A stretch of 49,603 nucleotides of DNA, taken from assembly GCA_014860225.1 (NCBI GenBank), contig JACZKE010000032.1, positions 1 through 49,603 on the forward strand, given 5' to 3'. Below the pieces are notes generated by a model that saw only the letters and a program-made list of their open reading frames with translations, was not told where the DNA came from and made no database searches. How positions within the stretch are numbered: position 1 is the first letter of the stretch; each line of letters starts with the position of its first letter. The translations under genes and the position numbers were made by a program. The stretch is from Desulfuromonadales bacterium (lineage in GTDB: Bacteria > Desulfobacterota > Desulfuromonadia > Desulfuromonadales > BM103). Positions 1-49,603 of this stretch are shown in pieces.

Positions 1-123
1 ACAATTCTACAGGTCTTGAGTATAACTATTTTTGAACGAATGCCCTTATTACAGGCACTTGTAGAACAGGACGACACAACCGAAACTGACAGAAACAATA
101 ACCAACTGATATTATTCAGCTAA
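1..123 (+). pseudogene. C-terminal end of an IS4-type transposase (5' part outside the window)
   Basis: Frame 1 is open from the window edge to a TAA at 121-123 and gives about 40 residues ending in QLILFS. The pattern (hydrophobic VLSITIFER, then a PLLQALVE-like stretch, an acidic linker and a terminal NQLILF) resembles the extreme C-terminus of IS4-family transposases that I know from Geobacter-like genomes. The catalytic DDE region would lie outside the window, so I cannot tell whether the element is intact. Only 28 bp separate the stop codon from the next start codon, so little room is left for an IS right end. The family call rests on the tail only. Confidence 0.55.
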
Positions 124-151
124 ACGTTGGGACACTTGTGAGGAGAAGGTA

Positions 152-937
152 ATGGAAAAAGTCCGCAACCCCATTTCAGTCGAAACGGTGAAGGTCCCCG
201 TCCAGATGGACAAGATAGCCCCTCTTGGCCGCATTGGTCTGCTTGCTTTGGCAACGGACTTCAACAGTGAGCAGGATTTGCGACGCATGCTTCCTGAAGG
301 TCTGGAGATTTTCACTAACCGAATAAAAAATGCCAACCCGACAACCATTGAAAACCTGCGGACAATGGCCGGAGACATTACCCGGGCAGCGGCAGGGATT
401 CTTCCGGAACTTGGTGTGGACGCCATGATCTATGGTTGCACCTCTGGAACGATTGCAATCGGAACGGAGAAGTTGAACGAACTGATTCATGCCGCCTGGC
501 CTGGAATCCCTACGACAAATCCGATTGTTGCGGCACAGGCGGCATTTGATGCATTTGGTGCCTCGCGGCTCTCGGTGCTTACCCCTTACATTGACGAAGT
601 GAACGAGGAAATGGCCAGGTATTTTCTGGCACAGGGGCACGATTTGTTAAACATAGCGGGGTTTGGTTTTGAAAATGATATTGAAATGACATCTATCTCG
701 CCGGAAACACTTTTACAGGCGGCTCAGGAGGTTTGTGACGAACGTGCAGATCTACTGTTTATTTCCTGCACGGCACTGAGGGCATCACTGGCTATAGAGC
801 GGATCGAACAAGCTCTTGGCAAGCCGGTTGTGACTAGCAATCAAGCCTTGTGTTGGCACGTTCTGCAGCTGCTTGGTCACGAGCTTCAGGTCCCAGGATT
901 CGGGAGCCTTTTCACGAAAGGCCTGAAGACCGGGTGA
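152..937 (+). CDS. Asp/Glu racemase superfamily protein, EutA/maleate isomerase-like
   Basis: A 261-residue cytosolic enzyme of the Asp/Glu racemase superfamily (maleate isomerase, arylmalonate decarboxylase, EutA). Both catalytic-type cysteines are present: Cys96 in YGCTSGT and Cys206 in ISCTALRA, each in the expected half of the duplicated fold. The near-terminal GKPVVTSNQALCWH stretch is also typical of the EutA branch. Members isomerise or racemise small dicarboxylates and amino acids; EutA itself belongs to ectoine catabolism, but no other ectoine gene (DoeA/EutD hydrolase, DoeB) is nearby, so the substrate is open. A strong RBS, GAGGAGAAGG, precedes ATG 152. It is followed in the same direction by a complete TRAP transporter, which suggests that it acts on the imported compound. 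Confidence 0.8.
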   Translation: MEKVRNPISVETVKVPVQMDKIAPLGRIGLLALATDFNSEQDLRRMLPEGLEIFTNRIKNANPTTIENLRTMAGDITRAAAGILPELGVDAMIYGCTSGTIAIGTEKLNELIHAAWPGIPTTNPIVAAQAAFDAFGASRLSVLTPYIDEVNEEMARYFLAQGHDLLNIAGFGFENDIEMTSISPETLLQAAQEVCDERADLLFISCTALRASLAIERIEQALGKPVVTSNQALCWHVLQLLGHELQVPGFGSLFTKGLKTG

Positions 938-1039
938 GGTTGTAACTCTGTTTGTCCGATGTGAGTACAGATTGTTCACGCGGGTAATTTTAAAACGGGA
1001 AATCGACCGTTCGGTATCCCTCAACAAAGGAGATTCGTT

Positions 1040-2089
1040 ATGTTAAAAAAATCCATTGGTTTGGCGGTTGTTCTGGTCTTACTGGTCAGCGCCGGGGTGG
1101 TTTCCGCAGGCGAATACACTGGCAAAGAGCTCAAGGCAAAGCTAACGACCGCAGATCTTGAAGGTGATTTTATCACTGTCTGGTCGAACAAGTTTTCTGA
1201 TGAGATGAAGGCCTGGTCCGACGACAAGATCGACATTGAAGTTTACCCTTATGGTTCTTTGGGCGATACCCGTGATATCGCCGAACTCACCCAACTTGGC
1301 ATCACGGAGTTCGTCGTCACTGATTATGCCTGGATCAGTTCCTTTGTCCCGGAGGCGCAGGTGCTCGGCCTACACTATCTCTGGCCGCGGGAAAGAGCCC
1401 CGGAAATTCTGGCCTGGGTCGTTGAAAACGGCAAGTTCATGGACGTGCTGGAAGCGGCTTTCCGCAGAAACGGCATGGTTCCCTTGGGCCTGGTCTGGCA
1501 GGACTGGATGTGGGTCACTTCCAAGAAGCCGATCAATTCTATGGCCGATCTAAAGGGATTGAAATTGAGGCTCATGTCCTCCAAGGTTCTGGTTGACCAG
1601 TACAGGGCTTATGGGGCCAGCCCGACACCGATGAGCTTCGGAGAAGTCTACGGCGGGCTGCAAATGGGTTTGATCGACGCCCAGATGAATCCGATCTTCG
1701 CTGATTACAGCATGAAGTTTTTTGAAGTAACCGATTACCTTGTCCAGATGTATAACGAAGCCTATCTCGGCATCCCGACTATCAACGCCAAGGTGTTTGA
1801 TTCACTCCCGGAAAATGCACAGCAGAAAATGCGTGATTTCTGGACGAAGGCGACAATTGCCTCCGCGGAGTGGATCGCCGAGCGGAATGCTGCGGATATG
1901 CAGAAAATCAAGGCTGAAAAGCCATCCATTGAATTTGTCGAGTTTGATGATGCAAAAATCGCTGAATTGAAAAAAATTGCCGAAGCGAACTATCCTAATT
2001 TTGCAAGGATCGGGGGCCCGGATGGCCAGAAAGCGCTTGATACCTTGCTGAAAGATCTAGCGGATGCAAAAAAAGCGCTGGGAATCTGA
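1040..2089 (+). CDS. TRAP transporter substrate-binding protein, DctP type
   Basis: A 349-residue periplasmic binding protein of the DctP family. Residues 1 to about 23 form a signal peptide (MLKKS, hydrophobic core, cleavage after VSAG). The mature part shows DctP features: a Y-P-Y-GSLGD motif near residue 70, the NSMADLKGLKLRLMSS region around 166-181 that holds the conserved arginine used to bind a carboxylate, and the FGEVYGGLQMGLIDAQMNP motif around 200-218. The ligand is therefore probably an organic acid or a zwitterion such as an amino acid or ectoine-like solute. RBS AAAGGAG lies at the usual distance from ATG 1040. It is followed by the small and large membrane subunits. Confidence 0.93.
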   Translation: MLKKSIGLAVVLVLLVSAGVVSAGEYTGKELKAKLTTADLEGDFITVWSNKFSDEMKAWSDDKIDIEVYPYGSLGDTRDIAELTQLGITEFVVTDYAWISSFVPEAQVLGLHYLWPRERAPEILAWVVENGKFMDVLEAAFRRNGMVPLGLVWQDWMWVTSKKPINSMADLKGLKLRLMSSKVLVDQYRAYGASPTPMSFGEVYGGLQMGLIDAQMNPIFADYSMKFFEVTDYLVQMYNEAYLGIPTINAKVFDSLPENAQQKMRDFWTKATIASAEWIAERNAADMQKIKAEKPSIEFVEFDDAKIAELKKIAEANYPNFARIGGPDGQKALDTLLKDLADAKKALGI

Positions 2090-2169
2090 GGTGAAATAGG
2101 TGTTTGCCCCGTGGCTGGCTATTCTGGTTGGGCCGCGGGGTTGACGCTTTCTTGATGAGGTCGGTTGTT

Positions 2170-2748
2170 ATGGACAAGGATAAAAGTACTTCCGGAAAAT
2201 CGTCTCTCGCAAAAATCAATCATGCGATCGGCGAGGTTATCAACTGGTTTGAAGTCGGCAGCCTGATCGTTTGCGTGACGGCACTGTCTACGCTTCTCAT
2301 CGTTAATTTTATCGCAAGGAATTTTTTTACAAGCATCTATTTCGCTGAGGAAATTTCGGAGTTCTTGGTAATTTTCACAACTTTCGTGGGGCTAAGTTAC
2401 GGGGTCCGCAAAGGAAGACACGTTAGGATGGGGGCCTTTCTCGAAATGATGAGCCCTGCCGTTGAAAAGGTCTTTATCATCATCATTTCCTTAATCAGTT
2501 GCGGGGTCATGTTCTATATGACAAACGCTTCTTATGAATACCTGATGAACAGCATCAACCGTGGACATCTGACACCGGCCCTACGTCTACCATTCTGGCT
2601 GTACTACGTCATTATCCCGGTCGGCTTTTTCATGGCCGGAGTGCAGTTCCTGCGTACCATTGTCAAGAATCTGACTGAAAAAGACACCTGGATGTCGCCA
2701 GAGCAGCAAAGTGAATACGAGGATGAAGAAATCTTTACCGGAGAATGA
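2170..2748 (+). CDS. TRAP transporter small permease, DctQ type
   Basis: The small membrane subunit of the TRAP transporter (192 residues from this start). Four hydrophobic segments lie at roughly residues 25-48, 60-75, 98-118 and 143-163. The family motif with SYGVRKGRHVRMG follows the second segment. The frame is open further upstream to 2104, but the ATGAGG at 2155-2160 gives a reasonable Shine-Dalgarno for ATG 2170, and the extra upstream residues do not look like DctQ. The charged C-terminal tail is rich in Glu and Asp. The large permease begins 3 bp after the stop. Confidence 0.88.
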   Translation: MDKDKSTSGKSSLAKINHAIGEVINWFEVGSLIVCVTALSTLLIVNFIARNFFTSIYFAEEISEFLVIFTTFVGLSYGVRKGRHVRMGAFLEMMSPAVEKVFIIIISLISCGVMFYMTNASYEYLMNSINRGHLTPALRLPFWLYYVIIPVGFFMAGVQFLRTIVKNLTEKDTWMSPEQQSEYEDEEIFTGE

Positions 2749-2751
2749 TCA

Positions 2752-4032
2752 ATGGCTCTTTTTACAATCAGCATGATAACCATGTTACTGCTCGGCTTCC
2801 CGTTTATGGTGGTGCTTCTGGGGTCGCTGATTTTGCATATCAGCATCTATATGCCAAACATGAGCTCATCATTTCTCGTGCAACAGGTTCTCACAGGGGT
2901 GACTCCCGCCGCTCTGGTTTGCGTACCAATGTTCATTCTGTCCGCAAACTTGATTACGTCCGGAAAATCAGCACAGAAGCTGATACGCATGGTGCAAACG
3001 TTTGTCGGTCACCTTCCTGGCGGGTTGCCGATAACGGCGAATGCCAGTTGTACTTTGTTCGGAGCCGTTTCCGGTTCCACGCAGGCAACGGTCGCGGCTA
3101 TAGGTGGGACCATGAGGCCTATGCTGCAAAAGGCAGGCTATCCCAGCTCTTTCAGTATTGGTCTGATCATCAATGCCAGCGATATTGCCTACATGATTCC
3201 TCCCAGCATTGGCTTTATCGTTTACGGTGTTGCAACCAGCACCTCAATCGGCAAGCTGTTCCTGGCCGGGATTCTGCCGGGAATTCTGATTTTTCTTTTA
3301 TTCTCGCTCTACTCATATTTTTATTCGAAGTCAAAAAAGATCGGCCAGCTCCCCAAGGCAAGCTGGCGGGAAAGAATTGATGCCCTCAAAGAGGGGCTGC
3401 CGGTCATGGGTTTTCCTGTTGTTATTATTGGTGGAATCTATTCCGGAATATTCAGCCCTACCGAAGCCTCGGCCGCGGCAGTGGCCTATGCCCTGATCCT
3501 GGAAGTCGTTGTCTACAGGAGCCTGACATTTCATAAGATTCACGATGCCCTGTTGCAGACCGGCGTCATTACCGGCGTGGTTTTCATTCTGGTTGGAGCC
3601 GGTCAAGCCCTGTCGTGGATGCTCAGTTTCCTGCGCATCCCGCAATCGGTCATGCCCACCCTGCTGGGGGCAGACCCGACCGCGCTCAAGGTCATCCTGG
3701 TGGTGATCATTGCCTATTTTATCGCCTGCATGTTCGTCGACCCGATTGTGGCCATCTATGTACTGAGCCCGATTTTTCAGCCCTATGTGGTCAAGGCAGG
3801 AGTCGATCCCGTCCTGCTCGGCACCCTGGTCTGTCTGCAGACGGCCATCGGTTCCGCGACGCCACCATTCGGTTGTGACATTTTCACCGCTCAGCTGATA
3901 TTTAAAAGACCGTATCTCGAGGTTATTGGACATACCCCGCCGTTTATCCTCATCTTGTTTTTCGTTACGGCGATGCTGGTTATTTTCCCGGACATCGCAC
4001 TGTTTTTACCAAATTCCGCTTTGGCAAAGTAG
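2752..4032 (+). CDS. TRAP transporter large permease, DctM type
   Basis: The large membrane subunit (426 residues, usual length), with about 12 hydrophobic segments covering the whole chain. It carries family landmarks: VCVPMFILSANLI near residue 55, GAVSGSTQATVAAIGG near 100, IPPSIGFIVYGVATSTSIGKLFLAGILPG near 145-175, and a C-terminal ATPPFGCDIF motif. It couples solute import to an ion gradient together with the DctP and DctQ proteins encoded just upstream. The RBS GGAG sits within the end of the dctQ-like gene. The stop codon is followed in the same frame by the remnant of an unrelated EamA permease. Confidence 0.94.
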   Translation: MALFTISMITMLLLGFPFMVVLLGSLILHISIYMPNMSSSFLVQQVLTGVTPAALVCVPMFILSANLITSGKSAQKLIRMVQTFVGHLPGGLPITANASCTLFGAVSGSTQATVAAIGGTMRPMLQKAGYPSSFSIGLIINASDIAYMIPPSIGFIVYGVATSTSIGKLFLAGILPGILIFLLFSLYSYFYSKSKKIGQLPKASWRERIDALKEGLPVMGFPVVIIGGIYSGIFSPTEASAAAVAYALILEVVVYRSLTFHKIHDALLQTGVITGVVFILVGAGQALSWMLSFLRIPQSVMPTLLGADPTALKVILVVIIAYFIACMFVDPIVAIYVLSPIFQPYVVKAGVDPVLLGTLVCLQTAIGSATPPFGCDIFTAQLIFKRPYLEVIGHTPPFILILFFVTAMLVIFPDIALFLPNSALAK

Positions 4033-4260
4033 GTATTCTATGCGCCCAAAGGGTCCGAAAGTACAGATTGGGCCGATATGGCGACTTTGAATTTGGCAGA
4101 GCCATTGGTCGTTGCCGTTCTAGCGGCGGTTGTTGTTGGAGAGCACCTCAAAGGCTCATCGATTATCGGGATGAGCTTACTGCTCTGCGGATTGGCTTAT
4201 CTCTCACTGAAAGTCAGACCTTCACCACAATCAGTGAGGTTCCTAGGAACAATTTTTTGA
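4033..4260 (+). pseudogene. C-terminal remnant of an EamA/DMT-family permease
   Basis: Immediately after the DctM-type stop codon the same frame is open to 4260. From ATG 4078 it encodes about 60 residues: NLAEPLVVAVLAAVVVGE, then IIGMSLLLCGLAYLSL. This matches the last two membrane helices of EamA-domain (DMT superfamily) exporters, where an E-P pair, a G-E pair and an IIG-x-x-L-x-x-x-G pattern occur in this order. A full EamA protein has about 290 residues and ten helices, so some 80 percent is missing. No RBS is seen. I read it as the scar of a deletion or insertion downstream of the TRAP operon. Confidence 0.6.
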
Positions 4261-4263
4261 GAT

Positions 4264-4761
4264 TCACTTGCTAAGATCTTTGTTTGCTGGAGTCTCTTGG
4301 TCGTCGGCGATAATGGGAATCGACAGCCCCACCTTAACGTGATCCATAACAACGCTTGTCTCAAAATGCCTGATATTCGGGTTATCGAAAAAGAATTGCC
4401 TGGTAAATCTTTCGTAATCCTTCATGTCTTTTGCGGTCAAAATCAGAATAAAGTCCGCACTTCCCGTCACGTAATAACATTGCATGACCTCATGGGTTGA
4501 TAGCATGGACTTTTTGAATCTGTCCAGGTGTTCTGGTTGCTCCCGCTCGAGAGAAACCTGAACTATCATTGTCATCCGTCGTCCAACCGATTCAGGGGAA
4601 ATCACTGCAATGTCAGCTGAAATGGTACCATTGTCGCGAAACTTTTTCAGACGCCTTTGGCATGCCGTTGGTGACAGACCCACTGCATCACTTATCTGCT
4701 CGATCGTGAGACGGTTGTTTTGTTGGATGACATTAAGGAGTTTGGCGTCAAAGGTGTCCAT
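4264..4761 (-). CDS. Lrp/AsnC family transcriptional regulator
   Basis: A 165-residue regulator. Residues 3-50 form the AsnC-type helix-turn-helix (LTIEQISDAVGLSPTACQRRLKKF), and residues about 65-145 the RAM effector-binding domain. The frame extends upstream to 4830, but the internal ATG at 4761 has an AGAAGGA Shine-Dalgarno 6 bp away and is where family members start. It is divergent from the PLP-enzyme gene at 5322 and convergent with the TRAP operon. Regulators of this type commonly sit next to amino-acid catabolic genes and bind the pathway substrate, so it is the likely local regulator of the racemase, transporter and PLP-enzyme genes (inference). Confidence 0.9.
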   Translation of the reverse strand: MDTFDAKLLNVIQQNNRLTIEQISDAVGLSPTACQRRLKKFRDNGTISADIAVISPESVGRRMTMIVQVSLEREQPEHLDRFKKSMLSTHEVMQCYYVTGSADFILILTAKDMKDYERFTRQFFFDNPNIRHFETSVVMDHVKVGLSIPIIADDQETPANKDLSK

Positions 4762-5321
4762 CGCATATTCCTTCTGGGAGTGTGAACTCCTACATGTGAG
4801 CCAAGTGAAGTCCTGAGTTTTTTCGAGCATTCCTCACGGCCTTTTAAATGTTTTGCTAAGTGCTAATAGAGGTTGTAAGTAGGAAAAAAGTAAAAAATCC
4901 TGATGGTGAAATATAACGCAAAACATGCGATTTTTGCAAAAATAAGCCTTTAAAAAAGTGTTGTTTGCAAATTTTCCCTACAATAGATGGAATATAATTC
5001 ACATCGACGATTAAAGCTTCTCCATTTTTATGCAGTCAATCCCTGCTGGTTTGACCTCATGATCGAATACCTAAGTCAGCTTTACTGAGATGTTCAAAAC
5101 TAACCAAGGGCAGGACACCATCGCTTAGCGATAATTCAAACTGGAGGGGATTTCCAGAGAAGTTCGTCCATTTATCGTAGCCTTGGTCATTAGCCGTCCT
5201 TTTTGTGACCTACGTTTCAGCTTTGACTTTGATGAGTCTCAATTCTCTGAGCTTCGTGTCGTGCTGCGCAATGCTAATAGCCTGAAAAGTACAAGTTCTC
5301 ATATACAGGAGATAATCACCA
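4762..5321. other. AT-rich divergent intergenic region between the Lrp-type gene and the PLP-enzyme gene
   Basis: 560 bp without a convincing gene. The first 250 bp are strongly AT-rich and hold two TTTGCAAA-like boxes (listed separately). Further on are a short hairpin ATCGC-TTA-GCGAT near 5120-5132 and an SD-like CTGGAGGGG near 5141 that is not followed by a start codon. The RBS of the downstream gene (CAGGAGATAATCACC) ends next to ATG 5322. The long leader could carry a cis-acting RNA, but I recognise no riboswitch family in it. Confidence 0.5.
4931..4976. promoter_or_regulatory. Candidate Lrp/AsnC operator boxes
   Basis: A perfect 14-bp palindrome ATTTTTGCAAAAAT lies at 4931-4944, and a related TTTGCAAATTTT at 4965-4976, about three helical turns apart. 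Repeated AT-rich boxes with a TTTGCAAA-like core, spaced by whole turns, are typical of Lrp-family sites. The location 170-215 bp upstream of the regulator's own start, between it and its divergent neighbour, fits autoregulation. This is motif inference only. Confidence 0.35.
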
Positions 5322-6785
5322 ATGATCGACCTGACCCTCAACGAAGAGCAAATTGCCAGAACTGTAGATTTGGTTCGCGAACGGAACATCATCATTCCCA
5401 CCTTGGCGCAACAGAAGAATCCAGACCTCATTCCAGAAAAAATTAAGAATGAATTGAAGCAAATTGGTCTTTGGGACTTCAATCCGGCCAACTTGTTTCG
5501 CATCACATGGAAAAATGAGCCGATAGAATCTGGTGGAGGCTTTGATGGAGTCAATTATATTGAAATTCCAACAGAACTTTCAGGAGTTGATGCCAAAATT
5601 GTCGCAATCGTCGGTAAATGGTTTCCCACAGGCGCACACAAGGTCGGAGCAACTTTCGGTTGTCTCGTCCCCCGACTGGTTACTGGCCAGTTTGATCCGA
5701 TCAATCAGAAAGCCGTCTGGCCCTCCACCGGTAATTTCTGTCGGGGTGGAGCCTACGATGCGGCTCTGCTTGGCTGTGAATCAATCGCAATCCTCCCTGA
5801 AGAAATGAGCAGGGAACGCTTTGACTGGCTCTCCAAAGTTGCCGGCGAGGTGATTGTCACAACAGGATGTGAGAGCAACGTTAAAGAGATTTTCGATAAA
5901 TGCTGGGAGCTGAGAGCGACCCGAGATGATATTCACATCTTCAATCAGTTCGAGGAAGCTGGAAATCACTTGTGGCACTATGAGGTGACTGGCCATGCCA
6001 TGGAAGAGGTCATTCGTGCTGTCATGCCGGAGAAGGGTCGTTTTGCGGCTTACGTTTCGCAGACCGGTTCAGGCGGAACGATTGCTGCGGGAGACTACTT
6101 GAAAGAAGTTTTCCCGAACAGCAAGATAGTCGCAAGCGAAGCGCTGCAATGTCCAACTTTACTTAATTGTGGTTATGGTGGACACCGTATAGAAGGGATT
6201 GGTGACAAGCACGTCCCGTGGATACACAACGTGAGAAATACTGACTTCGTAACGGCTATTGATGACAACGCCTGTATGAATCTGGTCCGCCTGTTCAACG
6301 AACCGGCAGGCAAAGCATATCTTGCCAAACAAGGTGTAAGCGAAGACCTAATCTTGCAGCTTGATGTTATTGGGATTTCAGGTATCGGCAATCTGCTAAG
6401 TGTCATTAAATTGGCTAAGTACTACGAGCTTACCAGTGATGACGTCGTGATGACGGTCTGTACAGATTCGATGGAAATGTACCAGACTCGCCTCAAGGAA
6501 ATGGAGAACGTTCATGGGGTATACTCTGAACTCGATGCAATCAAAGATTACAACCGGTACCTGATGGGCGAATCCCTTGCCAACATGCGTGAATTGAGCC
6601 ACCAGGACAAGCGACAGATCCATAACCTGAAATACTTTACTTGGGTAGAGCAGCAGGGCAAGGATGTCAAAGAACTGGACTCACAATGGTACGATCCTGA
6701 ATACTGGGACTGCATACATCAGCAGGGCAAGCAAATTGATCGACTGATCGAGCAATTTAACGAGCGTGTTGGTCTGCAGAAATAG
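5322..6785 (+). CDS. Fold-type II PLP-dependent enzyme (tryptophan synthase beta/cysteine synthase superfamily)
   Basis: A 487-residue cytosolic enzyme. Visible active-site elements are Lys107 in PTGAHKVGATFG (Schiff-base lysine), the substrate-binding loop STGNFCRGG at 135-143, and the glycine-rich phosphate loop SQTGSGGTIAAG at 246-257. It is longer than cysteine synthase or threonine dehydratase (300-400 residues), with an N-terminal extension of about 80 residues and a C-terminal extension of about 100. Superfamily members catalyse beta-elimination or beta-replacement on amino acids. I do not recognise the exact reaction; an ammonia-lyase acting on the compound handled by the neighbouring racemase and TRAP system is a reasonable guess. 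The RBS CAGGAGA precedes ATG 5322, and a terminator hairpin follows at 6886. Confidence 0.8.
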   Translation: MIDLTLNEEQIARTVDLVRERNIIIPTLAQQKNPDLIPEKIKNELKQIGLWDFNPANLFRITWKNEPIESGGGFDGVNYIEIPTELSGVDAKIVAIVGKWFPTGAHKVGATFGCLVPRLVTGQFDPINQKAVWPSTGNFCRGGAYDAALLGCESIAILPEEMSRERFDWLSKVAGEVIVTTGCESNVKEIFDKCWELRATRDDIHIFNQFEEAGNHLWHYEVTGHAMEEVIRAVMPEKGRFAAYVSQTGSGGTIAAGDYLKEVFPNSKIVASEALQCPTLLNCGYGGHRIEGIGDKHVPWIHNVRNTDFVTAIDDNACMNLVRLFNEPAGKAYLAKQGVSEDLILQLDVIGISGIGNLLSVIKLAKYYELTSDDVVMTVCTDSMEMYQTRLKEMENVHGVYSELDAIKDYNRYLMGESLANMRELSHQDKRQIHNLKYFTWVEQQGKDVKELDSQWYDPEYWDCIHQQGKQIDRLIEQFNERVGLQK

Positions 6786-6885
6786 AATTTTATTGTATAG
6801 AGAATCCTCCATCTCCCTTGATTTTTAGAGCCTCTGTGGGAAAGTAGCAGTAAAATATTTTAGTAGCAAAAAATCGTACAATAAG

Positions 6886-6917
6886 GCCACCTGACTGGTT
6901 ATCAGGTGGCTTTTGTT
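6886..6917 (+). terminator. Rho-independent terminator of the PLP-enzyme gene
   Basis: A perfect 9-bp stem GCCACCTGA / TCAGGTGGC (6886-6894 and 6902-6910) with a 7-nt loop is followed by TTTTGTT on the plus strand. It lies 100 bp after the PLP-enzyme stop and 16 bp from the convergent ATPase operon end. The minus-strand side has only a weak T-tract (CTTATTG), so it may also serve that operon less efficiently. Confidence 0.8.
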
Positions 6918-6932
6918 ATGGGCTATTCAAAA

Positions 6933-7553
6933 CTACCTGGCCGCATAACCCTTGAAACGCTTCAGCCGGAAATAGGTCTCCCGCTCCCGCTCCGCCAGAT
7001 ATTGGCTCATGGCATGAATCGCTACATTCAGTTCCGGTGTGATCCGTTCTTCGAGAATGCGGATGCGCCGGGTCAGGCGCACCAGCTCCTCGGCCAGGCG
7101 GCGGAACTTCCCCTCGAAATTCGCCAACGACAGCATCTCCTCGACAATGCCCTCGAATTCCTCGATCGCTTCATCAAGCCAGGGTGAACTGCCGTGCACG
7201 TCGTAGGGTCGCTCTTCAAAGCTGCGCGCTACGGTCTCGTGCATGGTCAGGTCGCGGAAGCGCAGGCCGAGCAGGTTCCCTTCGGCAATCTCCACTGCGA
7301 TCTTGCGGCGATTGATAGCTGCCAGGGCATTGATCGCCACTGAACTTTCGCGGGCTTTACTGATCTGTAAAGCGTCGATGGCCCGTGCATAGGCCTGACT
7401 GACCTCTTCGCGAGACTGCATCAGCGGCCGCGTGATCTTGAGGAACTCCTTGATCAGCGCCTGCCGCCGACCTTTCAGTATGGTCGTGCAGTTAACCACC
7501 GCATGCAGACGATCCTTGAGCAGCAGCAAATTGGTGCGGGTTGGCTGGATCAT
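6933..7553 (-). CDS. ntpD: V/A-type ATPase subunit D (central stalk)
   Basis: A 206-residue, almost fully alpha-helical protein. Its N-terminus (PTRTNLLLLKDRLHAVVNCTTILKGRRQALIKE) and C-terminal helix match subunit D, the rotating central shaft inside the A3B3 head. The start ATG 7553 overlaps the stop of the subunit B gene (ATGA). It is the last gene of the nine-gene operon, as in the Enterococcus ntp core order. Confidence 0.93.
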   Translation of the reverse strand: MIQPTRTNLLLLKDRLHAVVNCTTILKGRRQALIKEFLKITRPLMQSREEVSQAYARAIDALQISKARESSVAINALAAINRRKIAVEIAEGNLLGLRFRDLTMHETVARSFEERPYDVHGSSPWLDEAIEEFEGIVEEMLSLANFEGKFRRLAEELVRLTRRIRILEERITPELNVAIHAMSQYLAERERETYFRLKRFKGYAAR

Positions 7554-8875
7554 AGTGACACCTCCCGGAATGAATCGAGCAATGTCTTCGCGGTATCGAG
7601 GGTTGCATCTATGGTCCGACGCTTTTTGCCCTGATGGACAAACTCGGTCTCGAAGCGATCTGCGAAATCGAGCAGCCGTCGATCGTCGGCGAGCATGCCG
7701 TCACGGCCGACCACCGCCTCGAGGCGGCGCAGGTCACAACCCTTGGCGTAGGCACGGTAAAGGCGGTTGGCCACATCGCGATGGTCCTTGCGGGTCTGTC
7801 CCTTGCCGATACCGTGCTGCATCAGGCGTGACAGGCTCGGCAAAACATCCACCGGCGGATAAATGCCTTTCTGGTGCAGCTCCCGGGAGAGTACGATCTG
7901 TCCTTCTGTGATATAGCCTGTCAAATCGGGGATCGGGTGGGTGATGTCGTCTTCCGGCATGGTGACGGTGGGGAGCAGGGTGATTGAGCCCTTACGCCCG
8001 TGGATGCGTCCGGCGCGCTCGTAGAGTGAGGCCAGATCGGAATACATGTGGCCGGGGTAGCCGCGCCGGCCAGGTAGTTCCTCGCGGGCAGTGGAAATCT
8101 CGCGCAGAGCGTCGCAGTAGTTGGTCATGTCGGTGATAATCACCAGCACGTCCATCTCCCGGCGAAAAGCCAAGTCCTCGGCAACGGTCAGGGCCAGGCG
8201 CGGGGCCAGCAGGCGTTCGACGACCGGGTCATCGGCCAGGTTGATGAAGGCGACGAAGCGGCTCTGCATGTGCTCGAGCGTCTGGCGATAAAACTGATAT
8301 TCGAAATGCGTCAGACCGAGAGCGACGAAGACCAATACGAAAGGTCCGCCATCGGGGAGCCGGGCCTGACGCAAAAGTTGGTCGGTCATCTCCCGCGCCG
8401 GTAATCCGGCACAGGTAAAGATTGGCAGTTTCTGCCCCTTGACCAGGGTATTCAGACCGTCAATGGTCGAGAAGCCGGTTTCGATGAATTCCACCGGATG
8501 GGCCCGCGCCACCGGGTTGATCGGCGCGCCGGTCACCGGCATGCGGAACTCCGGGATGAACATGGGCAGATCGTCAAGCGGCCGGAAGGAGCCGTCAAAG
8601 ACCCGGCCAAGCACGCCGTCACCGAGGGGCGCGCGCATTACAGCATCGCTGAAACTGACGGTCGTATGCCGGGTGTCCAGTCCGTGGGTGCCGCCGAAAA
8701 CCTGGATGAGGACCTCCCCGCCAGAAATTTTGAGCACCTCGCCGGACAGAGAGCGGCCATCAGGAGATTCAATCCTAACCAGTTCGCCAAGCCGGGAGGC
8801 GAAGACCCGTTCAAGAAAGAGCAACGGGCCGCGGATGGCGCTGACCGAACGATATTGATGTTCAGAGAGACGCAT
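7550..8875 (-). CDS. ntpB: V/A-type ATPase subunit B (non-catalytic nucleotide-binding)
   Basis: A 441-residue subunit of the catalytic head. The beta-barrel N-terminus (residues 1-70) is followed by the nucleotide-binding core. As in other B subunits the P-loop is degenerate: the position reads FTCAGLPAREMTDQL instead of GxxGxGKT. The DMTNYCDALREIS and PGRRGYPGHMYSDLASLYERAGR stretches are diagnostic. The frame is open upstream to 8992, but ATG 8875 has AAGGAGG 6 bp before it and gives the family N-terminus MRLSEHQY. The gene overlaps the end of the subunit A gene by 14 bp. Confidence 0.95.
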   Translation of the reverse strand: MRLSEHQYRSVSAIRGPLLFLERVFASRLGELVRIESPDGRSLSGEVLKISGGEVLIQVFGGTHGLDTRHTTVSFSDAVMRAPLGDGVLGRVFDGSFRPLDDLPMFIPEFRMPVTGAPINPVARAHPVEFIETGFSTIDGLNTLVKGQKLPIFTCAGLPAREMTDQLLRQARLPDGGPFVLVFVALGLTHFEYQFYRQTLEHMQSRFVAFINLADDPVVERLLAPRLALTVAEDLAFRREMDVLVIITDMTNYCDALREISTAREELPGRRGYPGHMYSDLASLYERAGRIHGRKGSITLLPTVTMPEDDITHPIPDLTGYITEGQIVLSRELHQKGIYPPVDVLPSLSRLMQHGIGKGQTRKDHRDVANRLYRAYAKGCDLRRLEAVVGRDGMLADDRRLLDFADRFETEFVHQGKKRRTIDATLDTAKTLLDSFREVSL

Positions 8876-10487
8876 CGGCAGCCTCCTTGAGCAAGTCGTC
8901 GAGCAGGGCGCCGTCATCCAGAGCCGTGGCGAGACGGTCGTGTTCGGCGACCAGTGTGACAATATGCTCGATTGTGCTCTGCGGTGTGGCATAGGCGTCC
9001 TCGGTGAAGCTGTTCTGGCAGAGAAAATCGAGGCGAATCTTTTCGGCGGTACGCATCAACAGGCGGTCGCCATCCTGCAAGCCCTCCATGCCGACCACTT
9101 CGGCAACTTCGCGCAGGGCATCTTCGCGTTGCAGAAGATCCCGGCAGCGTGCCTGGAGTTTGGCCCATTCTTCATGCAACTCACTGAAATGGGCCATGGC
9201 AGTATCACTGTAGAGAGAAAAACTCTGGTTCCAGTTGATCGCCGGGAAGTGGCGGCGGTGAGCCAGCTGCGAGTCGAGCATGTAAAGTGCCCCGGCGACG
9301 CGCAGGCAAGCCTGGGTCACCGGCTCGGAGAAATCACCGCCAGGCGGCGAAACCGCCAGAATCATGCTTAGCGAACCCTGTGTACCAGAAAGGGTTTCTA
9401 CTGCACCGGCTCGTTCGATAAAGCCTGACAGACGCGAACCGAGGTAGGTCGGGTAGCCGTCCTCACCAGGCATTTCCTCGAGGGCCGCAGAAATTTCGCG
9501 GAGCGCTTCGGCCCAGCGCGACAGGCTGTCGGCGAGAAAGAGAACGTCGAGGCCCATGTCGCGGTAATATTCCGCCATGGTCACGGCGGTAAAGATCGAC
9601 GATTCGCGGGCGGCGACCGGCATGTTCGAGGTGTTTGCCACAATGATAGTGCGTTCCATGAGCGGGCGCTTGCTGCGCGGATCCTCAAGTTCGGCGAACT
9701 CGTCGAGCAGGCCGGCCATTTCGTTGCCGCGTTCGCCGCAGCCGACATAGACCACCACGTCGACATCGGCGAACTTGGCGATAGTCTGTTCAAGGACGGT
9801 CTTGCCGGTTCCGAAGCCGCCAGGCACGATGGCGACGCCACCTTTTAGCAGGGGGAAGAGAAAGTCGAGACAGCGCTGACCGGTGATCAGCGGCGTGGTT
9901 GGTGGCAGTTTCCGTCGGTAGGGGCGTGCGTTGCGTACCGGCCAGCTGTGCCAGCCATGCAGGGGCTGATTGCCCTCGAGTATAGCCGCAGGATGTTCAA
10001 GCTGCAGCTCACCGGTGTTCAGCTGCTCCAGTATGCCGGCATGTGGTGACAGCAAGTGGTGTTGTATATGCCCTTCCCTGACCTTGCCGAAGGTTTCACC
10101 GGCGAGCAATTTATCGCCTGCTTTGTGCGCGGAACGAAAATCCCAGGATCGCGTGCAATCGAGTGGAAAAGGATTTTGTCCGCCGGTAATGAAATCTCCG
10201 CTGCTTTCCTGGAGCAGCGGAAGTGGGCGCTGCAGGCCGTCGAAAATTCCGCCGAGCAGGCCGGGGCCGAGGTGGACGGTCAACGGTCCTTTGGCGGTAG
10301 TCACCGGTTCGCCGATGCCGAGGCCGCGATTCTCTTCAAAAACCTGCACGGTGGCAACGCTGCCGTCGAGGCGCACCACTTCGCCGGTCAGGCGGTTTAC
10401 ACCGACGGAGATGCGGTCGCCGATTTTCAGATCGGGGAAGTCGACGCATACAGTCGCGCCGCTGATGCTTGTGACTTTGCCGCTCAT
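8862..10487 (-). CDS. ntpA: V/A-type ATPase catalytic subunit A
   Basis: A 541-residue catalytic subunit, somewhat shorter than the usual 575-595. Residues 1-70 form the beta barrel, about 110-190 the non-homologous region specific to A subunits, and 200-440 the ATPase core. The P-loop is GGFGTGKT at 223-230, the catalytic glutamate lies in GERGNE (Glu252), and [31 protein letters not shown] is intact. It hydrolyses or makes ATP in the A3B3 hexamer. The start ATG overlaps the upstream stop (ATGA). All catalytic motifs are present, so I expect it to be functional. Confidence 0.96.
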
Positions 10488-10804
10488 TGCTGCAACCTCA
10501 CATGATAGCCGAGCGCTCTTTGCACCAGCCGCTGCAATTCATCGCTCGGCGGAGTGCGTTTGCCGGCAGGGGGTGGCAAAGTAACCAGAACCCCTGCCCA
10601 GCGGTTGGTTAACTCGCGCAACCGGATTTGATCGAGCTTTTCAAGCAGACGGGCGTCGGCGGCAATGACTCCCACTTCGGGATCGGCGCAGGCCTGCTCG
10701 ATCGTTGACCAGGCCTGCGCCGGAGTCAACGTCTGCTGGCGTACGCCGGTGAGGGCGAAACCTGGAGCGCTGTCTTGCATGGTCAGAAAGAGGATCTCCT
10801 TCAT
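10484..10804 (-). CDS. ntpG: V/A-type ATPase subunit F (NtpG position)
   Basis: A 106-residue soluble protein with a Rossmann-like pattern (FALTGVRQQTLTPAQAW, then GVIAADARLLEKL, then GVLVTLPPP), as in the central-stalk subunit F of archaeal/bacterial V-type ATPases. It binds subunit D in the rotor. Both ends overlap neighbours by ATGA: its ATG with the stop of the subunit C gene, and its TGA with the start of the subunit A gene. This indicates translational coupling. Confidence 0.88.
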   Translation of the reverse strand: MKEILFLTMQDSAPGFALTGVRQQTLTPAQAWSTIEQACADPEVGVIAADARLLEKLDQIRLRELTNRWAGVLVTLPPPAGKRTPPSDELQRLVQRALGYHVRLQQ

Positions 10805-11688
10805 AGCAGCAGAACCTCCTCAAGCAGTTCCTCCCGGTCTGCAGCGAGAGCTTGCCGCAGCAGCTGATTATGCACGGCGAGCTGAGCCAGCCAGAGATAT
10901 TCAATGATCACGGCCAGCCCAAGCGGGTCGCGCCCGGCCAACCGCAAAAATCTGGTCAAGCCGCTCAAAAGGCACTGTTCCATGCCGACTACATCTGTGG
11001 AGGTTAATGGCTTTCCAGCCAGTCGCGTTACCAGCCTGGCAAGACGGTCGCTGTCATGTTTCGCCCAGATGCGCTGCAGGCTTGAAGTTGCATACCTGCC
11101 GCCGGGGGTCAATGGTGGCGCTTTGCTGACCTGCCATCGCCAGAGTTTATTAATCATCAAACAGTTGCGCATGTCGACCAGGTAGCGCAGTGTTGCTTTG
11201 AGAAGATTGTTGCCGGTCCGGGCCAGACCATGCTGCAGGATGCCGTCGGCAAGCTGCTGCTCAACGCCGCCAGGACCCTGGCGGCGGTAGGTGGCGGTCA
11301 GCCCGGCGACAAACGGATAGTCTTTGGCAAGCACAGCTTCGAGCTGTGCGATAGTGGCTTCGGACTCTTCTGTCATCGTGATCAGTCGCTTCAGCGGTCC
11401 AGCAAGCAGGGAAGGGTTCAATACTGCGGCAGGCGGTGTCTCGCCAGCCAGGGTATAACGCAAGGCCAGAATCAGGCTGCGCATGGCGAGCAGGTCGAGA
11501 AACGGCTCAAGACGTGTGCGCAGACGTCTGTTGAGCCGCCGATAAACCCAGAGAACAACGTCCGCAGGCGGTGCCTCTGTGGCATGATTCGCAGCCCTCA
11601 GATCGATGGCGGCGCGACGGCAGCGAAGCCGTGCCAGCAGAGCCTCTTTTGGGAGTTCAGCCGGCTGTGTCGGGGTGAGCAGTTTCAT
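10801..11688 (-). CDS. ntpC: V/A-type ATPase subunit C (V0 socket, d-subunit)
   Basis: A 295-residue, all-helical protein whose position between E and F and whose composition (three-fold repeated helical units, Arg- and Leu-rich) match subunit C/d, the funnel that connects the central stalk to the c-ring. Sequence conservation in this family is low, so context carries much of the weight. The start ATG 11688 follows AGGTGG and overlaps the end of the subunit E gene by 32 bp. Confidence 0.85.
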   Translation of the reverse strand: MKLLTPTQPAELPKEALLARLRCRRAAIDLRAANHATEAPPADVVLWVYRRLNRRLRTRLEPFLDLLAMRSLILALRYTLAGETPPAAVLNPSLLAGPLKRLITMTEESEATIAQLEAVLAKDYPFVAGLTATYRRQGPGGVEQQLADGILQHGLARTGNNLLKATLRYLVDMRNCLMINKLWRWQVSKAPPLTPGGRYATSSLQRIWAKHDSDRLARLVTRLAGKPLTSTDVVGMEQCLLSGLTRFLRLAGRDPLGLAVIIEYLWLAQLAVHNQLLRQALAADREELLEEVLLL

Positions 11689-12256
11689 CGTTGTCCACCT
11701 GTTTGCGCAGTTCGTCCAGAAGTTTCGGCAGCAGCTCGGGCCAGGCGCGCAGCAAACGACAGCTCAGTGAATTGTCGATGCGGATCATGCCGTCGGCGGT
11801 GGTCACGATCATGCCGCCGCCAAGGGTCTCATCGCACGCGATATCGGCCGCCGGAAAATCGCGATCTGCCATCTGCTGGTCTGCAGAATGAATTTTGCAG
11901 ACTGTCCATTCTGCCGCCGGCAACTCTTCGAGGAGCGATTTCCACAGCGTTGAACGATCGACGTTTGCCAGCATCGGCAGCATCTGTTGAGCCAGCATCC
12001 GCAGGCGTTCTTCTAGTGCCATTTCTGCGTGCAGTCGACATCCCATGGCGCGGGCCTGGGCTTCGAAGAGCAGGCTGATGCTCAGTTCGGCGGCTTCAGC
12101 CTGCAACCTGCGGTCAGTCTCAGCGCGTATTTGCACCAGTTGTGTTTCAAGCTCCTCGCGCCGTGATGCCACGACACTCTCGGACTGTTGCCAGAAGTCA
12201 CGAATCTGCGCCTCACCTTCGCGCTGCAGGGCTGCTTTCAGCTCTGGTTCACCCAT
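11657..12256 (-). CDS. ntpE: V/A-type ATPase subunit E (peripheral stalk)
   Basis: A 199-residue protein with an N-terminal charged helix of about 80 residues (EREGEAQIRDFWQQSESVVASRREELETQ) and a C-terminal globular half that includes GGGMIVTTADGMIRIDNSL, the conserved E-subunit motif. It forms the peripheral stalk as a heterodimer with the coiled-coil subunit encoded at 14363. The gene starts 7 bp after the c-subunit stop and has no strong RBS of its own, so translation is probably coupled. Confidence 0.92.
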   Translation of the reverse strand: MGEPELKAALQREGEAQIRDFWQQSESVVASRREELETQLVQIRAETDRRLQAEAAELSISLLFEAQARAMGCRLHAEMALEERLRMLAQQMLPMLANVDRSTLWKSLLEELPAAEWTVCKIHSADQQMADRDFPAADIACDETLGGGMIVTTADGMIRIDNSLSCRLLRAWPELLPKLLDELRKQVDNDETAHPDTAG

Positions 12257-12263
12257 AGTCTGG

Positions 12264-12476
12264 CTACATGAGCAGGATCATTGCGGCGACGACAAAGCCG
12301 AGAATGACCATAGTTTCCGGAATTGCGACCAGGATGATGATAACGCCGGTCAGTTCCGGTTTTTCCGCCAGAGTTCCGGCTCCGGCGGCACCGATGCGAG
12401 ACTGGGCCCAGGCAGTGGCAATCGCCGGCAGGCCGATTGCCAGTGCGGCAGCAAATGCAATCCAGACTTTTTCCAT
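12264..12476 (-). CDS. ntpK: V/A-type ATPase proteolipid subunit K (c-ring)
   Basis: A 70-residue single helical hairpin (helices about 4-30 and 43-69) rather than the four-helix form of Enterococcus NtpK. Helix 1 carries Gln25 in AWAQSR, and helix 2 the ion-binding Glu54 followed by Thr55 in AIPETMVILGF. These positions align with Gln110 and Glu139-Thr of Na+-transporting NtpK and with Gln32 and Glu65-Ser66 of Na+-type F-ATPase c subunits. The loop has the E-K-P-E element common to c subunits. RBS GAGGAGAAGATC precedes the ATG. Confidence 0.94.
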   Translation of the reverse strand: MEKVWIAFAAALAIGLPAIATAWAQSRIGAAGAGTLAEKPELTGVIIILVAIPETMVILGFVVAAMILLM

Positions 12477-12501
12477 GATCTTCTCCTCGTTGATGACCTA
12501 C

Positions 12502-14388
12502 TTAAGAGGGTCGCTTGTGCCAGGGTTCGAAGCGGCGCCCGCCCAGATCGAGAAACTTACTGAAAAATTCCACATAATGCAGACGCAGAGCGTGAACAGT
12601 GGGGGCAAAGACCCCCAACAGCAGATTGAATGCGTGCAGCATCGTCGCAACCAGAATGCCGACCATGATACTGCCGCTCATGCCGCCCAGTCGGTTGGCG
12701 ACCACGGCCAGCAGCACGGAACTGAAGCCGATGGCCATGATCCGGACGTAAGAGATAATATTGCCCATGGTTTTAAGCAGTTCGAGCGGTGCAAGCAGGC
12801 CTTCGGCGGCAATCATGACCGGCATGAGAATGGCGACGCCGATCAGCAGTGGACCGGTATTCAACCATGATTGCGGATAAAGCCAGCTCACCACGGCCAG
12901 TAATGACAACAGGACGACGATCAACATGGCGAGCTTAAGCAGGGCCTTGCGTGGTTGGTGGCGTCGTAGGTCGGCAAGAGCGCCGAGGGTGATACCAAGC
13001 AGAATGTGCACAACACCTACGGTCAAGGCAAAGACGGCCATAGGCAGGATGTCTTTGCTGCGATCAAACCAGAAAGCGTGCAGTCCCAGCCAGGTTTCAC
13101 CCATATTCCCGAACAGCTCGCCGTAGAGAAAGCCGAAAAAGATCGTGTAGAGCGACGCTACACCGAGCACCTTGCCAATATCGCTGGCCATTTGCTGCGG
13201 AGCAAAGCGCTTGGCGAGAAAAACAGAAATGATCAACAGAATCAGCCCGTAGCCAATATCGCCAAGGATCATGCCGAAAAAAACGGGGAAGAACAGGCCG
13301 AGCAGCGGCGTTGGATCGTAGGAGGAATATTTAGGTAAGGGGAGCAGGCGCGACAGAATTTCGAAAGGTGCAAAATAGCCCGGATTACGCAACATGACCG
13401 GAACCTGGTCGAGGTCTTCCTCAAGAATCGCCAGTTGTTCGAGCACCACCCTGCCTGCAAAAGCCTGACTGATGTCGATTTGCAGGGCGGGAACTTCGGA
13501 CTGCTCCATCCACCCCTGGATGATGAAGCAGAGGCGGGTCGTATAAGCAGTGGCGGTGGCGCGATAGAGGGTAAGACGTTCTTCCAGCCAAACCAGGGCG
13601 CGGCGATAGACCGGCCGCCAGCGGCGGGAAAGCTCCAACAGCTGTGTCTCGATCTTGCGGCAGTTGGCTGTCGCCGTTTTCAGGCGTTCATGTAACGCGG
13701 CGATGCGCTCCGCTAGCGTCAGGTTGGCCAACTCTGCAGGCAATGACATTTCGGGAATCCGTTCATCAGTCAACGCCTGACGCAGATCACCGGCTATCCG
13801 CCGATCTGTGGCAACCAATCCGATCAATACGCCGTCGGTTGTGGTTGTGCTGCTGATGTGGCAACGTCCCCCGGTGCGTTGCTGCAGCAGTTCTTCTAGG
13901 GCCTGCAGCTGCCGGGTGTCGCGAATGGTAATGCCCAGGAGCTCCAGGTTGGAATCCTGCGGCAAGTCAGCCAGTAATGGTTCCAGTGCCTGCCAGAAAG
14001 CCAGGTCGCGCTGCAGGTCTTCGACCTCCTTGCGATATTCAGTCAGAATACGATCCTGGTCGCTGACCTTGGCCAAGTGTTGATCGACAAGCTCATCGAC
14101 AAGATCCATTACTGGCAGAGACTGTAATGGCGAGATAGCATCAGTCGCTTCAGGGAGAAGTTCCAGAAGGATAGAGACGCGTTCGTAAAGGCCCTGAAAG
14201 TAGCTGCGTTCGTGCAGCTCATGTTCATTAAGAACGAGAGTATTCAGGCGATCATCGCGAGCCAGTTCAACCCGCTCCAGCAGCTGCGGGTCTGGTTGAA
14301 AAATGCCCCGGTTATGCAGGAGGTCGAGAGTGGCCAGTAGATCCTGTTTGGGGCCGACGATTTCAACTTTGGCCATGCGGATGATCAT
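12502..14388 (-). CDS. ntpI: V/A-type ATPase subunit I (a-subunit, ion channel)
   Basis: A 628-residue protein. The N-terminal half (about 1-330) is soluble and helical; the C-terminal half has seven to eight membrane segments starting near FFPVFFGMILGDIGYGLILL, the family signature. The GNIISYVRIMAIGFSSVLLA helix near residue 545 holds the essential arginine facing the c-ring. ATG 14388 has a GGGGG-T Shine-Dalgarno just upstream; a GTG at 14394 and an ATG at 14370 are alternatives. It overlaps the preceding small subunit gene. Confidence 0.95.
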   Translation of the reverse strand: MIIRMAKVEIVGPKQDLLATLDLLHNRGIFQPDPQLLERVELARDDRLNTLVLNEHELHERSYFQGLYERVSILLELLPEATDAISPLQSLPVMDLVDELVDQHLAKVSDQDRILTEYRKEVEDLQRDLAFWQALEPLLADLPQDSNLELLGITIRDTRQLQALEELLQQRTGGRCHISSTTTTDGVLIGLVATDRRIAGDLRQALTDERIPEMSLPAELANLTLAERIAALHERLKTATANCRKIETQLLELSRRWRPVYRRALVWLEERLTLYRATATAYTTRLCFIIQGWMEQSEVPALQIDISQAFAGRVVLEQLAILEEDLDQVPVMLRNPGYFAPFEILSRLLPLPKYSSYDPTPLLGLFFPVFFGMILGDIGYGLILLIISVFLAKRFAPQQMASDIGKVLGVASLYTIFFGFLYGELFGNMGETWLGLHAFWFDRSKDILPMAVFALTVGVVHILLGITLGALADLRRHQPRKALLKLAMLIVVLLSLLAVVSWLYPQSWLNTGPLLIGVAILMPVMIAAEGLLAPLELLKTMGNIISYVRIMAIGFSSVLLAVVANRLGGMSGSIMVGILVATMLHAFNLLLGVFAPTVHALRLHYVEFFSKFLDLGGRRFEPWHKRPS

Positions 14389-14707
14389 GGTCACCCCCTG
14401 GCAGTATCGCTGCCAGATGCTGTTTTAATGCGTCTTGCAGCGTTGCATCGTTAAGGTCTAACAAGCGCTGGCACCATGCGGACGATGCGGATTCCAGGGC
14501 TGCGCCTTTATTTTTTAACTCGGCCTTTTTCACGGCCAGCATTTGCCGGCCGCGCTCCTTCTCGGCGGTCAACACTGCAGCAAAGGAGCTCTCCATGGCA
14601 GCCAGTTCGCGTTGTTGCCATTCTTTGGCACGCGCATGCTCTGCAGCAGCCTCGGTCTGGATGCGTTTTTCCAGTTGAATGATACTTTGCAGCAACCCGT
14701 CAGCCAT
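14363..14707 (-). CDS. ntpF: V/A-type ATPase coiled-coil subunit (G/H type, NtpF position)
   Basis: A 114-residue protein with a long charged helix at about 5-75 (IIQLEKRIQTEAAAEHARAKE, regular heptad-like spacing of Ala, Leu and Glu) and a His-rich tail (GGDHDHPHG). Its size, coiled coil and first position in the operon match the peripheral-stalk subunit that pairs with subunit E. The sequence family is weakly conserved, so context is important. It is the first gene of the operon and is divergent from the GGDEF gene at 14887; the promoter should lie in 14708-14886. Confidence 0.8.
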   Translation of the reverse strand: MADGLLQSIIQLEKRIQTEAAAEHARAKEWQQRELAAMESSFAAVLTAEKERGRQMLAVKKAELKNKGAALESASSAWCQRLLDLNDATLQDALKQHLAAILPGGDHDHPHGQS

Positions 14708-14886
14708 GATAAACCACTCTATGATGTTAATGTTTTCAGTATATCAGAGTGCTTACGCTTTGCAGAACCTCTGGATGAATCGAAATTCGTGACCTCGTAT
14801 GAAAAGCATGATAAATTATCAATGTTGATCTTGAACATTTTTCTGAGCAATGGAATTCAGGTTTAGCTGACAATCAGGGGCTCTCT

Positions 14887-15930
14887 TTGTCAACAGACAA
14901 GCATCTGCTGAAAACCCTGGAAAGACGTAATCGGGAGCTTGAAGTTCTCATAGAGATCGGCAAAGCTCTGACATCGACCGTCGACCTTGAGAATGTGCTC
15001 ACCTTGATCATGGATCAGGTCAGCCGTCTGCTCAAGGCCCAGGCCTGGTCGCTGCTGCTGCGTGACGAGCGGAGTGGTGAGCTGACCTTTGAGATTGCTG
15101 TTTCTCCGGCGGCATCAAAGCTCAAGGGGATGAAAGTCGCTGCCGGCCAAGGTATAGCCGGCTGGGTGACTGAACACGGCAAGCCTCTGGTGATCGCTGA
15201 CGTCAGAGAAGATGAACGATTCTCTGACCATTTCGACAAGGCCTCCTTCTTTATTACCCAGTCGGTACTTTGCGTGCCGGTGTGCTGCAAAGACCAAGTC
15301 CTCGGTGTCATCGAACTGGTGAACGGGCCCAACGAAAAGGTTTTTAAAGAAGCTGACCTGCAGATCCTCTCCACGATTGCCGATTACGCGGCGATCGCCA
15401 TCGAAAATGCACGCAACTTCAAGCGTGTCAATGAACTGGTGATAACCGATGATTTGACCGGGTTGTACAATGGCCGCTATCTGCATGTTTTGATCGAAGA
15501 GGAGATTGAGAGGGTGCGCCGTTTCGGCGGCAAACTTTCGTTGATCTTCATTGATCTCGATTTCTTCAAAAAAGTCAACGATACCCGTGGTCACCTGGTG
15601 GGCAGTCGCACCCTTGCAGAGGTCGGAAACCTGATTAAGGATAACGTCCGCAAGATCTGCAAATCGGCCCGATACGGTGGCGATGAATTTGTCATCGTCC
15701 TACCGAACACCAATAAAAATGGCGCAATGACCCTGGCCACAAAACTCTGTGAACTTTTCCGGGCCTATGATTTCCGTGACGACAACGATGTCTCTTTCAG
15801 GATGACAGCCAGCTTCGGCATCGCCACTTTTCCTGACGATGCAAAATCCAAGGATGATTTGATCCGCCTGGCAGACCAGGCAATGTATCGCGTCAAGGAA
15901 ACCTCCCGAGACGCTGTCCTGTCGGCGTGA
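14887..15930 (+). CDS. GAF-GGDEF nucleotide cyclase of the Hypr (cGAMP synthase) type
   Basis: 347 residues: a short coiled coil (1-25), a GAF domain (about 25-175) and a GGDEF domain (about 183-345) with an intact RYGGDEF at 262-268. In canonical diguanylate cyclases the substrate-binding motif reads N-D-x-x-G-H-x-x-G-D; here it reads NDTRGHLVGS, so the guanine-binding Asp (Asp344 of PleD) is Ser240. This exact Asp-to-Ser change defines Hypr GGDEF enzymes of Geobacter, which make 3',3'-cGAMP. The I-site RxxD is absent (RKIC at 255-258). The gene starts at TTG, preceded by a weak AGGGG. Product specificity is inferred from one residue and is not proven. The divergent ATPase operon and the downstream Fe-S protein share the locus. 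Confidence 0.9.
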   Translation: MSTDKHLLKTLERRNRELEVLIEIGKALTSTVDLENVLTLIMDQVSRLLKAQAWSLLLRDERSGELTFEIAVSPAASKLKGMKVAAGQGIAGWVTEHGKPLVIADVREDERFSDHFDKASFFITQSVLCVPVCCKDQVLGVIELVNGPNEKVFKEADLQILSTIADYAAIAIENARNFKRVNELVITDDLTGLYNGRYLHVLIEEEIERVRRFGGKLSLIFIDLDFFKKVNDTRGHLVGSRTLAEVGNLIKDNVRKICKSARYGGDEFVIVLPNTNKNGAMTLATKLCELFRAYDFRDDNDVSFRMTASFGIATFPDDAKSKDDLIRLADQAMYRVKETSRDAVLSA

Positions 15931-15954
15931 TACACTTCTTTTTTGAGGTAACCT

Positions 15955-17241
15955 GTGGCCCACCGCACCCCTCGCTCCAGTTATGAGAAACTGACCGGTC
16001 GCCTGAATCTTTTCACCCAGGGCGCACCCCCCGCCAAACTCCTATACCGAATCCTTGCTCTGCTGTTTACCGAACAGGAAGCCGAACTGGTCGCGAGCCT
16101 GCCGCTCAGGCCATTCACTGTGGAGAAAGCCGCTAAAAACTGGCGAGTCTCCCTTGATGAAGCTCAGAAAACCCTGCAACGCCTGGCAGGCCGGGCGCTG
16201 CTGGTGGATATTCAGCTCAATGGCAAAACCGAATATGTCTTGCCGCCGCCGATGGCAGGCTTCTTCGAATTTGCCCTGATGCGCACCCGCGGCGATATTG
16301 ACCAGAAACTGCTGAGCGAACTCTATGAACAGTACATTACCGTCGAGGAAGATTTTATCCGGCAGCTTTTCTTGACCGGCAAGACCCAGCTTGGCCGGGT
16401 CTTTGTCCAGGAGGAGGTCCTCAGCAGCGAGCATGCCCTGCATGTCCTCGATTACGAAAAAGCCACGTTGGTCATCGAAACAGCCAGCGATATCGGCGTC
16501 GGTCTTTGCTACTGCCGTCATAAGCGCCAGCACCAGGGACGAGCCTGCGACGCCGAGATGGAAATCTGCATGACTTTTAACACCGTTGCAAGTTCACTGA
16601 TCCGCAACGAATATGCACGACGCATAGAGCGTAGCGAATGCAAGGAACTTCTGCACAAAGCCTGGGAGCAGAATCTGGTCCAGTTTGGTGAAAATGTTCA
16701 GAACGGTGTCAACTTCATCTGTAATTGCTGTTCCTGCTGCTGCGAGGCGATGCTTGCCGCTCAGCGTTTCGGCCATGAACGCCCGGTCCACACCAGTAAT
16801 TTCATTGCCCGGGTGGAGCCTAACTGCAGCGGCTGCGGCCGCTGCCTGGTCGTCTGCCCGGTCAAGGTGATCTCCCTCGAGGTCGAGCGCGCCGATGGCT
16901 TCGGCCGCAAGCAGGCACACATTGACGAAAACTTCTGCCTTGGCTGCGGGGTCTGCGCCCGTAACTGCCGGGTCAGCGCCCTGACCATGCAACCACGGCA
17001 AAAGCGCGTCATCACGCCGGTCAACTCGACGCACAAGGTTGTGCTCATGGCGATCGAGCGGGGCAAACTGCAGAACCTGATTTTCGACAACCAGGTGCTC
17101 TGGAGCCACCGTGCCCTGGCGGCGCTGCTCGGCGTGATCCTTAAGCTGCCGCCGGTCAAAAGAGCCCTGGCCAGTGAACAGATCGGTTCACGCTACCTGG
17201 GCGCCCTGTGCGCGCATTACGATGTCGGGACGAATACCTGA
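15955..17241 (+). CDS. 4Fe-4S ferredoxin-domain protein
   Basis: A 428-residue cytosolic protein that starts at GTG with GAGGT upstream. The N-terminal half has a winged-helix-like part. The middle is rich in cysteine (CYCRHKRQHQGRAC near 185-199 and CNCCSCCCEAM near 260-270). A two-cluster ferredoxin domain follows at about 285-345, with CSGCGRCLVVCP and CLGCGVCARNC. It begins 24 bp after the GGDEF gene, so the two are probably co-transcribed. Similar proteins in sulfur- and metal-reducing bacteria are of unknown function. An electron-transfer role, perhaps linked to redox sensing by the GAF-GGDEF protein, is only inference. Confidence 0.8.
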   Translation: MAHRTPRSSYEKLTGRLNLFTQGAPPAKLLYRILALLFTEQEAELVASLPLRPFTVEKAAKNWRVSLDEAQKTLQRLAGRALLVDIQLNGKTEYVLPPPMAGFFEFALMRTRGDIDQKLLSELYEQYITVEEDFIRQLFLTGKTQLGRVFVQEEVLSSEHALHVLDYEKATLVIETASDIGVGLCYCRHKRQHQGRACDAEMEICMTFNTVASSLIRNEYARRIERSECKELLHKAWEQNLVQFGENVQNGVNFICNCCSCCCEAMLAAQRFGHERPVHTSNFIARVEPNCSGCGRCLVVCPVKVISLEVERADGFGRKQAHIDENFCLGCGVCARNCRVSALTMQPRQKRVITPVNSTHKVVLMAIERGKLQNLIFDNQVLWSHRALAALLGVILKLPPVKRALASEQIGSRYLGALCAHYDVGTNT

Positions 17242-17395
17242 CCCTCCTTTATAACCATTCTCCTGCCATAACCGCGGATCAGCTCTTTTTTTATTGAAAT
17301 GTAACCTGGATGATATTGTCGTGGTAGCAAGTGGTGAATAATTCAAGCATGTTGTGATAATGCGGTATTAACACCAACCTTAAAGGAGCTCTGTA

Positions 17396-17545
17396 ATGAA
17401 AAAACTGGTCATTCTTTTATCGGCAGTTTTATTGGTTCTCTCGCTTTCAGCATGCGCTGCGACTAGTTCCGCCGGTGGCGCTAAAGTGAAATGCCCTGCT
17501 TGCGGCCATGGGTTTAATTATGTGGCACCAAGCGAACTAAGTTAA
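17396..17545 (+). CDS. Small lipoprotein with a CPxCG motif
   Basis: A 49-codon gene. MKKLVILLSAVLLVLSLSAC is a complete lipoprotein signal with lipobox LSAC (Cys20). The mature peptide has only about 30 residues: a Ser/Ala/Gly linker followed by VKCPACGHGFNY, a single CxxC knuckle that could bind a metal or take part in thiol chemistry. RBS AAAGGAG lies at good distance from ATG 17396. Position and codons look genuine, but I know no characterised homologue. It stands alone between the Fe-S protein and the TetR gene. Confidence 0.75.
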   Translation: MKKLVILLSAVLLVLSLSACAATSSAGGAKVKCPACGHGFNYVAPSELS

Positions 17546-17611
17546 AGGCGTATAATTTCAAACAACAGCCTCCTGGTTGTAAAATTTGAAGGTTGTTTTT
17601 CAGGTTATTTA

Positions 17612-17640
17612 CATAATCCCCGCCATTGGCGGGGATTATG
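17612..17640. repeat. Perfect 13-bp inverted repeat (hairpin)
   Basis: CATAATCCCCGCC, loop ATT, then GGCGGGGATTATG: a perfect 13-bp stem. There is no T-tract on either side, so it is not a standard terminator, although it lies 67 bp after the mini-lipoprotein gene and could end or stabilise its transcript. Confidence 0.7.
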
Positions 17641-17796
17641 TCTCTCACGGGTTCTCGCAGGATTATGATGAAGGCTGACAGGATAAAACAGCATAAGAGA
17701 AAAGGTCGACATCAACTTTATCCGCGCAAAGTTCTGGTCTCCAAAATTCTAACCTTTGACAAGGACGCAGGCTGTGGTATTTTTTAAAAAAAGCAA

Positions 17797-17806
17797 ACCG
17801 AACGGT
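17797..17806. promoter_or_regulatory. Candidate TetR operator upstream of the TetR gene
   Basis: The palindromic core ACCGAACGGT lies within AAACCGAACGGTCTGTTT, flanked by A- and T-tracts, 25 bp before the tetR-type start. Autoregulatory TetR-family operators commonly have this form and place. A closely related core (CCGACCGGTCGG) occurs at 27267. Confidence 0.5.
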
Positions 17807-17831
17807 CTGTTTTTTTTAAAGGAGTTGACTT

Positions 17832-18437
17832 ATGGGAACCAAAGGCGAAATGACCAGACAGAAAATTATTGACGATGCCACCGGGATTTTTCAACGCAAG
17901 GGCTTCGGAACGACCAGCGTCAACGACCTGCTCAGTATTTCCGGGGTTACCAAAGGAAGCCTCTACTTCCATTTTCCGGGCAAGGAAGCTCTCGGTATCG
18001 CCGTACTGAAAAAAGAGGCGGAAACGTTCATGATGTTTCTTGATGATGTTTTGATCGGGGAAACACCGGCTGCATGCCTGGATAATTTTTTTAATGCGGC
18101 ATTGCGCAAACATCAGGGAACCGGTTTTGTTGGTGGATGCCTGTTCGGCAATACCGCTCTGGAAGCAAGTGACTCCTCCCCCGTGTATGCGCGAGTGGTT
18201 GCAGAGGTCTTCAACGAATGGACCGAGAAACTCCGGAAAATCATAGCACAGGCGCAAGCCCTGGAATTAATGCGTCAGGATATGCCCGCAGAGCAACTGG
18301 CGCAAACGGTCATTGCTACTATCGAGGGAGCGATCATGCAGTCGCGCCTGCACAAATCGGCAGAACCGATGACGCGTGCCCTCAAGACATTGCGCATCTT
18401 TCTTGAGTTGAAGATAGATCGCTCGGACAATCCATGA
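17832..18437 (+). CDS. TetR/AcrR family transcriptional regulator
   Basis: 201 residues. The DNA-binding domain at about 8-55 has the TetR pattern: GIFQRKGFGTTSVNDLLSISGVTKGSLYFHFPGKEAL. The C-terminal ligand domain (about 60-195) includes GCLFGNTALE, as in the branch that responds to fatty acids, acyl-CoA or reactive electrophiles (family knowledge, approximate). RBS AAAGGAG precedes ATG 17832. Its stop overlaps the start of the Crp-HTH gene (ATGA), so the two are co-translated. A palindromic operator candidate lies just upstream. Confidence 0.92.
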   Translation: MGTKGEMTRQKIIDDATGIFQRKGFGTTSVNDLLSISGVTKGSLYFHFPGKEALGIAVLKKEAETFMMFLDDVLIGETPAACLDNFFNAALRKHQGTGFVGGCLFGNTALEASDSSPVYARVVAEVFNEWTEKLRKIIAQAQALELMRQDMPAEQLAQTVIATIEGAIMQSRLHKSAEPMTRALKTLRIFLELKIDRSDNP

Positions 18438-18748
18438 ACCGGCTGGAAATGCGCTTGGAAGATCTGATCTTCCCGCCGGTCGCCAACCGCCTGGTTCTCA
18501 CCTTGCTGTGGCAGGCTCGTCGCCATGGAACCAAGGAGGCTGATGGTGGCATCAACCTGCCGCTGACTCAAAAAGATCTGGCACACCTGGTCGGCGCCTC
18601 GCGTGAGGCAGTCGCTGACCAGATTGCCGTATTTAAACAGGCGGGGCTGCTGCTTCCCGGCTATCGCAGCATCAAACTGACTAACCCGAAAGGTCTGATG
18701 CAGACATTAACCACCGAAACCGAATGCGATTTTCCTGAGCTGTTATAA
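18434..18748 (+). CDS. Crp/Fnr-type helix-turn-helix protein without sensor domain
   Basis: 104 residues that correspond only to the C-terminal DNA-binding domain of Crp/Fnr regulators: PPVANRLVLTLLWQARRHG, then INLPLTQKDLAHLVGASREAVADQIAVFKQAGLL, then GYRSIKLTNPKGL. The whole cyclic-nucleotide-binding beta-roll (about 120 residues) is absent, and the start overlaps the TetR stop by ATGA, so the short form looks genuine and not a mis-called start. It may act as a constitutive DNA-binding partner of the TetR protein, or it may be a truncated relic kept in frame. Confidence 0.75.
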   Translation: MNRLEMRLEDLIFPPVANRLVLTLLWQARRHGTKEADGGINLPLTQKDLAHLVGASREAVADQIAVFKQAGLLLPGYRSIKLTNPKGLMQTLTTETECDFPELL

Positions 18749-18892
18749 TGTTAAGTCAATCTCATCCTGACAGGAACCTGAGCCGCTGATGCATACCTTG
18801 ACCGTCCACAATGTTATTTTTCTTCAAGACAAGTGCCTGGCTCGAATCTCATGGCGTTGTCTACACGCAAATTCACCGGGAGATCTTTTTTT

Positions 18893-19807
18893 ATGAAGAT
18901 GAATCGCTCTGATGCATGGCAGTGCACCAGCCAGAATGAACCGCGTGGTTACATCCAGCCGCAAAGTCTCGATGAACTCTGGTTTCACACTGGGACCAAC
19001 TGTAATCTGCGTTGCCCTTTCTGTTTTGAAGGGTCCAAACCGGGAGACAACCGACTCGAATTCCTGACCCTGGCCGACGCTCGACGCTTTATCGACGAGG
19101 CCCTGGAGTGTGGTGTCAAAAAGTTTTCCTTCACCGGTGGCGAGCCCTTTGTCAATCCCGAGTTCATCTCGATTCTCGACTATGCACTGGAGCACCGTCC
19201 CTGTCTGGTACTGACCAACGCCACCGAACCGCTGATGAACCAGATGACGGCGGTGCTCCCCTTAAGGAATAAACCTAACGCCTTGAAATTCCGGGTCAGC
19301 CTCGATCATCCGGATCCAGACAGGCACGATGAATCGCGTGGCAAGGGGAACTTCAGAAAAGCGCTCGCGACATTGGGTCGGCTCAGCCGGGAAGGCTTCG
19401 GCGTGTCGATCGCCCGATTGATGCTGCCCGGTGAGAACATTGCCGCCGTAGACCGGGCTTATGCGCCGTATTTCAATACTGCCGGCGTGTCGGAAGACAT
19501 CACCATCATCAAATTCCCCGAGTTTCATCTGCCCGGCTCGTTCCCCGATGTCCCTGAGATCAGCGAAACCTGTATGACCCGTTACCTGAACGCCGAGCAG
19601 CGTGCCGCCTTCATGTGCAATTTCAGCAAGATGATCGTCCGCATGGATGGCCAGTGCGGAGTCTACGCCTGCACTCTGGTCGATGACGTCGCCGGTTACG
19701 ATCTCGGCAAAACTCTGCGCGAGGCGATGACGCAGCGTGTCCTGCTCGGGCATCACCGTTGCTACTCCTGTTTCGCCTGCGGCGCCAATTGCTCCGAGAA
19801 GGGCTGA
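18893..19807 (+). CDS. Radical SAM protein with a C-terminal cysteine cluster (SPASM-like)
   Basis: 304 residues from this start. The radical SAM motif is CNLRCPFCFEG (CxxxCxxC) at about 37-47, followed by FSFTGGEPFVNPEF (the GGE motif) and a TIM-barrel pattern. The C-terminus has further cysteines (CNFSK, CGVYAC and HRCYSCFACGANCSEKG) that could bind an auxiliary 4Fe-4S cluster. The frame opens at GTG 18833, but ATG 18893 has a GGGAGA Shine-Dalgarno 9-10 bp before it. Such proteins modify peptides or proteins. The gene for a P460-type cytochrome follows 82 bp downstream. Confidence 0.85.
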   Translation: MKMNRSDAWQCTSQNEPRGYIQPQSLDELWFHTGTNCNLRCPFCFEGSKPGDNRLEFLTLADARRFIDEALECGVKKFSFTGGEPFVNPEFISILDYALEHRPCLVLTNATEPLMNQMTAVLPLRNKPNALKFRVSLDHPDPDRHDESRGKGNFRKALATLGRLSREGFGVSIARLMLPGENIAAVDRAYAPYFNTAGVSEDITIIKFPEFHLPGSFPDVPEISETCMTRYLNAEQRAAFMCNFSKMIVRMDGQCGVYACTLVDDVAGYDLGKTLREAMTQRVLLGHHRCYSCFACGANCSEKG

Positions 19808-19889
19808 AACTGCCGCCAAGTGGCGATGTTAAAGGGGATACGGGATAAGCCTGGTACCCCACAACCTTAAAGAAAAGGAGAAGAAGACG

Positions 19890-20384
19890 ATGCAAAAAAA
19901 ACTGACGATTATCGCAGTGGTGTGTGGATTTCTGGTCGGAACCTGGGCGATGGCTGTGGCAGGCGACGTCGCTTTGCCGAAAGCTGACGGCAAAGCGGTT
20001 TACGACTACATCACCAAGACCAGCCCTTACCAGCAATGGGCGCTCTATCCGGGAAAAGGCAAGCTTTACAAGGGACAGCATCCGCATGGCGCCTTACTGA
20101 CCACCTATGTGTCCGAAAAAGCCGAAATGGCACTCAATGCCCGTGCCGGACAATTCCCCGATGGCAGCCTCATCGTCAAGGAAAACTACATGCCTGACAA
20201 GTTGCTCGGTGCTGTCACGGTCATGTATCGGGTCAATGGCTACAATCCTGATGCCGGCGACTGGTTCTGGGCGAAGTACAAAGCAGACGGCGCCATTGAA
20301 GCCGAAGGCAAGGTCGCTGGATGTATCGGTTGTCATACGGCAGCCATCGGCAACGACTGGGTTTTCACTGGGCCGATAAAGTAG
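19890..20384 (+). CDS. Cytochrome P460 family protein
   Basis: 164 residues with a signal peptide (1 to about 24, cleavage after AMAVAG). The mature domain shows the P460 pattern: HPHGALLTTYV, FPDGSLIVKENYMP, GYNPDAGDWFWAKY, then CIGCHTA (CxxCH c-heme site) and NDWVFT. The lysine in SLIVKENY is at or near the position that cross-links to heme in Nitrosomonas P460, which oxidises hydroxylamine. Many family members in other bacteria have unknown or NO-binding roles. RBS AAAGGAGAAG precedes ATG 19890. It lies just after the radical SAM gene. Confidence 0.88.
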   Translation: MQKKLTIIAVVCGFLVGTWAMAVAGDVALPKADGKAVYDYITKTSPYQQWALYPGKGKLYKGQHPHGALLTTYVSEKAEMALNARAGQFPDGSLIVKENYMPDKLLGAVTVMYRVNGYNPDAGDWFWAKYKADGAIEAEGKVAGCIGCHTAAIGNDWVFTGPIK

Positions 20385-20408
20385 TACAGGATGTGATGAT
20401 CATTTTTT

Positions 20409-20433
20409 TTGGGGGGGGCAGCCACCCCCCCAA
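20409..20433. repeat. Homopolymeric G8/C7 hairpin
   Basis: TTGGGGGGG, a 7-nt loop GCAGCCA, then CCCCCCCAA (20409-20417 and 20425-20433): a perfect 9-bp stem made of homopolymer runs, preceded by a T8 run. It lies between the P460 gene and the oxidoreductase gene, 18 bp before the next start. It may end the upstream transcript on the minus strand or hinder translation of the next gene. Run length is prone to slip during replication and sequencing. Confidence 0.7.
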
Positions 20434-20450
20434 GCACCACGGGAGTGAGC

Positions 20451-22592
20451 ATGTCAGGTCGTTGGAAAAAAATTCTCGTCATTGTCGCCATTGCGGTGCT
20501 GTTCGCATTGTTCTTTGCCTTCGATCTGCAGCGTTATCTGACTCTTGCCGAACTCAAGGCGCGACAGGAAGCGTTTCATCAATTCTACGCCGCCAATCGC
20601 CTGTTGACCCTGGGGCTCTACTTCGTCATGTATGTTGTGGTCACGGCCCTGTCGCTGCCCGGCGCCGCGGTCATGACCCTGGCCGGTGGTGCTCTGTTCG
20701 GCTTTTTGCCGGCGATGATCGTGGTTTCCTTCGCCAGCAGCATCGGCGCGACCCTGGCCTTTCTGGTCAGCCGCTTTCTACTGCGCGACTGGGTGCAGAA
20801 GCGTTTCCGCGACCGGCTTAAAGCGCTCAACACAGGCATCGAGCGGGAAGGCGCCTTCTACCTGTTCACCTTGCGGCTGGTGCCGGTCTTCCCGTTTTTC
20901 GTCATCAACCTGGTGATGGGCCTGACTCCCATGCGCACCCTGACCTTCTACTGGGTCAGTCAGGTCGGCATGCTGGCGGGCACCGCGGTCTACGTCAACG
21001 CCGGCACCCAGCTCGGCCAGCTAGAAAGCTTGAGCGGGATTCTCTCTCCGGGCTTGCTGTTCTCCTTCATCCTGCTCGGCATCTTCCCGCTCATTGCCCG
21101 CAAGGGAGTCGATATCATGAAGAAGCGCCAGACCCTCAAAGCTTTTCCGAAACCGAAAAGCTTTGATTATAACCTGGTCGTGCTCGGGGCCGGGTCGGCC
21201 GGGCTGGTTTCAAGCTACATCGCCGCCGCAGTCAAGGCCAAGGTGGCGCTGATCGAGAAGCACAAGATGGGCGGGGACTGCCTCAATACCGGCTGCGTAC
21301 CGAGCAAGGCGTTGATCCGTTCCGCCAAGCTGCTTGCCTATGGCCGGCGCGCAAGCGAGTTCGGCTTTCGCAAAACCGAGACCGAGTTCGAATTCGGCGA
21401 GGTGATGGAGCGCGTGCAGCGCGTGGTCGGCAAAGTGGAACCGCACGATTCCGTCGAGCGCTACAGCGACCTAGGTGTCGAGTGTTTCCAGGGGGAAGCG
21501 CGGATTACCTCTCCCTACTCGGTCGAAGTCAATGGTCGGACCTTGACCACCCGCAGCATCATTATCGCTACCGGAGCCTCGCCGCTTGTGCCGCCGATTC
21601 CGGGGCTGGACCAGGTCGACTACCTGACCTCCGACAACCTCTGGCAGTTGCGCGAATTGCCGCGGCGACTGGTGGTGCTCGGCGGCGGGCCGATCGGCTG
21701 TGAAATGACCCAGGCGTTCGCCCGCTTCGGCGCCGAAGTGACCCAGGTGGAGATGGCGCCGCAGCTCATGGGGCGCGAAGATCCGGAAGTGGCTGAATTC
21801 ATCCGCGGCCGCTTGGAGGCCGAAGGGGTCCGGGTGCTGACTGCATATACCGCCAAACAAGTCATTGTCGGGGAGAATGAAAAAATCCTGATCTGTGAGC
21901 ATCAGGAACAAGACGTCAGAATTCCCTTTGACCAGATCCTTGTGGCGGTCGGCCGCCGTCCCAACATCACGGGTTTTGGCCTTGAAGAACTCGGAGTACG
22001 CATAAGCGAACGTGGAACGATAGACACGGATCCCTTTCTGCGAACCAACTTCCCCAACATCTTCTGTGCAGGGGATGTCGCTGGTCCTTACCAGTTTACC
22101 CACACCGCGGGTCATCAGGCTTGGTATGCCGCGGTCAACGCCCTGTTCGGCGACTTTAAAAAATTCCGTGTCGACTACCGTGTGATCCCCTGGTGTACCT
22201 TCACCGACCCGGAGGTGGCGCGGGTCGGACTCAACGAGGTGGATGCGCGGCAGCAGAATATAGACCATGAGGTCACCGTTTTTCAGCTGGCCGAACTCGA
22301 TCGCGCTATCGCCGAAAGTGAGACCCATGGCTGGATCAAGATCATCACGCCGCCTGGCAAGGACAAGATCCTCGGTGTCACCATCGTCGGCAGCCATGCA
22401 GGCGACCTGATCGCCGAATATATCCTGGCCATGAAGCACGGCCTCGGCCTCAACAAGATCCTCGGTACCATCCACCCCTACCCGACCCTGGCCGAGGCCA
22501 ACAAGATGGCGGCCGGCGAGTGGAAAAAGGCTCATGTACCGGAAAAGCTGCTGGTCTGGATCGAGAAACTGCACACCTGGCGGCGTGGCTGA
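20451..22592 (+). CDS. VTT (TVP38/TMEM64)-domain and FAD-dependent disulfide oxidoreductase fusion
   Basis: 713 residues. Residues 1 to about 225 form a DedA/TVP38-like membrane domain with five to six helices (AAVMTLAGGALFGFLPAM and FAPxxPF-like VPVFPFFVINLVMG). From about 235 to the end is a class I flavin disulfide reductase: GAGSAG FAD loop, redox-active CLNTGC before VPSKALI, NAD loop GGGPIGCE, FCAGDVAGPYQF, and the C-terminal HPYPTLAEANK with the acid/base histidine. It resembles mercuric reductase and dihydrolipoamide dehydrogenase but has no HMA domain and no Cys-Cys tail, so the electron acceptor is unknown. ATG 20451 has GGGAGTGAG upstream; the frame opens earlier only through a TTG inside the G-tract. 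Confidence 0.88.
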   Translation: MSGRWKKILVIVAIAVLFALFFAFDLQRYLTLAELKARQEAFHQFYAANRLLTLGLYFVMYVVVTALSLPGAAVMTLAGGALFGFLPAMIVVSFASSIGATLAFLVSRFLLRDWVQKRFRDRLKALNTGIEREGAFYLFTLRLVPVFPFFVINLVMGLTPMRTLTFYWVSQVGMLAGTAVYVNAGTQLGQLESLSGILSPGLLFSFILLGIFPLIARKGVDIMKKRQTLKAFPKPKSFDYNLVVLGAGSAGLVSSYIAAAVKAKVALIEKHKMGGDCLNTGCVPSKALIRSAKLLAYGRRASEFGFRKTETEFEFGEVMERVQRVVGKVEPHDSVERYSDLGVECFQGEARITSPYSVEVNGRTLTTRSIIIATGASPLVPPIPGLDQVDYLTSDNLWQLRELPRRLVVLGGGPIGCEMTQAFARFGAEVTQVEMAPQLMGREDPEVAEFIRGRLEAEGVRVLTAYTAKQVIVGENEKILICEHQEQDVRIPFDQILVAVGRRPNITGFGLEELGVRISERGTIDTDPFLRTNFPNIFCAGDVAGPYQFTHTAGHQAWYAAVNALFGDFKKFRVDYRVIPWCTFTDPEVARVGLNEVDARQQNIDHEVTVFQLAELDRAIAESETHGWIKIITPPGKDKILGVTIVGSHAGDLIAEYILAMKHGLGLNKILGTIHPYPTLAEANKMAAGEWKKAHVPEKLLVWIEKLHTWRRG

Positions 22593-22629
22593 TTGCGGGA
22601 GATATACATGCAGGAGATCAGCCAATGAA

Positions 22630-22757
22630 GATGGCGTCGCAAAAAGTCCACCCTACGGCGTTATGGCGTTTTTTCAGGACCTCGACATACCATATGTATG
22701 CCTTCGCCCCTGAAAAAACACCAAGCCTTGTAGGATGAAATTTTTTGCTTAGCCATC
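22630..22757. repeat. Long imperfect palindrome (128-bp hairpin element)
   Basis: The two halves align as an inverted repeat along their whole length: GATGGC..GCAAAAA at the left end against TTTTTTGC..GCCATC at the right, CCCTAC against GTAGGA, and an inner perfect 11-bp stem GTTTTTTCAGG / CCTGAAAAAAC. The centre is CATACCATATGTATG. The size and end-to-end symmetry suggest a dispersed, MITE- or REP-like element. It begins 37 bp after the oxidoreductase stop. Confidence 0.75.
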
Positions 22758-22781
22758 CCATGAGTTTTTGCGAGTGCATCA

Positions 22782-22910
22782 ATGAAGACAGCATTCATTT
22801 TCGCAGGCGGCGGCAGTCTCGGCGCCATCCGGCTCGGGGCATTACGACTGATCGTTCTGCCCACCGGGCATGCCGCTGACCGGTGGCCTGTTCCGGCTTG
22901 CAGATTATGA
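22782..22910 (+). pseudogene. N-terminal relic of a patatin-like phospholipase
   Basis: ATG 22782 starts MKTAFIFAGGGSLGAIRLG, which is the beginning of patatin-like phospholipases, with the glycine-rich oxyanion loop GGGSLG. After about 23 residues the similarity stops and the frame ends at 22910. The G-x-S-x-G nucleophile and the Asp-Gly dyad are missing. I see no strong RBS. It is probably the leftover of a deleted gene between the hairpin element and pgi. Confidence 0.5.
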
Positions 22911-22991
22911 GGCGGCGGGTAACATTGAATCTGCTGATACAGAACCGGATCTGACAAGATTGTTGCAAAACAATACCAAGGAGAGCAGCTC

Positions 22992-24671
22992 ATGACCACA
23001 ACGCCTGCACCCGGATTACCGCTGACCGAACTCCCGGCCTGGTCGAGACTGGCCGCGCATTACCAAGAGATCAAGGATATCCACCTGCGAACTCTCATGG
23101 CTGAAAATCCTGAACGCGCAGCGCGGTTCAGTGCGGAAGGAGTCGGCCTTTTTTTCGACTATTCGAAGCATCGCATAACGGAAAAAACCCTCGAACTACT
23201 GATCTGTCTCGCCAGGGAATCCGGTCTTCAGGAGCAAATCGACGCCATGTTTAGCGGCGAGCGGATAAATCCGACGGAGGACCGGGCCGTGCTCCACGTG
23301 GCTTTACGTGCGCAACGGGAGGCATCGATCCAGCTCGATGGTGAGGACGTGGTCCCGATGGTCCATGCGGTGCTCGACCGAATGGCAGCTTTTGCCGAGC
23401 AGGTGCGTAGCGGTGCCTGGACCGGGCAAACCGGCAAACGCATACGCAACGTGGTCAATATCGGCATCGGCGGCTCCGATCTTGGCCCGGTCATGGCCTT
23501 TGAAGCGCTGCGTCACTACACTCTGCGCGACATGACCTTCCGTTTTGTCTCCAACGTCGATGGCACCGATTTCGCGGAAGCCACTTGGGACCTCGATCCT
23601 GCGGAAACCCTGTTTATCATTGCTTCCAAGACCTTCACGACCCTGGAAACCATGACCAATGCCCGCACGGCCCGTGCCTGGCTGGTGCAGGCGCTGGGGA
23701 ACGAAGATGCTGTGGCGCGCCATTTCGTGGCGGTTTCCACCAACACCGGTGACGTTGCTGAATTTGGCATCGACACGGCCAACATGTTCGGTTTCTGGGA
23801 TTGGGTAGGAGGTCGCTATTCCATGACTTCGGCAATCGGCCTCTCCACAATGATTGCTATCGGCCCTGACAATTTCCGGGCAATGCTGGCCGGCTTCAGG
23901 GCAATGGACGAACATTTCCGCACCACACCCTTTGAGCGGAATATGCCGGTGCTGATGGGGCTGCTTACGCTCTGGTATGTCAACTTTTTCGGTGTCCAGA
24001 CAGTCGCGGTGCTTCCCTACGATCAATATCTGAAGCGGTTTCCCGCCTATCTGCAGCAACTGGCCATGGAAAGTAACGGCAAGCGGGTGGACCTGGCCGG
24101 CAATGCGGTCGACTACCAGACCGGGCCGATCTTCTGGGGTGAACCGGGCACCAACGGTCAGCACTCCTTCTACCAGCTCCTCCATCAAGGCACAAAACTG
24201 GTCCCGTGCGATTTCATCGGTTTCTGCCGATCGCTCAATCCGCTCGGTCCCCACCATGACATCTTGATGGCCAACCTGTTCGCCCAGGGCGAGGCGTTGG
24301 CTTTCGGCAAAACTTCAGACGAAGTGCGCAAAGAGGGTGTGCCGGAGTGGCTCGTGCCCCACCGCACCTTTCCCGGCAACCGCCCATCCAGCACCATCCT
24401 TGCCGAACAGCTGACCCCTGAAGTTTTAGGAGCGTTAATCGCACTCTATGAACACAGCGTGTTTACCCAGGGAGTCATCTGGCAGATCGATTCTTTTGAC
24501 CAGTGGGGCGTGGAGCTCGGTAAGGTTCTGGCGCAGCGGATCATCCCGGAGCTGTCTCGGACTACCGTGAAGCCTCTTACTCACGATAGCTCTACCAACT
24601 TGTTGATAGAACGCTATCGAACTTATAAAAGCGATAGCAGCCGGCTCATGGATAGTCCGACAGACTGCTAG
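22992..24671 (+). CDS. pgi: Glucose-6-phosphate isomerase
   Basis: A 559-residue cytosolic enzyme for glucose-6-phosphate / fructose-6-phosphate interconversion, of normal length for the bacterial/eukaryotic type. Visible motifs are [18 protein letters not shown] near 155-172, [13 protein letters not shown] near 213-225, the signature ending [12 protein letters not shown] near 273, and the catalytic region with [13 protein letters not shown] near 385. RBS AAGGAG lies at 22979-22984 before ATG 22992. The last 13 or so residues are encoded by a 24-bp repeat found again at 40204, so the C-terminus has been extended or replaced ([11 protein letters not shown]). fadE follows 22 bp downstream. Confidence 0.97.
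24637..24660 (+). repeat. 24-bp dispersed repeat, copy 1 (inside the 3' end of pgi)
   Basis: The 24 bases from GCAGCCGGCTC to AGTCCGA are identical to 40204-40227; after one mismatch the next three bases also match. Copy 1 encodes the end of the pgi product. Confidence 0.75.
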
Positions 24672-24693
24672 CACTGAATGAATGGAGACTGTC

Positions 24694-27117
24694 ATGACCT
24701 TGCTGATCTTCTTCGCAGTTTTTTTATCCTTGGCCTATTTCCGTGTCAAGCTACGGACCTGGTCGGTCGTGATGGTTCTTCTAACCGCAGTCGGCAGCTT
24801 TTGGGGAAGTACCACGACGGGTCTTGCCGTATTCCTGGCAACCTTGGCTCTGGTCGCTATCCTCAATTTAGAGCCAATCCGGCGGGTAATGCTCACCCGC
24901 CCGCTCTTCAGCCTGTTCAAGCGCATGCTGCCGTCGCTTTCTGATACCGAACGCGAGGCGCTTGAGGCGGGCACGGTCGGCTGGGACGGCGAGCTGTTCA
25001 GCGGTGACCCGAACTGGCAAAAACTGCTCGACCTGCCTCAGCCGGCCCTGACCGAAGCCGAGCAGGCATTTCTCGATGGTCCGGTCGAAGAGCTCTGCCG
25101 GATGCTCGACGACTGGCTGATCGTGGAATTTGACAAGGATCTGTCGTCCGAGGTCTGGCAATACCTCAAAGAGCAGCGCTTCTTCGGCATGATCATCCCG
25201 CCGGAATACGGCGGGCACGGTTTTTCTGCCCTGGCACACTCGGCGGTGATCATGAAGATCTCCAGCCGTAGCATCACTGCCGCGGTCACCGCCATGGTTC
25301 CCAATTCCCTGGGTCCGGCGGAACTGCTGCTGCATTACGGCACCCAGGCTCAGAAGGACCACTACCTGCCGCGCCTGGCGCGCGGCGAGGAGATCCCCTG
25401 CTTTGCCTTGACCGGTCCCGAAGCGGGCAGCGATGCGGCGGCCATGCCCGACCGCGGCGTGGTCTGCAAGGGAGTGTTCGACGGACGCGAGGTCGTCGGC
25501 ATCCGCCTCAACTGGGAAAAGCGCTACATCACCCTCGGTCCGGTGGCGACCCTGCTCGGCCTGGCCTTCAAGCTCTATGATCCGGAGCATCTGCTCGGCG
25601 ACCGCGAGGAGCTCGGCATCACTCTGGCGCTGATCCCCACCGACACCCCGGGCGTCACCATTGGCAGCCGCCACGTCCCCCTCGATATGCCGTTCATGAA
25701 CGGTCCCAACTGGGGCAAGGATGTGTTCATCCCGCTCGACTGGATCATCGGCGGCGCCGAGCGCGCCGGCCAGGGGTGGCGCATGCTCATGGAAAGCCTC
25801 GGCGTCGGTCGCTCGATCTCCCTGCCGGCGCTCAGCACCGGCGCCGGCAAGCTGGCCTGCCGCGCCACCGGCGCCTACGGCCGCATCCGCCGCCAGTTCC
25901 GTATTCCCATCGGCCAGATGGAAGGGGTCGAGGAAGCCATGGCGCGCATCGCCGGCCTGACTTACCAGATGGAAGCGGTGCGCAGCCTGACCTGCGCGGC
26001 GGTCGATCGCGGCGAGAAACCGGCGGTGCTTTCGGCCATCGTCAAGTACAATGCCACCGAACGCATGCGCCAGGTGCTCAACGACGCCATGGACGTGCAG
26101 GGCGGCAGCGGCATCTGCCTCGGCCCGCGCAACATTCTCGGTCGGCCCTATCAGGCCATCCCGATCGGCATCACCGTGGAAGGCGCCAATATCCTCACCC
26201 GCACCCTGATCGTCTTCGGCCAGGGGGCGATCCGCAGTCATCCATATGTCCTCAAGGAGATGCAGGCGGTCGCCAACCCAGACCGTGCTGCCGGGCTGCG
26301 TGCCTTCGACGAAAACTTTTTCACTCATGCCGGCTTTACCATCAGCACTGGCGCCCGTGCCTTCGTTTCCGGGCTGACCGGCGGCCGGCTGCTGTCGGTT
26401 CCCGGCGGTCCAACGCAACACCTGCTGCAGCGCGCCAGCCGGTTGTGCAGCGCATTTGTGCTGACCGCTGAAACCGCCATGCTGATTCTCGGTGGTAATC
26501 TCAAGCGCAAGGAGAAACTGTCCGGCCGGCTCGCCGACATTCTCTCCAACCTCTACCTGGTCTCGGCCGTGATCAAGCAGTTCGAGGATCGCGGCCGACC
26601 CGAGGAGGAGCGGCCACTGGTCGACTGGGCCTGTGCCGAGAGCTTCCGTGTCATCGAGACCGCCTTTGCCGAGTTTTTCCGCAACTTCCCCAACCGCCCG
26701 GTGGCCTGGCTGCTGCGGTTGGCGACCTTCCCGCTTGGCATCCGCCCGACCGCACCGAACGACCGTCTTGGTCACCGCGTTGCGTCACTTTTGATGGCAC
26801 CATCATCGACCCGTGATCGCTTGACGGCAGGAATTTTTGTTCCAACAGACATCGATGATCCGCTCGGCAGGATCGAGGATGCCCTGCCGAAAGTGATCGC
26901 CGCCGAAGCCGTGGAAAAGAAACTGCGCACGGCACAGCGCAAGCGGACGATCGTCGTCGGCGACGAGTCCCAGCTGATGGCCGCTGCCGTTGCAGCAGGA
27001 ATTATCTCAGCTCAGGAGGCGGAGATCGTTGAGCAGGCCAACGCCGCCCGCAGCGAGGTCATTCGCGTCGACGATTTCCCGCCTGATTACTGGTGCAAAG
27101 GAGACGAGCATGAGTGA
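24694..27117 (+). CDS. fadE: FadE-type acyl-CoA dehydrogenase
   Basis: An 807-residue acyl-CoA dehydrogenase of the large FadE type (E. coli FadE has 814). Residues 1-60 hold two membrane segments. The dehydrogenase core is at about 90-500 (IPPEYGGHGFSALAHSAVIMKISSRS, CFALTGPEAGSDAAAMPD, and GGSGICLGPRNILGRPYQAIPIGITVEGANILTR), and a C-terminal DUF1974 region runs to the end. It carries out the first step of fatty-acid beta-oxidation at the membrane. An ATG at 24682 is in frame, but GGAG at 24684-24687 is placed for ATG 24694. No other beta-oxidation enzymes follow, but an acyl-CoA synthetase lies 1 kb downstream on the other strand. Confidence 0.93.
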   Translation: MTLLIFFAVFLSLAYFRVKLRTWSVVMVLLTAVGSFWGSTTTGLAVFLATLALVAILNLEPIRRVMLTRPLFSLFKRMLPSLSDTEREALEAGTVGWDGELFSGDPNWQKLLDLPQPALTEAEQAFLDGPVEELCRMLDDWLIVEFDKDLSSEVWQYLKEQRFFGMIIPPEYGGHGFSALAHSAVIMKISSRSITAAVTAMVPNSLGPAELLLHYGTQAQKDHYLPRLARGEEIPCFALTGPEAGSDAAAMPDRGVVCKGVFDGREVVGIRLNWEKRYITLGPVATLLGLAFKLYDPEHLLGDREELGITLALIPTDTPGVTIGSRHVPLDMPFMNGPNWGKDVFIPLDWIIGGAERAGQGWRMLMESLGVGRSISLPALSTGAGKLACRATGAYGRIRRQFRIPIGQMEGVEEAMARIAGLTYQMEAVRSLTCAAVDRGEKPAVLSAIVKYNATERMRQVLNDAMDVQGGSGICLGPRNILGRPYQAIPIGITVEGANILTRTLIVFGQGAIRSHPYVLKEMQAVANPDRAAGLRAFDENFFTHAGFTISTGARAFVSGLTGGRLLSVPGGPTQHLLQRASRLCSAFVLTAETAMLILGGNLKRKEKLSGRLADILSNLYLVSAVIKQFEDRGRPEEERPLVDWACAESFRVIETAFAEFFRNFPNRPVAWLLRLATFPLGIRPTAPNDRLGHRVASLLMAPSSTRDRLTAGIFVPTDIDDPLGRIEDALPKVIAAEAVEKKLRTAQRKRTIVVGDESQLMAAAVAAGIISAQEAEIVEQANAARSEVIRVDDFPPDYWCKGDEHE

Positions 27118-27220
27118 GCAGGTGGCCTATACCGGGGCATCAGGTGGGTGGCCGGTCCACCGCACCTTGCAGGAAGCGGTCAAAATCTCCACTCACCTGC
27201 GAGAGCCCGGACTAACCTGA
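27110..27220 (+). CDS. Short ORF, possibly a truncated gene, at the end of fadE
   Basis: 36 codons starting at ATG 27110, overlapping the fadE stop by 8 bp and preceded by a very good RBS (AAAGGAGACGAGC). The peptide MSEQVAYTGASGGWPVHRTL... has no match that I recognise. The excellent RBS and coupling suggest that a larger gene once began here, perhaps another beta-oxidation gene, and was cut off by a deletion. It could also be a genuine small protein. Confidence 0.35.
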   Translation: MSEQVAYTGASGGWPVHRTLQEAVKISTHLREPGLT

Positions 27221-27266
27221 AGGTGTGTTTGAACATAGTCCTGTAAATGAATTCTCACAAAATAGG

Positions 27267-27278
27267 CCGACCGGTCGG
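27267..27278. promoter_or_regulatory. Candidate TetR-type operator upstream of the AhpD-like gene
   Basis: A perfect 12-bp palindrome CCGACCGGTCGG lies 24 bp before ATG 27302. Its core, CCGACCGGTC, differs by one base from the CCGAACGGTC found in front of the tetR-type gene at 17797, so the same regulator could act on both. Confidence 0.4.
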
Positions 27279-27301
27279 TTCAAAGCAAAGGAGTCCAAAC
27301 C

Positions 27302-27826
27302 ATGTCCCGTATTCCTGCAGCAGCGCCGCAAACCCAGAGCGTATCCGCCATCTTCACAGAAATCGAGGGAGCTTTCGGCCGGGTGCCGAATCTCTTCAAA
27401 GCTTATGCTCATCACCCGCCCCTGCTTCTGGCTAACTGGAATAAGGTCAAGGCAGTCATGATGGAAGGGAGCCTGAGCCGTAAGGTTAAGGAGACGATCG
27501 CTGTCCAGGTTTCCAGAGACAATAGCTGCTCCTACTGCGTGGCGGCACACACAGGCGCGTTGCGCGCAATCGGTGTAACGGAAGAAGAGATCTCTGTCAT
27601 CGAAGAGGACCTGGACAAGGCCGATTTTTCCAGCAGGGAAAAGGCCCTGATCAACTTTGCCCGGCAAGCCAATCGTGAGCCATTGCGGATCCCCGATGAA
27701 GAGTTCGCGGTACTTGGCCAACTTGGTGCCAGCGACGCCGAAATCGTTGAAGCTCTCGGCGTGATGGAGTTGTTTACCGCCTTCAACAAATTCCTCGACT
27801 CATTACAGGTTGAGATCGACTATTGA
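27302..27826 (+). CDS. Carboxymuconolactone decarboxylase/AhpD-family protein
   Basis: 174 residues. The CMD/AhpD core includes LSRKVKETIAVQVSRDNSCSYCVAAHTGAL at about 60-88, with the redox CxxC (CSYC) and the histidine three residues on. Proteins of this kind are peroxidase-type thiol enzymes, often involved in antioxidant defence; peroxidase activity here is family inference. RBS AAAGGAGTCC precedes the start. A palindromic operator candidate sits in the short leader, which points to single-gene regulation. Confidence 0.9.
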   Translation: MSRIPAAAPQTQSVSAIFTEIEGAFGRVPNLFKAYAHHPPLLLANWNKVKAVMMEGSLSRKVKETIAVQVSRDNSCSYCVAAHTGALRAIGVTEEEISVIEEDLDKADFSSREKALINFARQANREPLRIPDEEFAVLGQLGASDAEIVEALGVMELFTAFNKFLDSLQVEIDY

Positions 27827-28126
27827 TGCTCTTGTCCCCTGTTGGTCCGCCAAACACATCTCGGCCATAACCATGGAACGACATTTTTGAGCCCGGCATT
27901 TTAAAAAATGGACTTATAACCAAAACAAAGGTTAGCCATCGAGTCACCAAGACACGAAATAAGCACTTGTATGTTTCTGCAAACATCAAATTCCGAGATC
28001 GAGATGAACGACGTTTACCTTATAGAACAAATTTCCTGATGCCTTTGTGGCAGCGGCAAGTCCGACCTTCTATGGGCTATAGAACCGTTAAAAAGGTGGC
28101 CTCATTTACTGAACAAGGGTCATCTC
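27827..28126. other. Convergent intergenic region, gene-less
   Basis: 300 bp between the AhpD-like gene and the acyl-CoA synthetase gene, both pointing into it. I see no gene or clear terminator. A stretch with GTTAGCCATCGAGTCACCAAGACACG near 27931-27956 resembles a sequence that often accompanies small GxxExxY-protein genes in many bacteria, so this may be a decayed accessory insertion; the evidence is weak. Confidence 0.3.
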
Positions 28127-30040
28127 TTAATGGAATAGCCGGTCGATCAACTCCCGATATTTGCGCTCGATGACATGACGGCGCTTTTTAAAGGTATTGG
28201 TCAATTCCTCACCAACCGTAAATTCATGTTTGAGAAAATCTATCTTCTGTAGTTTCTCATAGGGTTTGAAACCGTTTTTGGCCTGCAGCAAGCGGTTGAT
28301 TTCATTTTTAATACGTTCTCGCATGGCGCTGTCTTCATGCAGATCTTCTGCTGTTTCGGTCGTCTGGCCAAAACGGTCGGCAATATAATCTTTCAGCTTG
28401 TCCCAATCCGGTACGATCAGGGCTGCCAACCCTTTGCGATCCTGACCGACCAGCATGGCATCGTTGACAAAGGGTAATTGACTGATGGCGGCCTCAATAC
28501 GCGAGGGGTCGACATTCTCACCGCTGGCAAGAACGATAATCTCCTTGGATCGTCCGGTCAGGATCAGTTCCCCGGTCATTGTCATCTTGCCCAGGTCGCC
28601 GGTGCGGAAAAAGCCGTCAGCGGTGAAGGCTTTGCGGTTTTCCTCATCGTTGTCAATGTAGCCGTCGAAGACTTGCGGTCCTCTGACTTCGATTTCACCT
28701 TCAACCCCCGGAGCCACCGGATTGCCGTCGCTGTCGACGATGCGCAGACCCGTCATGGCTATCGGTGGACCCAATGTACCGAAAATCTTGCTGTTGTAGC
28801 CGCGACCGGCGATGGCCGGAGCGCATTCGGTCATGCCGTAGGCGTTCGCAATGCGGATACCCACTGCGTCGAGCCAGCCTTCCAGGTAAGCGGGCAGAGT
28901 ACCACCGCCGCTCACGGCCATGCGCAGCCGGCCACCAAACTTCTGCCGTAGTGGTGCGAGTTTTTTCTGCGCCAGCCAATAAGGCAGAGCCAGGACGCTC
29001 ATCTCGGCCAGCGCGATCAGTTTTTGGCCGCAACGCACCGGCAGGCTGACCCGTGTGTACTGAGGCAGGTGTCCCCGCAACCGACGCCGTGCACGCCTGA
29101 AGCGGATCGACGTTTTGATCAACAGGCTGAAAATCGCGTGTGCACGGTGGCCGCGCTCCATAACGGATGCGATGACCTTGCTGTATAGAGATTCCCACAG
29201 CCTCGGCACGGTCGCCACCAGGGTCGGTCGATAGGTCTCCAGGTCGTTGGCAAAGGTTTTAAGGCTCGAATAGACGACGCAGCTGCCGCAGCTCAAGGAC
29301 AGAAGCTCTAGCGCACGCTCGAAAATGTGCCAGCTGGGAAGGATGGACACCCACAAATCCTTTTCCGTAATAGCGATGAGTGGTGGCAGCATTTCAGTAT
29401 TAAAAAGTATGTTGCGATGATTAAGCATCACCCCCTTGGGATTGCCGGTGGTCCCTGAGGTAAAGATGATAGTCACCAGGTCATTCTGGGTGATTGCCGC
29501 CACCATGCGGTCGAAGCGCTCGAAATCGTTGTCACTGAGAATGCGGTCCTTGAGAATGTCGTTGTATGCGTAGATGCGATTGAAAAGCGTGTGCTTCCCG
29601 GTGCCCTCGATAACAAAAATGGTTTTTACTTCCCTGTGAGCGTTGATCACCTCCAGGTGGCGGGCCAGCAGGGCATCGTTTTCGACAACCATGAACGTGC
29701 AGCTTGCATGCTTGAGGATAAATTCCAGCTCCTGCGAGGGCGCTTCACTGCCACGCGGCACACTGACAGCACCGATAGCCATGAGCGCCAGGTCAGTGAC
29801 GATCCAGGCGTAGCGATTGTCGGAGAGCAGCAGGACCCGACTGCCCCGTTTGATTTTGCGTTCCTGGAATGCCCTGGCCAGAAGGATGACGTCTTCGCGT
29901 AATTTGGCATAATCAACGGTGAATTCCTGCTTGGCAACCCGATAGATGAAGGCCGGACGGTCGGCAAACTTCCGGCACGTCGCCATAATGGCGGCAATTA
30001 CAGAAGGGGATTGTGGTTGCCAGCTGGAAGTGTTTGCCAT
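28127..30040 (-). CDS. Long-chain acyl-CoA synthetase (AMP-binding)
   Basis: 637 residues of the FadD/ACSL branch. Motifs are TIIFTSGTTGNPKGVMLNH (P-loop-like AMP site), NAYGMTECAPAIAG, DGFFRTGDLG (conserved Asp) and LTGRSKEIIVLASGENVDP. It activates a fatty acid or other hydrophobic carboxylic acid to its CoA ester. The frame is open to 30136, but ATG 30040 follows GGGAGC and gives a typical N-terminus. It is the last gene of the operon that starts at 37075, 34 bp after the MMPL permease, so activation is probably coupled to movement of the substrate across the envelope. A link to fadE on the other strand is plausible. Confidence 0.93.
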   Translation of the reverse strand: MANTSSWQPQSPSVIAAIMATCRKFADRPAFIYRVAKQEFTVDYAKLREDVILLARAFQERKIKRGSRVLLLSDNRYAWIVTDLALMAIGAVSVPRGSEAPSQELEFILKHASCTFMVVENDALLARHLEVINAHREVKTIFVIEGTGKHTLFNRIYAYNDILKDRILSDNDFERFDRMVAAITQNDLVTIIFTSGTTGNPKGVMLNHRNILFNTEMLPPLIAITEKDLWVSILPSWHIFERALELLSLSCGSCVVYSSLKTFANDLETYRPTLVATVPRLWESLYSKVIASVMERGHRAHAIFSLLIKTSIRFRRARRRLRGHLPQYTRVSLPVRCGQKLIALAEMSVLALPYWLAQKKLAPLRQKFGGRLRMAVSGGGTLPAYLEGWLDAVGIRIANAYGMTECAPAIAGRGYNSKIFGTLGPPIAMTGLRIVDSDGNPVAPGVEGEIEVRGPQVFDGYIDNDEENRKAFTADGFFRTGDLGKMTMTGELILTGRSKEIIVLASGENVDPSRIEAAISQLPFVNDAMLVGQDRKGLAALIVPDWDKLKDYIADRFGQTTETAEDLHEDSAMRERIKNEINRLLQAKNGFKPYEKLQKIDFLKHEFTVGEELTNTFKKRRHVIERKYRELIDRLFH

Positions 30041-30074
30041 CAAGAGCTCCCGTAAACAGCCTGTTGGGTCGTTA

Positions 30075-32393
30075 TCAGCCGCGCCGACTGAGCCTGAGCA
30101 GCCAGCTCGCCAATGCCGGCAACAGAAGCAGGGCACCGAGCATGTTAAGCAGGAACATGAAGGTCAGCAGGATGCCCATATCCGCCTGAAACTGCAGCGG
30201 CGAGAAGATCCAGGTTGCCGTACCGATCGCCAGGGTAACGCCGGTGATAAGGACGCCGCTGCCGGTGACTTTAAGTGTTTCGTGGTAGGCCTGGTAGATG
30301 GTCATCCCTTCATTGAGATGGGCCTGGAAGCGGCTGTAAATGTAGATTCCGTAATCAACGCCGACGCCGACTCCGAGAGCGACAACCGGCAGGGTCGAGA
30401 CTTTGAGCCCAATCTCCAGTTTGGTCATCAGTGCGTAGGACAGCAGCGAAACCAGACCCAGCGGCAGGGTTATCGCCAGGGTTGCCCTGAGTGAGCGGAA
30501 AGTCAACAGACAGAGGATGATGATCGCGGCAAAGACGTAGATGAGGATCGGGAATTGTGCAGCAGAGACTTCCTCGTTGGTCGCTGCCATAACTCCGACG
30601 TTGCCGGTTGCCAGGCGGAACCGGATCTGGTCTGTACCATTCTTATCCTGGTAGGCTTTAACCGTATCGACCACGTGGGTGATGGTTTCGGCCTTGTGAT
30701 CAGTGGTGAAGATCATGACAGGCATAGTCGAGCAGTCGGCGTTGAGCAGGCCGCTGCTGGTGGGAATGTACTGCACAGCTTCGACCAGCACCTGACGGTC
30801 GCGCGGCAGCACCCGCCATTTGAGCGCGCCCTCACTCCAGCCGGAATTGATGACTTTGGCAATCCCAGGCAGACTGACCACCGATTGAACGCCTTGCGTG
30901 TTCGCCAGTTGCCAGGCGAAGCGGTCAATATTTTCCATGATGGTGTAGTCGATGCAGCCGTCGGGAATGGTTTCAACGATGACGCTAAGCATGTCGACGC
31001 CAATGGAAAAATGCTCGGTAATCGCTTTACTGTCAAGGTTGTATCGCGAGGTCGGCCGTAACTCGGGAACGCCCTGGTGCAGATCACCGATCTTGATCCT
31101 GCTGGCGTGCATGGCACCGAAGATCAGCAACACCAGTGCCAGCAGGATGATGGCTGCCGCTGGCCACGGCTTGGCGGTCCGTGAAACATGCATCCAGAAG
31201 CGGTCCAGGCGTTCAATACTGTCGTGCAGGCGTTGACGATAATCGTTGGGGAAGCCGATATAAGAGAGCAGGATCGGCAAAAGGATCAGGTTGGTGAAAA
31301 TGATGGTCGCCACACCGAGGCTGGCAGTGATCGCCATCTGTTGGATGACCTCGATATCGATCAGCATAATGGTGATAAAGCCGATGGTGTCGGAGATCAG
31401 GGCCACACCGCCAGGTACCAACAGGCCGCGAAAGCTGGCGCGGGCGGCAGCCAGACTGTCGGCGCCACTGAAAACGGCAGCCCGGTTGGCAGTAATCATC
31501 TGTACGCCATGACTGATAGCGATGGCAAAGATCAAAAAAGGCACCAGAATTCCCATCGGATCGATGCCGAAGCCAAGGTAGGTGAGCAGACCGAGCTGCC
31601 AGACCACGGCAATCAGGGAGCAGATCAGAGCCATTGCGGTCACCCGGTGCGATCGGGTGAAGAGGTAAACCAGCAGGCCGCTGACGAAGAAAGCGACCAG
31701 AAAAAAGAGCATAACGCGCTTGGCCCCGTTGGCAATATCGGAGATCACCTTGGCGTAGCCGATAATGTTCACTTCGATCTGATCATTTTCGATTTTATTA
31801 CGCAGGGCCTCAAGCTGGTGACCGATATCAATAATATCTATCTTTTCGCCAGTTTGCGGGTCGAATTCGATCAGCTCGGCACTGATGATGGCTGCCGTGA
31901 AATCATTGGCCACCAAGCGACCGACAATTCCCGACTTGAGGATATTTTTCCGGACCTGCTCCAAACCTTCTTCGGTAGGTTGAAAATCAGCCGGCACCAC
32001 GTTGCCACCGGCAATCCCGTCTTCGACCACTTCGGTAAAACGCACGTTGGGGGTGAACAGTGAACTGACCCGGCTGCGATCGACCCCGGAGATAAAGAAG
32101 ACCTCGTCGGTGGCCTGACGCAGAGCATTGAAAAACTCAGGGGTGAACATATTGCCGTCACGGGCGCGCAAGGCCACCAGCACCCGGTTAGCACCGCCGA
32201 ATTCGTTGCGGTACTCCATGAAGGTCTGCATGTATTCGTGTTGCAGCGGCAGTTGCTTGGAGAAACTGGCATCGACGCGCAGGTTGGTCAGGCCATAACC
32301 CATAATCACCGTGATGATCAGAAAGACGGCAATAATCAGGGGACGTGCACCGAAGATTATATTTTCAATAAGGTCGAGGAGTTTCGCGATCAT
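30075..32393 (-). CDS. RND superfamily permease, MMPL type
   Basis: 772 residues with the duplicated RND topology: helix 1 at about 17-37, a large periplasmic loop (40-215), helices 2-6 at about 220-375 (LGFGIDPMGILVPFLIFAIAISHGVQM), helix 7 near 410, a second periplasmic loop, and helices 8-12 from about 620 (VALGVGVGVDYGIYIYSRFQ). It belongs to the MMPL/patched-like branch that moves lipids and other hydrophobic molecules, and it lacks the adaptor and TolC partners of drug exporters. The start overlaps the stop of the YCF48-like gene (ATGA). Confidence 0.92.
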   Translation of the reverse strand: MIAKLLDLIENIIFGARPLIIAVFLIITVIMGYGLTNLRVDASFSKQLPLQHEYMQTFMEYRNEFGGANRVLVALRARDGNMFTPEFFNALRQATDEVFFISGVDRSRVSSLFTPNVRFTEVVEDGIAGGNVVPADFQPTEEGLEQVRKNILKSGIVGRLVANDFTAAIISAELIEFDPQTGEKIDIIDIGHQLEALRNKIENDQIEVNIIGYAKVISDIANGAKRVMLFFLVAFFVSGLLVYLFTRSHRVTAMALICSLIAVVWQLGLLTYLGFGIDPMGILVPFLIFAIAISHGVQMITANRAAVFSGADSLAAARASFRGLLVPGGVALISDTIGFITIMLIDIEVIQQMAITASLGVATIIFTNLILLPILLSYIGFPNDYRQRLHDSIERLDRFWMHVSRTAKPWPAAAIILLALVLLIFGAMHASRIKIGDLHQGVPELRPTSRYNLDSKAITEHFSIGVDMLSVIVETIPDGCIDYTIMENIDRFAWQLANTQGVQSVVSLPGIAKVINSGWSEGALKWRVLPRDRQVLVEAVQYIPTSSGLLNADCSTMPVMIFTTDHKAETITHVVDTVKAYQDKNGTDQIRFRLATGNVGVMAATNEEVSAAQFPILIYVFAAIIILCLLTFRSLRATLAITLPLGLVSLLSYALMTKLEIGLKVSTLPVVALGVGVGVDYGIYIYSRFQAHLNEGMTIYQAYHETLKVTGSGVLITGVTLAIGTATWIFSPLQFQADMGILLTFMFLLNMLGALLLLPALASWLLRLSRRG

Positions 32394-33460
32394 TGCCTCG
32401 CCTCCTTGGTTGTGCCTGGAAGGTTTAGACGTTTAACGCCATGTTCGCCGATCAGGATCAACGCGTTGTCGTCAGCCTGCAGGATTCTGGCGATGCCGGC
32501 ACGATCTGTCTGAGCAAAAAGTTCAAAGCTGTGACCGTCATCGCTGCTGATCAACAGGGTTCCGGCCAAACCAGCCAGGGCAATCCTTCCGTCACGCAGG
32601 CGGATGCCGTCGTTGAGGGTCGCTTGGGTGCCCGAATCAATCGATGTCCACTTGATTCCTGCATCTTCCGACCGGAACAGGTGCCCGCGCAGGCCGAAGG
32701 CTAGCAGGCTGGCCTGCTTGAGAGGCAGAGTACCGTAAAATGAGCCTTCGTAAGGTGACGGCAGGCTGACCCAGGAGCGACAGCCATCATCTGATCGATA
32801 CAGATTGCCTGCTTCGGCGGCAATATAGACCCGGCCGCTTTCTGTTGCAGCAATCTGGTTGAGGTGAAAATCAATTCCCCAAGCTTCTGCTTCCGGCTCT
32901 TCCTCCCGCGAGTCATCCATGCTTGCGTCGTCAACTTTCAGGGTTGCCGGATTAAAATCGAGAGGGTCCCAGGTCTCGCCGGCGTCTTTCGTTGCCATGA
33001 TAAGCCCGTATGCGCCCACGGCATAGCCATGATTCGGGCCACGGAACCAGATGTCGAGAATCGGCCGCCCATCCTCTTCGTTGGCGTAGACCTCTTGCCA
33101 GCGTTGACCGCCATCACGGGTACGAAGAATGATGCCGGCGTGACCTGCCGCCCAGCCATTGGCAGGGTCTATAAAGTACACACTGGTGAGGGTTGCGCGC
33201 GTTGGGATCTGTTGCTGTTGCCAGGAGAAGCCATGATCTTCGGAAATCAGGATATGACCGCGTTCGCCAACAACGACAATTTTGTCGCCGACGACCTGAC
33301 CATCGAGCAGCAGTGATTTCTCAGCCAAGGCCATGATCTGGCTGTCTGCAGCCAGAGCGCAGTCCGGAGTTGTCAAGATCGATAGGGTAAACAGGATCAA
33401 TCCTGCCAGCAGGGTTGAGCGGAGGCGTGAATGCAAAAGTATTGAGCAAAGATTTTGCAC
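32390..33460 (-). CDS. YCF48/BNR-repeat beta-propeller protein (exported)
   Basis: 356 residues from GTG 33460. An N-terminal signal sequence (SRLRSTLLAGLILFTLSIL..., cleavage after CALA) is followed by repeated propeller units with S-x-D-x-G-x-x-W elements: SEDHGFSWQQQ, TRDGGQRWQEV, TKDAGETWDPL, SDDGCRSWVSL, SEDAGIKWTSI and SSDDGHSFELF. This is a YCF48-like seven-blade propeller in the periplasm. The start is uncertain: a TTG at 33475 is in frame but lies 3 bp after a strong hairpin. The gene is translationally coupled to the MMPL permease gene. Proteins of this type regularly accompany DUF1302 and DUF1329 genes. Confidence 0.85.
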   Translation of the reverse strand: MQNLCSILLHSRLRSTLLAGLILFTLSILTTPDCALAADSQIMALAEKSLLLDGQVVGDKIVVVGERGHILISEDHGFSWQQQQIPTRATLTSVYFIDPANGWAAGHAGIILRTRDGGQRWQEVYANEEDGRPILDIWFRGPNHGYAVGAYGLIMATKDAGETWDPLDFNPATLKVDDASMDDSREEEPEAEAWGIDFHLNQIAATESGRVYIAAEAGNLYRSDDGCRSWVSLPSPYEGSFYGTLPLKQASLLAFGLRGHLFRSEDAGIKWTSIDSGTQATLNDGIRLRDGRIALAGLAGTLLISSDDGHSFELFAQTDRAGIARILQADDNALILIGEHGVKRLNLPGTTKEARQ

Positions 33461-33478
33461 GTAAATCCCATTCAAGAC

Positions 33479-33508
33479 GAAACGGCCGGGCCTGAGCCCG
33501 GCCGTTTC
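33479..33508. terminator. Strong hairpin between the DUF1329 and YCF48-like genes (possible attenuator)
   Basis: GAAACGGCCGGGC, loop CTGA, GCCCGGCCGTTTC: a perfect 13-bp GC-rich stem in the gap between two genes of the same operon, about 20 bp after the DUF1329 stop on the minus strand. The sequence that follows on that strand (GTCTTGAAT) has few T residues, so it is more likely a partial terminator or an mRNA-processing/stability element. Confidence 0.65.
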
Positions 33509-33527
33509 AGTTAACGTTACTTTGATG

Positions 33528-34889
33528 CTATCGTTTGCCGGAACGACGCAGATCCGCTGGCGTGAATTCCGTGTTATCGAACTTCACGTCAAAATCATAC
33601 ATGGAATGTTCATTGTTGAGGTTGATGGCAATATAACGGCCGGATTGCAGGTCGTAATGGGTTTCGACAGTCGACCAGAAGGTCGGAACTTCGTAGTAGT
33701 TGATGCAATGTCCTTCGGAAACCCGCCAGAGCTGGTCACGGCTGTCATACTGGTCCATGGCGAGGATCTGCCAGCTGTCTTCGTCGATGTAGAAGGTACG
33801 CCGTTTGTAGATGTGGCGCATGCCGTCTTTGAGGTTTGCTTCCACCACCCAGACGCGGTGCAGTTCGTAGCGCAGATAGTCGGGGTTCAGGTGCAGCGGC
33901 GTCAGAATGTCCTTGTACTTGAGCTTATCGCTGTGCAGCAGATAGCTGTTGTAAGGGACGTAGAGTTCTTTTTTGCCGACCAGAGTCCAGTCGTAGCGCT
34001 CTGGGCTGCCGTTGTACATATCGACGGTGTCGCTGGTGGTCAGGCCGTCGCCACCTTCCTTGGGATTGTCGAAAGCGACGTTCGGTGCGCGGCGTACGCG
34101 GCGCTGGCCCGGATTGTAGAGCCAGGCGCGGCGATTCTCCTTGTTCTGATCGAGAGTCTCATGAACCAGCAGGATGCGGCCGGCAACGCGGGCCGGGGCG
34201 AAAATCTCCTGCTTGAACATGGCGATGATGTTTTCAAGATTCTCTTCGGTTATTCCTTCCTTATTGTAGCGGAAGTCGCCTTTTTCGTTGAATTCAACCA
34301 TGGTGAAATCACCGTTCCGGGTCAGCGGCGCCAGACCGAAGTTGCGATCGAAGGCGTTGCCGCGCCATCGCAGGATATGGTTCCAGATTACCTCGACGCC
34401 GGTTTCCGGGAGTGGGAACGGAATCCCTGCGGTTACCCCGATCACGCCGTTGCCTCCCGGAGCCAGCTGGGCCTTCTGTGCGGCCTCGCGGGTCGCATCG
34501 TAGATTCGCTGCGGCGCCGCGGCGCTGCGGTGAGTCGGGTAAACGTTCATCTTGTACGTCGGATAAGCCTTGAGCATTGCCTGCTGACCGGCAGTCAGCT
34601 TGTCGGAATACTTTCCCATGTTGTCTGCGGTTACGGTGAGAAGCACCTGGTCAGCGGCATAGGGATCGGGATGGTGCATCCCTTTCTGATAACCGGCCGG
34701 CGGTGTGGTGATGCCGCCATCCCAGGAAGGAATCGAACCGTCGGCGCTACCGGCTTTTTCGCCGCCCATCGGCGTGAGGTCTTTGCCAAGGCGTCCTGCC
34801 TGGTCAGCCGTAATGGCTGCGAAACCCTGACCTGATATGAGCAGGCCGACGAGAAGAAGTAGCGGTAACTTGGAAATTTGCTTTTTCAT
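33528..34889 (-). CDS. DUF1329 family protein
   Basis: 453 residues. Signal peptide at 1 to about 25 (MKKQISKLPLLLLVGLLISG, cleavage after GFA). The mature protein matches DUF1329 throughout: ITADQAGRLGKDLTPMGGEKAGSADGSIPSWDGG at the N-terminus, TRRFYIDED-like RRTFYIDEDSWQILAMDQYDSRDQLWRVSEG near 365-395. DUF1329 proteins are predicted outer-membrane-associated proteins that resemble lipoprotein carriers (LolB-like), and the function is not established. ATG 34889 follows GGGGAG; an ATG four codons earlier is less well placed. It lies 17 bp after the DUF1302 gene. Confidence 0.93.
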   Translation of the reverse strand: MKKQISKLPLLLLVGLLISGQGFAAITADQAGRLGKDLTPMGGEKAGSADGSIPSWDGGITTPPAGYQKGMHHPDPYAADQVLLTVTADNMGKYSDKLTAGQQAMLKAYPTYKMNVYPTHRSAAAPQRIYDATREAAQKAQLAPGGNGVIGVTAGIPFPLPETGVEVIWNHILRWRGNAFDRNFGLAPLTRNGDFTMVEFNEKGDFRYNKEGITEENLENIIAMFKQEIFAPARVAGRILLVHETLDQNKENRRAWLYNPGQRRVRRAPNVAFDNPKEGGDGLTTSDTVDMYNGSPERYDWTLVGKKELYVPYNSYLLHSDKLKYKDILTPLHLNPDYLRYELHRVWVVEANLKDGMRHIYKRRTFYIDEDSWQILAMDQYDSRDQLWRVSEGHCINYYEVPTFWSTVETHYDLQSGRYIAINLNNEHSMYDFDVKFDNTEFTPADLRRSGKR

Positions 34890-34906
34890 AATTCTCCCCA
34901 TTCGGA

Positions 34907-37075
34907 TTAGAAGGAATATTTAATATTGAAGGCCACGAAATCCCGGTCGTTGATCAGATTGTAGCGATCGGCGCCGAAGAAGTCGGTATAGCTCAGGTCT
35001 GCCGCCCAAGTGTTCTGGTAATCGGCGCCGATGCCGATGGTGATCGCCTTGCGATGTTCTACGAAGTTGCCGCCGGGTCCGGGGGTGGTGCCGTCGACGT
35101 CATGTGACCAGGCGATGCGCGGCGACAACGTGACGGCGCCGATGGCGTCGTTGAAGTCGAGCTTGCCCACCAGGCGGTAGCCCCAGGAGGTGGCGTCTGC
35201 GAAGGCACCGGAGGGTTCAGCTGGTTTGCCGGGATGCGCTGCCAGGGGATAGGCCGGGTTGGCGTGATTCGGGTTGCCGGAGACGGGTGTTCCCGGGCCA
35301 TCGAACCGTAGTTCGCTTTTGCTTGGCATGTTGTGGACATGGGTGACTCCGACTTCACCGACCATAGTGAACTGGTCAGCACCGAAGATGGGCCCGAACA
35401 GCTTGGTCGCGGTGGTCTGCGCCTGGGTGACATCAAGCAGTTCGTAGCCGGCAATGTACACGGAGCTGCCACCATTTGCCACGTTGATGTCAAAGGGGGT
35501 GACGGTGCCGAGCTGGGAGTAGGTTGGATCAAGGGGAGCGTTCGCCAGAGGACTGCCGGTTCCGGAAAGAATTGTGAGCGGCTCGAGGGTTGCGAGCAGC
35601 AACTCCAGATCATCAACCTGCAGAGGCACATCCTGGCGATGCGATATTTCTCCTTGCAGTGCGACGCCTGTGCTCGGCAAAACAGTATTGAAGCTCATGC
35701 CGAACAACTTTATGTCCTCAGGATATTCGATCTGATAGCGTGCTGTTTTCGCGTATGCGTCCTGAGCTGCGGCTCTGGCAATGCCGGTTGTGAGAGCAAC
35801 CGCGTTTGCCCCTACCGCCGCCTGGGCGGCGGCCAGTCCGGCGGCACCGCCGCCAGCTGCAGAATAAGCTGAAGTCGCAACATCGAGGGTTTTAATAGCC
35901 AGGGCTTCGCCGGCCATTGACGATGCCTGGTTGACTGCGTCGGTACCGGCGACAACCCCTTCGGCGTAGGCCCCTTGCTCATCGCTAAAGCCTGAGGTGA
36001 CAAGCACATTGGCCCATGTCCCTACTGCGGTTGGGATGATAACCCCCGCATCTGCAGCGACGGCGTTGGCAGCCGGTGTTGCTGCGGCAAAGCCGGCCGA
36101 GTTGCCCGTCCAGGAGCTGATCACCGGCAGGCGGCTGTGGTAATTCATGAAATAGAAGCCGAATTCGGTGTCATTAAGTCCGGGAGCATAGACACGCATG
36201 GCGATACCATACTGGCCGTCGTTGTCCGCGTAGATATCAGGGGCTCTTGGTACGCCGAGAAGAGTGTCTGCCACAGGCCTGTCACCCATGTCGGAGAAGT
36301 CACCAAAGCCGAGCATGACTTTCTCGCCGCCATCACCGGCAAAATCATTAGTGCTCCAGTAAGAGCCGGTCGGGTCGATTTCGACCTGTTCCCAATCATA
36401 CTGGTAGAAGGCTTCAAAGGTCAGGTTCTCGGTGGGGCTGATCGATGCCGAAACCATGCCGACCGGCACGAGGCCCTCCTTGAGCTCAGCGCCGGGCACG
36501 CGCAGCTTGCTGACATCGAAAGGGTTGATGACGTTGATGCCGTTCTGGATGAAGGTGCTCTCCCCCCAGCTCAACACCTGGTCGCCGACCCGGAGCTGGC
36601 CAGGCATATCGCCTGCATGGAAGTTCCACCAGAGGTAGGCGTCGAGCAGCTCGGCGTCCTTGCCGACCAGATCGAGTGCTTCATCGCTTAATTCCGTGCG
36701 CTCACGGTCCTGATCCATATTCTCGAAGTCGTAGAAGGCTGAGCCGCGGACAAACAGGCCGAAGTTCCTGTAATCGAGGGCCAGTTCACTGGTAATCTTG
36801 GCGGTGTTGCTGATCAGTTCGCCCTGGTCGTAGTTGAGGTTGCCGTCGTCATAATTGTGAGAGTAAGCCCTGCCGCCTTCCTGTAACCCGATCAGGTTCT
36901 TGTCGCGATCAGCCACCCGCCAGCTCAGGCCATAGGAGAGCGTGCTGTCGAAGCTCCCATTGACCTCGCCGAGGTTGAACTGGAACGCCGACACCGGAGC
37001 CCCCCAAAGCATTGCCAACAGGACAGGCAGAACAACGCCCAACCGGCCGTGACTCTTCAAACCATGCAGATTCAT
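34907..37075 (-). CDS. DUF1302 family outer-membrane protein with an Ala-rich insertion
   Basis: 722 residues. Signal peptide at 1-30 (cleavage after PVSA), then FQFNLGEVNGSFDSTLSYGLSWR at the beginning of the barrel. The body has alternating hydrophobic/aromatic beta strands, and the chain ends in FNIKYSF, the terminal phenylalanine expected of an outer-membrane beta-barrel. Typical members have 550-650 residues; here about 115 extra residues at 325-442 are Ala/Gly-rich and look helical. RBS AGGAGGT precedes ATG 37075. It is the first gene of the operon with DUF1329, YCF48, MMPL and acyl-CoA synthetase genes, and so it probably forms the outer-membrane step of lipid or hydrophobic-acid transport (inference). 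Confidence 0.92.
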   Translation of the reverse strand: MNLHGLKSHGRLGVVLPVLLAMLWGAPVSAFQFNLGEVNGSFDSTLSYGLSWRVADRDKNLIGLQEGGRAYSHNYDDGNLNYDQGELISNTAKITSELALDYRNFGLFVRGSAFYDFENMDQDRERTELSDEALDLVGKDAELLDAYLWWNFHAGDMPGQLRVGDQVLSWGESTFIQNGINVINPFDVSKLRVPGAELKEGLVPVGMVSASISPTENLTFEAFYQYDWEQVEIDPTGSYWSTNDFAGDGGEKVMLGFGDFSDMGDRPVADTLLGVPRAPDIYADNDGQYGIAMRVYAPGLNDTEFGFYFMNYHSRLPVISSWTGNSAGFAAATPAANAVAADAGVIIPTAVGTWANVLVTSGFSDEQGAYAEGVVAGTDAVNQASSMAGEALAIKTLDVATSAYSAAGGGAAGLAAAQAAVGANAVALTTGIARAAAQDAYAKTARYQIEYPEDIKLFGMSFNTVLPSTGVALQGEISHRQDVPLQVDDLELLLATLEPLTILSGTGSPLANAPLDPTYSQLGTVTPFDINVANGGSSVYIAGYELLDVTQAQTTATKLFGPIFGADQFTMVGEVGVTHVHNMPSKSELRFDGPGTPVSGNPNHANPAYPLAAHPGKPAEPSGAFADATSWGYRLVGKLDFNDAIGAVTLSPRIAWSHDVDGTTPGPGGNFVEHRKAITIGIGADYQNTWAADLSYTDFFGADRYNLINDRDFVAFNIKYSF

Positions 37076-37446
37076 CGTGTCACCTCCTAGAATGTGCTGA
37101 GACAGCTACCCCATAGAAACCAAACACAACTCCCTCTCAGAATGCAGAAGCAATGTCCTTTATACAACAATCCTTAACGAAAACAAACGCTATTTTATAG
37201 GTGATGACTCAGATGATACACGTTATAAGTAAAGAGATTTATTGAAATTGGCTGCGCTGAAGAGGTGCTGTTGTAAGCATCCGGGATGTGGATAAACAGG
37301 TGCAGTGTCGGCCGTTCGCCTTACCGTTGCGGTAAGTGAATTCATGTTCCACCAGCGAAAACGGATAAATGCTCGGGAGGGAGGACCCCTGAAACGCCCG
37401 GGCGGCAGGCGACGACTTGCTTCGCCTTGACCATCGGCGAAGCAGA
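37076..37446. other. Intergenic region upstream of the DUF1302 operon
   Basis: 371 bp, no gene seen. The part next to the operon (37140-37250) is AT-rich and should hold its promoter, but I cannot pick clear -35/-10 boxes. A short palindrome CTTACCG-TTG-CGGTAAG lies at 37320-37336 and could be a regulator site. The far end holds the hairpin at 37418. Confidence 0.45.
37418..37444 (-). terminator. Hairpin just after sixA
   Basis: TGCTTCGCC / GGCGAAGCA, a perfect 9-bp stem with a 9-nt loop, 2 bp after the sixA stop on the minus strand. It has no T-tract, so termination would be weak or factor-dependent. Confidence 0.45.
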
Positions 37447-37911
37447 TCAGAGAACCAACTGTCCTGACCTCAGGTGGAATTCAAGTTTTGCCGACCTTGT
37501 TCCAGAGATGTCGAAACAGGTCAGCCCGGCATTCTCGATAAGCAGTTCTCCCCCCCGCAACAGATCGCTGGCAAGTTTTGCCAGGTGTGGCAGGTGACCT
37601 ACTACCAGGACCCGGCTTTCTGCTGATTCTTTCTGCAGCAGTGCAAACAAGTCGTGCGGCGTAGAGTCTGGAAGAATTGCCTCGGTCGTCAGGATGTCGC
37701 TGTAGGGAAAGCGCACTCCTTCAGCGATCAAGGCTGCAGTCTGTTGCGCGCGTCGTTTCGGGCTGGCGATGATCAGGTCGAAGCTCAAGCCAAGCCGTTT
37801 TATCCCGCGGGCGGCCGCTTTTGCCTGTTCGACGCCGGCCGGACTGAGAGGTCTTTCTGCGTTCTCTTCTGCGGAGTAGGCAAGGGCGTGCTGCATAAGA
37901 TATAATTTCAT
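37447..37911 (-). CDS. sixA: Phosphohistidine phosphatase, SixA-like
   Basis: 154 residues of the histidine phosphatase superfamily. The N-terminus MKLYLMQHALAYSAEENAERPLSPAG matches SixA, except that the usual R-H-G is Q-H-A; the catalytic histidine (His9) is retained. Further active-site elements are SPKRRAQQTA near 52-61 and VVGHLPHLAKLA near 107-118 with the second histidine. SixA-type enzymes remove phosphate from histidine residues of signalling proteins. Start: ATG 37911; an upstream TTG is in frame. It is a single gene. Confidence 0.85.
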   Translation of the reverse strand: MKLYLMQHALAYSAEENAERPLSPAGVEQAKAAARGIKRLGLSFDLIIASPKRRAQQTAALIAEGVRFPYSDILTTEAILPDSTPHDLFALLQKESAESRVLVVGHLPHLAKLASDLLRGGELLIENAGLTCFDISGTRSAKLEFHLRSGQLVL

Positions 37912-38036
37912 AAACAAGGATACTTTCCACGTAAAGAGCGTCAGAACAATTCAAAGGAACAGCTTAACCTGTTTGATAAGCCTGTCCAGTTGCAATCTTG
38001 CATGGCTGCAGGCTGTCAGCCCGGGTAAAGGATTGC

Positions 38037-38285
38037 ATGAGAGTGACGGTGAACAAGTTGTTCAAACAGATTCCCTGGGCAGTCCTGATCCCCGTAGCCG
38101 TTTTGCTTGGCTTGGCACCCTTTCGGCCTGAGCCGCACCTGCTGGAAAAACTGCGCATGCTGGCTGAAGGCCAGTTGATACGGCCGGTGGATATTTTTGA
38201 TCTCATCCTCCATGGAGCACCGTTGCTGCTTGTCCTTGGTAAGTTGCTGTTCGGCCGTGACGCACCACGATCAACAAAGCCTTGA
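38037..38285 (+). CDS. Small membrane protein of unknown function
   Basis: 82 residues, with hydrophobic segments at about 12-25 (WAVLIPVAVLLGLAP) and 56-70 (DLILHGAPLLLVLGKLL), joined by a conserved-looking EPHLLEKLRMLAEGQLIRPVDIFD. The same pattern occurs in short proteins of other Proteobacteria that are sometimes labelled RND-transporter-associated; no function is known to me. RBS AAAGGA precedes ATG 38037; a start at 37998 is possible but has no RBS. Confidence 0.7.
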   Translation: MRVTVNKLFKQIPWAVLIPVAVLLGLAPFRPEPHLLEKLRMLAEGQLIRPVDIFDLILHGAPLLLVLGKLLFGRDAPRSTKP

Positions 38286-38328
38286 GAGTAGCGGTTCCTT
38301 TGGCTGATCGTTTGTGGCATGAAATGCC

Positions 38329-38491
38329 AGTACCCTGTAACCCATAAACTAACGCATCTTGCTGGTTCTTTGCCGCGTCAGCGGCGTTGCACCTTCAGCT
38401 GAGTAGCTACGGCTGGGCAGCTGAAGGCGCGCCTTGCTGACCCGGCAAATCCCTGCGCAATCTTGCGCAATCCTATAGGTTACAGGGTACT
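38329..38491. repeat. Long imperfect palindrome (163-bp hairpin element)
   Basis: The outer arms AGTACCCTGTAACC / GGTTACAGGGTACT form a perfect 14-bp inverted repeat that continues with one mismatch through ATA/TAT. Inside, TTTGCCG-GTCAGC and CCTTCAGCTG recur in the opposite arm in the right order. The symmetry therefore runs along the whole element, with a small central loop near 38405-38415. It fills the gap between the small membrane protein gene and the transaldolase gene. Confidence 0.8.
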
Positions 38492-38578
38492 ATCGCTGTC
38501 TGGCCGCGGGCCGTAGCGATAAGGTATGCCTCTAGCGATACTGGCAATCTGCTTTTTGAGAACTCTGAACAGGCCGGT

Positions 38579-39229
38579 TTACTTTTGCACGTGTTTCTGC
38601 CAGTCAGCCAGAAATTTCTCCAGGCCGATATCGGTCAACGGATGCTTGGCCAGTTGCAACATGACGCTGTAGGGGATGGTGCAGATGTCGGCGCCCATCA
38701 GGCCGGCCTGCAGAACGTGCTGTGGACTGCGCACCGAAGCAACGATGATCTCGGCAGTATAGCCGTAGTTGTCAAAAATCGTACCGATCTGATCAACGAT
38801 GTCCATGCCATCGTGACCTATATCGTCGAGACGGCCGACGAAAGGCGACACGTAGGTGGCGCCGGCCTTGGCCGCGAGTAGCGCCTGTAGCGGTGAGAAT
38901 ATCAGTGTCAGGTTGGTCTTCAGTCCCTTTTTGCTTAAGATCTTGGTCGCTTTCAGGCCTTCTTCGGTGAGCGGCAGCTTGATGACGATCTTATCCGGTG
39001 CAAGTTTTGCCAGCACTTCACCTTCACTGACCATGCCGGCGGCGTCGGTTGCGACCACTTCAGCGGAAATCGGCCCGTCGACCAGGATGATGATCTCTTT
39101 GAGGACTTCATGGAAATCCCGGCCGCCTTTAGCGACCAGCGACGGGTTGGTGGTGACGCCGTCAACCAATCCCAGTTCACTTGCAGCGGCGATTTCTTTA
39201 ACGTCAGCGGTATCGATGAAGAATTTCAT
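38579..39229 (-). CDS. tal: Transaldolase (small TalC/FSA type)
   Basis: 216 residues, the length of the short transaldolase/fructose-6-phosphate aldolase family. [13 protein letters not shown] and [13 protein letters not shown] are the N-terminal signature. The Schiff-base lysine lies in [13 protein letters not shown], and [31 protein letters not shown] follows. It transfers dihydroxyacetone units in the non-oxidative pentose phosphate pathway. RBS AAGGAG precedes the ATG. A PP0621-like gene and folK lie upstream on the same strand and may be co-transcribed. Confidence 0.96.
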
Positions 39230-39269
39230 GTATCTGCTCCTTGAATGTTAAGCGCATATTATGCGGCAG

Positions 39270-39521
39270 TCAGTTGCGTAGCTGATATTTGTCCCGGCAC
39301 TCGGTCGAACAGAAATAGTGAGTCGTCCCTTTGAACTGGGCCGATACAGCGTCGTTGCGCGGCACGTAGGTCCCGCACTCCGGATCCTGGACCATCTCTT
39401 CGCCGCGAGAGGTCTTCTCCCGGGGCGGCGCAGGTGGCTTCAACAGGGCCTGTTTGATGATCTGGAAAGCCGTGTAAATCAGAAAAAAGGCAATGAGCCA
39501 GAGAAGCAGACGAACCAGCAT
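39270..39521 (-). CDS. PP0621-family small membrane-anchored protein with TRASH-like Cys motif
   Basis: 83 residues: an N-terminal membrane segment (about 2-22), a Pro-rich linker, then MVQDPECGTYVPRNDAV and HYFCSTECRDKYQ. The three cysteines (C, then CSTEC) are those of the YHS/TRASH-like metal-binding motif found in PP0621-family proteins. The function is unknown. It lies directly after folK (5 bp gap). Confidence 0.85.
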   Translation of the reverse strand: MLVRLLLWLIAFFLIYTAFQIIKQALLKPPAPPREKTSRGEEMVQDPECGTYVPRNDAVSAQFKGTTHYFCSTECRDKYQLRN

Positions 39522-39526
39522 AGCAA

Positions 39527-40024
39527 TTACCAGGTTGTGCGCAACGGCACAAGTTCTGCGACACCGGCACTACCTGCAGCCAGTTCGACGATGGTTTGGT
39601 CAAGCAATGGGTGCTTGAAGTCAGGGGCGATTTCCACCAGGGGGGCGAGTACAAAAGCCCGCTCCTGGAGTCTGGGGTGTGGTATCTTCAAGTGCTCTTC
39701 GCTGATGACCCGGTCGGCATAAAAGAGGATATCGATATCAAGTGTCCGTGGAGCCCATCTTGCCGGCCGGGAGCGGCCAAATTCATTCTCAGTCGCCAGG
39801 CAGGCTGCAAGCAGCTGAGCGGGTTCGAGCGAGGTTTGAATTTGTATGACAGCGTTCAGAAAGTGAGGATTGTCAGGCGGACCACCAATCGCTTCGGTTT
39901 CATACACTCCGGATGTCCGGATGAGCTCAATTCCGGGTTGTTTGACCAGCGTGTCGCGGCCACCGCGCAAGAAGGCCAGGCGATTACCGAGGTTGCTGCC
40001 AAGCCCAAGGTAGGCTGTATCCAT
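39527..40024 (-). CDS. folK: HPPK, 6-hydroxymethyl-7,8-dihydropterin pyrophosphokinase
   Basis: 165 residues, the usual size, in folate synthesis. Signature pieces are AYLGLGSNLGNR at the N-terminus, SGVYETEAIGGPPDNPHFLNAV and RWAPRTLDIDILFY (catalytic Asp pair), then IPHPRLQERAFVLAPL. The frame is open to 40216, but the extra 64 residues are not HPPK-like; ATG 40024 follows a GGGAG some 11 bp upstream. It is transcribed with the PP0621-like gene. Confidence 0.94.
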   Translation of the reverse strand: MDTAYLGLGSNLGNRLAFLRGGRDTLVKQPGIELIRTSGVYETEAIGGPPDNPHFLNAVIQIQTSLEPAQLLAACLATENEFGRSRPARWAPRTLDIDILFYADRVISEEHLKIPHPRLQERAFVLAPLVEIAPDFKHPLLDQTIVELAAGSAGVAELVPLRTTW

Positions 40025-40203
40025 AGCGTATAAAACTCCCACACAGGAGACCATTTCAGCAACAGACTCCTTGGAATCTGTCGAACTATACGGGCCGAAG
40101 CGAAAATTTGGATGTTTGAGAACAGATTTCAGCTCGTTTGCAGGTTCATAGCCGTAGCTATGGTCCAAAAAGGAGATGAAATATGGGCCAAACAGCCGGA
40201 TTT

Positions 40204-40227
40204 GCAGCCGGCTCATGGATAGTCCGA
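40204..40227 (+). repeat. 24-bp dispersed repeat, copy 2
   Basis: Identical over 24 bp to 24637-24660 and similar for four more bases. It includes the palindrome AGCCGGCT. Here it lies outside any recognised gene. Confidence 0.75.
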
Positions 40228-40403
40228 TAGATTCCTTGTGAGGTTGAATTTAAACATAGTGGCCGGCGGGCGTCAACCACGCTTAACACTACGCTGAACA
40301 GCTTTGTTGCCAGAAGCGGTCTCCTCCCTCGCCAATCAGGGTCATGGGGTACTCTGCTGCGGGAAACTTTGTGCTATTATTAAGAACATTGCAGGAGAGC
40401 ATT

Positions 40404-40457
40404 ATGCATTTTCAACCCGACGAAGATCTCGTCAGCAGCTTGGATGCTGACTTATAA
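40404..40457 (+). CDS. Possible 17-codon leader peptide upstream of moxR
   Basis: ATG 40404 is preceded by GCAGGAGAGCATT, a very good Shine-Dalgarno, and encodes MHFQPDEDLVSSLDADL before a TAA 23 bp ahead of the moxR-type start. It may be a translated leader that couples or tunes the operon, but the length is within chance. Confidence 0.3.
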   Translation: MHFQPDEDLVSSLDADL

Positions 40458-40480
40458 ACTGTCAAGGAGCTTATAGCGTT

Positions 40481-41422
40481 ATGGCCAATGACCCACGTCT
40501 TCCGGTCTTGAATGTGATCGAAACCCTGGCTGATCGCTATCTGAAAGGCAAGGTCAAGGCCGTCAAGCTGGCCATGCTGACGCTGCTCTCCGGAGGCCAT
40601 CTGCTGCTCGAAGATATCCCCGGTCTCGGCAAGACAACCCTGGCACTGGCTCTTTCCAACGCGTTGGGTTTGTCTTTCGGGCGCATCCAGTGTACCAGCG
40701 ACTTGCTGCCGTCGGACATTACCGGTCTGTCGATCTACGATCGCAACCAGAACCAGTTCAGTTTCATTGAAGGGCCGGTTTTCAATAATTTGCTGTTGGT
40801 TGACGAGATCAACCGGGCCATGCCGAAAACCCAGAGTGCGCTGCTCGAAGCAATGGAAGAACACCGGGTGACCATTGAAGGCAAGACCTACCGCCTACCT
40901 GACCCATTTATGGTGATTGCCACGCAGAACCCGGTGGAGCAGGTTGGCACCTACCCTCTGCCGGAATCCCAGCTCGACCGATTCCTGATTACTACCGGCA
41001 TCGGCTACCCGCCGGAAGAGATGGAGAAGAAAATTATCCAGACCGGCAGTATTCGTGAGGGGATTCGTGACATTGAGCCGCTGATCACTCGTGAGCAGCT
41101 ACTGCGGGCACGTCAGGCGATTCGCGAAGGTGTCCAGCTCTCGGAGAAGGTCACGGAATATATTTACCGCCTGGTAGCGGCGACCCGTGAACACCCGATG
41201 ATGCTGGCAGGGATTTCAACCCGCGGCGCCATCAGCCTGGCAGACACCGCACGCAGCCATGCCTTTCTCGCCGGTCGCGACCATGTTATCCCGGAGGATG
41301 TCAAAACTCTCTATGTGCCGGTATGCGCACATCGCCTGATCCTGCGCCCGGAAAATGAAGCCCTTGATCGTAAGGAGATCCTGCTTTCGCTGCTCGACGA
41401 AAATCCGGTGCCTTTGGTCTGA
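40481..41422 (+). CDS. MoxR-family AAA+ ATPase
   Basis: 313 residues. Walker A PGLGKT (47-52), Walker B LLLVDEIN (104-111), sensor ATQNPVEQVGTYPLPESQLDRF near 149-170, and the C-terminal lid. MoxR ATPases are chaperone-like proteins that assemble or mature protein complexes, commonly encoded with DUF58 and transglutaminase genes as here. RBS AAGGAG precedes ATG 40481. The TGA stop overlaps the predicted CTG start of the DUF58 gene. Confidence 0.95.
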   Translation: MANDPRLPVLNVIETLADRYLKGKVKAVKLAMLTLLSGGHLLLEDIPGLGKTTLALALSNALGLSFGRIQCTSDLLPSDITGLSIYDRNQNQFSFIEGPVFNNLLLVDEINRAMPKTQSALLEAMEEHRVTIEGKTYRLPDPFMVIATQNPVEQVGTYPLPESQLDRFLITTGIGYPPEEMEKKIIQTGSIREGIRDIEPLITREQLLRARQAIREGVQLSEKVTEYIYRLVAATREHPMMLAGISTRGAISLADTARSHAFLAGRDHVIPEDVKTLYVPVCAHRLILRPENEALDRKEILLSLLDENPVPLV

Positions 41423-42297
41423 AGCTGACCCGTGCCGGGTTCATTTACATCCTCATTACCCTGTTACTCGGTTTCGCTGCAGTCAACACCGGTAATAACC
41501 TTCTTTATCTGCTGGTTTCCGCGCTGCTTGGTTTCATGTCTGTTTCTGGCGTGCTGGGCAAGTGGAATCTGGATAGGATTGATCTGCGCTATCTTCCTCC
41601 TGATGAAATCTACGACGGTCTGCCGACACTACTTGGTATCGAGCTGGTCAACCGGCGACGCTGGTTGCCGATCTTTCTCATGGAAGTTATCGTCGCTGAG
41701 CATACAGTCTTTTTCCCGCTGGTGGATCTAGGCCAGAGTCGCCAGAAAAGTGTGGAAATCACGCTCTTCGGGCGTGGTTGCCAGCAACTGCCTGCGGCTG
41801 CTGTTCGTTCGCGGTTTCCGGTCAATTTTTTCATTCGTTCGAAGGGCATGATCATCACTCAGGACGTCACGGTTTTCCCGACCCCGCAAGCTTGCGCCGA
41901 TCTTCGTCAGGTCGATCCTGGCGGTGGACAAGGGACGCTGCAGAACTGGCAAAAAGGCTACGAAGGCGATATTAACCGCATCAGCGATTACCAGGGTGGC
42001 GAGCCGCTCAAAGCCATACACTGGAAACTCACAGCCCGTCATGACCGCCTTAAAGTCAAGGAGCTCTCGGCGGCTACCCGAAAGCCAGTGATCCTCGATC
42101 TGGCGGAACTGCCCGGGCCAGGTCTCGAACTGCGCCTGCGCCATGCCAGCTACCTTGTGACCCGATGGCTACGTGACGGTTGGCCAGTCGGTCTAAAAGC
42201 CGGCAGCCTGGAACTTGCCGCCGGGGTCGGCCAGCGACAAAAGCTCCTTTTGCTACAGGCATTGGCTCATTATGGTCAGGATCAAAAGACTACTTGA
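41419..42297 (+). CDS. DUF58 domain protein (predicted CTG start)
   Basis: 292 residues if it starts at CTG 41419. The N-terminus LKLTRAGFIYILITLLLGFAAVNTGNN lines up with the family start (M-x-L-T-R-x-G, two membrane segments, NTGNNLLYLL). In this frame no ATG, GTG or TTG exists before ATG 41536, which would cut away the conserved membrane segments. The CTG forms a CTGA overlap with the moxR stop, a usual arrangement for coupled genes. The DUF58 core (RRRWLPIF, then GGEPLKAIHWKLTARHDRLKVKE near 193-214) is intact. A sequencing error or a loss-of-start mutation are alternatives. Confidence 0.85.
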   Translation: MKLTRAGFIYILITLLLGFAAVNTGNNLLYLLVSALLGFMSVSGVLGKWNLDRIDLRYLPPDEIYDGLPTLLGIELVNRRRWLPIFLMEVIVAEHTVFFPLVDLGQSRQKSVEITLFGRGCQQLPAAAVRSRFPVNFFIRSKGMIITQDVTVFPTPQACADLRQVDPGGGQGTLQNWQKGYEGDINRISDYQGGEPLKAIHWKLTARHDRLKVKELSAATRKPVILDLAELPGPGLELRLRHASYLVTRWLRDGWPVGLKAGSLELAAGVGQRQKLLLLQALAHYGQDQKTT

Positions 42298-44173
42298 TCT
42301 GTTCTCCGGTGTCGTTGCCCTGCTCAGCATGGGGCCGGTACTGGCTTACCTCGATCGTCTGCTGCTACCGGTCGTGTTGCTCGCTATCCCGGCAGGCTAC
42401 TGGTGTGATCGCCGCGAGCAGTATCCGCTGCCGACCTGGCTGGCCACCCTGGTCGCGTTAAGCGGCATGTTTTTTTATGCCCTGCAGATTACCCGGGCAG
42501 AAGTTGCCATACCGGTCGTTCACGCCATGGTGGTCCTGCTGACCGTGCGCCTGTTGACCCCCAAAGCCGGTCGGGACTATCTGCAGATTTTTGTCCTGGC
42601 GCTCTTTATCCTGGCCGGATCTTCCTTGATCCATCTGGAGATCAGCTTTGTTGTTTACCTGGTGTTGCTGGTTTTCAGCGTGACGCTTGGGCTGGTTTTT
42701 TTGACTGTTTATGTCACTGATCAAAAGTTGGTTATGTCACGCCAGGACCTGATGAAACTGGTCAAGGTCGGCTTTGTCATTCCCGCGATCTCCCTGCTTC
42801 TGATGATGATTTTTTTCGTTGTCCTGCCCAGGACCCGTCATCCCCTGTGGAATTTTCTCAATCCTTCGGACAAAGGAGTGGTTGGCCTAGCGGAGACAGT
42901 ACAGCCGGGAAGCTTTGCGAAGATTTCTGGGACCAAGGAGCTGGCATTTCGTGCAGAAGGCCCTGAACTGGCGCCGGAAGACCGTTACTGGCGGGCGCTG
43001 GTTCTCAACCAATCAAAAGAGGGCCGCTGGGTGCGCAGTGACCCTCCCGGTGAAGGGGCTCCGCGTATTGAAGGCCCTGCACCGGTCATATTCATGATCT
43101 ACCCGGAGCCGCGCAGCGATCGTTATCTGATGACCCTTGATCGAGCGACTCTTGTCACGGGAGTGCGTCACGAGCAAACCGTTGACCAGATGTATATTGC
43201 CCGCAGCGCTCTCGATCGCCGTTTTCGTTTTGAAGTGCGCGCTAGTCCCGGCGCCAGGTTGCGGGTGGCCGGTAATGTGAACCGCGAGTTTTATCTGCAG
43301 ACGCCTGCGGAGATTTCACAGCGCATGCGCCAGGTATCTGCCGACATTCATGATGGCAGCATAGATGTCACTGTGCGGATTGATGCTCTGGCGGAGTTCT
43401 TCCGTGATCAGGAGCTCAGCTACGCTGAGGATGATCTGCCCTCCGGGCCTGATCCGATAGATGCTTTCCTCTTTGTAAACAAGCGCGGCTACTGTGAGTT
43501 TTTCGCTTCGGCATATATGACTCTGGCCCGGCTTGCAGGAATCCCGGCGCGACTGGTTGGCGGTTATTACGGTGGAGATTACAATCCGATGGGCGGTTAT
43601 TACCTGGTGACGGAAGCAACCGCTCATGTCTGGGTCGAAGTCCTGGCCGGTGACAACAGCTGGCAGCGCATCGATCCCAGCCAGTGGGCAACCAACGCGG
43701 CGACAACCCTGGGAGCGCGTGACCGTGATCAGTTGAGTGCCTTGCGGCAACTGGCTGACAGCCTCAATTATCACTGGGTGCAGGCAGTGGTTGTCTTTGA
43801 TCTGGGACAGCAGATGTCGCTTTTCCGTGAAGCTGGTGACCGTTTGCGCAGTTTGCGCACGTTGCGTGCACCGGATGGGTGGTGGAAGGTTGCCGGTGGA
43901 TTGCTCGTCGGCGTGACTCTGCTCGCGGGTGTTCTCTCGCTGCGACGTAAATCAAAAGAGGCGCGTCTGCTCGAAGAATTTCGTTCAAGGGTCAAGAAGC
44001 GCTACGGTCATGAGGTCTTGTCCCCGGGATCTGGACTGGCTGAGCTTGGTGATCAGCTTGATAATGAGAATTGCCGTGAGTTCGCGCGGATCTATTACGG
44101 CGCGATTTTCCGCGACCGGTTGTTGACCCGGCCGGAAAGAGTCCGGCTGAAGGGGCTGCTGAGGAGGATTTAG
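42272..44173 (+). CDS. Transglutaminase-like membrane protein (TgpA/DUF3488 type)
   Basis: 633 residues. About seven membrane segments (5-185), a periplasmic transglutaminase-like domain and a final membrane segment near 550, then a cytosolic tail. The catalytic triad is visible: Cys408 in RGYCEFFASAYMTLARLAGIPAR, His452 in TAHVWVEV, and Asp468 in RIDPSQ. It probably works on cell-envelope proteins together with the MoxR and DUF58 products. ATG 42272 overlaps the DUF58 gene by 26 bp; the frame is open upstream. The gene ends 4 bp into the convergent pcnB. Confidence 0.93.
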   Translation: MVRIKRLLDLFSGVVALLSMGPVLAYLDRLLLPVVLLAIPAGYWCDRREQYPLPTWLATLVALSGMFFYALQITRAEVAIPVVHAMVVLLTVRLLTPKAGRDYLQIFVLALFILAGSSLIHLEISFVVYLVLLVFSVTLGLVFLTVYVTDQKLVMSRQDLMKLVKVGFVIPAISLLLMMIFFVVLPRTRHPLWNFLNPSDKGVVGLAETVQPGSFAKISGTKELAFRAEGPELAPEDRYWRALVLNQSKEGRWVRSDPPGEGAPRIEGPAPVIFMIYPEPRSDRYLMTLDRATLVTGVRHEQTVDQMYIARSALDRRFRFEVRASPGARLRVAGNVNREFYLQTPAEISQRMRQVSADIHDGSIDVTVRIDALAEFFRDQELSYAEDDLPSGPDPIDAFLFVNKRGYCEFFASAYMTLARLAGIPARLVGGYYGGDYNPMGGYYLVTEATAHVWVEVLAGDNSWQRIDPSQWATNAATTLGARDRDQLSALRQLADSLNYHWVQAVVVFDLGQQMSLFREAGDRLRSLRTLRAPDGWWKVAGGLLVGVTLLAGVLSLRRKSKEARLLEEFRSRVKKRYGHEVLSPGSGLAELGDQLDNENCREFARIYYGAIFRDRLLTRPERVRLKGLLRRI

Positions 44174-45456
44174 ACCTGGGCCGGTTTGCTCTGTCGCCGC
44201 CTGCGGGGGCGACGATGGGTGCGCCGGGTCGGTTGGCTGGCTGGTTTGTCTGCTGGTTCGTGGCGTGTGTGCAGATTTTTCTCCCAGATTTCCACCAATT
44301 CCGGGTCTCCGCCACTTGCCTGGGTCCAGAGGCGGAACAGCTGAAGGCTGCGTGGTGTCTCAGGATTGTGCAGGAAACGTTTCTGTCCTCGGTGGCCCAG
44401 GCCGCGGGCGAACCGGTAACAGCCGACCAGCAGTTCCCGGGCCTGATGGCGCAGACCGTGAGACAGGTGGAAATGGGTACTGTAGGGAGTCAGCAGATGT
44501 CCGGCGGACTGTAAGACTTCGCTGATCGGCAGTGAAGCGTTTAGCGGGCATTTTTGCCAGAAACGATCGATAAACAGGGCCGCCAGCAGCATGCCTTCAT
44601 CAACGCCTCCGGATTTTTTGAAGTGCTGGTTGAGTCTCTCCAGCAGTTTGAAGGTTGTTGCCCCGGGCTGGTAGCCGGCCAGCATCGGCTGCAACAGTCC
44701 CAGCGTTTGCGCCCGTTGCAGCACGTCGGTGCCGACACCGAGCCGAAAGAATTGCATCAGCTTTTCGCGTACCCTTGCCGGTGCCGCCCCGGCAATCAAT
44801 GGCGCTTTCTCGCGAATCCCTTCGAGGGTCTGTGCATCGAGAGAAAAATCGAGACGGGCACTGAATTCCAGAGCCCTCAGCATGCGCACCGGATCCTCGG
44901 CAAAACGCAGCTGGGGATCACCGATCACACGCAACTGCCGGTTCTCCAGATCCTGCAGGCCGCCGACATGGTCGACTATTGAAAAGTCGGCGATGTTGTA
45001 GAAAAGCGCATTGATGGTGAAATCGCGGCGGAAAGCATCTTCGCGGGGTGTACCGAATTGGTTCTGCACAAAAAAGCTGTGTTCATCCGGGTCTTCCGGA
45101 AACTCATCAGGACGGGGGTGGCGGCGGAAAGTGGCGACCTCGATGACCTCGTCGCGACCGAATCTTACATGGGCCAGGCGAAACCGGCGGCCGACCAGAA
45201 AGCAGTTGCGAAACAGCTTTTTGACCTGTTGCGGTGTCGCGTCGGTGCCGATGTCAAAATCTTTGGGTGCCCTGTTCAGCAGCAGGTCACGGACGCTGCC
45301 GCCGACCAGAAAAGCCTGATAGCCGTTCCGATGCAGTCGATAGAGCACTTTGAGAGTGTTTTCGTCAATTTGGCTGCGGGATATGCTGTGTGCCGAACGG
45401 GGCAGTATCACCGGACTATCAGATGAGGTGTTTGCATTTGGAGAGGGTATGGCCAT
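44170..45456 (-). CDS. pcnB: Poly(A) polymerase/tRNA nucleotidyltransferase-type protein, PcnB
   Basis: 428 residues of the class II nucleotidyltransferase family. The catalytic head has FLVGGSVRDLLLNRAPKDFDIGTDA (the DxD carboxylates), then LVGRRFRLAHVRFG, a PcnB hallmark, and RRDFTINALFYN. The C-terminus (about 405-428) is a basic tail of Arg and Lys, common in PcnB. It adds A residues to RNA 3' ends, which promotes decay in bacteria. ATG 45456 has AAGGA about 12 bp upstream. It is convergent with the transglutaminase gene. Confidence 0.92.
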   Translation of the reverse strand: MAIPSPNANTSSDSPVILPRSAHSISRSQIDENTLKVLYRLHRNGYQAFLVGGSVRDLLLNRAPKDFDIGTDATPQQVKKLFRNCFLVGRRFRLAHVRFGRDEVIEVATFRRHPRPDEFPEDPDEHSFFVQNQFGTPREDAFRRDFTINALFYNIADFSIVDHVGGLQDLENRQLRVIGDPQLRFAEDPVRMLRALEFSARLDFSLDAQTLEGIREKAPLIAGAAPARVREKLMQFFRLGVGTDVLQRAQTLGLLQPMLAGYQPGATTFKLLERLNQHFKKSGGVDEGMLLAALFIDRFWQKCPLNASLPISEVLQSAGHLLTPYSTHFHLSHGLRHQARELLVGCYRFARGLGHRGQKRFLHNPETPRSLQLFRLWTQASGGDPELVEIWEKNLHTRHEPADKPASQPTRRTHRRPRRRRQSKPAQV

Positions 45457-45815
45457 GAAAAATCAGATGTCCTTGTCGCCTTGGGAAAACCAGGCTTTCC
45501 TTAGTTTCTACTTTATAGCAGATATCGGCCTGAGAGGGAAGCTTGGCAGCAATGCACATTGTCATCTGCTATTGATCCGGTTATAACTTGATATCGTCAG
45601 AAACGGCCCTTTTCCGCAATCTCAGCGTCAATCGGCGGATTTGATTGTGCGGCGTAAAGGACTACGCCTCCGCTCAAATCCTTGATTTCCTTGACCTTGC
45701 GAAAAATTGCTCGTTTCCAGATCGAAAACTGCGTATTAACCATCCGGAGTTACCGGATGGCACGGACTTGAAACTTGGTGTTGTCTACCATCCTTTGTCA
45801 GGAGCATTTACTTAC
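45457..45815. other. Divergent intergenic region between pcnB and miaA
   Basis: 359 bp. The miaA frame is open from 45645, but the residues before ATG 45816 show no MiaA similarity. The region contains the hairpin at 45638-45682; no promoter is clear. Confidence 0.5.
45638..45682. repeat. Hairpin element in the pcnB-miaA gap
   Basis: GGATTTGA at 45638-45645 pairs with TCAAATCC at 45675-45682; inside, GGCGT pairs with ACGCC. The 45-bp structure is followed by TTGATTTCCTTGACCTTGCG. It resembles the other palindromic intergenic elements of this window in style but not in sequence. Confidence 0.55.
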
Positions 45816-46715
45816 ATGAATCTCCTTGTTGTGCTCGGACCAACGGCCTCGGGCAAAACCCATCTGGCCGTTCAGGCTGCCCGGCAACTCAATGGCGAAA
45901 TCATTTCAGCGGATTCCCGGCAAGTCTACCGTGGGCTGGATATCGGCAGTGGCAAGGACCTGGATGAATATGGCACAACCCCGTACCATCTAATTGATGT
46001 CGTTGATCCCGGCTGCGGGTTCAGCCTGTTTGATTTTGCCCATGCATTCAGCCAGGCTTTCAGCGAGGTCTGTGGTCGCAGGCGATTGCCGATACTGGCT
46101 GGAGGAACCGGTCTCTATCTCGACGCGGTACTGCGCGGTTATGAGCTTGTGGCGGTGGGTGAAAACCGGTCCTTGCGTCAGGAACTGGAACCGCTCTCTC
46201 TCGATGCCCTCAGAAAGAGATTGCAGGCATTGCGGCCGGAGCAACACAACACCAGCGATCTTAATGATCGCTCCCGGTTGCTCAGGGCCATAGAAATAGC
46301 CGAAGGTGAACAGCACGCTGATGCAAGGCCACTTGCTATGCCGCAGGTGACCCCGCTGGTATTCGGCTTGCGTTGGCCGCGGGAGGTGCTGCGACAACGT
46401 ATTACCAAAAGGTTGCGTGAACGCCTTGATCATGGTCTGATCGAAGAGGTGGCGAACCTGCATGCGGCTGGCGTTACCTGGGAAACCCTCGACTATTACG
46501 GCCTGGAATATCGTTTCGTTGCCCGACATCTGCAGGGACAGCTCAATCGCAACGATTTGTTCCAGAAGTTGAACAGCGCCATCCACCAGTTTGCCAAACG
46601 TCAGGAAACCTGGTTCCGCCGCATGGAGCGTCAGGGTGTGACCATTCATTGGCTTGATGGCGAGGTTGATCCGGTCGTCGTGCTGCTTGCCACATGTCAG
46701 GAGCTGAAGGAATGA
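45816..46715 (+). CDS. miaA: tRNA dimethylallyltransferase (divergent MiaA)
   Basis: 299 residues. The P-loop GPTASGKT lies at 8-15, with EIISADSRQVYRGLDIGSGKDLDEYG near 33-55, YHLIDVVDPG, and AGGTGLYLDAVL near 98. The enzyme adds a dimethylallyl group to A37 of tRNAs. Common MiaA proteins have MDIGTAKP where this has LDIGSGKD; the latter resembles the form that I know from Bacteroidetes-type or second-copy MiaA proteins. ATG 45816 has AGGAG 11-12 bp upstream. The gene ends in an ATGA overlap with the glycosyltransferase gene. Confidence 0.9.
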   Translation: MNLLVVLGPTASGKTHLAVQAARQLNGEIISADSRQVYRGLDIGSGKDLDEYGTTPYHLIDVVDPGCGFSLFDFAHAFSQAFSEVCGRRRLPILAGGTGLYLDAVLRGYELVAVGENRSLRQELEPLSLDALRKRLQALRPEQHNTSDLNDRSRLLRAIEIAEGEQHADARPLAMPQVTPLVFGLRWPREVLRQRITKRLRERLDHGLIEEVANLHAAGVTWETLDYYGLEYRFVARHLQGQLNRNDLFQKLNSAIHQFAKRQETWFRRMERQGVTIHWLDGEVDPVVVLLATCQELKE

Positions 46716-48001
46716 GTCTTTTGCCAGGCGCGGTGCAGCGATATCTCGACAAGAGTGCCTTCAAGGGGCCATGGACCCTTGAGGGATCTGAGCGCAGCGA
46801 TTTTGCCGGTGCCGTTGTGATCCCGTCGCTGGCAGAAGGTGACAGCCTGTTTGCAACCTTGCAAAGCCTTGCAGACAATCCACCGCTATTGACCGCTTGT
46901 TTTCTGGTTCTTATCGTTGTGAACCATGGTGAGCACGCTTCTGCCGCGGATCGACTGCAGAGCAGTATCGATCTTACAAGATTGGCCGCTCTGGCCGAAC
47001 GATCGGAGCTCTGCATCACCTGGGTCGATGCCGCCAGCCCGGGTGCTGAAGTCCCGACTAAACAGGCGGGGGTAGGTTTCGCCCGCAAGCTCGGCATGGA
47101 CTTAGCGCTGCCGCTTCTGAGCTGGAAAGAGGACCCACTACTGGTCTGCCTTGACGCGGACACCCTGGTGGAAGCAAATTACCTGCAGTCGATAGTCTCT
47201 CATTTCCGTCAGTCAGCTTTGGGCGCGGCAACCTTGCCGTTCCGGCATCAACCAGGAAACGATACCGCGCAGCAGGCTGCAATCGATCGCTACGAACTCT
47301 TCCTACGCAGTTATGTTTATGGCCTGCGTTTGGCGGGATCACCTTACGCCTTCAATACCGTTGGCAGTGCCATGGCATGTCGAGCCTCAGCCTATGTGCG
47401 TTGCGGTGGAATGAATTGTCGCAAAGCAGGTGAGGACTTTTACTTTCTGCAGAAACTGGCAAAAACCGATGGCGTTGCTCTGTTGTCGGGAACCACTGTG
47501 TTCCCCGAGCCGCGTATATCGACGCGGGTTCCTTTCGGCACCGGACGCAGTATGAGCCGTCTGCTCGACGGCGACGCACAGGCCGTGCTTTTTTACCCGG
47601 CAAAAGCCTTCCAGGTTTTGTCTGACTGGTTACGCACTGTAGAGCAGGAACTATCCGTTGATGCGGAAACGCTTTTGACTTATGCTGAAAAAATCTCCCC
47701 GGTTTTGGCTGATTATCTTGAACAGGCAAACTGGCGAACTGTCTGGCCACGATTACAGTCAACACACCGAACCGGGTCGCGTCGCCTGCAGGCTTTCCAT
47801 GTCTGGTTTGATGGCTTCAAAACGATGCGCATGATTCACCTGCTGTGCGATGCCGGGCTCAGTCGCGGCGAGCCAGAAGATGTTCTCCCGGATTACTTCT
47901 TCTGGGATGGACGTGATTGTCCGGAAGTCCAGGCGGAGATGCTGGAGGCGCTGCGTTCGCAAGATGGCGTGCAGCAATCGATAAGTGTGTCGAAAATCTA
48001 A
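46712..48001 (+). CDS. Glycosyltransferase family 2-like protein
   Basis: 429 residues. A GT-A-like domain at about 30-300: AGAVVIPSLAEGDSLFATLQSL at the start (nucleotide-binding strand), LLVCLDADTLVEANYL with the D-x-D motif near 146-150, and GGMNCRKAGEDFYFLQKLA (the ED motif) near 237-255. There is no membrane segment or signal. Acceptor and sugar are unknown. It starts within the miaA stop (ATGA) after AGGAG, so the two genes are translationally coupled; a functional link is not evident. Confidence 0.8.
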   Translation: MSLLPGAVQRYLDKSAFKGPWTLEGSERSDFAGAVVIPSLAEGDSLFATLQSLADNPPLLTACFLVLIVVNHGEHASAADRLQSSIDLTRLAALAERSELCITWVDAASPGAEVPTKQAGVGFARKLGMDLALPLLSWKEDPLLVCLDADTLVEANYLQSIVSHFRQSALGAATLPFRHQPGNDTAQQAAIDRYELFLRSYVYGLRLAGSPYAFNTVGSAMACRASAYVRCGGMNCRKAGEDFYFLQKLAKTDGVALLSGTTVFPEPRISTRVPFGTGRSMSRLLDGDAQAVLFYPAKAFQVLSDWLRTVEQELSVDAETLLTYAEKISPVLADYLEQANWRTVWPRLQSTHRTGSRRLQAFHVWFDGFKTMRMIHLLCDAGLSRGEPEDVLPDYFFWDGRDCPEVQAEMLEALRSQDGVQQSISVSKI

Positions 48002-48065
48002 AAAGCTGTGCTACTATAAACGCTGATGTTACTGAACCCGTCCAATACAATTGTGGAAGAAAGTG

Positions 48066-48458
48066 ATGCCGATGAGTTTGTCTGACAGCCCTGAGTATGC
48101 GGAAGAGCAGAAGAATAAACGTCATGCTACACGCTCTCCACTGATTGTAGAGAAGGTCCCCTGTGGCGATGGCCACAAAACCTTGTTCGGGTACGCCAAG
48201 AATCTCAGCCGTGGCGGGTTGTTTATTGCGACGGTTAAGCCGCGCGAACCAGGTGAAGAGTTTGTGATTGAGTTGACCCTGCCGACGAAACCCCCATATA
48301 CCTTTCGTTGCCGGTGTGAAGTCGTCTGGAAGCGTCACTTTCAACGGAAAAGTTCTCATGAGCCTGGTATGGGACTACGCTTTCTGGACATCACCGATGC
48401 TGATGGCGGCAGGGTTGATGAGTGGGTAATGCAACAGGCGACAACGTTTTCGGGATAG
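48066..48458 (+). CDS. PilZ domain protein
   Basis: 130 residues. The cyclic-dinucleotide-binding signature is present: RHATR (RxxxR) at about 19-23 and NLSRGGLF (D/N-x-S-x-x-G) about 28 residues later, followed by beta strands of the PilZ barrel. It is a stand-alone single-domain effector. ATG 48066 follows GGAAG; a start at 48072 is also possible. Together with the Hypr-type GGDEF enzyme in the window it is a possible receptor, but they are 32 kb apart. Confidence 0.88.
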   Translation: MPMSLSDSPEYAEEQKNKRHATRSPLIVEKVPCGDGHKTLFGYAKNLSRGGLFIATVKPREPGEEFVIELTLPTKPPYTFRCRCEVVWKRHFQRKSSHEPGMGLRFLDITDADGGRVDEWVMQQATTFSG

Positions 48459-48555
48459 TTTGGCTTGATAAAGACGGATGCCCGTTTCTATCGGTCACAC
48501 TGAATTTGTTTTCTATGACCGGCCATTTCGGATGCCGTGAGGAAAGGAGAGTACC

Positions 48556-49053
48556 ATGCCCCAGGAACTGAAGCTGCTCGAGGCGATCAAGCTTGCCATC
48601 CAGACAGAAAAGGATGTGATGGATTTCTATCTCAAGGCGGCGGCGTTGACCAACAATGAACGCGGTAAAAAGGTCTTTGAACTACTTGCCAAAGAAGAGC
48701 GTGAGCATGCCGGACACTTTTTTAAAATCTACACCGGAAGTGACCTTGGCTCCTTTGAAGACTTTATGGCACAACCTCCCAGTTCCAACCATGCCATGCT
48801 TAAGCAGTTAGAAAAGGCCCTTGATGAAAATACGCATGAACGCAAGGCAATGGAGCTGGCGTTGCAAGAGGAAGAAGACCTCGTCAAGAATCTGCGCATG
48901 ACAGCCTCTCATATTGTTGACCCTACCGTGCGAGCTGTGTTCGATCGCATGGCAGAGGAAACCGAAACCCATTATGCAATTATTGAGTCGGAATACGCCC
49001 ACTTGATGGCTATGGTGCATGAAACGGATATTGATATCTATGTACGTGAATAA
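48556..49053 (+). CDS. Ferritin-like/rubrerythrin-domain protein
   Basis: 165 residues of a four-helix diiron protein. The metal ligands are in AIQTEKDVMDFYLKAA (Glu), AKEEREHAGHFF (ExxH), LALQEEEDLVKN and EETETHYAIIESEYAHL. It has no rubredoxin-type Cys4 domain. Such proteins store iron or remove peroxide in anaerobes. RBS AAAGGAGAG precedes ATG 48556. The cytochrome gene starts within or right before its end. Confidence 0.92.
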   Translation: MPQELKLLEAIKLAIQTEKDVMDFYLKAAALTNNERGKKVFELLAKEEREHAGHFFKIYTGSDLGSFEDFMAQPPSSNHAMLKQLEKALDENTHERKAMELALQEEEDLVKNLRMTASHIVDPTVRAVFDRMAEETETHYAIIESEYAHLMAMVHETDIDIYVRE

Positions 49054-49372
49054 CAGAGCGAAAAGAATTTTGTTGCTGACGGGGCTATGCTTGCTGCCTG
49101 GCTCTGCGCTTGCTGCTTCCGGCGCTGTTCACGATGTCCATCGTATTCCGGGAAAAGACGAATTCCAGGCCACGATTGAGGCCCGTTGTACAATCTGCCA
49201 TACTCGGGACCGGGTTGATGAAGCCATAGGCCAAAATATTGAACCGGAGGCTCTCCTGCAACGCATGATTGAGCGCGGCGCCATTCTCAGCGAAGGTGAT
49301 CAGAAAGTTCTGGGTACTTTTTGGGGTTCGCCCATGAAGGAGAATGAGCAGCAACCTTCCAGTCCGGAATAA
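49040..49372 (+). CDS. Mono-heme c-type cytochrome-like protein (exported)
   Basis: 110 residues from ATG 49040, with a signal peptide (RAKRILLLTGLCLLPGSALA). One heme c site, CTICH, lies at about 50-54. It has no other recognisable domain. The start overlaps the ferritin-like gene by 14 bp; an ATG at 49019 in the same frame is an alternative, and neither has a strong RBS, so translation is probably coupled. A periplasmic electron-transfer role is inferred from the heme motif. Confidence 0.82.
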   Translation: MYVNNRAKRILLLTGLCLLPGSALAASGAVHDVHRIPGKDEFQATIEARCTICHTRDRVDEAIGQNIEPEALLQRMIERGAILSEGDQKVLGTFWGSPMKENEQQPSSPE

Positions 49373-49393
49373 CGTCTGCACTTATCACAGTCA

Positions 49394-49435
49394 AACATAG
49401 AAAGGACCGGCCTGCAGGCCGGTCCTTTCTATGTT
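49394..49435. terminator. Bidirectional terminator, 42-bp perfect palindrome
   Basis: AACATAGAAAGGACCGGCCTG and its exact reverse complement meet at 49414/49415 without a loop spacer. The GC-rich core GGACCGGCC is flanked by A- and T-containing arms (AAAG / CTTT), so each strand has a stem with a short T-run. It sits between the cytochrome gene and the convergent sucD gene, where a two-way terminator is expected. Confidence 0.88.
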
Positions 49436-49458
49436 GTGCCTTCGGTAAATCGCAATTT

Positions 49459-49603
49459 TCAAGGTTGCCAGATTTTCAGAAGTGCTTCAGCCATCTCGGC
49501 CGGACTGTCGGCAACGCTCACGCCGCACTCGCGCAAGAACGCTTTCTTGCTGGCAGCGTCGCCTTTGCCGCCGGAGATGATGGCGCCGGCATGGCCCATG
49601 CGC
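49459..49603 (-). CDS. sucD: Succinyl-CoA synthetase alpha subunit, C-terminal part (cut by the window edge)
   Basis: The minus strand from the edge reads [20 protein letters not shown], then [15 protein letters not shown], and ends at a stop at 49459. This is the C-terminus of SucD, which makes succinyl-CoA or GTP/ATP in the TCA cycle. The phosphohistidine and CoA-binding parts lie outside the window. Confidence 0.93.

Follow-up and report, generated by a model that had tools for sequence, protein, structure and literature searches.

The window, the whole stretch of 49,603 nucleotides that was analysed here, derives from a Desulfuromonadales bacterium and carries a gene for a GAF-GGDEF protein with a serine at the position of Asp344 in PleD. 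This leads to the question as to which cyclic dinucleotide the encoded enzyme produces, and how that product is controlled and perceived. The protein is most probably, as judged from its sequence, a soluble, homodimeric, GAF-type Hypr GGDEF enzyme that would convert GTP and ATP mainly to 3',3'-cGAMP, c-di-GMP being a by-product. Enzymes of this type are known and widespread; this member stands out by a changed I-site, by a glycine at residue 196 and by the seeming absence of the RNA receptor that would be expected.

Organization of the gene and its protein

The reading frame occupies positions 14887-15930 of the forward strand and encodes 347 residues from a TTG start, just as the preliminary description had proposed, with an AGGGG sequence located 6 bases 5' of this start at 14887. 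Pfam analysis assigned a GAF domain to residues 33-172 (1.9e-21) and a GGDEF domain to residues 186-342 (5.6e-41). The features of the locus are as follows:

8862-14707, reverse strand: divergent V/A-type ATPase genes (subunit A at 8862-10487, subunit I at 12502-14394)
14887-15930, forward strand: GAF-GGDEF protein, predicted Hypr cGAMP/c-di-GMP synthase, 347 aa, TTG start
14983-15402, forward strand: GAF sensor domain, residues 33-172
15442-15912, forward strand: GGDEF catalytic domain, residues 186-342
15472-15474, forward strand: Gly196, the cross-dimer residue (GmGacA has Tyr304 here, and most canonical cyclases have Arg)
15604-15606, forward strand: Ser240 at the PleD Asp344/GmGacA Ser348 position, from alignment
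15649-15660, forward strand: degenerate I-site RKIC (RxxD with Asp changed to Cys), from alignment
15676-15690, forward strand: intact GGDEF catalytic motif, from sequence and alignment
15955-17241, forward strand: 4Fe-4S (ferredoxin-like) protein, 428 aa, 24 bases 3' of the GAF-GGDEF gene

The TTG start is shared by 13 of the 18 family orthologues that were checked (L028-L044 and the window gene), while the other five start with GTG and none with ATG; a GGGG-type ribosome site is present in most of them. These non-ATG starts may keep translation low. An Rfam scan of the window returned no riboswitch match at gathering score, and a sigma-70 promoter scan of positions 14650-17350 gave one match against 1.7 expected, which amounts to nothing.

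Specificity residues and I-site

The best PDB match of the protein is 6d9m, the GGDEF domain of GacA of G. metallireducens (GmGacA; 6.7e-43), a crystallised Hypr enzyme to which residues 187-345 could be aligned over 159 residues without a gap (window protein NDTRGHLVGSRTL; 6d9m NDTHGHLVGSQVL). In this alignment, Ser240 faces the signature Ser of GacA, the GGDEF motif is identical in the two proteins, and the cross-dimer Tyr of GacA corresponds to Gly196, the two specificity residues being spaced by 44 in both cases (Gly196/Ser240 and Tyr304/Ser348, respectively). In the canonical domains 6zxm and 3ign, the residue opposite Ser240 is an Asp; the PleD structures 2wb4 and 1w25 were also matched, the Asp at this position being read from 6zxm and 3ign. 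The Asp-to-Ser switch and the intact GGDEF motif, both suggested by the preliminary description, are thereby confirmed, and since the Asp of 6zxm and 3ign and the Ser of GacA all fall on Ser240, its reservation that an alignment might place another residue opposite PleD Asp344 does not apply. The I-site, REVD in GacA, reads RKIC in the window protein. The site is therefore degenerate; the RxxD motif, which had been noted as missing, keeps its Arg, and its Asp has become Cys.

Hypr enzymes are defined by Ser (or Thr) in place of PleD Asp344, in the wording available from PMC9140294, and the window protein carries this replacement. The 'Goldilocks' model, as given in the accessible parts of PMC6456294, requires Ser together with GGDEF rather than GGEEF, and GGDEF is the motif found here. 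The same portions of that source associate a cross-dimer Arg with more c-di-GMP, and Tyr, Ser, Ala or Gln at this position with mainly cGAMP; in the window protein the Arg is likewise replaced, but by Gly, which is not among the residues that these portions report. On the sequence, this second replacement, absent from the preliminary description, strengthens the predicted Hypr function.

Conservation among relatives

At an E-value of 1e-60 or below, relatives were detected in 28 of the 40 genomes searched, and these 28 comprise 21 of the 22 that belong to the same GTDB family (the exception being G011). All 21 same-family homologues possess the Ser, the Gly at the Gly196 position, GGDEF and the Arg..Cys I-site, and the Ser is therefore no sequencing accident. 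One of these loci, L049, contains an in-frame stop; it was excluded from alignment A1 and counted in the residue tallies as tblastn reads it. RKIC and Gly196 are thus two lineage-fixed changes.

A wider view was provided by the best 80 of 532 named relatives obtained from a pattern scan of genome contigs. Their specificity site is occupied by Ser in 74, Gly in three, Asp in two and Thr in one, a distribution that is not an unbiased frequency, because the scan patterns were derived from Ser-bearing proteins. The cross-dimer Arg occurs in none of the 74 Ser proteins and in both Asp proteins of this set. An intact Arg..Asp I-site is present in 62 of these best 80, and in seven of eight loci from other families of the order (six of seven distinct genes, as L053 and L055 point to a single best gene). 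Besides the family sequences, the Asp-to-Cys change was encountered once more, in L145.

Some relatives depart from this pattern at the specificity site. L053 and L055 (G028:C94) represent tandem GAF-GGDEF genes, one with Ser and the other with Asn (NDTYGHETGNV), while the GAF-GGDEY relatives L121, L125 and L140 from candidate phyla combine Gly at the specificity position with DD for ND, and possibly constitute a further specificity class.

Placement among Hypr enzymes

Twelve GGDEF matches were found in the genome from which the window comes, and three of them carry Ser at the specificity position (that on contig C6 placed by eye). These are the window GAF-GGDEF gene; a GacA-type, 467-aa frame with a receiver domain on contig C19, followed by an ORF recognised by eye as histidyl-tRNA synthetase; and, on C6, a GSU1937-like HAMP protein with GGDDY.

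A quick tree, with SH-aLRT support only, was computed from 89 of the 145 GGDEF domains collected, the C6 (GGDDY) domain being absent from it, after removal of the two diagnostic columns (which was checked). Even without these columns, all 61 Ser rows fall within one branch of 68 rows (support 98) that contains the proven Hypr domain of GmGacA. The branch is not pure, as it also holds two Asp rows (Spirochaetales) and five others, and Ser requires five changes on this tree. Within it, a GacA-type branch of 12 rows (support 98) includes 6d9m and the C19 protein, while a GAF-type branch of 50 rows (SH-aLRT 92) includes the window protein along with Myxococcota and Acidobacteriota; neither branch includes the Rec protein of M. 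xanthus or three rows from Nitrospirota. Because the tree sets these two branches apart, the window protein is to be regarded as a GAF-type Hypr rather than as GacA. Orthology to GacA was considered and rejected on four counts: the protein has no Rec domain, its I-site reads RKIC, it belongs to a different branch, and a GacA-type gene resides on C19. The two types can also occur side by side: in Pelotalea chapellei (L083), a GacA-type Rec-GGDEY gene and a GAF-type Hypr gene (7265-8647 and 9887-11032) are located approximately 1.2 kb apart on one strand.

Alignment and tree together support the assignment to the Hypr class, which is very probably right. The GAF-GGDEF Hypr architecture is not new but widespread, including in M. 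xanthus, Myxococcota and Acidobacteriota.

The M. xanthus case appears to link the window protein to characterised enzymes. The M. xanthus genome (AM003) has 18 GGDEF matches, of which 13 are readable at the specificity site (L160, L161, L162, L164 and L165 are not); Ser is present in two of these 13, a 457-aa Rec-GGDEY protein and a 365-aa GAF-GGDEF protein (L115) that is 51% identical to the window protein over residues 7-347. The parts of PMC8844925 available place GacA and GacB of M. xanthus in the Hypr subfamily and report that they make cGAMP in vitro. The strain table of PMC4877007, the part of that paper drawn on here, gives 458 residues for MXAN4463 and, for MXAN2643, a deletion spanning 11-355 and a printed length of 265, presumably 365, and the lengths of the two Ser-bearing proteins fit these entries. 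By elimination (13 of 18 read) and by length, we infer that GacA and GacB are the two Ser-bearing genes. L115 is then probably MXAN_2643, one of GacA/GacB, so that the window lineage probably has a characterised member.

GEMM-I riboswitches and the product in vivo

The best-surviving alternative, which we nevertheless judge improbable, is that the Ser is tolerated and the protein acts in vivo as an ordinary diguanylate cyclase with c-di-GMP as its main product. Its main argument comes from the riboswitches of the window's own genome, where Rfam c-di-GMP-I gave eight matches, six of them over the curated score. The aptamer position that was read is presumably that of G20 in Vc2, an equation that the control genomes support. 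All six aptamers over the curated score have G at this position and so are of the c-di-GMP type; the two below it, L007 (which aligns G) and L008 (unreadable), are outside this count. The search for GEMM-Ib riboswitches that the preliminary description had recommended was therefore carried out, and no aptamer of the cGAMP type (A20), by which cGAMP is usually read, was found in this genome, either among the 150 of 419 candidates that were scored with Rfam or by a strict A20 pattern with a hairpin check, which was run over 25 genomes and recognises 23 of 30 known A20 aptamers. In view of this sensitivity and of the 150 of 419 candidates scored, the negative result is good rather than final. The Geobacter-type controls have A in seven of seven (G158) and 17 of 18 (G162) readable aptamers, with two of nine and one of 19, respectively, unread by the script; their GacA-type domains are 94% (G158) and 74% (G162) identical to 6d9m.

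A variable product mix would also suit this alternative, as Hypr enzymes with a cross-dimer Arg are reported to yield more c-di-GMP. The residue in question, however, is Gly and not Arg in the window protein, and the Ser is invariant in the family. Furthermore, the strict pattern and hairpin check detected A20 aptamers in 11 of the 16 genomes of the family that were searched, the window's genome being one of the five without, and two genomes of its own genus (G001 and G005) have 11 each. Finally, the sections of PMC9262584 available describe the base at position 20 as contributing to selectivity without being a strict filter.

The number of GEMM-I matches also differs within the genus, with 38 in G001 versus eight in the window's genome when 150 candidates were scored in each. 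The A20 aptamers of G012 (a single site, L227 and L276) and G009 (L280) precede similar genes, which look response-regulator-like by eye.

GAF domain and catalytic competence

The nearest solved GAF domain by sequence is 5w10 (2.4e-28), which PMC11800159, in the part available, identifies as that of Lcd1. The available text of PMC8846402 describes Lcd1 of Leptospira as a GAF-GGDEF diguanylate cyclase that is activated by cAMP. This match raises the idea of a cAMP-gated cGAMP synthase, in which an Lcd1-like GAF domain would bind cAMP and turn the enzyme on, a proposal that is compatible with a mainly cGAMP-producing Hypr enzyme. We consider it unlikely, slightly more so than an ordinary cyclase, because no match to three adenylate cyclase families (class III, CYTH-type and class I; PF00211, PF01928 and PF01295) was found in the window's genome; of five genomes searched, G016 alone gave a match to class III.

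The least probable reading, a catalytically dead or receptor-type GGDEF protein that binds nucleotides or partners, could appeal to the degenerate I-site and unusual residues, but is very unlikely given that GGDEF, Asp223 and Asn231 are invariant in a 12-sequence alignment and that the catalytic motif of the best 80 of 532 named relatives is GGDEF in 70 and GGDEY in eight (GGGEF in one, and cut off in one).

Genetic neighbourhood

The 4Fe-4S gene is perhaps co-transcribed with the GAF-GGDEF gene. It adjoins in 16 of 21 family loci, and is absent from the other five despite 1.5 kb of downstream sequence in each. The divergent V/A-type ATPase set, which opens with an ORF of 114 aa that matched no family, has its first gene at 12 of 21 family loci, and three others have less than 300 bases upstream. 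Among the best 80 of 532 named loci, the 4Fe-4S protein was seen at three (L068, L069 and L070, all close relatives), and it was seen at none of the eight other-family loci of the order; the loci compared have flanks of differing length. In L140, which is not a member of the family, V-type ATPase subunits also occur, at approximately 4 kb from the relative. The suggestion of a new genetic setting can thus be retained in part: the 4Fe-4S neighbourhood looks lineage-specific, having been seen only in the family and close relatives, whereas the GAF-Hypr architecture was already known.

Proposed mechanism and implications

The explanation put forward here starts from what was observed, namely sequence features, conservation, tree position and neighbourhood, and from these we infer the dimer, its products, its gating and the loss of feedback. 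In the published model (PMC6456294, accessible parts), Ser forms a hydrogen bond with either guanine or adenine, the shift is compensated by the Asp of GGDEF, the Glu of GGDEF acts as cross-dimer base, and replacement of the Arg removes the bias towards guanine. In the window enzyme, Ser240 would accept either of these two bases, the GGDEF Asp would hold the Mg2+ in its shifted position, and, with Gly196 in place of the cross-dimer Arg, the preference for guanine would be lost. From these residue rules (Ser, GGDEF and Arg replaced), as far as that source gives them, it would follow that the enzyme makes mainly cGAMP. The GAF domain is the likely switch and would gate activity on a cytosolic signal. 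In GacA, c-di-GMP inhibits at the I-site, and an R393A mutant raises a cGAMP reporter 30-fold (PMC6456294, same parts). The degenerate I-site would make the window enzyme less sensitive to c-di-GMP feedback than GacA; with the I-site Asp lost, at least partial freedom from the inhibition that keeps GacA low is to be expected.

A bolder and decidedly tentative extension, which we would rate as doubtful, is that the family possesses a third Hypr enzyme, soluble, GAF-gated and released from c-di-GMP feedback by loss of the I-site Asp, which supplies a cGAMP pool in response to a cytosolic cue, perhaps a redox one, to which the 4Fe-4S neighbour would also respond. The species of the window would then have lost its cGAMP riboswitches and kept the enzymes, so that a receptor of a kind not yet recognised would have to read the cGAMP. 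Together, a Hypr lineage whose I-site is naturally degenerate and a genus in which some genomes are rich in A20 aptamers and one seemingly has none would allow a direct test of how cGAMP and c-di-GMP signalling are separated and of whether further cGAMP receptors exist.

Comparison with known systems

The window protein resembles GacA (GSU1658/Gmet_1914; PDB 6d9m) in its Ser, its GGDEF motif, the replaced cross-dimer Arg and a GGDEF domain that aligns without gaps. In contrast, GacA carries a Rec domain, an intact I-site and a cross-dimer Tyr, whereas the window protein has only a GAF domain, RKIC and Gly; the GacA-type protein of the window's genome itself differs from GacA in having a cross-dimer His rather than Tyr. 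GSU1937, the second Hypr enzyme of G. sulfurreducens, shares the Ser at the specificity site (PMC8835794, accessible part), but is a HAMP protein with GGDDF; the HAMP-GGDDY protein on C6 of the window's genome is similar to it. Lcd1 has the closest solved GAF domain by sequence, yet is reported, in the text available, to be a c-di-GMP synthase activated by cAMP, while no match to the three adenylate cyclase families was found in the window's genome. L115 of M. xanthus has the same architecture, being a GAF-GGDEF protein with Ser, without a cross-dimer Arg and in the same 50-row branch; it differs in its cross-dimer Ala, its I-site stretch RQNLD and a locus without a 4Fe-4S neighbour match.
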